Shown here in pieces: positions 1-64,000 of a stretch of DNA of 64,000 bases. A program made the translations under genes and the position numbers. Below the pieces are notes generated by a model, which had not been told where the DNA came from, made no database searches, and worked only from the letters and a program-made list of their open reading frames with translations. The stretch is from Branchiostoma lanceolatum (Eukaryota; Chordata; Leptocardii; Amphioxiformes; Branchiostomatidae), in the NCBI RefSeq assembly GCF_035083965.1, contig NC_089724.1, positions 14,116,910-14,180,909 of the forward strand, given 5' to 3'. Numbering within the stretch: position 1 is the stretch's first letter; every line of letters begins with the position of its first letter.

Positions 1-2051
1 TAAGGAGAGAAAAAGGGACAAAACCTATAAACAAACACTTCAGGCGTTTAACCCGCCCAGCGCACATCCTGGTGTAGAAAGACAGGGGGAGGGGGTAGAA
101 AAATGGACAGTGCATACAGGCAGGGGAAGCAAAAATGCAAACACCTGCTCGCTGGGGTCGGACACCCCTCTGGGAACAATCATTGACAACAGGGCAAGAA
201 AGGCCCATCTTTTATAAAAAGCAGCCAGATTCAATATTCAGTATGGTGGATATTGGTCCAGTCTAATCAAGGAAAAACCATGTCAGGACTTCTGTTTCAC
301 TTTCAGATTCTACACAACATGATTTTGGATACCAATAAAACTCAACCTTAATTAAGAGTGATATTCTTTCATCTCTTTTTTTGCTGACCATTTTTATACT
401 CATAATCATCATTTTTAAACTACTAGTTTAGTTTACATGGCTGACAAAAACATTGTGATTCTGGTATCAATATTGGGTTTGTATACCTCTGCACGGCAGA
501 TTGAGGGTGATATTCGTATATCTTTTTTATTCTGCTGACCATGTTTATAGACCAAAATAGAAATATACATTAGGTTACAGAATGGACAAAAGCTACATTG
601 CGATTCTGTCGTCAACTTGAGATTTTCACCCACTGCCGCATGCACCACTCTCCTGACTTCACAGCTCCAGGAGAGTGTGTTGTTTCAGGGGAGGGTGATT
701 GGTGGCAGGGCTGGGAATAGTTTATTGAAGGCACAGCTGCCAGAAGGGGTGGGACCTGGCCTGCTTCATTAGGCACCAAGCCATTACTCCCTTCACTCAA
801 TCCCCTTCATCATGCCATTAATAGACAAAAATTCATGGCCAATACATAATTCCTCATGAAAAATTGCCATGGAACAAAAATGCGGGGCTAACTAATGATA
901 CATTAGGTCACCATCCACCAAAGCCATATATAACATTGTAAACTAACAGTATATTCACAATACAATAAAAAGATATTGTAAACTAACCACCCATAAGTGA
1001 TCACACTATACCCCACAGGATTTTATCCAGTAACAGAATGGGTTGGTAGTTTTGGTTATGACGTCACAAAACAGGATTCAGAAGGACAAAATTATATTTG
1101 TTTTTCCAACGCTTACGGGCAAATAAACAGGAATGAATTTGCACATTTCACCTCGCACAGGTAAAAATGTTGGGTGTGCCAACAATGAGTGAAATTACCA
1201 AATACGAAGCCAATATTCTGCGGTCCCATTAACGATAACAAATTTTGACTCTGCGGGGAAGAATAGGTCGTCCGTATTCCGATGATGATCACATCTATCC
1301 ATCCAATCCGGACATGGTGTTGCCAGCAGTGCTCCACCCCCTTTTGGGGGCCATGCCATTCCTGCCATATTGCATATTGACTACAGCTCCCCCACTGATG
1401 TGAAATATCCCTATCCATAAAGGCCGATATTATATAATATAAGTACATACAATCTAAGCAAATCTACTAAAGCAGACTTGATAACAGTGCTAGGGAAAAA
1501 GACAGGCCCGGGAGATGGGTGGGTTTTGTACATGTATCATGTATAGAGGTAATAATATTGGATCACAAGACAAGTCCGCCCCACCCCCCACCCCACTTTA
1601 ACCTCAAAACCGGTCTGCTGTTTTCGCTCGATTCCTGACAGAAAAACATCAAATTTGGTCAAATAAGTTGGGTCTGTTGGATAATAATTGATGAATTGAG
1701 CACTACGTAGGATAAAGACTTGCGCTATGATAGAAAAATATGATTTTTGAGACAAAACAAAATTTTGCTTATGTCGTCGTTGCTGTCGTCACCGTGTCTT
1801 GTGACCGGCATACTGATGGCCGCTGTGTTCTCTGGCGTAGTTTCGATATTGAACGTCGGGGGGTACATTTCCAGTCAGAAATGTGTCTTTATGTTTAGAT
1901 TTATTTGAAAACGAAAGAGGAAGGGTCTGTTTGTGGGTGCGTCCGGCTCCGTAAGCCACACATCGCACATGTTACAGCCCACAGATAAGCGGCTGTTTCC
2001 TGCAGGCAGAATGAATGGAGCCATGTCCGCCATGTTGTTCTGTGTGCTTAC
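1..2051 (-). other. Probable CPEB intron 1 (partial), non-coding
   Basis: This stretch lies beyond the splice donor of the CPEB first coding exon, so on the minus strand it should be the start of the first intron. I see no exon of the CPEB RNA-binding half here. Open frames of 60-110 codons (for example around 1113-1448 minus) resemble no family I know. About 285-605 holds a diverged tandem repeat of roughly 147 bp. Confidence 0.5.
285..605. repeat. Diverged tandem repeat, about 147-bp period
   Basis: Similar blocks recur at a fixed distance. A TGATATTC...TGCTGACCAT block at about 359 returns at 508, and a CATTG(T/C)GATTCTG block at 451 returns at 596. That gives two to two and a half decayed units. 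The origin is unknown. Confidence 0.45.
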
Positions 2052-3005
2052 CTGTACTCCGTACATGTCCGTACGAAAAATGTCGTCTCCTCCCGTGAAG
2101 TCGAAGGGAGCTGTGCCTTGAGGGAACGGCCCTTTAGCTGGCAGGGAAGCCGAGCGTCGATAAGTCTTGGCAAAGACGTTGGGGGCTTGCTGCTGCTTCT
2201 TGATCGGGGCGATGGGCCCGGGGGTACCCGTAGCGGCCATAGACCGGCGCTGCTGCCCCGAGGTTCCCCACGGGTTGAAGCTCTGAGCCGGCGTGGAGCT
2301 CCACATACTAGCCGGTTGTGGGCTGTTCCAGACTGAAAATGAACCAGATTTATTCTGCAAAAACATGTTGGGTTGGGTTTGACGAGGGAAACCGTGAGCT
2401 TGTTGACTGGGTGACCGACGTTGCTGGCCAGGAGCACTCCCAGCCGGCAAGGTTATCTGAGGTGCGAGCTGACTTCCCCCGAACAACGGGCTCGGACCAG
2501 GGGCCGGGCCGGGGAAGTTTTGGAAGTGAATGGTACCGTTCAAGGTTGGAATACCCTGCATGAAGCCGTCCTCTGCTGCGGCCGAGGACCAGAAGTTGGT
2601 TGGTGAAGTGACGGTCGGGTCCTGCCAGCCGAGCTGGAGAGGCGACTCGATGGTCTGTGTCTGTAGCGGCGGCGGCTGGTGTTGCTGGTGGTTCTGCTGC
2701 TTGTTCACCGCATTCTCCTTACTCACAGGGCTCGGGTCCGGCGATCGGGACTTTCTCCCCGGAGAAAGCTGATCCTCCAGGTTGTCTGTAGCTTGTTCGG
2801 AATTCGGCGAGAGCTGTTGTGGCGTTGGCTGCTTAGCAGCCGATTTTTCTGCCAGCAAATCATCTTGCATGGTCTGGGTAGGGCTCGGAGACAGCGGTGA
2901 AAACAAAGAGGCAGTGCTCGCGTCCGGGTATAGTTCCAGAGGTGACAGAGCCCGGGAGTGATTACTTGTTGTGTTCAGTTGTAGACCGAGATCGAGATCC
3001 CCCAT
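2052..3005 (-). CDS. CPEB2/3/4-like: CPEB2/3/4-like translational regulator, first coding exon
   Basis: This exon encodes the first 318 residues of a cytoplasmic polyadenylation element binding protein of the CPEB2/3/4 group. These proteins bind U-rich 3'UTR elements and control translation. What is seen: a Pro/Gln/Ser-rich, probably disordered region with features of the vertebrate CPEB4 N-terminus in the same order. These are an FWSSAAAEDGF block, then GIPTLNG and FQNFP, a GGS..PQI block, QQRRSPS, an FNPWG block, and an APIKK segment near the end. An in-frame TAG directly precedes the ATG, so the start is fixed. The exon ends at a donor (CAG|GTAAGC at 2052, phase 0), and the open frame past it is intron. 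The RRM and zinc-finger exons must lie left of the window. The group assignment is good; the exact vertebrate counterpart cannot be given because the gene probably predates their duplication. Confidence 0.78.
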
Positions 3006-4591
3006 CTAGTGGTGGCTCCGGCTGCTCTGTGCGCCTGTTTATGGTGGTAATGTTAGCTACGCAGTCCAGGCGCACCGTCCAACGCCACGTACCTACAAGC
3101 CGAATGAAGAATCTGCTGTTCACTACAGCTTTTGTTCCCCGGCCGTCTCAAGGCGGCCCCCGATCACGCGCTGCGATATCAATTTGCAGTCAAACACTCC
3201 GATATTAATTCACGAACCAGCGACTTTCCAAATATTTTCTACCACGGTTAACATTCGTACACAGCGTCAATAATTTTGCAATACGAAGTGTGTGAATTCG
3301 TGGGCAATAAAAACAAGGGGCTTTAAAAATATGGTGGTCCGTGCACGGAATCGAATCAGTAGCCGGGTGTTTTCGCGGGAATCCGGCAACAATTACTTCC
3401 GGGTTCACAAAAGCGGACGTGTGTCCAATGCAGATTATGTATATGACGAAATCCAATCAGCACACATTGATATTGATAAATCGGACGTGGAGCTTTTGAA
3501 ATGCATATAACCTTTATCAGCTTTCACTTGTGTTTGGTAGATGTAGTCATGTTGGGAATTGATAAGACCACTTTCTATTTCGATAAATTCTCTGGCAGGT
3601 GCATCAATGTTTTTTCCGGCAATTTTTGTTAGTTTTTGGATTATCAAATCACACATCCACATGTTCCTGTGGAACCAGAATTAACCTTGAGCAGAAAACA
3701 AAAAAAATTGAATGATGATTTATGAGAAATTTTCCTCAACGGTATACCTGTATCAGCCGATGAAAAAGATAATCTAACGTTACACAGTGACACACCACCG
3801 ACTAGTTTATACTACACAAAGTATTTATTGATATATCGAAACTAGCAGCTAATCGATAGAATTTCCTGCATTTTGTCATTCGTCTGTATTTGCAGTGTAG
3901 TCAACGTGAAAATTACATTATTCTTTATGTCTAAATGTAATAAGTAGAAGTATCATCTTTCGAACAGCCAAAATAAATATTGCTTTGAGTCACGGGGATA
4001 TGTAACTTCTGTTCCTAGTGATATTATCATACAGGACATGCTACTGGAAACGGAACTCACGCTGCCGGGTGTTGCAGGCGTTTCTATGGCACAGCGTACC
4101 ACGTCAGTGCCGACCCGGGAAGCGATATGACCTGAATGCTTTAGAGGCGCAGTTTTCTGTTTGGATATGGATTTTGTTTTCCCACAATGGTTGGTGGGCG
4201 GTAACACAACAGAACCAAAACACAACGCAACTGTGGCCTGTGAAATATCATGTTCGCTCATGTTATTAGATTCATAAGTGACGGAAACGTTTTATAGATT
4301 AAAGAAACGTTTCCCGGTAACGTTATTTTTACGATATTAACCTTTTAGAATTTCTCTCATACATGTATTGAATAATGATGCTTTTTGGAACAGGTGCATT
4401 TGCACCGTTGTCTTGGTGCTACACAGTGTAAACATATAGTAGAAACGTTTCCTTCCTACAAAATTCCCCGATCGAGGAAGAGTGGGCCTCTTTAAGTCGT
4501 TAAACACAATACCATTTAAATGATTACATAAGATTGCTTGACGTTATTGCCACGTGGAGACGTGTTCGGTCGGTCGGTGCGGTTTGTCTGC

Positions 4592-4619
4592 TGCCCGGCA
4601 AGGTCAACGACCTGCCGGG
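4592..4619. other. GC-rich stem-loop
   Basis: CCCGGC and AGGTC are followed after AAC by GACCT and GCCGGG, giving an 11-bp stem with one bulged A and a three-base loop. No adjacent gene explains it. Confidence 0.4.
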
Positions 4620-7552
4620 TGTCGACGATCATTGGACTGCTGCATGTTCTTCCAAAACAGACAGGCGACGCTGTTTGCTGGTAGTAGAGACACAACCGAC
4701 CTCTTCCAACAACTGATTATTTCCCTCGAATGTCTCGTAATGTATTAAAAGTATTGAATCAAAATGTTACTAATAACACATAGTTTTCATTATTTGTAGT
4801 TGCTGCAGTCTATTTCTGTTCTTGTCTCTTTGAATTCGAAGTTCCGACAAAATGAATGTTATCCATGGTCAATACTGGAGTAGTATGAAATACGGTTCAC
4901 GTTTTCTGTGTCTGTGACTTTGAATTTGCCTTGGATGGGGTAACTTGGAAGAAATCATTCATAAGAGTATTATGTCTTATATATGATATATCGTAACCAT
5001 TAACAGTGGCGTCCACTAGATATTGGTTGAAAGAATAATCCACGACACCCACTCAACACTAAGTACCACCAACATGTAGAGAAAATTAGCTAGTCATTCA
5101 ATAGCCACCCACGACATCCCTTATATGATTGCATTAAATGCATAGATTTCTAAATTGCAGACAACGCTATTTGATTTTGTCTATGTGTTGATTATGTGTG
5201 GGTGGGGGCGGGAGTGACTATGATACGTTTCCAGCTTCCTTAGTATATCTTGTCGCTGCCCCAATGGGATGCATTCAAAAGTTTGGAAGAGCCAAGCCTA
5301 CGAACATGGAATCTGTAAGGACACAAATCGACAGCGGTTGCATTTCAGATCGTAACATTTTTATCTACCAATTTTCAATGGAAAGAAATCTATCACAAGT
5401 TATGTGGTGTTTATGATCAACTACTACTACTATGCCTGGCCTGACGCAAGGCGAGTGAGCGAAGTGGAAATGAACCATTTGATTACTTTTTTCTCGATTT
5501 CAGGACACCAGGACACAATATGGAGGGCGTAGCTGTTTGGATTTCAGTGAGTCGTAGGAGTTCGAGCGCTTAATTTCGGAGATATCTCCTCATCCCCTCA
5601 AATAACCTATATTAATCGCTAAAACTCAAAGAAGATAATACCAGAATGATACTTAAAATTGCATGCCGATGAAACACAAAAATGCTACGATCCGTTGAAA
5701 TGACAACCAAGGCACCAACATGGCTAGGTCAGCACTTGCTTGTTTCATTGAAATGGATAGTGAGTGAAGAAGGTCTATAGATAGCTCAGCCTAAGCTTCA
5801 AGCAGGTCCTACTGTGGCAGGGGACAGTATCAATTGATACCGTAGGGGGCCATTGGATACAGTGTTTGGCCAATGGATACTGTACAGTTTGTCCACTGCC
5901 AACATAGGATCTGCTCAGATTATACTCAAGCCCAACCGTAATATGTCTTGGATTAACACCCAAGTTTTCGGCGACTCGGGGCAGTGTGTGAGGAGCTTTG
6001 GGTTGCTCAGGTGGTTTTCCTACTACATATGACTAGAAAACGCTACTTGAGGGGCCTAGGGTTCTCCTTGGCAGTCCTGAGTCGACTCAAAACGCGTATG
6101 TAAATTGGGCACTACCTTTAGACCTATGCTATCTAAATTTTTCACAATCCAAAATGTCTTGTGTCACACAAACCAACTCTGTAACGTTACCATGTCCCAT
6201 ATAGCAACACGCATGCATACTCATTATTTTTCCACCCAATTACAGGTTTTAAATGTCAGCACAGAAATGATAGTTTTCAGAGCGCTTGCAGAGATAACCG
6301 GTTTCTTTGATGGTCTTAATTCTCCTATTAATACGGAGTCTTCGCGTGTGGTAAATCAAAGAGTTGCCGAAGTAGCATGTGGCAAAACCTACATGTTAGG
6401 ACAGATCAGGACACAGTCAGTGACACAACGTAGTGACTTCACACCTACAGTAGGCAATCCATGTGTCTTGCTATATTTTGCTCGTAGAAATTTTTCGCGA
6501 CATAGAAACATTCTATGCAAACGTAAAATATTTCTTGTGTTCATCGATCAGTGAATAACTTCTTTATCATAACATAGCAGAGAGTCAAGCCGTGAAATTA
6601 AATCGTAGTCTTTATCTACCCCCCACCCCCCCATTCCTCTGAAAAATGCCCCTTCGTCCGTTTTTGCCCAACTAAACGGCGAAAAGACGTTTAAAGAAAC
6701 GTTTATATGCCAGTACATTTGTTTGGAATAAACCGGTAATATAGATGTATGGTGTAGATGCTTAGTAACTAAAAGTCTCTAAATCTATTTGCCTCCGAGA
6801 AACCTGGTCATAATAAAGATCAGGTCGTCATTGGCATTGCAACATAACGCCAAATACCTGCCTGTAGAAAAATTGTTAACATATTTTTACAGATTGTCGA
6901 ATGATTCTAAAGTTCATATTGAAAACCCAACCCAACTGCAGTATATTAAAAAAAACACTTCCATGGGTTATGTGGTGTAATTTTATTCGTAAGTTGTATT
7001 ACGTAAAATCTTAAGATCCTGTAATTCCACAGAGTACCCTAAAACCGCCGCATAAAATGGTGCTATCGAGGCCGCCTCAATAATGTGTTGCACATCTTTT
7101 TTCTAAATCAGGTGGTCCTATAGTACCCGGTGGAATTATGAGAGTCGACCTTAATTACAATCTTGCCAGCAGTTATATCATTGATTCGCTAGAATTCGTA
7201 GCAGAGGACAATCTAACATGCCCAAAATAGCTTGACCCTTTTTGGTAAGCTGGCGATGTCTTTTGTGTGTAAAATCCTTACTCATGTGATGACATTATGC
7301 TGTAATTGCATTTAGCCCGAAGGGAGGCATGAGGGTGCAAGTAAACCAGGTTACGTTGATGCACGGCATGGAACCGTGCCGTTTTTCATCGAGAATGGGC
7401 ATCATTTGGATTAGCCTGGGCATTTTCTCCCCCGAAGACCAATTTCTGGCGTTATGTGATTCAACATGGAGCGTTCTGATGTATAAATTAACGGTATTAG
7501 TTGTACAGGTCCTTTCTGTTTGATGACCTTTGATGGTTGGTTGGTTTGTAGA

Positions 7553-7680
7553 GTGATTGATTGGTTGGCTGATTGATTGATTGATTGATTGATTGACGGC
7601 CCGGATGAAGGTACGGATGGATGGATGGATGGTGGATAAATGGATGGATACATGGATGGATATATGGATGGATACATATA
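7553..7680. repeat. Two adjacent tetranucleotide microsatellites
   Basis: A TTGA-type tract (about 7553-7597) is followed by a GGAT-type tract (about 7606-7680). Long open frames rich in Tyr-Ile-His-Pro-Ser or Asn-Gln-Ser on the minus strand are by-products of these repeats. Confidence 0.85.
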
Positions 7681-8256
7681 GGTGAACAGACTGCCATAGA
7701 CGCCCAAAATGATTACGCTGTCAAAGACATAGATTACCCTTTCAAAGTAGCAACTTTAATTTTGGTAGACAGGTTTTAGCTCTGAGTTACAGTATCTAAT
7801 AATTGTAACTCAATACGAAACAAACTCATAATACAAAACAGGAAATGCTTATGGCATCGGTTTTTTCATGTAGACACGCATCAGATCTATCGACAATAGT
7901 CTGCAGTTTAAATAAAATAGCTTCGTTTGTCATTTTGCATTTATCAGTTGCAGATGCTACCTGTTCCTTCATCTTCTATAACCTAATGTTTCAATAGAAT
8001 GTACAGATAACTGCCTAGTCTCTCTATTTGAAATCCTAGCCTTTTGAATTCAAAGTTACGCATTCTGTGTAAACTGTACGAAAACAGTAAAATGTTCTAT
8101 AGAATCCAGGGAATCTCCACGGATTATTGTACTTTGTCATGACGCATTGCTTTGATCAAATATTGAATGACTGGCTTGCCCCTTGGATTTTGCCATTTTC
8201 ACCGTATCATTTTTCCCAGACACGGCGAAGGGAGCCGGAATATGGTCTAAACGAAG

Positions 8257-9719
8257 TCACCACCAAGTGAACACAACCTCGTGCAGCCACTTAGTGCACC
8301 AGGGGCACTGAGGCGGGTTGTTCTCGGCGCCATGCGCACTGAACCCCCGACTACTCAACTCCAACGCCAGGCACTCCATAAACACGTCCACCTCCGCTCT
8401 CTTACACGTATGCAACGGATGGAAAATACAAAATGCTTTCTGAGTCACGTAACAGTTATGTCCTTCTCCCGTAGGGTATTCCTTCTCTTTAAAATTACGA
8501 TGTAACATGATTCCGCTTAGACCTATCTTAACTGACGTGGTTCTGTAGGGACATTTCGACAAGGGTTTCCTCGCCTCCTCGATAAGCGAGTCCAGCAAGA
8601 TTTCAAAGTCGTCAAAAGTTTTCAAGTAATCTTGTCGAAGTTTTTGAGCTGACAATGTGGGAGTGTTTTCTAGTTGAGCCATCAGAGGGTCTAGTCCGTA
8701 AAATTGTGCTTCGTTGTACGCATGCTCGAGAGAGTTTTGAGGGATGTCCGGTAGGTCGTCCGTTCTGAGGAAATCTAGGACGACTTTGAAATAGGTTCCG
8801 TCTCTGTCGATGAAGTAACGCCCCTCCTTGTCGCGGGCTAGGCGGTGCCTGCCACTGAACATGGTGGCCAACATGGACTCTGGGTACTTTCTCAGGGTCG
8901 CCAGACAGGTGGTGAAGTATGTCCCGCCTACATTCAGTTCCACTACGTCTGGAAACTGAAACAGTAAAAGCGTACGGATTTTTAAAAAGATAGTTATGGA
9001 GCGGAGGAGCCTGGAGTCCAGCCTTGTTAGCTTTGGTCCGCTCCCAACGTTGCTAACAAAGCTAACAGGCTAGAAAAGGAGGTCATATACACCAGGGCCC
9101 ATCAACCCGCCTTAAACCGGGGCGGCGGCAGGTATCGACTTCTTAGCACCTTTGACCCTCCCCTAACGTCACACATCCCTACCATCCGGTGCTCGTCAGG
9201 AAATGGGTAAAATATCTGATGAAGCCAATGGATCCTGCCGGAAATTCGTTTGTCATCTTTCTTTAGTTTAGGGTTTGATAAAAGGAAAAAGCTTTAAGTA
9301 CGTATCAAACCAAGGAGGTTAAATAGGATTTTAACCTCCTTGATCAAACCAACACATTCTGACTTATAATATGTAACGTTATATAGTTCAGTTATACTTG
9401 ACAATTTTAGCAGTTTTCTGGATTTTCTTTTGATAACGCAGCAGAGTCCTTGCGTCCAAGCAATATCATTTTGAACGAGAGAATAAATCAGAATGGTTCA
9501 CACTTCTGCATAGAAGTCATTGATAGAGGGAATACAATGTGTTTGGTCGCAAATGCGGCTTTTCCAGTTTTGACTGATCTGGCCTGACCAGTACAAAAGC
9601 GCCACCATACATGCAGTTCAAGCTCAAAACATGCGGTAAAAAGGGAGGGCGTTACCGTCCATATGCGGGATGCCATACTTAATACAAACCTCATCTGGTG
9701 ACAAGGTGCTGTCAGTCAT
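8257..9719 (-). CDS. KCTD7/14-like BTB-domain protein
   Basis: This is a KCTD-family protein with an N-terminal BTB/T1 tetramerisation domain. Family members act as substrate adaptors for CUL3 ubiquitin ligases or as channel regulators. The main exon is 8257-8955 (232 codons). It opens after a TTTCAG acceptor with FPDVVELNVGG and continues with FIDRDGTYF and FLRTDDLP; these are hallmark BTB motifs of KCTD7 and KCTD14. The protein ends in FTWW, as those two do. This exon begins in phase 0 without an ATG. A tiny first exon at 9690-9719 (ten codons, MTDSTLSPDE) fits in phase, but its donor GTTTGT is weak, so that exon is tentative. The product would be about 242 aa. The fit to KCTD7 and KCTD14 is similar, so I do not choose. 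It lies divergent to mitoferrin. Confidence 0.82.
9290..9345. other. Short inverted repeat
   Basis: CAAGGAGGTTAAA and its reverse complement TTTAACCTCCTTG are separated by a few bases within the KCTD intron. CAAGGAGGTT-type strings recur elsewhere in the window, so this is probably a mini-element remnant. A second foldback built on TTGTTAGCTTTG lies at 9022-9071. Confidence 0.4.
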
Positions 9720-11678
9720 CTTGTCCAGGACGGTATTGTTGGTTAGGGCAATTTGATAACCTTTAAACAACTGTATTTAAAAGAAACACACACGCGACCC
9801 GAATCTTTTAAACTCAGATATGGTCTACTGTATGTATATGAGAGCCTACGATCCTACGAATGACTTCAGAAACAATGCGCCGGCCGTACATGTAGCTGCT
9901 GTAACAAATCAGAATCAAACCGCACGTTCTATCTACGTTGTTGCAGTGCACGGTGTACGTCGCAGCTCTGTACCAGAAGCCAGTGTCACTTCCCATCCAA
10001 GTCGTCAGTAGGCGCCGTGACCAGCACCGGTTCAACCAGTACAAGTGACGTCATACCGTACTTCCAGGTCAACAACCTGTAGCACGCGTCGTCACTTCCT
10101 GTCTTGGGCATTCACACGTGACCCAATGTGCGTTTCAACGCGGGTCAAGTTCAGGTCGCAGAAATTCAAGCGGTGTCTTGGGCTGACGTGCCAAGATGCT
10201 CGTGCATGGCGTCGTTGGTAAAAAGGCCATTTTTTGGAGGAATGATGATAAACACAGGAAATTTCAATGCTATAGGCAATGGGGTGTGGGCGCCCATTTA
10301 CACAGAACGTAAATATTCTGTGTCAGTTTTCAGTGCTTTTGCGAACTTCAGAGGCGGTGATTTCCCTGAAGATAGAAGAAAACTTGGTACAAAATCTACG
10401 ATCATTCACAGGATTTGTGTTGTCAGGTCTTGATTGGTACTGGAAAAAATCAAATGCCATTCGAAAAGATGGGACGTTGAGAGAAATCGTCATGAAATGT
10501 GGAACCCTCTTTCGCAATTTTGAAGTGTTAATCTTATGACTCCTTGATCATGATGTTTCTAATAATTTGGGTGGCGAATGATTTTCCTTAGGTGATAGCC
10601 GCTGACACTCAGCAAACCGTTCTCAACTGTACTTGTCAAAACTTCACCTGTCAAAGAGTTGGTCAATCGGAAAACTTTTCTTATTGTATGTAAGTTAATT
10701 CTCCTCGCGAATGGTCTAGATTCCTTGGACTTATACGTGACGAGTCGACTTCAGAGAGTCGACTTGAAGTCGCAAGGGTCAGACTCGGAGACTGGGGTTA
10801 TACACTTGGCAATTGTAACCACAGTCTGGTAGGCCGATGTTCAAGTTGACACTGGCCATCCGACAACAGCCCCGTGAACAGTTGCCCGTTTTGACCTTCT
10901 TGCCAGAAACGACATCTTCTGGTTCACGAATTTGAAGATAACTTATTGTTTTCTCATGACTAATTTTATGGGGTGATCAGAGATGGTACTTGGAGAGTGG
11001 TTGGGAGTCGGGACTTCAGCGGAACACTGTGGTCTTGACTTGGCATAATCTGGCATGTGCCAATCCTTGTGCCTTTTTTTTTCTTTCCTAGACCGTGCGA
11101 TTTCTTTTCGCTCACTATTGCTAACGCCATGACACTGTGCACGACTTCTAAGTAGGAGTCTTACGCGTGAAAACGTAACACGAATTCGCAAAGTAGCTTC
11201 GTCATCCTTCCTGTTTTTTAATTCCATTCGAAATCGTCCGCGCCGCCTTTTACCAGTTGGGTAAAGGTAAATCTGCTTGAAAAATAGAAGGATCAATCAA
11301 TCACCCATGTCTCCATTCATTCATTCCTTGATTATTTGTGTCGCAGATATATATCGGTTAATTACCTTTTTCATTAATTTGTATTTTCCCCTCACAACCC
11401 ACCTATTTTTTTGCTTCATATAACCTGTAACCCCACTAACCCCCCTGTATAACTCAAATGGACGGATCTTCTTTTTTTCCACCACGTGACTTTTTCCACT
11501 GGTCTGATTGGTGGACAGATTTCTTCCGACTGCATTGGCATGGCGAGCATGGCGGTGTCGGGTTGATGAGGGGGTAGTCGTGTCTTCCTCTCTCTCCTTC
11601 TCAGCTTCTGAGAGGACTTTCGCGCCCAGGTGCTACAGGATAGATCGTCCACAAGACTGACTACCTGCAGCAGCGAGG
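9720..11678. other. Intergenic spacer between KCTD and mitoferrin
   Basis: This is the divergent spacer of about 1.9 kb between the KCTD and mitoferrin start codons. It should hold both promoters. I see no supported coding region. The minus-strand frame at 10943-11296 is Arg/Lys-rich and unrecognised, with no convincing splice context. Confidence 0.45.
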
Positions 11679-14600
11679 ATGGACCCGGACGATCCCTACG
11701 AGAGCCTGCCGAAGGAGAGCAGTCTGGCGGCACATCTCGGCGCTGGGGCGCTGGCAGGCATGGCCGAACATTGCATAATGTACCCCGTGGATTCTGTCAA
11801 GGTTAGACATCACCAAACACTCTGCTCAAACACTTATGAATATAGCATTGGCAATTACCTACCACTCTTACGAAAGTTTCTGAACTCATCACTAACATGC
11901 TTTGGTCTGAGTGTAGAATTTACGAGTGTAATACATCTATCAATACTCGGTGGTTGAGCGTTTAGCTGCTGCAACAAAATTGTGTAAAATCGCGAAAACT
12001 GTGAGAGATTAAACCTAGTTCCCAAATGATTAGGACTCAAACAGCAGAGTTGCCAGGTCGTCACAAATCATCTGCTTATTCTGGAGTTGTTTGATGAATT
12101 TTAGTAACTGTCATTGTGTTCAACATGTGCACAACTGCTACGTCGACCCTTTGAGGTCAACACATCATCAAGCTGTTTGCACGAGAGGGGGGGGCGACCC
12201 AACACTACTTGAACATATAACGTTAATACTCATGTTTTTAATGGTGGACGGTACGTGGCATAGACCTCGCTCAAGAAATTATTCAATTTCCTTCTGCACT
12301 TGTTTTCACCACCGTGTCATCCTTGGTGAAGTTTCTAATTCACATTTTACCCACCCCTTCAGCAATCATGATAATTTTTTTTCCCTCACCTGAGAAAGCC
12401 ACGCGGTTGTTTACACAGGACACGCCCCTAGTTTAGATGATAGCAAGGACATTATATTCCTTGATGATAGTGATACTGTACAGCTTGAAATATTTGCAGC
12501 ATCTTAAAGTATGCAGTTTTCACTACACCATCATTCCATGAACAGTCGGCCACATTTCCATCGAGTTGGAAACAAACTGCAAAGTCATACTTTAAAGATG
12601 CATTATCAATAATGGCATTTTGACAAGAAAATTTAGGTATCATGAACTTAAATGAATTTACAGTAAAAAAAACTTCCTCTCATATGCTTGTGAGACAGTT
12701 CAGCTTTTGCTCATAATGATGTATTTATATCTAAAATTTCCTGAATGACATGTATATCATGATGATATTTATATTGGAACCTTTTTTAAGTAATTTTTCA
12801 ATAAGCTAAGCTCAAGTTTACCATTTCCAAAATCATATCCAGTTGCTTGAGTAACTGTTATTTGGCATATTTTTGTAAATAATCCGAGCCAAGGTAATTT
12901 TGGGCAATGTTGAGGTCTTGTCTGGTGACTCTTCGGGGCTCGAAATAGTGGGTGCATGTGCACCTGTGTGCACCCAAAATTTGGAGCCGTACACCTAATT
13001 TTTGACTGTGGGTGCACCAATGCACCTAAATATTTTTGTAGGCTATAGGGTAAATGTACATGTACTATTGTACACTAAGTATACATAATATTCTTGAAAT
13101 GTAAGTATCAGAAAAAGCAATATAACCTTTTGTTGTACTTTATTTGATGTAACACTTGTTTGATATTTTAAGTTTAGCTATAGAATTACAGATTGATTTT
13201 CTTAAGAGCATTAAACTTTGTTCTATGTGGTGCACCCAAAAATCTTTCCGTGCACCTAATTTTTGGGGTTGGGTGCACCAGTGCACCTATTTCTAAAAAT
13301 GAATTTCGAGCCCTGCTCTTACATAATACCTGTTTGTTTACAAATGGGAGTGGTGTGGGAAAGAAACAACTGCTTAATAAAAACAAACACATCATTGAAT
13401 ATTAACCAAAAGCAAGGAAAACAAGCACCAGTCATCCTGTGTATAAGATATAAACTGAAGGAGAACATTTGGGGTAGGGCAATCTCCAAACTTTTCTCCA
13501 TCTTGTCAGTTTATCTGTATGAAAATCTCTGTGTTGAGCACCATAGATGCTAGAAATGTAGAGGGGTCTGTGAGATAGCCTGGGTACAATCCTCCATAGT
13601 ATATACCACTGGGCACTGGCTCAATCTTCTGGTTTGCTAACCATGGTTAGCTATGGAGGATGGTACCCAGGTATCTGTTGGTATGCTCCTTTGCGAACTT
13701 GGTGACCTTCTGAACTGTCATTCACTGCATTTTGAGGCTCAGATTTCCAATCTTGATTTTGCAGACATTTCGTGGTATGGCCTGATGAAACTAGCACAAA
13801 TTTTAGATGTTTGTTTAACAAGGGGGAAGGAATCTTTCATATTTTTTGTCCATCCTCTGCATCAAAATTCCATCCAGGGATGAAAGGATGGATGCTGGAA
13901 AGAGTGCTGAGGTCAGAACTTCTGAAAAGAACTTGCTGACTGCCCTATTACTTATCATGGCTCAGGTCCAAGGAAGCGAATTGTTAACACTCCTCGAAGT
14001 TTAAAGGCCTACTGTGAAAAAACACTCTTTGCATGCTAATGAGATGTGTATTACTGTAGCCTGAACTCAATCAAGCTCCTGTAACGGCTTGCTGCCCTGT
14101 AACCGAATACGCGGGGAGGGGACAGAAATCCCCTGACAGCTGGAGTTTGCGTTATACAGACTATGTATTACCGTAGTTCCAAGTGAAGCATTATAGTCAG
14201 AAGGAAATCTTCAAATAGTCAACTTCTGTTCTCCATAATCTTTACAATCAATTGCCCAGGAACTGTTAGCCCAAGATAAAGAAGTTATTTGAGTCCAGAT
14301 CGGATACTCTTGCGGAATCTGGTTTCTAAAAATATGATTGGTCTGTTTACCCAAGTTTGACTTATTTGCTAGGTAAACTAGACTGATGCAGTTAACTTAT
14401 AAGTTACCTTCAAGGCTTGAGTTACAATGACCTACAATGTAAGTCAGGGCTCAACGTACCCACCTATATTTCTAGTAACGGTTTCAACCACTTGCACTTT
14501 TGTAGGCTAGAAAAATTTCAACTTGTCAATCTCAAATGTGCAGTAGAGACAGCACGCAGCATACAAAACCCTTGAACACTAGTAGCTTGCAAAAATCTTA

Positions 14601-17600
14601 AGATCAAGATTCTTGTTGTAGATTCCCAACAGAGTACAATATTTTGATGCTTTTAATTTGTGGTATTACAAGCTGCAAAGCTATGTATGCTGATAGTGTA
14701 GGCTTCATCGAGTATGCTGTGGTTGTAGGAGGGCAGGAACAGAGTTCGTTTATTTGCTTTGTTCATTTTTTCTGAATTGCAGATTAAAACTTGTGATGCT
14801 ACAGGTAGCAGGAAAAAACTATTTCTTGCATTGCCACATGGAAATTTGTACATGGATACATTCTTTGCAATCTGGCAAAGAAAGTATTGGTATTATTAGT
14901 GTTACACAGAGAAGCATTGAAACGCTGTGATGATAATACGGTTGAGCCGTCATTGTGTAGGACTTTGAGGACTCTTAGATCTGCAATGGTGCAAGCTGTT
15001 GAGCATACGTTGCTTTGTGGGTAGCATTAGGGGTATAGGATATCAATGAAAGGTAGGTCACTGTAAATGTGTGGAAAAATACTGTTGGTCTTGAAATGTA
15101 AGTGTAGGTTTTATTTCTGCAGTAATCTCTCTTCACATTGACACATGGCATGGTGAATGTGCGCGTCCATTGTATTACCACCACAGAATTGTTTTAACTG
15201 TGAACTTATAACAGTGCAAAAACGTCCCGTCCTCTCATACCACGAAAAGTGCACACGAAAATTACTGAATCTACAGTACACTCAACCGTCCACCTTGCGT
15301 TGAATGCATTCCATACACTTTCCCTTGACTGTGGTTGTTGTTTATTTAACATTTCAGACACGTATGCAGAGCATCATACCGGAGCCTGGTGCGAGATACC
15401 GTAGTATCGCTCACGCCTTCCAAACCATCATCCGACAAGAGGGGTTTCTGAGACCCGTGAGAGGGGTGAGCGTGGTGGCGGCAGGGGCGGGGCCCGCGCA
15501 CGCTCTGTACTTCTCCTGCTACGAGCAAATGAAAAGGACTTTCGGTGGCAACAGTCGTGGAATGGAGCCCGGACACTACCCCATAGCCAATGGTAGCAAT
15601 GTTTGTGTACTTAGTGTGGGTGGTGGGCTAATTGAGTGGTTATGGATTTAGACATTTCACACATAGCTACGTAGGGGTGGCTACGTATGTACATGTACTC
15701 CTAAACATTGCTTTGACTTTTTAATGGAAACATAGTGTATCTTGCTATTATTATCCTTATAAATATTTTTGTATGTTCTGACACCATTTCAATGAAGAGG
15801 AAAATTATGCTCTTCCTCGTACAATGATATCACTGGTCACAGCTGCTACAACATCTAGTAAGCGTAGTACAAAGAAATAACTTCTAAGCTAACCTAGAAT
15901 ATATCAAAGAGCATTGCCACCAGGCATGATAGATAAGATAAGCCACCTTCTATTATGCTTCAGTGCAAGAAAAACATCAGAGATGGCAGACCTCACCATC
16001 TTACCCACACTGTTTTTGTTAGAGATCATTTTGGCCAAAATCATGGGAAAAAAGGGAATCCAACCTGCCGACCCAAATTGTTTCAGGAGTTACTGTTGAA
16101 AATACATCAGTAGTTTTTCCTAGGCCTCAGAAGAAGGCTGAGCTTTATTTTGATGATCAGCTAACATTTACGTGTACAGAGCGGTTGTTAATTGTTAACT
16201 GCTCTTTACCAGGACCAGCTTGTATTATGCAATATGTCAGCAACAGCCCTGCAAATAAACTAATCTATAATGTGACCCTAAGGCTGGCTAGCTGTTAGCC
16301 AATCAGATACTCCCCAGCACATGCCCCCAAGTGTTGTTCCCAGGGAAGTGACCAACCCATCACGTTGTATGAACAGGATTGGTTCCCCAGGAACAGGAGA
16401 ATGAATTGTATGTCAGTTTGCCTGTGTATCCTGTAATATATGCTATGGGCCAGACGGAGAAGGTACTGTAGACTATACAGAGATAAAATTACAACATTGC
16501 CTACTTTTAGAATTAAGAAAAGAAGAATTTGGGGACAAATGTGCTTGTTTTAAACTGTTTAAGTTTGGAATTCTTTTATGGGAAGCAGTTTGTTTTCCTC
16601 TTGTTTTGTCTTTTTTACAGGTGCGGCAGGGTGTATCGCAACAGTGTTCCATGATGCTTCCATGAACCCAGTAGATGGTAGGTCATTTGGTTGTTGTAGT
16701 GCGGGTTGATTTTGCAAAATATGCCAAATCCTGATAAGAAAGTACAAAAATATTATATTTTCTTAGTTTCCAAAGGAATGTCAGAGACAGTATGTGGACT
16801 GTTGAAACTTTTAAAAAATGTCTAGAATTTTCTTATTTTACAGTTAACTACCTACACTCAGCAGTGATACCGCTTGATCAGTTTCAAACCTACGTAGATC
16901 TAAAGTTAGGAAAGCAGTCATGTGTCCTGTGTTCCATTTACATTTGTAAGTGTCTGTAGAAATATTGATTCTAGGATGAATGTTGTGAGAGTATAGCACT
17001 AACAGAAACAATTTGTTTTTGCCTTTCATCCTGTGCTGTACTTACTGTGGACTTGTGTCTTGATGCGATGTCCTCTCGCCGGTATGCAGTTGTGAAACAG
17101 AGACTGCAGATGTACGGAAGTCCGTACAAAGGTGCAATAGACTGTTTCCGGACTGTTCTACGAACCGAAGGGGTGGGGGCGTTCTACAGGAGCTTCACCA
17201 CACAATTGACAATGAATCTCCCCTTTCAAAGCATCCACTTCATGGTGTACGAATTCATGCAAGAGACTTTCAACCCGTCGCACGACTACAACCCCGAGAC
17301 CCACCTGGTGTCGGGCGCCATGGCGGGAGCGGTCGCTGCCGCCATCACCACCCCGCTGGACGTTTGCAAAACGCTGTTGAACACCCAGGAGAAGAGAGTA
17401 CGCAATAAGAAGGCTGCAATCTCAGGGATGATGGATGCGATCAGAACGGTTTATCGAGTGGGGGGATTCTTCGCGTACTTCAAAGGGGTGAGGGCGAGAG
17501 TTGTGTTCCAAATGCCGGCCACCGCCATCTCGTGGTCCGTGTACGAGCTGTTCAAACACCTGATCACCAAACAGCAGCGGTCGGCCTTGTACGCGAAGGA

Positions 17601-17673
17601 GAGAAGCCGACAGGAGCCTAAACAGGACCTTGTGCTCCTTAGGCAAGACAAGATGCCGTTAGCTGTCAAGTGA
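11679..17673 (+). CDS. SLC25A28/37-like: Mitoferrin, mitochondrial iron carrier
   Basis: This is an inner-membrane mitochondrial carrier that imports iron for haem and Fe-S cluster synthesis. Four coding exons at 11679-11801, 15358-15592, 16621-16677 and 17090-17673 join in frame to 332 aa. All three carrier repeats carry the P-x-D-x-x-K signature: YPVDSVK (residues 35-41), NPVDVVK (135-141) and TPLDVCK (226-232). Strings typical of mitoferrins rather than other carriers include [30 protein letters not shown] and KTLLNTQE. The first donor is AAG|GTTAGA and the last acceptor GCAG|TTG; the upstream open frame at 17047 is intron. Vertebrates have two mitoferrins and this single gene fits both. 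The 3.6-kb first intron holds two mini-elements. The 3' end is unclear; the AATAAA at 20351 is far away. Confidence 0.96.
12934..13315. mobile_element. Non-autonomous DNA transposon, 5-bp target duplication
   Basis: A 382-bp element lies in mitoferrin intron 1. The ends are 13-bp terminal inverted repeats (CGGGGCTCGAAAT against ATTTCGAGCCCTG, one mismatch), flanked on both sides by CTCTT (12929-12933 and 13316-13320). Inside each end sit clustered GTGCACC/GGTGCAC motifs, arranged as sub-terminal inverted repeats. It has no coding capacity. The superfamily is uncertain. Confidence 0.8.
13576..13673. mobile_element. Foldback mini-element, TAGCCTGGGTAC termini
   Basis: Arms of about 25 bp (TAGCCTGGGTACAATCCTCC and its imperfect complement ending in GTACCCAGGTA) face each other across about 45 bp. 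The flanking 9-mers, TCTGTGAGA and TCTGTTGGT, agree at six of nine positions, so this could be an old insertion of the same type as the exact 9-bp-duplication elements near 22.8-26.6 kb. Confidence 0.5.
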
Positions 17674-20600
17674 AAGTTGTTACACAATGTATGGCAATAT
17701 ACTGTTGTTAAGATGTACGCTGTGCAGAGAGCTTTTGTCTGAAAGAGTGTTGAAAATATTACTTGTGCGTCTCGGCCATTGTGGGACAGGGTGATTCACA
17801 AACAAAAAGAAAAGTTTTTAGGGATGTAATTGTTTTGATTCCCTTTCTCTCAGCCCTACTATGTCAACTAATGGACAATATAACTGCAAAAATTAATCCA
17901 GTCTAATCCAGAGACAACACATACTGCACATGTTTCTTGTCATCTGCGTGTTATTGTGAGATTAATATTTTATCCTCTAAATATGCAAGAGGAATTTTCG
18001 TGGCAGCCCATGGGTTACAGTGGTCAAATATAAACAAAGGGGTCACTGTATATCCTAAAACAAGTTCTTGCCAAACTCAGAGCAATTGCAACTTGGAGGA
18101 TTGTCATGAGCGTTGTTGAGCATTGTTGAGAAACTGTGTGTCCAAGATCTGTTCTTCAACAGTACAAAATATGACACTTATTCTTGTTCAACGTTTCTTT
18201 GTGGGGCCACACCGATTTGGTTCTCGGACACTTAAGGTCTTAAGAGATGCAGCAAGCATCAAGCAAGCATCAAGGTCAAGATGAAAACTCAGAGCTTGGA
18301 GGAAAACTTGAACCTGACTAATAGTCTTTCTCTCACTGACTAATAGTCAGGGTGTGCCAAGGTACATAATTTTCCCTCAGACTCTCTTTTCAAGTTGATC
18401 TTCCAGTTCAGCATTATTCTTTTTTTAAATCTGAGATCAAAATCAAATTGGTGTGGCCTAATCATTGTCATAGACAGAGAGAGCAGGGCAAATCTGCAAG
18501 AGATGTGGAATTAAAGCACAAGTTATTTTTGCAGAAAGTGTATATATATATTATGTCCACAAATATATATATATAATGATTGGTTTAATAAGAGCTTTAC
18601 AATAGACAAAGTGCTGGATAATCAGAGAGTTTGGAGAGGAATGTAGGGAAAGTTGATTTAACATTGGAAAAGAGAAAATTTGATGAGATGTATGTCAACA
18701 TCTGTAGTACCTGAAGGTAAAGGCCCATATTGTAGGAGTACCTTAAGTTAAAGGCCCACATCGTAGGATTTTGGTGAAAAGTGGAAATATTCTTCAGAAC
18801 AGAATTTGGTGTAATATTTCCATATATTTTTATCCTTCTACATGTGTCACATACCAACTGTTCACCTACAGCCAAAAGACAGCCCAAGTACATTATTTGC
18901 TGAACTAGTCTGGTACTTCAAACAAAAACAAACTCGATAAAGTAAAAAAAAACAGGTTTTCAACATATTTGTATGACAACAAGGTTGGCAATGTGATAAA
19001 TCTAGATCCAACGCATCATGTAAAAAAATGACCAAAACGTTAACTTTTTATCGTTCAATCCTACAATAGGGCCTTTAAACTTGTGGCCAAGTGTCACGCA
19101 GTGTTGAAGGAGCATATCAACTTGGGGCGTTACCAAATAGCTTTGTGCCTTTTGGAAACAGTGTTACACTACCGTAAAGGTTTTCCGCGATTTGTAAAGA
19201 TGTCTGTAATTGGCTAAGGGAGTATTAAGAATGTTCGTTGAGAATCTTGGTAAATGAAAATAGATAATGTTGCAAGTCTTCACATCTGAATGAAAAAACA
19301 ATAACACATGTACATGTAAGGCCAGTATTATACTGTAATTCTTCTAAAAATTTCCTAGCAACTTGAATCCAACCAGTCCAAACAGATTTTGTCTTGGTAA
19401 ACCTCCTTGGGTTAACATATACAATGTAATTGAAATTGGGGCCATATTTCATTCAAGGGATAGATAGAAATTCTTGGAGGACAAAAGTGGAAAAACTGCT
19501 GAAAAACAGAATCAAAGCCTTGCAGAAGACACCTTCAGATCTTTATGATTAATCTTCTCAGCACTTATTGTATTTCAATTTCTGCTACCCTGGGCCCTCT
19601 GTCTTTTAGTTTGGAACCTTTGCTTAGGATTTATGCATTTGGCCATAGAAGTCAATAGTACGGCGGCAGAGGGCAATTTCACATATAATAAACAACAAGA
19701 AACAATTAGCAACTGTGAATAGTTTTACCAGATTGCTACATAAATGAATAATACATTTTTTTTTCACAACCAAAGGGATTTACTTGCCATTGTTTTGGTA
19801 GTCCTGCTACCTTCCTCAGGGCAGTACTGACTGGTTCTACTGCTAGGTGGTTCTAAATGGTACACAGCTTGTGTCTACTCTAGGTATGAACCAAGATGAG
19901 GGGTACAGGATTGGTCATGTTTTGGACCACATTCTTCTCACTGCAGCAGACAAGTAGAACTAGTCACCACTGCACCGTGCCCTGGCAGGTAAATCCTGTC
20001 GGTTTGTGAATATTCAATATGCTTCAATCTTGTTGAATTGCCCAAAATATGGGTTCTACACAAGTTCATTCAAGACTGTACAATATATTCTAGTGTCACT
20101 TAACACTTCCACAACCACAATAATGTCTTTCATAAAAAATGATGAAAATAACCAAGTTGACAAGATGGAAGGAAGCAATGCATACAGTACTAATTGTTGT
20201 TTTTTAAATGATGTTTTAATGGGTAGGTACTCTAAGAAGATATTGATGTATATGCTGGAATTTATTACTGAATTTCAGAATTGTAGTCAATTGTATAATT
20301 TCAGATAATTTTAAAGATGAACAATGTTATTGGGAAAGTCTTTTGTGTCAAATAAATACATTTTTGAAGCTGGAGATGTGGTTGGTTTTGTATTTCATAT
20401 AGGACTATGCCTTAAGGTTTCTTGCTTACCTAGTTTTAATGTGATAAATTGTTTACAGTATTGTATGAAATATCTAATTCAAAATCAACCTTGATACTGG
20501 GGGATTTCAAATTTTGATATTTCAAATACATGCATTTTCTGTAAGTGCAGATACCTATGCATTGTGTAAAATTCAATGGTATTATGCAGATAGGACAAGA

Positions 20601-21897
20601 AATTATCAATTTCTACTAGTTTGAGCTCTCTGAAATAACTAACATAGTACATGTATAAGAATACTATGGCTATTATGCTGTCCACAAAGAAAGAAACAAA
20701 ACACAAATCAAATTCAACAAAAACATAATCACATTGGCGATGGTAATAAACAGGTGTTCATTGGCTGAGAAGATTTGCACTGGATAAAACAGGATTATTT
20801 TATACATAGTTGCAAATGAAATTTACACAGCAGAATGTCAACCTAGTTGATGCTATGATGTTAGTTTCTGCTTACAAACCACTCACTGCATATTGAGTAC
20901 CTGAAACTCTTACAAACTTTATAAGATTACCACACGGACAATTTGTAGAACTACATCAACATTTAAGAGGATTTTTGGCTAATTTCCCATGGTTGCCATG
21001 CACACATATAAATCATGAACTTTACTTCACTCGTAAACTTGACTGTTGATACAAACACACACAAGTCACCACTAAAATTGGTAGATATCTCTTTTTCAAG
21101 CTTGGCAATAAAGACATAATTTGACATAAACTGAACATATAGATCTAAACGGTCTTCACATGCCCTATACAGAAACATAAAAATGTGTATTTTTATTAGA
21201 TGTGCACGTGGATGCTCATGTTTGATCTCAAAGACTATTTGATGAAAATGATTTTAATCTTCCACACTAAGTTAAATGGAATGATAGATTCAGATTCATT
21301 TTGGCAATTTCTGGAGGTAAAACAACTTCTTTTCTAGCTTTTCTTACATTTTCAATGCCTTACTGCAAAATGTTTGTTTTGAGATATATTGTTCAATTGT
21401 TGTGATATAAAAATCTTAAATTTTGCACACCTTCAGCATGCAAGGGTAGAGAATTGTAAATTGTAAAGTATAAATTAAGAATGCACTTGGCTTGAGCCTA
21501 TGAATTGTTGAAAATGTCTAATATTCAAAGAAACTTTCTCATCAATCAATCAATCAGCAACTTGTAATATTGCACTTGGCGAAAATTGGTCAAACAAAAC
21601 ATTTGCAATCGGTCAAACACATTCTTTAACCTATATTAACACCTACTGTATAATTGTCTATTTGGTGCAAAGTTGCGAGAAACGTTTTGTAATATAGATT
21701 CTGTTTCAAGCTGACAATTTGTGCGATCAAAAACGTTGATTTAGCTACCCCTCCCCCCCAAGAAAACCTTGCTCACAGTCGCTGGTCATTTCGTAAAAAT
21801 AACTACTTTGATAAAAGACTTTGATTTTGACCGGAAAGGATGATTAGCAATCCCTACCCTCGGCGGATATTTCATTTTTGCCTTGGTATGACTAACG
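17674..21897. other. Intergenic spacer, 3' of mitoferrin and of neverland
   Basis: Two genes converge here, so it holds both 3'UTRs. It is AT-rich. I see no gene: the frames at 18597-18893 and 20006-20308 are low-information and unrecognised. A short TA-rich inverted repeat sits at about 18540-18577 and an ATCA run at about 21540-21556. AATAAA occurs at 20351-20356 on the plus strand. Confidence 0.5.
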
Positions 21898-24800
21898 TTA
21901 CCAGTCCAAGCTTGTCCTCTGGGTTGTGTATCGCGGGCTATTTTCACTGTAGAACTGAGAGTACCAGCGCCGGTGGCGAACAATGGCCGAGTCTTCCTTC
22001 ACCAAGACGGGCTTGGCTGGATAAGACTTGTTGTTCCAAACGGTAACGTCTCTTTCCAACTGTAAACGAAGACACAAGTCATCAGGTTACAATTATATAA
22101 TCGTAGTTTGAAATGTCAGAACGAAAAAAATGTAAATACATTTTTTTTCACTTGTATACCAACAAAATGAGTACATCGGGTTACTAGTACATAATCATTG
22201 ATTCTCAATTTGAATTACAGAAAGGGACACACAAAAATCAAAAGCAGCAATAAGCAATTGAACTCGAATGAAAAACTGACAAATATATATCTTAAGTTCC
22301 TAACAAATCTAAAAAATCAGATTTGAAAATTGATGACTGACATATGATATAACTGAAGTATGACATAACGTTATTTCAATAAAAAGAAGAAAAGGGAATT
22401 ATCAGTCTAATTTTCCTCGTAACTGCCATTAGCAGGAATGCCCTTCCAGGAGTAAATATCACCAAAGAACTAGATGTAGCGTGGTTTGCAATATGTTTTC
22501 CATCTTCATTTCGTTTAGTGTGGAATCCCTTACTGACCTGTACGGCTTCTCCCCACTGTACTAACTTGGCAGCAAACGTTGGGGTCCCCGGGCTGGCGTA
22601 GATGCTCTGTGTGTAGCGTAACAGGAGGGGTTCCACGGGCGTGATGGAACTTACCAGGACCACCTTCATCAGAGGACCATCGATGTACAGGTACACCACA
22701 CCTGGGCCGTTCTGTTGGTGAACCGTTGGAGTGATTATTACACGACAAAGATGTCAACAAAATGACTGAAAATGTGACATACATGTAGATGTGCACTCTC
22801 CTAGACTTTGGTTTAAGTGGCGATTACGTAGCCTCCGATGCAGACTCCTCCCGGCTGTTTTCTTTTTCAAGTTACAGTTTTTATACTATTAGTATTACAT
22901 TTTTTTCTGGCCCGGCCAGCAATAAGAAAAAAAAATGTAATAGTATAAAAACTGCAACTTGAAAAAGAAAACAGCCGGGAGGAGTCTGCATCGGAGGCTA
23001 GCGATTACGCAGGGGCGAGCCCGTTGAGAGGCCATTGGGCGTCCAAAGTCTCTCAAAGGTCTCAAAGTGAACGCTCAATGATCTCCAAGGTGTTCCAATG
23101 GGCGTTCAATGATCTCAATAATCTTCCAATGATCTTTTAACGATCTTTCAATGATCTAAATGAACAACGATTTTCAGTCGTCCTGTGGAGCCTTACGATG
23201 TACAGTACACACCCAGTCAATCTAGACCTACCTGTATGGCACTAGCCTTGACATCAGACCAGGGGATTTTGCGGCCGAAGAGATTCATGTCCATGTTCAC
23301 GGTCATGGTGCCGAACTGCGTGTCCGGAGCGGGGAAGGGCTGCCAGTCCGCCTCCCACTTGTGCGTGAAGAAGCCGGTGAGGGACGTCCAGATGTGGCGG
23401 AGGTCGTTCCCTGTCGTCACGCCGGGCCCGTGGAGGTGGTTCAGGTGACCGATGTCCGCACCGTTTTCGGATATTTCCTATTCATATAAGAAAGGCGGTG
23501 AGACCATGTAATGCTCATATTTGCCGTGCTACCAACGTTATCATATACATTTGAATATGCTCAAGAATCGTCTAAATGGCAGCTATTAGCACTTAAGAAG
23601 TAGATGATAATTTTTCCACTGTTATTGTTACCAGTAACCAGACAATGTCTATATAATAAACTCCTTTGATATTTGGGTCCACATTGTAAACACCTTTAGT
23701 CATCTCTGTATACTAAGTATACTAGTATGTAAATACTTAAGTTTTGGGACCGCATCTATAAGCAGCGACACCTACTACTGCAGTACAAAGTGTACCAGTC
23801 AGAATTGCCCTAAGGTAGGTGTCAGTAGTCTCTACCAGACTAACTACGCCAGCTATAGGGAGAAATTTGCCAGGGAAATTTGGCCATCGGAGGGTTGCGA
23901 GCGCAGTATTGACCCTACCGTGGACTGACTCTACTGGCCAATCATTCTTTTTTTGCCGAATTGTAATATCCATACGCCCGTATGAAGGCCTGGTGGAGGC
24001 TACCTGACAGGCGGTCACCGAAACGTCGGTTGAATAAAACGCTTTCCGCTTGGATGTGTACAAAGAGCCGTTTTATTCAGGTTACGTCCGCTGATCCCAG
24101 AATGATGCCTTGTTGAACCCTTGATGCTATATACTCTAATTGGAGCGAAGGTTTCCCCTTCTACAACTACCAAAGGTTACCTCCACATGTGCGTTGATGA
24201 AGTGTTCAGACAGCCCCCTGCACGTCCATTCCCCGCTCTCAATCTCGTCGATAACTTTAGGCGTCCAGGAGGGCTCCAGGCCATCACAGTGGTACCAAAT
24301 GTAGATACTGCCGTTACGCTCCAGACACGTCCACGACTTCACACGGGCAACGTCGGGCACTGAGAGAACATTTTTGTTTTTATTCAATTGATCTCATTTT
24401 ATTGGTTAAGCTGTAAAAGACATGAAAGACATACAGCCAGGGCTGCTAGGTTATTTACAATAAAATACGTGACCAGAGAACAGGACGTTATAATCAAGTA
24501 TCTACTATCATGAAACAGGATATTAAAGATTCAGTTGGTCGTTTTAACGATATATACATTTGATGCAAAATTTAGCTCAATTCGTAAGACGTTCTAATGA
24601 GTTTTTATCAGAAATAGGGACTAAAACGATTTTAGAGAAAGTAAAACACAGACAGACACACACACACTTATACATATACATATATAGAGAGTAAGGTAGA
24701 GTTATGACAGTAAGGTGCCTTACCTTTGGCGGCATACGGAATGTGCATACACTTCCCGTCTTCTCCCCGATACCGCCACCCGTGGAAAGGGCACTCGATA

Positions 24801-26298
24801 CAGTTCCCGACCACCCGGCCCCCCACGCCCAAGTTGGCGCCCAGGTGCGGGCAGTAGGCGTCCACTACAGACACCGTCCCGTTCTCCTGACGAAACACAG
24901 CAAGATGTTCCCCTGTGGAGGCATATTGTACGTCAGGCACACAGGCAACGGCAAGGGCGGATCGAGTGATACACAATGTCTTCAGTGTGGCTTGCAGTCA
25001 GGTGGCTATGACGTAACGTTGAGTCCGCCATGTTGGTGGGTTAAATACTCCTGCAAATTTACTTTCACGGAGAAATATTCCAAGTCTTTGCTATTTGATA
25101 TCCTCTAGCTCATCATATCTTTTTGTTTTGCCGCTGTTTCTACATATTTACGTGGCTATGACGTAACGTAACGTCCGCCATGTTGGTGGGTTAAACTCTT
25201 GCAAATTTACTTTCACGGAGAAATGTTCCAAGTTTCAAATTAAAATTCCAATGTTTGGTATTTGATATATCCTCTAGCTCATCGTATCTTTTTGTTTTGC
25301 CGCTGTTTCTAGATTCTGCAAATTCATAAAATCATACTCTCCAAGCAGAGCATGGGTTTCGGCTGTTTTTTGACGTGCTTTTAGGCGTTTTTGTCGGGCT
25401 TTCTACTTTGTCATCTTTTTTTTGTCTCGCGATCGAGACAAAAAAAGATGACAAAGTAGAAAGCCCGACAAAAACGCCTAAAAGCACGTCAAAAAACAGC
25501 CGAAACCCATGCTCTGCTTGGAGAGTAATAAAATCATGTGAATGGCCAGTCACCATCTTGGACCCTTAAAGAAGGCATCAACAAAGCTTGAAAGCTCGTC
25601 TTCGTTGGTAGAATTTTAAATTGTAATGCAATAAAAAGTTGTGCACGTACATTTTTGATTGTTCATCCCTTGACAAAGCTAAAGCCTGGCAGTGTACAGT
25701 CACAAATTTGCGTAAGTCTAGCTTTTTCTTGAGAAAGACGAATAAAATCGAAACCGGTCGAATTCCGTCTCAGCGATGTCATTGTCCCAGAGCTACGAAT
25801 GCATTCGAAATTACAGTTGAAATCCGACTTCAGAATATAGTCAATAGTATAAACATAAATGCATCAAGCGGACTAATCTGTAAAAGCGTTACCTAAGGCG
25901 ACGACCTCCTTGACCTGTCCCCGCTGTAGCAGACGAGACTCGAGAATCCCCCACCAGCCGTTGGGGTAGACCGGCGGAAGATGCCCCCTCTGCCGCCGCC
26001 GTCGCGCGTCGTTAGCCATGGCCTTCATGTTCCTCGTCCCGTCCGGGTGGTAGCCGAGGTCGCCGAGCTGGCGACAGAACTCCATCGGAGAGAACAGTAA
26101 CTGGTACAGCCAGACGGCACCCGCGAAACCCAGACCAAATAGTAGGAGGACTTCCACCGACGGCCATTGGAAAGCGAGCAGCGTTTCTCCTCGTAGTATC
26201 ACCCAGGCGGCGTCCACACGGGCCGGGCCGTGTTTCAGACCGACGACGGACGCCAGCACCGCCAGCAAGACGGCAAATAGATGACGAACATGAAACAT
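21898..26298 (-). CDS. nvd: Neverland/DAF-36-type Rieske sterol 7-desaturase
   Basis: This is a Rieske oxygenase that converts cholesterol to 7-dehydrocholesterol in insects and nematodes; the substrate here is inferred. Six exons in descending order are 26298-25893, 24912-24724, 24359-24181, 23477-23232, 22711-22538 and 22059-21898. They join in frame to 451 aa. What is seen: hydrophobic segments near residues 5-20 and 50-68, then a Rieske motif C156-P-H158 ... C176-P-F-H179. Next come WYHCDG and EHFINAH, and the non-haem iron motif D266-x2-H269-x4-H274 within [13 protein letters not shown]. The C-terminal RRWYSQFY is typical of the family. Introns 1 and 4 each carry a foldback mini-element, intron 3 carries a composite repeat, and a further mini-element lies just upstream. 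The family is absent from vertebrates but known in sea urchins, ascidians, insects and nematodes. Confidence 0.95.
22829..23000. mobile_element. Foldback MITE with exact 9-bp target duplication (copy 1)
   Basis: A 172-bp near-perfect palindrome lies in neverland intron 4. Its arms begin TAGCCTCCGATGCAGACTCC and end with the complement GGAGGCTA. The flanks are GCGATTACG at 22820-22828 and again at 23001-23009, identical. A 9-bp duplication with long inverted ends fits Mutator-like elements. It has no coding capacity. Arm identity is very high, suggesting a recent insertion or strong structural conservation. Confidence 0.88.
23745..24075. repeat. Composite dispersed repeat in neverland intron 3
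   Basis: Three blocks are related to the repeat at 55850-56300. A head from GGGACCGCAT to ATTGCCCT (23746-23811) matches 56179-56238. A middle block (about 23820-23945) matches 55850-55968 in inverted orientation. A tail, CACCGAAACGTCGGTTGAATAAA (about 24015-24038), matches GAAACGTCGGCTC at 56262. The middle block therefore seems to have inserted in reverse into the head-tail unit. Confidence 0.6.
25002..25312. repeat. Tandem duplication, about 150-bp unit
   Basis: GTGGCTATGACGTAACGT, CCGCCATGTTGGTGGGTTAA, CAAATTTACTTTCACGGAGA and CTTTTTGTTTTGCCGCTGTT each occur twice in the same order, from 25002 and from 25152. The second copy has a short insertion. It lies in neverland intron 1. Confidence 0.8.
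25335..25527. mobile_element. Foldback MITE with exact 9-bp target duplication (copy 2)
   Basis: A 193-bp palindrome of about 90-bp arms lies in neverland intron 1. The arms start TACTCTCCAAGCAGAGCATG; the centre is GTCTCGCGATCGAGAC. ATAAAATCA flanks it exactly on both sides (25326-25334, 25528-25536). The outer bases resemble copies 1 and 3 (TA, two variable bases, CTCC, then GCAGA). Confidence 0.9.
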
Positions 26299-26445
26299 TT
26301 CTGTAAAGGGGGATAGAAGGGTGGATTTTAAAAATTGAACGTTTAGAAAATACCTTTGACAAATGCTCTTGAAAGTTTCACTGACTTATTGCAAGCGGTC
26401 ACATTCGTCGTAACTTTCAAGTAGGCAGCAACAGAACCAACCACC

Positions 26446-26573
26446 TAATCTCCAAGCAGATCCAACGGTTGCAAAGACCGTATTCAACTGGCAGGTTTCA
26501 TTGCAACTTCGGTTAAAACTTCCTCTGCCAGTTGGATACGGTCTTTGCAACCGTTGGATCTGCTTGGAGATTA
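26446..26573. mobile_element. Foldback MITE with exact 9-bp target duplication (copy 3)
   Basis: A 128-bp palindrome sits about 150 bp upstream of the neverland start codon. The arms start TAATCTCCAAGCAGATCCAA and end with the complement TTGGAGATTA. CCAACCACC flanks it exactly at 26437-26445 and 26574-26582. It shares a (C/A)TCTCCAAGCAGA terminus with copy 2, which supports one family. Confidence 0.9.
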
Positions 26574-27146
26574 CCAACCACCGACAAGGATCTAAGACCG
26601 CCTTTTCCGTAATAGGACAGATGGCTTTTGCTGGATACATGTGCAATATTTAGCGCATATCATAATCCTAGATTTCTGAGAAATGTTGTTGTTCGTCCGT
26701 TCTGAGAAATGCACACTGTGCATAACTGTGTACGACTAAGCATGTACAAGTCGATCTGCATGTGCAAGACGGCGTTAGGCTGTCCAGGGCCCTTTAGACT
26801 TGAAGAAGGTAGAATCATTACTATTTTCTATTCGTCCAGAAATGTATAAAATCAGAAACACAACACGTTAGTCGGGACAGATTGGGAATAGGAATAGATA
26901 GGAGAGGACATGAGTGACTCGGAATAAAAGATCATTTCCATCGGCCACAACAATTGGCGCCTGTCTTCAGTCACTCTCCACTATTCACCGAAGAGCCTCT
27001 CTCTACTATTCTGCACATGCACGACTATCCAAAGAACGCAGCCTCCAGTGGAAAGGGGGTGTAATGAAACGATATACGAATATTTACATAACCCCACCGC
27101 CACACTGACCCGCAGTCTAACGACCAATCTAGCTTCCCAACGGTCG

Positions 27147-27197
27147 TAAAATCGTTCTCTAGAACGGGTTGCCAATCCGTTCTAGAGAACGATTTTA
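27147..27197. repeat. Perfect 21-bp inverted repeat
   Basis: TAAAATCGTTCTCTAGAACG and one more G are repeated as the reverse complement after nine bases. No target duplication is visible. It is a small foldback element or remnant. Confidence 0.7.
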
Positions 27198-27370
27198 AGT
27201 CGGTTCTTCTTTCGTCTTCATGTTTACAAACGGTTGAGACTAAACATGCAGAATCTTTCGATATCGAAATTCCGCGCAGCGTTGCCATTTTGTTCGGGTG
27301 GAGAAAGGGTGTGGCGTTCCAGTAGCACTTATAGATTAGCTAAACTTGTAGATTAGCTATAGATTATTGT

Positions 27371-27480
27371 AGCGTCGGATGACCGAGTGGCTATGCTAGC
27401 GCGCGGTCAGGTCACGGGTTAGATCCATGGCATTGTGTCCTTGGAAGTCAGCGAGCAGGGCGTGTAGAAAAGCTCGCGAC
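27371..27480 (+). repeat. tRNA-derived SINE fragment
   Basis: GATGACCGAGTGGCTATG resembles a tRNA A box and GGGTTAGATCC a B box, about 35 bp apart, as in an RNA polymerase III promoter. No complete cloverleaf is visible, and unrelated sequence follows at once. A SINE head or tRNA pseudogene is more likely than a working tRNA. Confidence 0.5.
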
Positions 27481-28155
27481 CCTCGTGTTTTTGCGTCTCA
27501 TCAAAGTAATTGTCGGAAAATGAAAACGAGATCTGATACCATCTGTGAATGACCCACAACACTTGAAAGTCTATATTATTATAAACTTCCTTTCTTTCGA
27601 AATAAGTAGGGCCGAGTCATAAACTCCATTGATCTCATGCGGGAAACTAATAAACGACACAAAGATCATCACGGACAAAAGTAGAATAGTATCTTGTCAA
27701 CCTTTCATCCTAACCGATGATGGTAGAAATTAATATAACGGAGAATATATTCGATTTCATGTACATGGTCACATTTTGTCATTCTTAACTGTTATATATG
27801 ATAAGAGTTTGAATTTTGATGTCAACGCCGTGACGTTTCTTATGCCTTATCGATCTTAAGCACCATTTGTACGTGCGCGTTTAGCACGTAGTCCATTCTA
27901 TGGGCTTAGGGGCGGACCAGAAACTATGGTTGGGAGGGGTGGCTTGCCGTATAACCGTAAACGTCGGGAAGACACACAGCCACGAAGTGAATTTCATTAG
28001 ATGAAATGCATGTACTAGTATTCTATCGAATCTAATTATGATATTTGCAAATTAGTAGGCCTTTATGAAGAAAGAAAATCCTTGACGACAGAAAAGAATT
28101 CAAGGACACTAGCTCTTATCTCAACACACCCTACCCCTCAGAAACACAATAGCGC

Positions 28156-28432
28156 TGGTCGGTCCCTTTTACGTAACGGTGGTTTCGTAAGAGTCAGCGT
28201 TATCATAATGACATGGGTGACATGATGTTCTACATTAATTTTCCATCTGCACAAACACTGGACAGTCCCTTTACGTAACGGTGGTTTCGTACAAGTAAAA
28301 AGGTTTTTGAAATAGATCAAATGTGGAATGCAAAGGAAATGCATGTTTGGAACCTCCTTGGCCAGTTGAAAGTGAGCGCCATGCTATGATGGCATGGGTG
28401 TCATGATGTTCAACATTAATCTGCACAAACTA
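28156..28432. repeat. Local duplication with CTTTTACGTAACGG-type units
   Basis: ACGTAACGGTGGTTTCGTA occurs at about 28171 and 28273. A block ATG(A/G)CATGGGTG(A/T)CATGATGTTC with AACATTAAT and CTGCACAAAC occurs at about 28207 and 28388. The units are interleaved rather than strictly tandem. Confidence 0.6.
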
Positions 28433-28533
28433 CTCAAGCATTAGATTACTTAACTCATGTGACATACTATACATACAGCACACAACAGCTGTGAACAGGT
28501 GCATTATATATACGATACAGCACATGAAATGAT

Positions 28534-28653
28534 TAGCCGTGGCGACTGTTACACGGCTTTCTTTTACTAGCTGTCTTGTATATAGCCGGTATAATATACA
28601 AGATCATACAAGACAGCAAGTAAGAGAAAGCCGTGTGACAGTCGCCACGGCTA
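28534..28653. mobile_element. Foldback MITE, about 47-bp arms
   Basis: The arms TAGCCGTGGCGACTG... and ...CAGTCGCCACGGCTA match over about 47 bp with three mismatches. GAAATGAT abuts the left end and recurs 17 bases past the right arm, after GGGCTAAC, so the true right end may be about 28668 with an 8- or 9-bp duplication. Size and form resemble the exact-duplication copies nearby. Confidence 0.65.
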
Positions 28654-29149
28654 TTAAACTTGGGCTAACGAAATGATCTGACCGCTTCCGCAATTCCGCG
28701 AATGCAAACAATCAGGACTATAAAAGAGGATTCCAACTCACCTTGCCTCAAGATCTACTAGTTGGTAGAATCTTCGTTCTATAGGACACCTTATCACGAC
28801 AGAATCTCGGCGGCACCTATGCTTACGCCACCTGTATGCGGCTCGTGACGATGGCCCGATCAGTACGATATTGCTAAGAGGCCTGTCGGACTACGAACTT
28901 CGGACTTTGACCTTTCAACTTTGGGCATAAAGTGAGAGAGACCATTGTATTCAAGGGGGTGAACCGTATCAGAAACTATTGTAAATCATTGTGTTCTGGG
29001 CATAATGCTGTCGTGATTTTTTAGTGATAACGTTAATTTCTGGGCCAGAGACCAGGGAGTAATATTAAATTCAGGGACGTAACGATATGATCGGGTCTCC
29101 TGGTGGCTTTCTTTTGGAGCTGCAGTGGGACTTATTCACAAGATTTCAA

Positions 29150-29330
29150 AGGAATATCTTGCCAATAGTGCAAAAAAATCTTATTGACAGGAACATAACA
29201 TAACCCTACTCTACTCTAATATCTTGTCAATAGTGCCCCCCAAACATGGTATCGTCCTGTCAATAGTGGCAAAACAAGTCTTTAATACCGTAATATTGGC
29301 AGGCACGGAAAATGGTATAGTCCATCTAGG
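29150..29330. repeat. CAATAGTG-rich dispersed repeat near the ARL9/10 promoter
   Basis: The unit (AATATCTTG, CAATAGTG, then TTATTGACAGG) occurs in part three times here. The first 44 bases (29150-29193) are closely matched at 47167-47210, in the ALLC/HPDL divergent spacer. Both copies lie within about 430 bp of a start codon. Confidence 0.6.
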
Positions 29331-29497
29331 TGTTTTTGGCTTTCAACATGGCGGCTGAAAAGCGTCAGTGAGAGGGTCAAAAGATTTTGTAAACCAGTGA
29401 CGTTAGGTCGATCTCTAAGGTCTAGCGGATTTCGCTTCATCAGAATAACTGTTTTCCCGTCCCGAATTCCTGATTTTTTTCGCGTTTCTTGTCCGGT

Positions 29498-32050
29498 ATG
29501 CCTGTGAATAATGGACTTGTCGGTTTGTGGGAGGGGGGCATGTGGCGGAAGGTGGCAGTACTGGTGGGATCGGCTACTGCGGCTGTAGCCCTGCTCGTGT
29601 TGGTGGAACGGTACCTCAGGCGGCGCCGCGGGGGGTGGGCAGACGTGCCGGACGAGGGCATAGAGATGGACATGGTGGAGGAAGAAGATTTAGAGGTAAG
29701 GTTGCTAGTCTCGTACACATACATGTACATAAATTATCTGATAGCTAGACAGTCGTGAGGGGTGGGGCAAGTACAATATACAAGCAGATGTAAGTTGTAA
29801 CGTTGAAGGTAGCAGAACACAGTATTTCGCCTAGTATAGGGATTTTTTTTTAAAAGGGACCCCAGAGTTAGATGCTTTGACGCATAAAAATTTTAAATAG
29901 GGTGCTCAAGAAAAGTGCAAAAATCAAATATCATTGAGACTTGAATTCAGGGTCCTTTTGAAACCCTCTTTTATAATATTATGCTAAGCAGAGGTCATGT
30001 GAACTGTAGCCGACAAGCAGTAGTGTAGGCGCTATCAGTATTCCTTTTCAAATTTATGCCAAAGAAAAACACAGTTTCAAAACTTACGTATTCTTCTACC
30101 ATTCAGCACAACAGTCTTCGGCCCACTGATGACGTGCACAGAAGAGTGTCTCCGGCTTTTTCGAGTACGGAGACGCACTACTGTATACCTGAACAACTAC
30201 ATGTATTGACAGGCAGTAAGGTAGGCAGTACTATTGACCACGGGGGTCGCGGATAAATACTGTGTTCTGTGACCTCAAGGGGAGGAGGATCATAATCTCC
30301 AATCTCAGGCCCGCTGACTGCATGCCAAAACAATAATTTGCTCCCTTTGGGTTGAACCGTTGAAGTATTGATAAATTATTTGAATCATAAGGAACATTTA
30401 GTAGAAGTTGAAGCTACTGCATGCTAGGGTAGAATACAATTATATCTTATCCCTTCAGTTTAAAACCATGTCTCTTCACTTTCATTCTACCCAGGCAGAG
30501 GAGAAGCGAATAGTCGTTCTGGGATTGGACGGGGTTGGGAAGAGCAGCTTCCTGGCCTGTATCGCCAACCAGGACTGTCGGCAGGCCATGAAGCCTACAG
30601 AAGGCTTCAATGTCATGTGCATCCAGACAAGGCAAACTTCCCTCAACATGTGGGAAAGTAGGAGCAATTTTATATGTTTCTTCTGGTACCTCACTAATGC
30701 CTGTCACATTATGGAGTTGCACATCATCAAGCATAGTACAATGTATATGAAACACTTAAGTAAAGGCCTTTTATTACCCCCGAGAAGGAGGTTCACCTCC
30801 GATGTGGGGTACTGTTTTTGGTTGTGTTTATACCTATAAGTTAACTCAAGATCCTTTTGATGAATGTTGGTGTGGGGGTAGTTATTAAGGTCCCAGAGAA
30901 AAATGGGGATTTTGGGCTCCCTAGCAGTGTTTTGAAGTACTGCAGCATTACAGAGCGGGTTAGCTACGATTAATGGTGAATTAAGATAGCATGCTACGCC
31001 TCACTGAAAAGTGTTTGTAGACCCTCACCTAACAACAATGTCCTGTTTTTTCAGTCGGCGGTACAGAAAACGTGCGCTCCTACTGGGCCAACTTCTTGCC
31101 CAACACCGAGGTGTTGGTGTTTGTGGTAGACTCCACAGACAAGGCTCGACTGCCGCTTGCCAAGGAGGAGCTTCACAAGGTTCTGGCACACCCAGCTCTG
31201 AAGGCAGTTCCACTTCTGGTGCTGGCTAACAAGCAGGTCGGTGCAGAATTACTGGCACAGATGGCTAGAATTTCTATGTTATTATATACTCAGAAAGCAT
31301 TATAGACGTTATTTTGAATCATTTATATACAATAGTTTTTATGTGCATGTACTTAGAATATTGTTATAGCTCATTATGCTGTTCATGTCAAAATTCCATT
31401 GTAATGTCTTGTCTTTGTCAGCCCTAGTTGTGTGTGCTGAACAGACAAATCAATAGATAAATATACAGTAAGGTTCAAACAGGGTCATTTAGTCAGTAAA
31501 GGGAAATCATAACGTCTGTGGCTTTAACACATACACAAGCACATATACAGATTATACTAACAATGGACGTACACACACACAACACGCACATGTATATAAA
31601 CAAGATACATTCACACACGCTCATGCAAACATATACATGTGTACAACTGTACAAACACACGCACAGCCACTCACACATACATGTAGACATACACATGTAG
31701 ACATACACATGAACACACTAAGCGCACATACACAAGCACTTTTTGTTGTTGATATGTTTGTGAAGCCAGAGAAACAATGTATGTAATATATGGCATCCTG
31801 TGTGGCGAAAAGAGCAAATGACAAATACATATCAATAAAACAATGGCCACAATTTCCACCCTTATGTTGTACCCAGGATGTTGCCGGTGCCATGAGTGCG
31901 GAGCAGGTGAGTTCGGCTCTCAACCTGGACTCATTCCGCGCCAACAGAGTTGTTCAGATCCTTCCAACAGAGGTGCCGCCCGGCCTCCCCACCAAGACAG
32001 ACAGCACAAAAAAGGCAGAGGACATGTTAACAACTCTGTCTAGGAGCTGA
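29498..32050 (+). CDS. ARL10-like: ARL9/10-like membrane-anchored small GTPase
   Basis: This is an Arf-like GTPase with an N-terminal membrane segment, as in human ARL10. Four exons, 29498-29695, 30495-30657, 31055-31236 and 31877-32050, join in frame to 238 aa. Seen: a hydrophobic stretch at about residues 19-37, a basic RRRRG patch and an acidic linker. Then comes the P-loop G76-LDGV-GKSS, switch II as IGGTEN at 121-126, and NKQD at 179-182. Canonical Arfs have a catalytic Gln after the GG; here Thr stands in that place, as Ser does in human ARL10, so hydrolysis may be slow or atypical. The NKQD aspartate is split off by the last intron. The C-terminal base-recognition SA motif is not obvious. 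ARL9 and ARL10 fit similarly well. The ATG at 29498 is taken as the start because the nearby upstream TTG is not a likely initiator. Confidence 0.9.
31515..31740. repeat. CA-rich simple repeat
   Basis: Irregular ACACAC/ACATAC runs lie in ARL9/10 intron 3. Cys/Val/Met-rich frames on the minus strand are by-products. Confidence 0.85.
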
Positions 32051-32332
32051 TGTAGTTGAAGATCACCCTTACATAGCCATTGATGTCTAGCATCGATATA
32101 TCCATCTTGTAGTGCTCAGAGGGCCTAGTGACAGGTCCGTTAATAGTACATGTAGTTGCAATATGCAACTACATCTAGTCTTTTCATGTGACATCATATT
32201 GCTGTATCTGCCAGCGCACCTTGTTGCTGTCCCGATTTGCATTTCGGTGAATCATAGCATGGAGAGTTTTCAAACATCAAAAGTTCCTCTGACCCTTTCA
32301 AATAACCACTGTTAAAACATCATCATCCTTGA

Positions 32333-32338
32333 ATAAAT
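32333..32338 (+). promoter_or_regulatory. Candidate polyadenylation signal for ARL9/10
   Basis: AATAAA lies about 285 bases after the ARL9/10 stop codon, the first in the sense direction. Confidence 0.5.
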
Positions 32339-34297
32339 GTCTACAGCTATAAGAAGAGAATACCAACATGGCAGTCATTACCCGCCTGCTTCATTGATAT
32401 GGAAAGTGACTGAAAATGGTATATAGATGCCAGATATATGACAATAAATTTGTAAGACTTTCTAAGTTACTTGTGGTGTGCTTCAGTTTATAGGATGTTG
32501 TTTGCTGTTTGTCAGATTTCATGTTTTTAGAGGTGTTTCTATTTAACATATATGCGGCAGCTTGACATATTTGTTGAAGTAATTGTGACACATTCCCTGA
32601 TTACCTTTAATGACAGTTAGTATTATTCAATGAACAGAGATGTTTGTACTAATTCTACACTCTTCTAATGATATTTAACATCAAATCAAATCATGCTTCC
32701 AGTTCTTGATTCCTGACACCAGGTAATCAAGTCAGATTCCTTTGATGATGTCACAGTGAACGCAGCAGCCGGTTCGAAACTTGGCACTGCGGCAAACAGT
32801 GCATAATCATCGTGCATGACATACAAAACAAAATATCTTATGTATGTAATATATCACATATATATCATTTTGTTTGATCTGTTTGCTTGTGAAAAGAATG
32901 TTTTTCGCAAGCTTCATCCAGGTTTTTAGTCGTGTTCACTGACTTCATCAGAGGAATCTTATTTGATAACCTGAAGGCATGAATCAAGAACTGGAACAAC
33001 TTGCAAGATTCAATGTCCACCAACATCAGAATGGTGTGTATTTTGTACAAACATCTATGTTCATTGAATAATACTATAATGTGGAAATGTTCCGGTGGTT
33101 TTATGTTCGCGGTTTTCGTGGTGAACCCTTTACACAAAGCCACCATTCCATTTTGTGACTGTAGCGCTACAGTTGTTGCAAATGCGGACTCAAAACCCAC
33201 TGGAACACTCCATTTTCTCCCTACCACGAACATTTTTGCATTTCCAGTATTTATCATGGAAGAATGTAATCAGCAAATGTTGTAATTTGGTGTTATTGAT
33301 GTCACGAGCACTTGAACCTCCTGTACAAGATTTTTGGCTTTTGATAAGCTTAACATCTGTTATGTATATCTTTTGTATTGGTCTTGTCATAGTAGGAAAA
33401 TGTAGGAATACAGTACTAGTACATAGTATAGCTGCACACCGAGTGATACCAATAAAGTTAAACACATGGCCTATATATTAACTAGACATTTATTTGTACC
33501 CACACACTTTTTGCTTTCCCTTAACTAATGGGTGCCCTGAAACAAGTCATATCCAATCTGTTACCATTCCAGCTCAGCTCAGAACATCACTTTTCTCATA
33601 TCAATGTTACTTGGCTATATGGGTGTAAAAGACCTACATAATTAGTACTATAAATGTATATTTTCATCACTTCATTTGGTGTTTTTATGTACTACTAGCA
33701 ATGGTATGTGAGTAATGTGGCTATTTGTATGGAATTGAAAATGAAAGTACATGTACATTAAGACAAGAGACTGCTCTTTCCACTAACCATAGATTATCTG
33801 TTCAGAAGAGATTCTAGAACTGTACGAGTGAGCAATTGTAAAAAGTAACTCTGTAGTGTAAGATGTTGCAGTGCTTTGTGTGGATTTGGGCCCAGGATTT
33901 GTTAACCCGGACAAAAGAAAAAACTTTGTGCTGTTGATTGTACAGAAAGTATGTTGTTCGCCAGTCTGTAAAATTCAACATATCATTGTCACTTGATATG
34001 TTTTTCAGCTACGTTGAAACAGCCAAGCGCTGGGAATATCTTTGAGAAAAGTTAAACTGTTGACCCCAAAAAAAAAAAAAAAGACCTTGCCTGGTATGTT
34101 CAGGGACCAAGGCTAACTTTACCTTACCTGTGTCTTTTCAGACAGGTAAGAATCAGTGACACCTGTGCTACCTATTCCCGCTGTATGTGCAAAATTCACT
34201 CTTGTTGACACCTACCTTTAATAAACTTGTATCCGTTCCCCATGTTGACTTTCTTTTGGACAGTTACAGGCCAAGCTTATCTGTCTTACAATCAACC

Positions 34298-34440
34298 CTG
34301 AATTCAGCAACCACTGAGGAAAATGGTTGCTGAGGACAGGGTGGGGTTAACTATGGAAAAATGGACGGGACTGTTTTAATGTGGCTTGTGACTGGAGGTG
34401 GTTGCATGTGTCGGGTGGTTGTCCAAACAGGTTTGACTGT
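34298..34440. repeat. Dispersed repeat (GGACTGTTTTAATGTGGCTT type)
   Basis: CTGTTTTAATGTGGCTTGTG, ACTG(G/A)AGGTGGTTGC and CAGGTTTGACTGTA occur here in the same order as at 59616-59785, between ATTCAGCAAC on the left and the shared right end. Confidence 0.65.
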
Positions 34441-35034
34441 ATTTAGACTTTACTAGGTTTTTCTAGATGTAATCTTCATGTACCAGTAACATTGTGTATG
34501 AAAGTGTATGAGAGTTCCACAACCATACAAATTCACCCATACAATTTCTTAGAAACAACCAATGTCCTTGTACTTTACCATCAGCAAGATAACTTATTTG
34601 ACATCTGATATTTAGATTGTATTTTACTACTTTGGGGTACTGGCTTGAATAGCAAATGTACAGTACATTTCTTGAAAGCCTGAAATCATTTGTGTTCTGA
34701 CTTTAGTTGATACTTCAAATCTTGAAACATTCACTGTATTCTTAAGTTATCTGTTTTCTTGGACACTTCTCCATTCGAACTCATCACACCTGTAAACATT
34801 CCGTCTGTAATTCTATTGTGTGGCTTTTATTGTTTCAACCGCAAAGTACTCTCGATTTTCACCATGATGCCAAATTTTGGTGCCACGAATCTAGTAAATG
34901 AATTTACAGTACTGTTAAATCTGTACAAGTGACCACTCTTAGGTGGTCCCTTAGAAATGTTTTCCCATTTAAACAAGCATTAAGAGTAATGCTGTCTATA
35001 CATGTGGTGACCACCTGTTCACATATGATAGATC

Positions 35035-35205
35035 ATGCCACACAGGTAACTTTTAACTACTGCTCACTATCTTCTGAGGTGGAAGCGACATTCTCTGTTG
35101 TCTCTCGCTTATCCGGGCACACTTGTACAGAAGCTTCCCACGCTTTCTACAAGTTATAACTGCCTCTTGATTTGAAGCTCCCCATTTGCCAGGCACATCC
35201 TTGAG
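35035..35205 (-). pseudogene. Decayed tandem copy of the METTL17 terminal exon
   Basis: The block from ATGCCACACAG through CTACTGCTCACTATC, TCTGAGGTGGAAG, TCCGGGCACAC, TGTACAGAAGCTTCCC and GTTATAACTGCC to GCCAGGCACATCC repeats the 3' part of the METTL17 last exon (about 35237-35430), roughly 200 bp away. The copy lacks about 35 internal bases of the coding exon, lies beyond the functional stop codon and has no splice signals. It is best read as a partial tandem duplication that is not translated. Confidence 0.8.
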
Positions 35206-35260
35206 TAACTGTTCTTTGGTGTAGTTTTGGCTTTACTTATGCCACACAGTTAACAGTAAA

Positions 35261-37187
35261 CTACTGCTCACTATCCTCTGAGGTGGAAGTCACGTCTTCT
35301 GTTCCCTCTACAGGTGGCCATCCTGGCAGCATGTCTCCCCACTCGCTCATCCGGGCACACCTGTACAGAAGCTTCCCGCGCTTTCTAGAAGTTATAACTG
35401 CCTCCTCAAGCTGACCGTTGGCCAGGCACATCCTACAGTGGACGTGTCGAGGGCGCCTCAGCACCGACCGAACAATCCTCGGCCACGCGGCCGAGTCTTC
35501 GCTCCTCTGCCCTTTACGCAATACAACGTACGAGAAGGTTTCTAACAAAGAAGAATTACCATTGCTCTTTGGCAGCACTGCCATGCAGTTGGGAGGTTGG
35601 TAGGACTGCTGAAAGTTGCAGGGTGTTTCCGATGCGTCTGTGAGCCGAGGGCATGACGCGTCGTGGGGACACGGGGAGAAGACATGAGCACTGGGTTCGT
35701 CACTCAACTGTGCCTGCTCTGGCCCAGCAAACTCATCATCTTCAAGTTCTTCAAGAACATCTGAGAACAAAGAATCAAAATATCAGCTAATGAAAATTCA
35801 GCTCTTTGGAACAAAAGCGTTAGACTGTTAGGTATAAGTCAGTATCCTTTACTTATTCATAAGTTATTGTTGGCTGTGCTTTGTTCATAATTCCTATCAC
35901 CAGGTAATGTTAATTGAATTAAATTGGGATGACATCACAGTGAACATGGCGGCCGGTTTGGAACTTCAAACCAGAACCTACCACAACGGCTTGCAAAAAC
36001 ATACTTGTGTGAAGCAGACAAACAAAATATTATAACATCTTGCAAACACAACAATGATCAAGACCTTAGACCACAATGCATAACACTGCACATGCACACT
36101 TGAAACAGTGAACTGGCTTATTGGTGCCTTTAGAACTGTACCAACCTTCTGTCAGTGTGCCCTTGGAATCAGCCTTGCCGCTGAGTACCAGATCTCTGGC
36201 CTCCATCACCATCTTGTATCCCTCATTGGTTCCATTCTCCAAGACCACCAGGAACTGCGAGGTCTTCCTCCACAGTCTTCGCAAAACTCTCATCCTCTGT
36301 ACCGCGCTCGGCTGTTCGCTCAGGGAGTACGCGCACACCACCAGATCGTGTTTGACATTCGGATTCGGCAGCTCGTACTGTCTGAAGAAGGTGTTCGGAT
36401 GAAGAAGCTTTCCGTTTTCCTCGCCGCCTCTCAGGAGGAGTTCTGCGAGGTCGTTCATCGACGACGAGGTGTCGAAACAAGAGTACTCCCTCAGCCAGCG
36501 CCCCCAGAGGGCGTGTGCAGCCCATACCGTCATCCCGGCGCCCGAACCGTAGTCCATCAATGTCATAGGGCGGAATTTGGGTTCTCGTTTCTTAATCTCC
36601 GAGAGTACGCGATAAGTGGCAGCGTACACACCTGGTGCCTTCCCCACAAGGTACGCCAACCCTGTTGTCTGATTCCATGTGACAGGCTGCCAGTGGTACA
36701 GCTGCTGTTGCACTTTTTTTAGGACTTTACGTTCAACTTTCTTCTGCTGTTTTAGTGCCTTTTCATCCATCAAATCCGTTTCCTCTTCGAGAAGACCTAG
36801 TTTTGTGAACTCTTCAGCAACCTCCTGTGCTTTCCTTCTCACGTCTGCGTCTTCAACAGGCCGCTTCCTACTCCATAAATAGTTCTTTAGATATGTGGCG
36901 TTCTCCTTTAACTCATTTGAAGACGAACCTGTGCGTTGTAAGGTCGCCTCTACCGCATCCACAAGTCGCTCGGGCAAACAGACCGACTTGACGTGCATTA
37001 TTCCGGGGTGGTTCCTCGGCTTCGTACTCCCCAGAATGTCCTCGACATTGCGTTCCGCTGAGCCTGGTGCTTGTTGGACGCTAGACAGTGCTGCTGCACT
37101 CGTTTTAAATCTCGGTTGAGTGACAACGACGCGAAAATGCCTACAAAATCGGAGAAAAACGTGTTTCTTCGTGATGGAGGCCGCCAT
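35261..37187 (-). CDS. METTL17: METTL17, mitochondrial ribosome assembly factor
   Basis: METTL17 (Rsm22 family) binds the mitochondrial small ribosomal subunit during assembly and carries a 4Fe-4S cluster. Two exons, 37187-36146 and 35760-35261, join in frame (GAA G|AT) to 513 aa. MAASITKKHVFLRFCRHFR looks like a mitochondrial targeting peptide, so this ATG is preferred over the open frame that continues to 37412. The methyltransferase-fold motif MDYGSGAGMTVWA lies at 211-223. Likely cluster cysteines are C378, C384, C395 and C456 or C459 (FSPCPHDASC ... CNF ... HVHCRMC). The human counterpart has the same pattern, with three fewer residues between the second and third cysteines. RPRHVHC and YRCAR.S.WGD are family strings. 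Past 36146 exon 1 reads on into a dispersed repeat, which is intron. It lies divergent to PEBP. Confidence 0.95.
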
Positions 37188-37626
37188 TTTGGAAAGGGTG
37201 ATCTCTGACCTTGAAATGTATCCTAATTTCTTTGACGAAGAAACATTTACTTTGTAACAGCCAGCAGTAGATTTTAAATCTATTGAGTTGCCATCCAATG
37301 TTAAAGTTATCGGTGAAAACTGGAGTAAAGAAAGGATTTTTACCTGAGCTAACATAACCTTTGACCTCCAACCCTGTTTAGCTGAGTCACATGTGAGTGA
37401 TCGAGTGATCACTGTTTAGCAGATTTCCACCAAGGAGGTTCTTAGTTTCACATACGGAGTAAGTTTTCAGCACGGGCAACGTTGACATATACCTCATCAG
37501 AACCACCAGTCTCTCTCGGGACTCAGTTGTATTGTAAGGCTCAGGTATTATTTTAAAAAAAACAGAGCATAAAACTGCTTTGACTAATGAAAATTATTAA
37601 GTATGATATTATATCTCCGTTGCAGA
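37188..37626. promoter_or_regulatory. Divergent METTL17/PEBP promoter region
   Basis: The two start codons point away from each other across 439 bp. A CTCCGTTGCAG acceptor-like site ends one base before the PEBP ATG, so PEBP probably has an upstream non-coding exon in this interval. No TATA box is obvious. Confidence 0.5.
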
Positions 37627-39549
37627 ATGGCTGCTGAGGCTTTTAAGAAACACGAGGTCATTCCAGACGTGATTGACAAGGCTCCATCAAATGTTCTGGA
37701 GGTAAGTGCCAGGAAATGTCAACATCATTGAACTGTAATAACGACAATTGTGTCAGTTCCGGGTAACGTTATAGTAGTAACGTTAACTTAGTTATATCTT
37801 TGTAATGTTTGATTTTGTGATATTACAAAGTGATGGTCGAAAGTAATTGTATGCATAGTCCTGCTGATCAGCAAACTGTTAAAACATGAGATAATCTCTA
37901 CTCGAAGTTACCAACGAACAGGCAGCTGCAGTTGCAATAAAAACTGCTAGGGGCCACTTTTCAATTGCACCAGCCATTGCGACATACCAAATCATCACAC
38001 AATTCCACTCAGTTTGGAATCATATTTTATCTAGATAACAAACACACTCCATTTATCCTTTGAGTTTCATTCAAAAATCCATCACAGTTTCGTAACTCAC
38101 ATCCATTGACTTCCTATTCATATCTTGTTAATCATAGCTCAGAATGTGCCACATGTTGGAACATTATTTTGATTTGATCTACCTTGCTGTTTCAGCTTAG
38201 CTATGGTGCTGTCAAAATTGAACAGGGCAATGTGGTCACACCAACACAGGTAAGTCACATGGTAGATATACTGAGTGTATATTTTGTAGGGTTATTCAGT
38301 AATTTCCTTTTCCGTAGTATGGCCTATTTCAAAGTCAATGTAACTTGAAAATTTGCATTGTCTCCACCTACATGTAACACTCAATAGGACAGTACCATAA
38401 GTAATGTAACATAACGTTAGTTGATACACTACAAATATATGTGTTGTGGAATTATGGTGGCTACTTGCATGCTGTTGTTCAGGTGAAGGACCGACCAACT
38501 GTGTTGAACTGGCCAGCTGAAGAGGGTGCACTTTATACACTCATCAAGACTGGTAAGTTATCAAGTCCCTCCATTGACACCTTTTGGTTTATAGAGCAGA
38601 GCCCATCTCCATTTCTGTACCCTTGGCTCACACAGTTGTGTAAGCATTGCAGCAGGGCTTAAATTTCACTGGTAATCAAAAACTGGCAACGAATAGTCTT
38701 AAGCTAAACAAGAGACAGGATTGAAAGACGGAATGGTTGGAGGATCTGTTGTGATGGGAGGGGGTGCTTTCAGGGAATAGAACGCTTGCTAGTCCACTTC
38801 CCACGCCATCTTGATGCAGTATGTTTGCCCCTGTGCCATTGTGTAGACCCAGATGCCCCCAGCAGGGCTGAGCCGAAGTTCCGTGAGTGGCACCACTGGG
38901 TGGTGGTGAACATCCCCAGGACGGACTGGAGTAAAGGGGAGGTGTTGACTGACTTCGTTGGTGCTGGCCCCCCGCCCAAAACTGGGCTGCACCGCTACGT
39001 GTTCCTGGTGTACAAGCAGCCAGGGAAACTGGAGTGTGATGAAGAAAGGTTGCCCAACACATCAGGCAAAAACAGGTGCTGTAGATGCATTTATTTTTAT
39101 TCAGACTTAATTTCACTGTAGGAAGGTGGAGGTTTTTGCAGCAAGTCAAGTTAGCAGTTGAAACAAGTCTGTATTACAGTTAGTATTTATACAATGCAAT
39201 AGCAGAAAAAGTACAATGAACAAAACTGGTAAAGTCTTTAGTTTTGTTATTACTCCTTGAACTCTGTTACATTCATACAAAATAATAGAACTCACAGTAC
39301 CTCATCTAGACTTTGTCATTTTGTCATTCCTTCTTTCATGTTTTATGATATCCAGGCTGAAAAAATTCATGAACTTTAAACTTTCAAATTAAAGTAAGAT
39401 AACTTGCATTTTGTGCTCTCCACAGGGGCGGGTGGAGTGCACGGAACTTTGTGAAGAAGTACAACCTGGGCGACCCCGTGGCTGGGAATCTGTTCCAGGC
39501 AGAGTTCGACGACTACTGCCCACTCCTCTACAAACAACTGGGAATGTAA
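37627..39549 (+). CDS. PEBP: Phosphatidylethanolamine-binding protein (PEBP/RKIP family)
   Basis: This is a cytosolic anion- and lipid-head-group-binding protein; vertebrate PEBP1 inhibits Raf kinase signalling. Five exons, 37627-37701, 38196-38249, 38483-38552, 38847-39075 and 39426-39549, join in frame to 183 aa (human PEBP1 has 187). The ligand pocket signatures are intact: DPDAPSR at residues 67-73, [10 protein letters not shown] just after, and [12 protein letters not shown] further on. The C-terminal helix reads [13 protein letters not shown]. The AG|G split in the last intron matches the R-G-K/G junction of vertebrate genes. Protein-level similarity points to PEBP1; a PEBP4 relationship cannot be excluded by eye. 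AATAAA at 40140 is a plausible 3' end. Confidence 0.95.
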
Positions 39550-40139
39550 ACAGCGTGTACTTGTGCCAATCTCAATTAGCTACTTGTATGCTACCTGATT
39601 TAGCATCCAATGCAATGATTTGATTCTAGAATCAAGTGTTTCTTTACATACTAGTGTCAAGTGTTGAATTAAATCTATTATGTGCCAAGCTCCCTAAAAC
39701 TGCAAGGATTATAATCTCAATATGATTCGAGGCTTTCAGTGTGTGTGTGTGTGTGTGTTTTGATATTTTGCCGTTTTGTTAAAAATATAAAGATACTGAA
39801 AACCAGACCTACTGAGTTCTGTCCACTGCTTAGGCCTCCAGGAGGCACCCATGACTGGATGGCTATAGTAACCGTATTGAAAAACAGATGTATCTGGTAA
39901 CTTTCAAAGAGAGGTGGGGAATGCCCTTGACTCTAAGCTTGTTATATAAATGTATAACAAAATGTTTAAAATATATACTTAGGAGCTGGTGATTCAGAGA
40001 AACAAAAAATTAGATTGTTGTGGTCTTACATTTGTTTTACCATGCAATGGTGATGAAGTGGCTTGTAGCTGATAATCATTGCTGTGTTGTATCAAGTAGG
40101 TTTAAACCCTTGGTTATATGCTGTTGAAAATGACGAACC

Positions 40140-40145
40140 AATAAA
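40140..40145 (+). promoter_or_regulatory. Candidate polyadenylation signal for PEBP
   Basis: AATAAA lies about 590 bases after the PEBP stop codon and before the next repeat element. Confidence 0.4.
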
Positions 40146-40296
40146 GTGCTGAAAGGAAATTTAACAAACAGCAGTTATGCTTACAAGTTTATTGTACATA
40201 TTTACAGAAAATCTAGTTCATAGCAGTGAAAACTTATTCCACTTTTCTATATGCAAAAAAAGTGATAAATTGGTGTTACCTTTGAAAGGTTATGAG

Positions 40297-40737
40297 TAGG
40301 GGTGGGTACCGGTACAGAAAATTCCGGTCCAGGTCCAGAGGGTCAGGTCCAGGTACCTGTACCTGATTATAGTAGTGTCTCAGTACATCATATTTTGAAG
40401 AGCCAGACACAAGTAAAGGTCTTTGTGAGTCCTACAAGTTATGTTCAAATTGTATATTAGAATTATCGGTGCATACTAATGTGTAAAAAGAAAAAGAAGA
40501 TGTACCAAAGCATGCAACCATGTATTCAAGGTAACTTTTATCTCACAAAAGAGATTCAGAGCAATAGTGTTCTTCTTGAAGTACAATGTAGTTGACAAAA
40601 ACTATATACATTATGACCAGAATTTTCTAATCGGTCCATTGGCCGGTCACTCATTTTTTTTCCAGACCGTTTTTTTGGACAGGTCTATAACAAAATACAG
40701 GTTTTGGACCGGTACACTGTACCGGTACCCACCCCTA
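40297..40737. mobile_element. hAT-like MITE with exact 8-bp target duplication
   Basis: The 441-bp element has 19-bp perfect inverted ends (TAGGGGTGGGTACCGGTAC and its complement). GTTATGAG flanks it at 40289-40296 and 40738-40745. An 8-bp duplication fits hAT. There is no coding capacity. A diverged partial copy is at about 58085-58173. Confidence 0.85.
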
Positions 40738-40939
40738 GTTATGAGTGTTTTAAGGTTTTAAAGGCTAGCCCTAACCTTAGCGCTGTAGCCCTACCCCTAA
40801 ATATTTTTCAAGTGTCTTCAAATAGGCCAAACTTGGGCTCATTCGAGAGGTCTCTTGGCCAGGGGTTGTAATCTGAAAGAGTTTTGAGTGTTTAAAGGTT
40901 TCAAAGGCTAACTGCTACTGGACATCATTCACATACACA

Positions 40940-41430
40940 TAAACATACCTGTTCCTGAACACCACCCACGCAGGTAAACAAACCAGTCCCTGGTGCTGAA
41001 CATCATCCACACACAGGTTCCACACACACAGGTAAACACACCAGTCCCTGGTGCTCAACACCATCCACACACAGGCAAACCCAACTGGTACTGGACAACA
41101 TACACACTGGTAAACACACCAGTTCCTGGCGCTGAACACCATCCACAACACACAGGTTCCACACACACAGGTAAACACACCAGTCCCTGGTGCTCAACAC
41201 CATCCACACTGGTAAACAGACATGTCCCTGGTGCTGAACACCATCCACACTGGTAAACAGACCTGTCCCTGGTGCTGAACACCAGCCACACTGATAAACA
41301 GACCTGTCCCTGGTGCTGAACACCATTCACCCTGGTAAACAGACCTGTCCCTGGTGCTGAACACTATCCACACTGGTAAACAGACTTGTCCCCGGTGCTG
41401 AACACCATCCACACACTCACAGTTAAACAC
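40940..41430. repeat. Minisatellite, 41-bp unit
   Basis: About ten units share GTCCCTGGTGCTGAACACCA and ACTGGTAAACA. From 41216 on the period is a regular 41 bp; earlier units vary because of inserted CACACAGGT blocks. The periodic open frames (CQCGWCSAPGT-like) are artefacts. There are no unique spacers between units, so it is not a CRISPR-like array. Confidence 0.9.
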
Positions 41431-41540
41431 ACCTGTCAGCATAGTTGTGGAAATATTCAGTTTTTTCTATTTGTTTGGAGAAGCAAAAACAATATGTTTC
41501 CTGTGTAGGTAAATATAATGAGATAAACTTCTCTTTTTTC

Positions 41541-41583
41541 ATGATAGTGGCCAGCAATTAATAAAATTGCTGGCCACTATCAT
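41541..41583. repeat. Perfect 19-bp inverted repeat
   Basis: ATGATAGTGGCCAGCAATT faces its exact complement across five bases, and partial pairing (CTCTTTTTTC with AAAAGAGAG) extends outward to 41531-41592. It is probably a small foldback element. Confidence 0.75.
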
Positions 41584-41938
41584 AAAAGAGAGAAAATTAG
41601 CATACATAGCAGCACGACTTCATTTGATTTTCACTATGTTCCTAATTCTTTTCACTGTGTTATCTACTACTTATAGTATAGTGGGAAAAACATGAGGGTG
41701 ACAAGTAGCCTGACTTATAAATCACACTTCTACTTGTTCTAGCATCCCTTCAATTGGTCAGGCTCCTAGAAATTTGATGGTCAGCACCTCTACGTCAGGA
41801 GAATTGGAAACATCCTAATCCTATTGATTTATGCTTATTTGCTATTAAACATTGACCAATAATTACTGCCAGACTGAGAACTGTCGGTTACCGTCGTGTT
41901 GGAGGATGTGATGACTGGTTTCCATGGTGAATACTGAG

Positions 41939-41944
41939 TTTATT
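41939..41944 (-). promoter_or_regulatory. Candidate polyadenylation signal for allantoicase
   Basis: AATAAA on the minus strand lies about 210 bases past the ALLC stop codon. Confidence 0.45.
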
Positions 41945-42015
41945 GTGATTAAGAATTCTGAGCTGTTATTGGTACTTCTCATTTTCCAACAGAGTCCTCT
42001 GGTTTAGAGGTAAAC

Positions 42016-42059
42016 GGCCACAAGCTCTCATGAGAGCTTCCCTGATCAGGGAAGTGGCC
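42016..42059. other. Nested palindromes, possible three-way junction
   Basis: An outer stem, GGCCAC with GTGGCC, encloses two abutting perfect palindromes, AAGCTCTCATGAGAGCTT (42022-42039) and TTCCCTGATCAGGGAA (42038-42053). All 44 bases take part. It lies about 95 bp past the ALLC stop codon, probably inside its 3'UTR. Confidence 0.6.
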
Positions 42060-42153
42060 CATCAGCCAGACTGCACAAGATTGTGGTGAAGCACAGGCTA
42101 GGATTCTACTTCCTGATGGCAGGAGGTGGTCGGCTTTTATTTGACTGTACTAG

Positions 42154-47123
<4,970 letters not shown>

Positions 47124-47596
47124 TGCTGTTGATGACATCGTCTATCTGATGATTTTATGTATAGGCAGGAATATCTTGTCAACAGTAAAAAAAAGTCTTA
47201 TTGACAGGAAATTCTTTCAAAGAATTGGTGCAAGTTATCACTGTGGTGTAGAGGTGATTTTAAGTTAAAGTTATGCACCTTTTATACCATTGTGTTGAGA
47301 TTAACGTTAACATCATGTAAAACGCAATTTGAAATTTCTTTAAAAACTGCTAAAAACCTGCCTACCTTTTACCTGTTGCACACCTGCACACAGCTACGTT
47401 CCAAACATAATATCAGGGTTTCAGTAGATCGGGCCAAAGTCCGCTCTACAGAACAGGCTACCTGAGCACCATGACCTGTGTTTGTGATATATGTCCAGGT
47501 GATTTACTGTGTTCTGTTTACATTTACTAACTTGACCCCGGAAGTGAAAACTGTCAGTTTGAACTTTCACCTTTCACCATTACACAACATAACAAC
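47124..47596. promoter_or_regulatory. Divergent ALLC/HPDL promoter region
   Basis: Only 473 bp separate the two start codons. It includes a 44-bp copy (47167-47210) of the repeat found upstream of ARL9/10. No TATA box stands out. Confidence 0.55.
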
Positions 47597-50500
47597 ATGG
47601 CTGCCGACGTGCACCACATTTCCCTCCGAGTGTCCAACGCCCGGCGCCTTCTAAAAGACCTAGTGGACAAGTTTCACTTCTCATTATTTACGGAAAGGGT
47701 GGAGGAAACAGCGAAGCAGTTTGCCGTGCGTAGCGGCTCGGCCATCTTTGTCGTAAACGAGAGAGCAGCGGGCGAAGAAGGGGAGGTGATACAAACCGGC
47801 TTATGCAACAACGTTTCCGGTGTTACTTCAGAGAATACTAGAAACTGTTCTTCGGGGGGATGTCATCATTTGTACGACTTTTCTGACATAGACACGCCCG
47901 TGGACTCCGTCTGTAATGTGGCGTTCGAGGTTGAAGACGTGGATAGCACGTTGGAGCGCGTGGTTAGGGCGGGAGGGCGCGTTTTAACAGACATCAAGGT
48001 CACGGAAGACGAACAAGGTTCGGTAACGCACGCCGTTGTGCAATCGCCCATCGGAAACGTCGTCCACACGCTGTTGGACAAGAAGTTGTACAAGGGCCTG
48101 TTTTTACCGGGGTTCGAGGCTACAAACGGGGCTTCGAGGATGCAGGAGTCAACTGTGAGGCTTTCCCATTTCGACCACGTAACGTACGCTTGTCCCATGG
48201 GCTCTTCACCCCCCATCTTGGAGTGGTATGAGCGATGTTTGGGGCTGAATAGATTTCTCGTGAACAGGTAAAAATGGTTTGTGCACCTGTCAATGATGTT
48301 AATTGGTTGACTGCAGTCAAAACAATACTGGAGTAGAAAAACACATACTAGTACTGGGAGTGGCGTGATATTGCAGTGGAGGCAATGCATGTAATGTTAC
48401 AGTAGGTAATATTTCAAGAAATTTTGCAGTATTATTGATTTCATAAAACCAAGCATTGTGTCCAAACTTCAGTCCACATTGTTTTGGGCAACACCTCAGG
48501 GGCGAGCCTAATGGTATTATTTCTTATAGATTTCTTCTCCCTTCTTTTTCATTCATTCATTTACAAGATAGAAGTTACTTGTACTCAAGCAACTGGATAG
48601 ATTTGTGAACGGTCAAATCTAGCCAGTAGCTTGAATAAGTTATCTTACTACCTAGATGTCTAACCTTTATTGTCATTCATTTATCCATTTGTTCCTAGAG
48701 ATGAGTCGGAGGACCAGGGGTTCATTGTCCAGGGCACGGATGTGGGGATGAGGCTGAAGGCGTTTGAGTACTGGAAGTGTGCCAAGGAGGGGCTGAACAT
48801 GCCAGGGTCAAGTTCAGATGTAAAACCAAAGGTCAAGTTCGTCATTGCAGAACCGCTACCAGGACAAGGTGAGATATGAAAATGACATACCCACTAGGCC
48901 ACTGCATATGGGTTTGCTAGGATGACGGAAAAATTTGGGGGGAAAAAAAACAACTTTAAAGCACTTTTGTCTGAAAAGTGTTACAGTTACAATGCACAAT
49001 GAAAAAACATACCCACAATTTTAACCCTGTAGGTCCCAACCAAGTAGAGACATTCCTGGAGCAGCACGGGGGCCCAGGGATCCAGCACATCGGCCTCCAC
49101 ACGCCTGACATCGTCTCCTCCACCAGACAGCTGCGAGCGGCACATGTTCAGCTGCTGAAGCCACCTGACACCTACTACAGCGAGGTATTTGTTTGTTTAT
49201 CTATTTGCACAACAAGAAAAAATATAATACAATAAACAATAGAGGAGGGAAAAAGCGTATATAGCTTATACTTGGCCCTCCTCCTCTATACTAATCAAAA
49301 TTAATTATAATCAATAAATAATATAGCAAGGTAATATGTAGAATATGATAATCATCAAATAATCAATGGTATAACTTAAGATAAGATAAGAAAATAACTG
49401 AACATATAAGACTACAACAGGGGGCTAGGATTGCTTATGGGTTTTCAGGGCACTAGTACTGGTACTAGTATAGTAGTATTTCAATGTCTTCATTGAGCGT
49501 GGTGCACCAATGTCTTTGTGTACCCAGAACTGAGATACTCCACTCCTCAGTACACCCATACTCTGGTACTCTGTTATACTTGCATTGCACTGCTGAGGGA
49601 ATTGACACAACTTTGCTCGCTTACAGTTTACAAGTTACAAGTTGACTATCTTGGGACATGGTTTGGATGTGTATAGGAGAAATCCTCAAGGGATAAATCT
49701 TCCACTAGCTCTGGTACTAGTACAGTAGTCTACCCAGCACCTCCACTTTTATGATATGCTTTTACCTAGCCGGATTTAATCACCACACTCCAATCCCATC
49801 CACTAGCTGACCCACAAGGGGCAACAAGAAGAGAGCCCCAGACACTTAGCAACTGAATTTTTATGCTATTTGGCAGTTTACCAGTTATTCAAAACAAGTA
49901 CAGATACCACTTGCTTTTCATTCCTCCTCTGAACAGATTGGCAAGCTGTCAGAGATCCACCAGGTGGGACAGTCCCTGACAGCCCTGAAGGACAACGGTG
50001 TTCTCCTGGATGCAGAGGCTGATGCTACAGACAACGATCACTGGAACAACAATCAGAGGTATTGACTACTCATAAAGCTTTGATTGTTGCACACCTTTAT
50101 TCCATTTCAAGGATTTTGTTACACAATTCGTGTACATATATTTTGTTTGTGTTGTTCGGGATTCCATATCCAGATTTTGACATGACATTTGCATAAGTTA
50201 TTGAATTTATCTGAGTATTATAATAGCATTTTGATGATATCTGTGTCGGAGATCAGAGGGTTTTTTTAAATTTCTTGTTTTACTTCTAAAGGCTTTTCTT
50301 GCTTAGGTTCATCTTCAATGATCTTCAAGCTGTCATTAGTAGACTATGGATGAAATACAGAGGTGTGTGGGGAAAACTCTGGACTTGGGGAAGTTCCATT
50401 CCTGACACCTTTCTGGCAACTCTGACCCAACTTCACGTTAGTGTCCCCCATGTGCCTAGCATTCAAATGCCAATGCAGAACTGCGGACACACGAGTCAGA

Positions 50501-50797
50501 CGCAACGTCAAACCAACACGCCAACTGATTACAATACCTCTGTTTTCACGGAGGTGAAAAACTGGTACATCAAATCCCAACTGTGTGTTCATCTGTTTCT
50601 TCTATCTTCCCTCCAGATACCTGATGCAGGTCTTCACCAAGCCCATCTTCGATGAGGACACTTTCTTCCTGGAGATCATCCAGAGATGCGGGGCGACGGG
50701 GTTCGGTGCAGGGAACATCACGGCGCTATGGAGATCAGTTCAAGCTTATTTAGACCAGAGAGAACAGCAGGAGAAAAGCAAAAATAAGTCATCATGA
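47597..50797 (+). CDS. HPDL: HPDL, 4-hydroxyphenylpyruvate dioxygenase-like protein
   Basis: HPDL is a mitochondrial vicinal-oxygen-chelate iron dioxygenase that makes 4-hydroxymandelate for coenzyme Q head-group synthesis in animals. Five exons, 47597-48267, 48699-48868, 49033-49184, 49937-50058 and 50617-50797, join in frame to 431 aa (human 371). The Fe(II) triad is intact: H194 in HFDHVTYA, H299 in [11 protein letters not shown] and E391 in [32 protein letters not shown] near the end and [11 protein letters not shown] near the start match HPDL better than HPD. Residues about 60-103 form an insertion relative to the human protein, polar and Cys-containing. The start [12 protein letters not shown] follows the spacing of human HPDL. 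The C-terminus is Lys/Gln-rich. Confidence 0.95.
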
Positions 50798-53031
50798 TGA
50801 TGGTGTTAGTTTGCCATTCTCTATGGCAATGATGACATAGATATTGTCTGAATGCAGTCTGATTAAATTAGGTTCTAGTAGCTCAACTTGTAGCAGCCTC
50901 ACAGTTGAGCTCCTGGTTCCAATCAGTTGCTAACTGGGTAACCCTAGTTCAATCCTGGATCGTGATATCTCCGTTGGGGCTGCGCCTGTCTGTGATTTCA
51001 AAAGAGACTTAAAATGGGGGTCCTGTGTTTGAGGAGGTGCCTCAAGCATGTTGAAGGGTAGCAACCCCTCACGGTAAAAATATACCCAGCTACTGAAACA
51101 GCAAGAAGACCTGCCACCCTATGTGCCACTAGGCACTACAAGGGTCTGAATGAATGAAATTAGGTGCTGTACTAAAAGTACAGGAATATGTAGAGAAACG
51201 GTTGTTTGTTGTTATTTATTATAGTTTACTCAGGTCTTTGAATATATAAACAGAATATTGTACCTTGTTCAAAGAAAATAATAATGGGTTTGTATTGACC
51301 TTTATTGCTTGTTTCAGACATACAATGCTGCTTGTTTCATTTGAAAGATGTTAACATGTAGTGTAAAAAGGATACATTTTTTTTTTGGTGTTAGTAGTCG
51401 TTAAGATCTTGTTTGGAACCTTACATGTCTGAGTCTTTACTTGCAAAACATTGCATGGAATAGGTTGTGTGAAAATGTAATTTGTACATTGGAGCTGATT
51501 TGCATTTACATGTATAGATGTATTTTAAAAGACATATCAAGTACTAGTACATTTGTAAACATTTCCCTTTATACTACAGCATCTAATTGCAAAAGAGTTG
51601 ATTTCCCAGACTGTTAAATGCACTTCAATGTACAATACAAGGAATTCTAGTTCTTTATGTTCTTAAAGAACAAATAGTGTTTGACTTTGCACACAGAGCC
51701 CCTGGGTCCAAATCATTTTGCAAAGTAGAAAATTGCTGGCCAGCTTCTGTCTGTATACCGTCTAGGAAATCCATATTGTTCACTGTACCACTTAACTAGT
51801 AAGCAAAGAACATGGTTTTGAACCAGCTGAAGATGTGCTTGTCTTACTTCTCCTACAGAAGTTTGAAGTCGCGGCATAACTTCAATCCTTTGGCCGTGAA
51901 ACTCCCTCGGCCGGCAACCTCAGCCCGTGTAAAAAAATCGCGTAAAAAACTAACGTCCCGCTCCAAGAAGTCTGCGAAGGAGGCGCTAAGCAGTAGTTTT
52001 GTGACAACCTTTGACTTGAGGTGCCGGAGGCATCGGCCGACCCCACGTATCATTACGGATCATTTAATATGTGAAAAACTAATTATGCGGCCTTCTGTAA
52101 GTCATTATTCTCCAACAACCGGTTTTTCTACAGCCACCAAGACGTGGCCGGTCAATGACAACAGGCTGGCTTTAACTACTCGTGTACGTACAGCATATTT
52201 ACACATAAAACGTAGGGCATATTTTTGTCAGACCGTCGGTTGTACGATGAGAGACGGAACTAGACAATCCGGCAGGTTTTAGAAAGGGCACCCAACAACA
52301 TGTACAATGCAGACCAAGTACTGACTCAAGGTTATTTTGCACCGATCGACGTAGTCAGAAGTTCAGCAACGTGTCAAATGATGGTAAGCAAGTTGCTTAT
52401 TCCATATCTTTATCGGTTCAGGTAACGTTAACGTTCAGTCAAGGTTGTTTAACAATGGCTTATACTAGTAACGTATACCACCGTATCTGTGAACAAGTGA
52501 CAATTGCGCTGTAGCCGGCCAGAGGCAATCAGGCTAGAGGCAATCTTACCTGTACTCAGCTGTCAGGCCCCTGACTATAGCTAGTGGAAGACTGCTAGAA
52601 ACATGATTCTATTGGGTAGAGACAATGGAACCAATGATCAATGATAAAATCAATTTAAGGTTAAACCTCCTTGATGAACAAGCGAAGCGGTTATGTTGTG
52701 AAGGCGTAGATCCTACACGGTGTATTCCGAGGTTCCAGTCCGACACGCAGGAGGCCTAGGGCTGGGACCGAGAGTGATGCGGAATACACCATGCTGTATT
52801 CTTTTTATGTCATACTCACCCGAGAAAAAACACATCAATGCGAAATGCTCAAGAAAGTGACAGCATTTGCTATCCTCAAACAACAATTATCAACTGAGAA
52901 CAGCAGTTCCAACGTCCACCCGCATTGAACGTTATTACGGCCCAGGTATGACATAATGTGGCTACAAAAGACAGTGATATTCCAACAGTTCTAGTATGAC
53001 GTTACATTTATGCCTTTCCAGTCCTTTCACG
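50798..53031. other. Spacer between HPDL and the sulfotransferase
   Basis: This stretch holds the HPDL 3'UTR and the promoter side of the sulfotransferase. A basic 156-codon frame at 51812-52282 has no recognisable domain and is left uncalled. A hairpin-like repeat with GGTTCCAGTCC lies at 52719-52790. The TTTCCAG at 53015-53021 may be an acceptor joining an upstream non-coding exon to the first coding exon. Confidence 0.45.
52719..52790. repeat. Inverted repeat GGTGTATTCCG / CGGAATACACC
   Basis: The 11-bp ends face each other across about 50 bases. The inner GGTTCCAGTCC and GGGACCGAG also pair in part. It is probably a small repeat element. Confidence 0.5.
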
Positions 53032-54972
53032 ATGAAACTTCCCCATGTGTTCCTGGCCTTGCTGTGCTTCCTGGTGTCGTGTACTGTTGTTGTCATTCTT
53101 ACTCTTCAAAACAGACAGACTGTGGAGTATGGAGAAAGGATGGCTGTCAAAGCATGGAAGTCCAATGAATACACAAGGTTCGAATTCGATCTGTTTCTTT
53201 GTTTGTTTGTTTGTTTGTTTGTTTGCTTAAAACTATATGAGCCAGTGTGACAATGTGCCTACCTTTATTCTAACATAGGAACTACTGGCACTACTGAGCC
53301 TCGAGTTTTTCCTCGAAAACTTTGAAGGGGTATAACTAGAAAAAGAATGAATGGATTTAATGATTCATGATAGCTCGTGTCGGCAGCTTAGTAGGGATGC
53401 ACGTAACCGGCATTCGATACATGAAACTTTAAGTGATGTAGGATGGGAAATAAAAAAGACTCAAAATATTTCACGGAGGTTTGTTTTTATCATCTTCAGC
53501 AGATGGAAAATTTTAACATCTCAGAAAGTCAAACCTTTATATTGTGAGGAATTGTGCCGTGTTCAACTGGCACAAATATTCTTATTGATGTTAGTACCAA
53601 CATTCATGCCCGGTATCTCTAAAGTTCTGGTTTGTAGCTTTTTAGATAATTGTACAGAAACCCAGTTTACTAGCATGTACTAAACTACAAATGTTATTTT
53701 ACTTGTATCCAGCACACTCGAGGTTGAATACTGGAATGGTACCGGTGAACAACAACTGGGTACTGATGAGAAAGAAGTCGACAAAGGCATATGGCCTTAC
53801 TTTGGAGCCGACTTGCCGACTAACAGGGTACGTAAAGCACATTCAGTTTGAACTACGTTAACACAGTTGAACTGGATAAAACACTTTGAACTACTTTTAA
53901 CAGATTTTACGGAACCATTACAAACATAGTCATACTTTCTGTGTTTCAGTCAAAGCTACAGATATGTACCAAGTCAGTTCAACACTTTGTGTTCATCAAT
54001 ATTCACAAGACTGGTTCTACGACCCTCTGCGTTATGCTGTACCGATTTGGATACGTTCACGGCCTAAACTTCGTGCTTCCTCAGGCTCGAACCCCTGACA
54101 ACGTGGGTTGGCCGCATTACCTTCGGGCACAAGATTACCTCCCGCTGAAGGGCGGCTATCACTTTGACGTGCTTGTAGACCATACAGTCTACCATAGACG
54201 GATTATTGACAACCTGATGCCAGCCGACACAGCCTACATTGCCATGCTCCGCTACCCTTTACACCATCTCGAGTCTGTCTTTAGCTCGTACAAGGTTCCG
54301 CGCCAACTCAAATTAAATACCAAAAACCCACTGGAAGCGTTTCTTAGAAACCCTGAAACATATCACCGGAAGGATTACATACGCACGAAGCTATCAAGTG
54401 GGCAAAAACCTTACTCCTTGACGCGCAACTTCATGGCCTACGATCTAGGGTATCCATCTGGTTTAGCTGAAGACATGGAAATGGCGCAAGCGTACGTAAA
54501 ACGGTTGGACAGGGAACTGGACTTGGTCCTTATTCTCGAGTATCTAGACGAGTCGCTCGTTCTCCTCAAACGTACTATGTGCTGGTCCATTCGGGACATA
54601 TTGTACGACACCTTTAACACCGCTATGCGATACAGATACGCCATGGACCTAACACCAGAGATGGATCTTAACTACAAACAATGGAGTAAGGTTGACTACC
54701 TTTTATACGACCATTTCAATAACACTCTTTGGAAGAAGATATCACAAGAAGGGGATGATTTCCGCCAAGAGGTGGCCAATTTTGTCTCCGTAAACAGTCG
54801 GGTGAAGTCGTTCTGTAAGAAGAAGAATAAAGATGATCACATTGTTATTCCTGCCTCCAAGTGGAATACTGAGGAGTTAACCGTGAATCAGACGTTTTGT
54901 CATCTGTTGAAGACAGCGAGAATGTTCTTTTATAAAGCCATTTTGGAACGTCAAAGCAGCAAGCAACTTTGA
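53032..54972 (+). CDS. GAL3ST-like: Galactose-3-O-sulfotransferase family enzyme
   Basis: This is a Golgi type II membrane sulfotransferase; family members transfer sulfate from PAPS to the 3-hydroxyl of galactose on glycolipids or glycans. Three exons, 53032-53177, 53713-53827 and 53950-54972, join in frame to 427 aa. Seen: a short cytoplasmic tail and signal anchor at about residues 5-25, a stem region, then the 5'-phosphosulfate loop HKTGSTT at 106-112. The 3'-phosphate motif has R188 and S196 in MLRYPLHHLESVFSSY. RNFMAYDLGYPSGL and LEYLDESLVLLKR match GAL3ST1 strongly. The first donor is a weak AG|GTTCGA, but phase and sequence support it. Acceptor specificity (galactosylceramide or glycan) cannot be told from sequence. 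GTTT repeats at about 53198-53226 lie just inside intron 1. Confidence 0.93.
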
Positions 54973-55379
54973 ATGACTTCGGGATCAAACGTGCATCCAG
55001 CAAAATGAAAGCTTAGACAATTAAGAAACTCATGAAAAATAACAATAGAAATATGTTCAGATGCTTTTAGTCTTTACAAACATTGAAAAGAAATGAAAAG
55101 AGAGAAATCGTGTTACTTCTGTTTTCAAGTGAGGTGTTTCCATCTAATATGCTCTTATTGTAATGCTTGGAAACAAAATGTCGTAAAAAGATCAATGAGC
55201 TTGAGAATGAAGTGAATGATGTGCTTGCACCAAAGTAACTGCTTTTTTCGCAGTTTAAAGGCATGCTTATAGATTGTTAGCTGAAGATCCAGATTTATCA
55301 AAATAATTGATTCAAAGTAAATTATTACATTATGTACATACAAAATTCATACATGTAAACCCTACATATGTCGAACAGA

Positions 55380-55800
55380 TATGTGCCTCCGATGGGTCTG
55401 TAATCGAGAGGGTAACTGGCTTTAAATATTTGGGGGGTTATATACACTGACTCGAAGCACGATATGGATGTTAGAATTGGCCAGGCTCGGAGTGTCATAC
55501 ACTCCCTCCAAAGAATTTGGAAATCCCATGTACGAAACGAAACAAAAACTAAAGAATTTCTAGCTTGTGTTCTTACAATTTTGCTGTACGGCTGTGAGTC
55601 GTGGGTTATGAACACTTCTCAGGCCAGGAAACTGGACGGCACCTTCACCAAGATGTTGCGTGTTATTCACAACAGTCCTTGGTGGAAACACGCAACAAAC
55701 AAAAAGCTCCGCTATGGGACACTTCCTCACATCTCTTTAGAAGTAAAGCGTCGCAAGTTAAGCCTCCCTGGTCACGTCGTAGGCTCTCCTTGGTAGGCTC
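55380..55800 (+). mobile_element. LINE remnant, C-terminal reverse transcriptase part
   Basis: The translation shows typical non-LTR retrotransposon strings: a KYLGG-like block, IGQARSVI, then LLYGCESWVM and FTKMLRVIHN, ending in a KRRKLSLPGH-like block. It is 5' truncated and has at least one frame change near 55445. It lacks the endonuclease and most of the RT. The clade is not certain. Confidence 0.8.
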
Positions 55801-55844
55801 TACCAGCCTCCGCGGGTCGCTGGGAAAATAGTAGAAATTGGCCA

Positions 55845-56310
55845 AATAGAGTCAACTGTATGAAGGTAGTCGGCTACGGAGAGAGGGTCCAATATTGAAT
55901 GTAACCCTCCATGGCCAAAGTCCCCCGGCAAATATTCTCCCTATAGCCGGCGTAGTTAGTCTGGTACTAGTCACGTCGTTCGCCACAACGAACCAGCTGG
56001 TAAACTACTCTTTTGGGCCCCGGAAACCAAAAGGAGACGGAGGCCGTCCATACTCCACACTTAAGAGCATTATAGAATTAGAAACTGGTCTAAGTGGAAA
56101 ACCTGACAGAAATTATGTGTAACCGAGAATACTGGATGTAACCGAGAATACTGGATGTAACAATACTTTACGCTTGGGACTGCATTGTTAGCAGTAACAC
56201 CTAGCCTCAGTGCACTGTGAACTAGTCAGTATTGCCCTGATGAAGATGACAGAAAGTCATCGAAACGTCGGCTCTTGTAAAATACTTGGTTGTGAATAAA
56301 AGAACCTTGC
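55845..56310 (+). repeat. Composite dispersed repeat with GAAACGTCGG tail
   Basis: A first block (55850-55968) matches, inverted, the middle of the repeat at 23820-23945. A second block (56179-56238) and the tail (56262-56275) match that repeat's head and tail. Between them a 20-bp unit (GTAACCGAGAATACTGGAT) is doubled at about 56119-56158. The tail of this type is widespread in Penelope-like and related retroelements. Confidence 0.6.
56231..56275 (+). ncRNA. Hammerhead-ribozyme-like core
   Basis: CTGATGA (56237-56243) is followed by A, a perfect six-pair hairpin (GATGAC, loop AGAAA, GTCATC) and GAAAC (56262-56266). Directly after come CG, the cleavable-type UC, then GGC. GGC can pair with GCC just before CTGATGA as stem I. 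Helix III would be only a CG dinucleotide, the layout known for small hammerheads of Penelope-like elements that act as dimers. The extra A after CTGATGA departs from the strict consensus. Confidence 0.4.
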
Positions 56311-57665
56311 TATTCAGTCATTCGCCAACCTGATGAAATTATTCACGGAGGATCTATATATATTGTCGTCCACTAAAGTCTTTCTCCTTCTAGTCAACGT
56401 TCCGCAAAAAAGTGGCCAAGGTAGTCAGCAAAAACAAACACGGTAAAATGATCATGAGTGTTTACATCGCACAGGCTATTGTATACACGAATGTGCTCAT
56501 CGTAAGAAAATTTGCCTCAATGGACCGTTTTTCCGAAGTCGATCGTTGCGCAATGGCAATACAGTTGCGCGCCGTGGCGCGGTTACAGCCCTATGTTCTG
56601 ACAGCTTTGTATCTCTTATATAAGTCCCTCTCAAACCAAGTTACATATATAATGACTGTGGGATTCCTGTCATTCAACGTTAAAGGCCAACGTTAAAGTG
56701 AGTTCTTAAATCACAAAAACGTCGTATTTTTGCATCATGGACGTCGCTATACATTGTAATAGTGTTGTTTGAACTTATCATGAATAGAAATGACAAAATA
56801 GATTGACTTTCAAAATCCGATTTTCGCGCGCTAATATTCGGCTTGGGTTTCCTTGATCCTTTAAGCACAAATGAAATATACATTTTCCTCATGAAGATCT
56901 CAGACTTGCATAATTTATAACCATAACGTTGGTCTTCATCAAGGTTACCTACAGGTCAAAAATCATTCATCCCTTCTTGACTTATCTTAGGCCTGTTTCG
57001 AATTCTGCAGCCGCGGATACGCCCTCTGAAGTTCCAAAGGAAGCTGATCAAATTATGTCACTTCTTCTCATACCGTTGAAGAGCTATCTCCCACCTCAAA
57101 ATCATGACGGTAGCATGTCCAGAACACAAGAAAGAAAAAAAAAATGGAAGTTGGCCTGCAGTACCAAGGAAAGGCGCCCGGTAGGTGGCCCAAAATCTAA
57201 CCATTTCTTGAACAGGGATATGGCCTAACCACATTCCAAATTTCAACGCACAATGACAATCTATCCATAGCTACTGAGTTATGCTGTCCAACCACGACAA
57301 ACCATAACAAGGTAATGAATGGCCAAACGTGCGTGACTGCTAGCATCTTCCCTTCCGACATCTGCTTGAAGATTAAACTTTAGGACCGATGGCTTACACG
57401 AACTGCTGTGTGATACACGAACTGCTGTGTGATACCACCCACATTGCTATACGTGTACTTCCGGGTCGAAAAGCTATTTGCCTCGAGTTGTTTACCTTTT
57501 AATGTACTTTAAAACGCAACGTTAACTACAGAAATAGAGGCACACACGACAGTCGGTGGCGTTCGCTTTCGTACCAATATTTGCCAGAGGGACTGTGTGT
57601 TTATGATACAAAATCATATCGTCTCGCGGATCAGGAGAGACGGTGGTTCGAAAATCTTCTCCAAA

Positions 57666-60600
57666 ATGGCCGACAGAAGTGACGTGCAAAGTCAAACGGG
57701 GCTGCAGCGATTGAATTCAGAGGACAGGTAAACGTTTGAGAAGTTGTTACGTCAACAACGTTGTGAGGTTTTTATTTAGTCGTTTGTCTGTAACGTTTTA
57801 TGTGTCTCAATTGCGCAATATCGATGTTAGCAGATGGATGTATCCTTGAAATTTGGTTGAAATGTCGACGAGGTCACAAATATTTTGGTGTTACACATTT
57901 TGTAGAGCTTGGTACGTGTATGAAAGTCACTTAGTGTGTTAATTGTTTCATGAAGAAGCAAAGACGAAACGCTCCCCAAGAGTCCAGGTAACAATATATT
58001 GTCTAAGCCCGGGCCCAAATGTGTGACCGCCTGCCAATTTAGCCAGTGCTGTTCATTAATTAAATCTGATTTGGTCCAAAATTGGTCCACTGATTTTTTT
58101 CCGGTCCGTTTTTTTTACCGTTCAGCAAGACATACATATTTTGTTCCTGTACCATGTACAAGTACCCACCCCTAATTTAATGTCAACACATGGGTGTTGC
58201 ACTGTTGGTTAACAAAATAATTTGTAAAATGTCAAAGTCCAACACATAAGTCCATTCGTAGATTCAAGTACGCATGTGCAGTGAAAAAGGTGAAGGCCCA
58301 GTCGGGCTTGTAAACAGTTGTCGCAGTTGTTGTTTGGACCATTGTCTCGATTTGCATAAAAAGGCTTAGACGGGTTTTGTTGACGTCTCAGGGGCCTTCA
58401 CCTTTGACACTGCACTGTGATCTACAAATGGGCTTATTTCAATGTCCAACATAGTCAACTAGCATAGGTATGCATTATAACCATGTTGTTACACTAATAC
58501 CATTATCACATTCTACACCTGACTGAACAAAATATGAAAACAAAGTTAAATGTCAGTCTTCATATATTATCATACTGCATACCTTTGCAACCAGGTTTAT
58601 GGGATCAGGGTTGACTGGTTACACCTTGATAAGATGCCTTGGGGGAGCAGCCTCATTTTCATGTGAACAGGGTATACATCTCGCTTTTCTACTAAGGTTT
58701 TCCGGATTGTTGGCAATTTTTCTTACTTTTGCCACTGAATTTAGATATGTGGCCCTGGAATTTCATAAAAAACAAAGCTACCTGCTGCTAAGATAAGGGT
58801 ATTTAGGAACTTGTAATGCATTATATGACAAATTACTGTCAGACAGGTCACAAAAAAACTGTGGCCTTCCTAGTAGCATCTCTGGTCAATCTGAATTTCA
58901 TGCTTGTCAGAAGATCTGCTCCCCCAGAGTAAGGGGGCGCATGTTCAGGGCATGGGGGCACAGCACCCCTGTTCCTGCAAACCTGGCAGTATACAAATAT
59001 GCTTATACTATAAAGTGTTATCATTTCACAGTAAAACAGTCTGTCCCAAAGACATAACTGTAAGACATTGTCAATCAAAGGACGATGACCACCTAGATAC
59101 ACATACTCTATTGTAAAAGAACCCAACACACTTATCGAGAAGAGTAGGGGTGACCCGGTGTGCTTGGCTAAAAACGCGAGCCGTAGCAAAGCCGCATTGC
59201 ACTACGACTAGCTACTTGAAAAAGCATCATGCTTCACCTCAAATGAGGATGCCTTGAAACGAAACGAATTATGAAAGATTACCTCTAACTCCAATACCGC
59301 ATTCCCTCCAGGAAAACCTGCTGGGTGTGTTTTGCGACAGAAGATGACGACAGGGCGGCCACGTGGACACAGCCGTGCCGCTGTAAAGGAACCACCAGAT
59401 GGGTGCACCACTCCTGTCTGCAGAGGTGGATCGACGAGAAGCAGAGGGGGCGAAGCAACACCGTCGTGTCCTGTCCGCAGTGTAACACCGAGTACAGAAT
59501 CGTTTTCCCGAAATTGGGTGAGCATTGTGATATACCGCCACACGCATTGTTGACCCTCCAAGTGTCGAGCACAATTTACATATATATTTAAAATGGAAGC
59601 CAAGAGAAGTTAAGTCAATCCTGGATTCAGCAACAAAAATGTTTGTTCAGGACAAGTGGTTGCTCACGACAAAAAAAGGACTGTTTTAATGTGGCTTGTG
59701 ACTGAAGGTGGTTGCCTGCGCCAGGTGGTTGCTTGCGCCAGGTGGTTGCCCGCGCCAGGTGGTTGCCCGACCAGGTTTGACTGTATGTGTATTAGTAGAG
59801 TATCAAGCTTGAGCTACGATTCACAGAAATGCAAATAGGGACACCAACTTGGCGGCAGACACAGTGATGATGTCACATGAAGGTGTTCTATTATCCAATC
59901 AGGGCTGTCTCCAGCTTTAGATTTTTTTCCGTCCGACTCATTGTTTGGGAGCCCATGTTGTTAATTTTTGCTGTGAAATCTTGTCATTTTGAGTTAACAA
60001 AATTACCTTTTTATCATTTTCGTGTCATGAATCTCATATTTTGGGAGGGTTGAGGGGAAATTTTTTCTGGCACAACAAGCAAATTTCCGTCACCTGGATG
60101 GAGGGATAGGTCCTGCAGACAGCCCTGTATCCAGTATATCTAAGTATGAGGCTGTTCTCACCAGTTTTGTTCGCTACGCTGTCTTCCAGGGCCTCTGATG
60201 TACCTCATCGATGTAGCAGACCGTATCGTGTACAAGGTCGTGCCGTACGCTGCCGCAGGCATGGTTGTCGGGTCCATTTACTGGTCAGCCGTGTCATACG
60301 GAGCCTTCACCGTCATGCAGGTGTTGGGACACAAGGAGGGGCTGGACATCATCGAGAGTGTGGACCCTATCTTTCTATTGGTCACCTTGCCAACGATACC
60401 CATCATGCTCATTCTAGGTCTGTTAGCTAAAGGTTCTTTTAGAAATTTAGTCTGTACCAAATTGGGTCGAGTCACTAACAAGACATTTGTAATGTTTGAT
60501 TAAACCTGGCCAGTATTCATGGAAGTCACCTATAGTATAACACTCCAGATTTATGTTGCAATTGCTGGTTGTATCAAATTGAAAAACCAGTCACATTTAA

Positions 60601-61859
60601 AACATCCAACACTGTTTTATACAATCCAGTGACATGAACTATACTATGATTGTGTATTTTTTAATGACTTGTTTCTGGGCAGGTAATACATCTGTTTCAC
60701 TCTCTTGACTGTTGTTGTTGTTCTCCTGTATCCTGGAACAGGCTACTGATGATATATGGTGAATAAGCCATCTCACAGCACTGCAGGGGCTTGTGGGTCA
60801 GGTCAGAGGTTAAGGCCCTACGTGGCAACATTTAGAACAGGTCTAGACAAAGAATTGTTTACAAGTAAACCTTAAACTTTGGCCTTAGACCACAATGCAT
60901 CAAAACTGCTCATGCACGTTCAGAACTGTAAGATGGCTTACCGGGTATTATTATTGTTACAGCTAAGATGATCCATTGGGAGGACTATGTGTTGAGAGTG
61001 TGGCGTCGGCACTCTTCAAAGATCCCCTTGCTCAACTACCTGTTCCCATCCAGACAGGAGAACAGACAGGTAGGTGGACATATCACAGGTGTACAATTCT
61101 CTTTTTCCTTGAAAAAACTGTTATTGCTTTAGGCTTGTACAAAATGGGAATGCTTTGGCGGCCTGTACTTCATGCATGTACCTGTACATTATTATCACAA
61201 GGGTCTGGAGCTGCTGCCATTCGGCACTAACTCAGGTGACCTCAATACAACATTGCTCCATGTGCGGCCATAGGTTTTGAACCACATCACAAATATCTGC
61301 CCCCTCCCCCCCTAACAGGTACCACGAGCGCCCACGGAGCCTGCACCTCTGTCAGACCCTGTCTCCGCCACCAGGCTCCTCTGTAGCGCCCTGCTGTTTC
61401 CCTCCATTGCAACACTCTGGGGCAAGTTGATGTTCAGTACTGTGGACTCTAACCTGCAGAGAACCATCTTGGTGAGGCACACTTTGAATTCAGTAACGAC
61501 ATCCTAATAGGCTAATTTGGTGTGTTGTTGTAGTTGAAAACACTGAATGTTGTTAATGATAATAGACATATCTTGAGTTCAAGTTGGACTGGGATGTGGT
61601 AAACTAAGGTCATACTTCAGTTGTGAAATGGCTGCATGCCTGAGGTGTTGCCAAAAACACTGAAAGCCTTTTTGCTGAAGAATGATTCAAGTTAAAGTTT
61701 TTCTTCCTCTTTACAACATAGGGTGGGATTGCGTTTGTGGTCATAAAAGGAGTTCTGCGGATCTACTACAAACAGCAGCAGTACCTGCGACAGGCACAGA
61801 GGAAGATTCAGGACTTTGTTCCAGAGGACGAGCAAGCTCCAACCCAGCATGCTCAGTGA
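57666..61859 (+). CDS. MARCHF5: MARCHF5, mitochondrial outer-membrane E3 ubiquitin ligase
   Basis: MARCHF5 (MITOL) is a RING-CH E3 ligase of the mitochondrial outer membrane that controls fission factors and protein quality. Six exons, 57666-57727, 59312-59517, 60190-60417, 60963-61069, 61319-61471 and 61722-61859, join in frame to 297 aa (human 278). The C4HC3 zinc ligands are intact: C24, C27, C43, C45, H53, C56, C75 and C78. Family strings are CRCKGTTRWVHHSC, EYRIVFPKLG, GSIYWSAVSYGAFTVMQV, GHKEGLD, SNLQRTILGGIAFV and KQQQYLRQA. Four hydrophobic segments follow the RING, as expected for four membrane passes. The ATG in AAAATGGCC is the only plausible start for exon 1. Introns 1, 2 and 3 carry several repeats, among them a 228-bp hAT-like element. 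Confidence 0.96.
58085..58173. mobile_element. Partial diverged copy of the 40297-40737 hAT-like element
   Basis: TTTTTTTCCGGTCCGTTTTTTT and GTACCATGTACAAGTACCCA with ACCCCTA parallel the right half of the full element. No left end or target duplication is visible. Confidence 0.55.
58247..58443. mobile_element. MITE with about 45-bp imperfect inverted ends
   Basis: AAG(T/C)CCATT(C/T)GTAGAT ... GTGAAGGCCC on the left pairs with GGGGCCTTCAC ... ATCTACAAATGGGCTT on the right. GTCCAACACA and GTCCAACATA, at 58237 and 58444, may be the target duplication (9 of 10). It lies in MARCHF5 intron 1. Confidence 0.6.
59113..59240. repeat. Dispersed repeat (TAGGGGTGACCC type), copy B
   Basis: It matches copy A at 44764-44890, with an extra ATCGAGAA block. 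It lies in MARCHF5 intron 1, directly before exon 2. Confidence 0.65.
59616..59785. repeat. Dispersed repeat with expanded GCCAGGTGGTTGC unit
   Basis: It is related to 34298-34440. Here the GGTGGTTGC segment is repeated four to five times as GCGCCAGGTGGTTGC, where the other copy has one or two. Confidence 0.65.
59900..60127. mobile_element. hAT-like MITE with 8-bp target duplication
   Basis: The 228-bp element has ends CAGGGCTGTCTCCAGC and GCAGACAGCCCTG. TATCCAAT (59892-59899) and TATCCAGT (60128-60135) differ at one base. It lies in MARCHF5 intron 2, about 60 bp before exon 3. Confidence 0.78.
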
Positions 61860-64000
61860 ATCTTAGTTTAAACAATGCCTTGTAGTCACAAAGTGTCCAT
61901 GTTGGAACCAAATAAGTGTGAACTCTACAAAGCAGTGTTCTAGCCCGCCTGAATTTTTTCCCGTCATCTCAATTTTGTTTGAGGGAATCAGATGTTTTTT
62001 TCGCCATCCCACTGCACTGATTGCCTGCTCTTGTCATGGCCCCTTCCTTCATTGTAGCAACAGCCAATCAGAGATGCGTAACGCTCATACGTCATATAAG
62101 ATTTGCATAAGCAATACGTCTTGGGGCGGTTATAAAATGGTGGTTCTTTTTATTTTGGTGGAATAAAATGCTGTATTTCATGGGATAAATGCCGGAACAC
62201 AAGACGTTTTGAATTCCTATTAGGTCTCACACAAAAATTACACGGAAGTAATTGGCCCAAAACTGTGATTTTTACCGGCGTTTTTCATGGTTGATTGCCG
62301 GCCTGATCGGTGTGCTCTGCATTTCCCCAAAGGCTTATTGCCACAAAATGCATTTTCATATCTAGCATGCTATTTTTCATATTCAGAATAATAATCACCA
62401 GAAACATCCGCCCATTTTCTCAAGATCCTTGCCAAATGCCAAACTCTTTCGACTTTCCATATCTTTACACGCCAATTTTTGTCTTGTCATTTTAGGAGAA
62501 TTTTTGTCCGTCCTGATTTGCAATATTGATGGGATGACGGATGCTGGCTAGAGCACTGCTACAAAGAGAAGCTGACACTGGGTCATGTAGCAAGGTTCAT
62601 GCAGAGTCACAACAAAGATTGTTATAGTTATTTACATTGCCATGTTTAATGTATGATCTTACATAGTATATTGTATAAAAGAATTGACTATGCTCTATCA
62701 CACATAAAATCAGCTGTCCTTGTTCTCTATGTTAAACTGATAAAGATTGATAAAATGTAAGCATTGAATGGAAAACCAAGGCATGACAATGAAAAGAAAT
62801 GTGATGACAAAATATGTCTGCCAATGCAACGTAGCGCCTGGCACAGTTAACTATAATTTATGACATGACAGTTCAATTTTAAAGATTATTTGTTTAACCA
62901 GTTGTGTTCACTAAAGTATGTCGTATACACTGAGATGAAAGTTATCTGTCTGTCAAAAAAAGCAGTGTAACAATGTTCAATAAATGGTACGCATGCACTT
63001 GCACTATTTGTATTACATTTGCTCAGATATTCGGCTGATGGCAAAAACTGTCAGTTTGAGCCTAGGAAAAAAATGTTGTTTCTGGTTAGCAGCCCAACCC
63101 TAGCAGAAACCTGCCAACCCTAGCTTTTTGTTTGGTCGGCTGCTGGCAAGGGACATACAATTTCAAAACAGATTTCCTGTTTTTCACACTCTAGTTGAGG
63201 GCTTGGAACATTTGATGTGTATTTTCTCAGTATACTTGTGCTTGTACAATGTTTACCTGTATAATCACACCGTGATGTCCTGGTGAATTTCAGTTTTACA
63301 TTGTTAAACTGTATTTGTTAGATCACTTTTGCCAAAATCTAACACACACAAAAAAGCAAGAAAGAAAGAAAAGAATAAGGGAATCCTTATCTAACAACTC
63401 TTATTTTTTCAGGACTGTAACCTGAAACACAATTTTTTTTCCTAGGCCTTACAATGCCACAAAGACTATGGTTCAGAGACAATGCCGATATCACTTCTTT
63501 CATTGCCATATCATCTAAACAAATTAATACTGACGTGTTCTAATGAAGCAAAATATACTAGAGTCAAATCTGCCCAAGAACTTAAAATGTGGTCATTACA
63601 GATAAGATGCTGTCCATGGGAAAATTTATATCCAAGGGACCACTGAATAAATCATACAACTGTATAAAGTCCCCCATTGTCAAACAAGTACATCATACAA
63701 ATGTACAACAGTTAAAGACATTATCTAGTTGTATGATCTATTTTGTAATAAAACATGATTGTATGTTATTCATCTTTTTGTATACAACCATCGATACATG
63801 GAGAATATTTCAATTGATCATACTTGCCAACTTTCTTTTCAAGCATCACAGTTTTGATTGCATGTACATAAGTTGATATGATAATGAAAGACGTACCTAA
63901 AACTGAACAAGAGTCCATAGGACACAATTCTCCGTGAAGTATTTATAGTATGTACAAGTATTGACCCACACAAATTGCATCTCTGCACAGTCCAAGTAGT
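61860..64000. other. MARCHF5 3' region and downstream spacer
   Basis: A 626-bp hAT-like element lies 73 bp past the MARCHF5 stop. AATAAA occurs inside it (62162) and after it (62979); the latter is the better 3'-end candidate if the element sits within the 3'UTR. The last kilobase is AT-rich with no supported gene. Confidence 0.5.
61933..62558. mobile_element. hAT-like MITE with exact 8-bp target duplication
   Basis: The 626-bp element has ends CAGTGTTCTAGCC and GGCTAGAGCACTG (one mismatch), with a sub-terminal CCCGTCATC / GATGACGG pairing. CTACAAAG flanks it exactly (61925-61932, 62559-62566). It has no coding capacity and lies in the presumed MARCHF5 3'UTR. Confidence 0.85.

Follow-up and report, generated by a model that had tools for sequence, protein, structure and literature searches.

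Three near-perfect palindromes lie in and just upstream of one gene in the 64-kb stretch of lancelet DNA analysed here (the window). A microRNA family that is reported in lancelets also indicates Branchiostoma as the source. The palindromes raise the question of whether they are mobile elements, what kind of transposase could have moved them, and whether their near-identical arms were inherited or remade. Very probably each is an independent and recent insertion of a non-autonomous hairpin MITE; all three have one type of end, and the transposase that mobilized them would produce 9-bp duplications and is most likely that of a Mutator-like element (MULE). The palindromes (c1, c2 and c3), their flanking duplications and the host gene are as follows.

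22820–22828, no strand: left target-site duplication of c1, GCGATTACG
22829–23000, no strand: c1 hairpin element, 172 bp, ends TAGCCTCCGATGCAGA, in intron 4 of the neverland-like gene
23001–23009, no strand: right target-site duplication of c1
25326–25334, no strand: left target-site duplication of c2, ATAAAATCA
25335–25527, no strand: c2 hairpin element, 193 bp, ends TACTCTCCAAGCAGA, 88-nt perfect arms, in intron 1
25528–25536, no strand: right target-site duplication of c2
26437–26445, no strand: left target-site duplication of c3, CCAACCACC
26446–26573, no strand: c3 hairpin element, 128 bp, ends TAATCTCCAAGCAGA, ca. 150 bp upstream of the likely ATG (26298)
26574–26582, no strand: right target-site duplication of c3
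22712–26298, minus strand: neverland-like Rieske oxygenase, exons 1–4 and introns 1–4, exon boundaries and splice sites assigned by eye
Exons 1–4 of this gene: 26298–25893, 24912–24724, 24359–24181 and 23477–23232; exon 5 starts at 22711

A preliminary description had placed palindromes with identical flanking 9-mers at these positions, and this was borne out exactly. The 9-bp duplication is flush and perfect in all three elements and has a different sequence at each; identical flush 9-mers arose by chance in 71 of 2,000,000 random placements with the lengths of c1–c3. When 743 candidate inverted end pairs were checked for flush duplications of 8–10 bp, three had one of 9 bp – c1, c2 and c3 – and one, an unrelated hAT-like element, had one of 8 bp. 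Among the 20 inverted-repeat pairs listed for the window (arms of at least 25 nt, spacing of at most 3000), c1, c2 and c3 are pairs I2, I1 and I4. The arms are 63 nt (98% identical) in c1, 88 nt (100%) in c2 and 49 nt (98%) in c3. With terminal inverted repeats, arms of 49–88 nt and lengths of 128–193 bp, the elements are of MITE size and non-autonomous, since a transposase gene would not fit into them. Copy number refers to the window, which holds these three copies and one tentative relic.

That all three lie in or just upstream of neverland also held: c1 is in the fourth intron, c2 in the first, and c3 is 5' of the likely start codon. Exon 2 of the gene carries a Rieske domain (E 6.2e-18), and a KshA_C domain is found at 21901–22086 (E 1.4e-12).

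All six ends of c1–c3 match TANNCTCC(AA|GAT)GCAGA, a motif with no other exact occurrence in the window. The ends had been described as TA, two variable bases, CTCC, then GCAGA; this is true of all six, but the spacer before GCAGA is AA in c2 and c3 and GAT in c1. The first window pattern, TANNCTCCNANGCAGA, found only the two c1 ends at 0 mismatches, because the spacer in c2 and c3 is one base shorter; with up to 3 mismatches it had 56 matches, against 43.0 expected. When more paired ends were sought in the window by fuzzy regex, the 18 rows obtained were all c1–c3 or their trimmed forms, and the tentative relic at 5792 was not among them; allowing 5 edits in total, 15 Markov windows held 2.3 pairs each on average by chance. 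A lone end-like site is found at 57361–57375, with no partner visible by eye.

Outside the window, five end-motif strings were sought in literature text; the titles among the matches listed have no transposon topic, and the matches look like chance or primer matches. A query that required any two among Branchiostoma and four end-motif strings gave no transposon paper by title. Paired AA-type ends were absent from a viral contig collection over element lengths of ca. 105–135 bp (the length of c3 but not of c2) and from a prokaryotic one over ca. 90–120 bp (the length of neither). The 18-base c1 end had one match in the viral contigs (L001), which was taken as chance, with no inverted partner seen in the surrounding 451 bases. 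All these scans carry little weight.

Inside the ends, resemblance between copies is slight. The arm interiors had been called almost unrelated, and they do lack a clear alignment, but c2 and c3 compared whole, as half-elements, score better than 300 of 300 shuffles. For c1 the same comparison was equalled by 32 of 300 shuffles against c2 and 23 of 300 against c3; this likeness is not outstanding, and the membership of c1 therefore rests on the short end and the duplication length. Past base 18, the interiors were matched by 110 of 300 shuffles (c2–c3), 26 of 300 (c1–c3) and 11 of 300 (c1–c2, centred around CGGCTGTTTTYT), figures to be read beside those of hairpin I6, which has other ends and still scores better against c1 than c2 or c3 does (3 of 300 whole, 6 of 300 interior).

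The insertions look young, since the arms differ at only 2 of 200 sites pooled over the three elements (95% interval 0.1–3.6%). One substitution each is found in c1 and c3, and the c1 arms also differ by indels, including one of 6 bp. In the Chinese lancelet, a 4.39% SNP difference between two alleles is reported, and 65–77% of large indels (300–10,000 bp, a class longer than c1–c3) look TE-derived (PMC4284660). With lancelet alleles more than 4% apart and the arms ca. 1% apart, presence and absence alleles may still segregate, and the three insertions may still be polymorphic.

One further region of the window may belong with c3.

5792–5922, no strand: tentative decayed c3 relative, 131 bp, with diverged arms and an imperfect flanking repeat

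This is the best match to the c3 arm elsewhere in the window (score 20.0; with three arms tried, 1 of 60 Markov windows did as well). Its inverted partner downstream scores 15.0, reached by none of 281 random regions, and its two arms score 14.5 against each other, where 2000 shuffles gave 9.5 at most. The flanking near-repeat is weak (edit distance 3, with 4.0% of random placements doing equally well), as is the interior alone (8 of 2000 shuffles, 69 of 9102 window segments); against the interior of the c3 left arm, random segments did as well as the left arm of the region in 105 of 3000 cases and as its right arm in 146 of 3000. From its sequence, the region is tentatively a decayed relative of c3. 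The best c1 match elsewhere, at 52776–52806 (2 of 60 Markov windows), was dropped for want of an inverted partner (the best one is equalled in 105 of 295 random regions), and the best c2 match was within chance (40 of 60 Markov windows).

If c1–c3 are MITEs, the common short end – ca. 16 bp, or ca. 20 bp in c2 and c3 – would be bound by a transposase encoded elsewhere, which would excise the element and insert it into a 9-bp staggered cut, presumably by cut-and-paste; repair of the cut would leave the 9-bp duplications. Selection would act on the ends only, so the interiors could be those of different subfamilies.

The 9-bp stagger and the long arms make a MULE transposase the most likely mobilizer, and the Mutator-like superfamily the most likely assignment. 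A broad survey gives target duplications of 8–11 bp, often 9 bp, as typical of MULEs, with TIRs of 14–500 bp (PMC6446971), and c1–c3 have duplications of 9 bp in three of three elements and arms well within that range. Published MULE families also match the long-armed build with 9-bp duplications. The same survey describes the evidence for chordate MULEs as limited and was unable to confirm such a transposase for Branchiostoma floridae (PMC6446971), and the letters of the c1–c3 ends differ from those given for the ends of the Tm1 MULE (PMC3169594). Fifty ORF segments from the window, of which 47 belong to its 98 listed ORFs, yielded no transposase. A 9-bp duplication is not exclusive to MULEs, for Merlin elements make duplications of 8–9 bp; c1–c3 fit this range, and no Merlin transposase was present among the ORFs scanned. 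It is somewhat unlikely that the three elements were mobilized by a transposase outside the MULEs that also cuts with a stagger of 9 bp, be it Merlin-like or of an undescribed superfamily.

As MITEs, c1–c3 are ordinary in kind. Osborne et al. reportedly described LanceleTn MITEs of amphioxus in 2006 (cited in PMC5803294); these come from the same host genus and could include the c1–c3 family, the comparison covering genus and MITE type. LanceletTn-2 is mentioned within a gained intron (PMC5802833). The same kind of element has already been published as MuTAnT, Tm1 and the Muta1 derivatives. MuTAnT, a group of MULE foldback MITEs in Medicago, was built on a foldback MULE of 292 bp whose 144-bp arms are almost identical; like c1–c3, its members are short and non-autonomous (90% of 218 are 200–300 bp), and copies within transcribed regions sit in UTRs or introns (PMC4486113). 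MuTAnT targets (TA)n microsatellites, whereas c1–c3 lie in plain 9-mers, and it has a mean TIR of 47 bp and a Jittery-like transposase, against arms of 49–88 nt and a presumed MULE transposase in c1–c3 (PMC4486113). Tm1, a Mutator/Foldback family of root-knot nematodes, resembles c1–c3 in its MITE-like class, variable interiors and 9-bp duplications without consensus (8–10 bp in 45 of 53 complete elements), but in its arms, whose mean similarity is 93%, units of ca. 14 bp are repeated in tandem and the terminal motifs are asymmetric (PMC3169594). The arms of c1–c3 are symmetric to the last base, non-tandem and 98–100% alike; none of the 19 Tandem Repeats Finder rows (score of at least 50) placed in them the tandem subrepeat arrays of FB and Tm1 foldbacks. 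Most derivatives of Muta1, a MULE of Aedes aegypti with a reported preference for genic insertion, share only their ends, with unlike interiors and 8–9-bp duplications; their arms carry subterminal 12-bp repeats and ca. 20% contain host-gene fragments, while c1–c3 are palindromic over nearly their whole length (PMC5225508). Excision of Muta1 has been assayed in yeast (PMC5225508). Galileo has foldback arms 98–100% alike within a copy, for which arm elongation has been proposed, but it belongs to the P-type elements, duplicates 7 bp and has arms of up to ca. 1.2 kb (PMC3573991), and Drosophila FB4 makes comparable 9–10-bp duplications but has arms of ca. 700 bp (PMC8277862).

The preliminary description suggested that every copy had captured or regenerated its own arms. 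This is possible and compatible with a MITE origin – one end and the neighbouring sequence would be copied onto the other end, by break repair or replication template switching, giving fresh near-identical arms of unrelated sequence in each copy or subfamily – but it is unlikely. Consistent with it, arms are 98–100% identical inside each element while interiors are not clearly alignable between copies. There are also proposed precedents: in Galileo, TIR1 serving as repair template for TIR2 over more than the length of the TIR (PMC3573991), and template switching (FoSTeST) for Ssk-FB4 (PMC8277862). Three young elements, each from a different subfamily but with transposase-binding ends in common, would show this pattern too. 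The c1 and c3 arms have already started to diverge, which argues against perfect continuing homogenization, and the tentative relic leans the same way: its likeness to c3 covers the 20-nt end and continues faintly into the interior, so that this arm would be inherited. In BLAST of c1–c3 against the window, the best E value besides the elements themselves was 0.011, and thus no source of the arms is seen there. More improbable still is an extension of the same idea, a chordate 9-bp-duplicating transposase that recognizes only ca. 16 bp of end, with mini-elements born repeatedly by copying an end and adjacent filler onto the other end.

A host function for the palindromes, as RNA or regulatory hairpins and not insertions, is most improbable: they do lie within introns of a single gene or upstream of it and fold as single-stranded DNA far better than shuffles (z −16.5 for the first 150 nt of c1, −26.4 for the inner 149 nt of c2, −20.3 for whole c3), but the shared ends and flush 9-bp duplications, different at each copy, mark insertions, and no Rfam family matched at the gathering threshold, on which a host microRNA reading was also rejected.

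The end motif together with flush 9-bp duplications is a clean, searchable signature for young-looking lancelet elements. The ends of c1–c3 are a handle for finding the mobilizing enzyme and for testing if copies inherit their hairpin arms or make them anew. If mini-elements are indeed born repeatedly from a short recognized end, many perfect palindromes present once each in the genome, alike in their tip but unrelated in their arms, would be expected – a record of arm regeneration.

Three palindromes in the window are each enclosed by perfect 9-bp repeats lying flush with their ends, confirming the coordinates and the exact duplications of the preliminary description. The sequence of the 9-bp repeat differs among the three.

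Hairpin elements with 9-bp target duplications (splice sites read by eye)
c1: 22829–23000, palindrome between perfect flush 9-bp repeats, in intron 4 (23231–22712) of a neverland-like gene on the minus strand
c2: 25335–25527, palindrome between perfect flush 9-bp repeats, in intron 1 (25892–24913) of the same gene
c3: 26446–26573, palindrome between perfect flush 9-bp repeats, ca. 150 bp upstream of the probable start codon (ATG, 26298)

These elements are three of the top four among the 20 inverted-repeat pairs listed in the window, and only they had a flush 9-bp repeat out of 743 candidate inverted end pairs tested. With lengths as in c1–c3, identical flush 9-mers arose in 71 of 2,000,000 random placements.

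All six ends fit TANNCTCC(AA|GAT)GCAGA, and a looser motif with any 2–3 spacer bases occurs without mismatch, on both strands of the 64 kb, at these six ends only. The AA form is common to c2 and c3; c1 has the GAT form. The likeness of c2 to c3, which align over the first 25 nt, is above chance: 0 of 300 shuffles equaled it. Over whole half-elements, c1–c2 and c1–c3 are not outstanding (32 and 23 of 300 shuffles as good). Beyond position 18 there is no clear likeness between c2 and c3 (110/300) or c1 and c3 (26/300), and c1 and c2 are weakly alike (11/300, with CGGCTGTTTTYT at comparable depth in both). The control is soft: I6, a listed hairpin with other ends, reaches 3/300 against c1 over whole half-elements. 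The elements thus have a short end in common and little besides, which bears out the earlier claim of agreeing termini and nearly unrelated interiors.

The elements are built like non-autonomous hairpin MITEs (miniature inverted-repeat elements). A transposase would act on them in trans by binding the tip, which would be conserved because it is bound, while the interior would be free to vary; the 9-bp repeat would represent a staggered cut after fill-in. The transposase would most likely be that of a Mutator-like element (MULE). Duplications of 8–11 bp and long arms are given as MULE features in a survey (PMC6446971), and Drosophila FB4 has been placed in MULEs on duplication length and long arms (PMC8277862). 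Among 50 scanned ORF segments, which took in 47 of the 98 ORFs listed for the window (90 codons or longer), none showed a transposase domain. The survey also reports that confirmation of an earlier-claimed MULE in B. floridae failed (PMC6446971).

It is possible that each copy captured or regenerated its own arms: the authors of work on Galileo propose that one arm is repaired from the other, with the tract extending past the arm (PMC3573991). However, arms alike within copies and unlike between them are also expected if c1–c3 are young and each belongs to a different subfamily, as with Muta1, where most derivatives have the ends alone in common (PMC5225508).

The best match to the c3 arm elsewhere in the window is at 5792–5922, a 131-bp stretch beginning TAAGCTTCAAGCAGG and finishing ATCTGCTCAGATTA. 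Its two ends are inverted relatives: they score 14.5, whereas 2000 shuffles reached 9.5 at most. Of 281 random places, 0 had nearby an inverted c3 partner equal to its own. The repeat flanking the stretch is imperfect (4.0% of random placements do as well), and a c3 match as good occurs in 1 of 60 Markov windows, three arms having been tried. We tentatively regard it as an old relative of c3. If it is truly related, the end of c3 would come from an older family and the arm would perhaps be likewise inherited, for which the interior alone is weak evidence. The best c1 match elsewhere (reached by 2 of 60 Markov windows) has no inverted partner, 105 of 295 random regions doing equally well on that count; the best c2 match is within chance (40 of 60 Markov windows). 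A lone end-like site on the minus strand at 57361–57375 (TAATCTTCAAGCAGA, one mismatch, no visible partner) is a possible relic.

Exon 2 of the host gene encodes a Rieske domain (E 6.2e-18), and a KshA_C match lies at 21901–22086 (E 1.4e-12), together an architecture we take to be that of DAF-36/Neverland. As first described, all three elements lie in or just upstream of it. Clustering as tight was seen in 1.0% of simulations with three random points in 64 kb, and of seven hand-picked palindromes, five begin within a 5.8-kb stretch around neverland, as happens in 0.5% of random draws; both figures are post hoc. Additional palindromes at 27139–27205 and 32618–33076 showed no 8–10-bp duplication in the end-pair scan. 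Adjoining c2 in intron 1 is an imperfect direct duplication (25002–25142 and 25152–25311, 92–93% in two pieces) containing GTCCGCCATGTTGGTGG; its second unit stops 14 bp short of the c2 target duplication, so it holds no c2 empty site.

Other repeats are present in the window. A 441-bp element at 40297–40737 has TAGGGGTGGGTACCGGTACA as its ends; its duplication, GTTATGAG, is hAT-like in length (8 bp). A 120-bp hairpin at 28534–28653 has 48-nt arms that are 94% matched, more diverged than those of c1–c3; a possible TA duplication suggests that it is perhaps a Tc1/mariner-like MITE. The microRNA family mir-2060 is not known outside lancelets, and on its presence the window is probably from Branchiostoma. 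Its two Rfam matches, 82 bp each on the minus strand, lie end to end (41210–41291 and 41292–41373) within a minisatellite at 41164–41414 (41-bp period, 6.1 copies), also flagged at 40962–41075. The 20-mer of bbe-miR-2060c-3p, which is listed in a paper on B. belcheri (PMC5650284), has six matches in the window with 2–3 differences each – four in the 41164–41414 array at 41-bp spacing, the others at 40982 and 44082. What is annotated as a microRNA family of lancelets may be the product of a tandem repeat.

In total, c1–c3 are a real set of hairpin MITEs, ordinary in kind and recent-looking, close to MuTAnT- and Tm1-type MULE derivatives. Their ungapped arms differ by 2 substitutions in 200 sites (1.0%, Poisson 95% interval 0.1–3.6%); the c1 arms additionally differ by an indel of 6 bp and in the length of their T runs, and those of c2 by one T-run difference. 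Arm-to-arm conversion could cause their age to be understated. The SNP difference between two alleles of the Chinese lancelet is 4.39% (PMC4284660). If arm divergence has been neutral since insertion, an average pair of alleles is probably older than these insertions, which may still be segregating.
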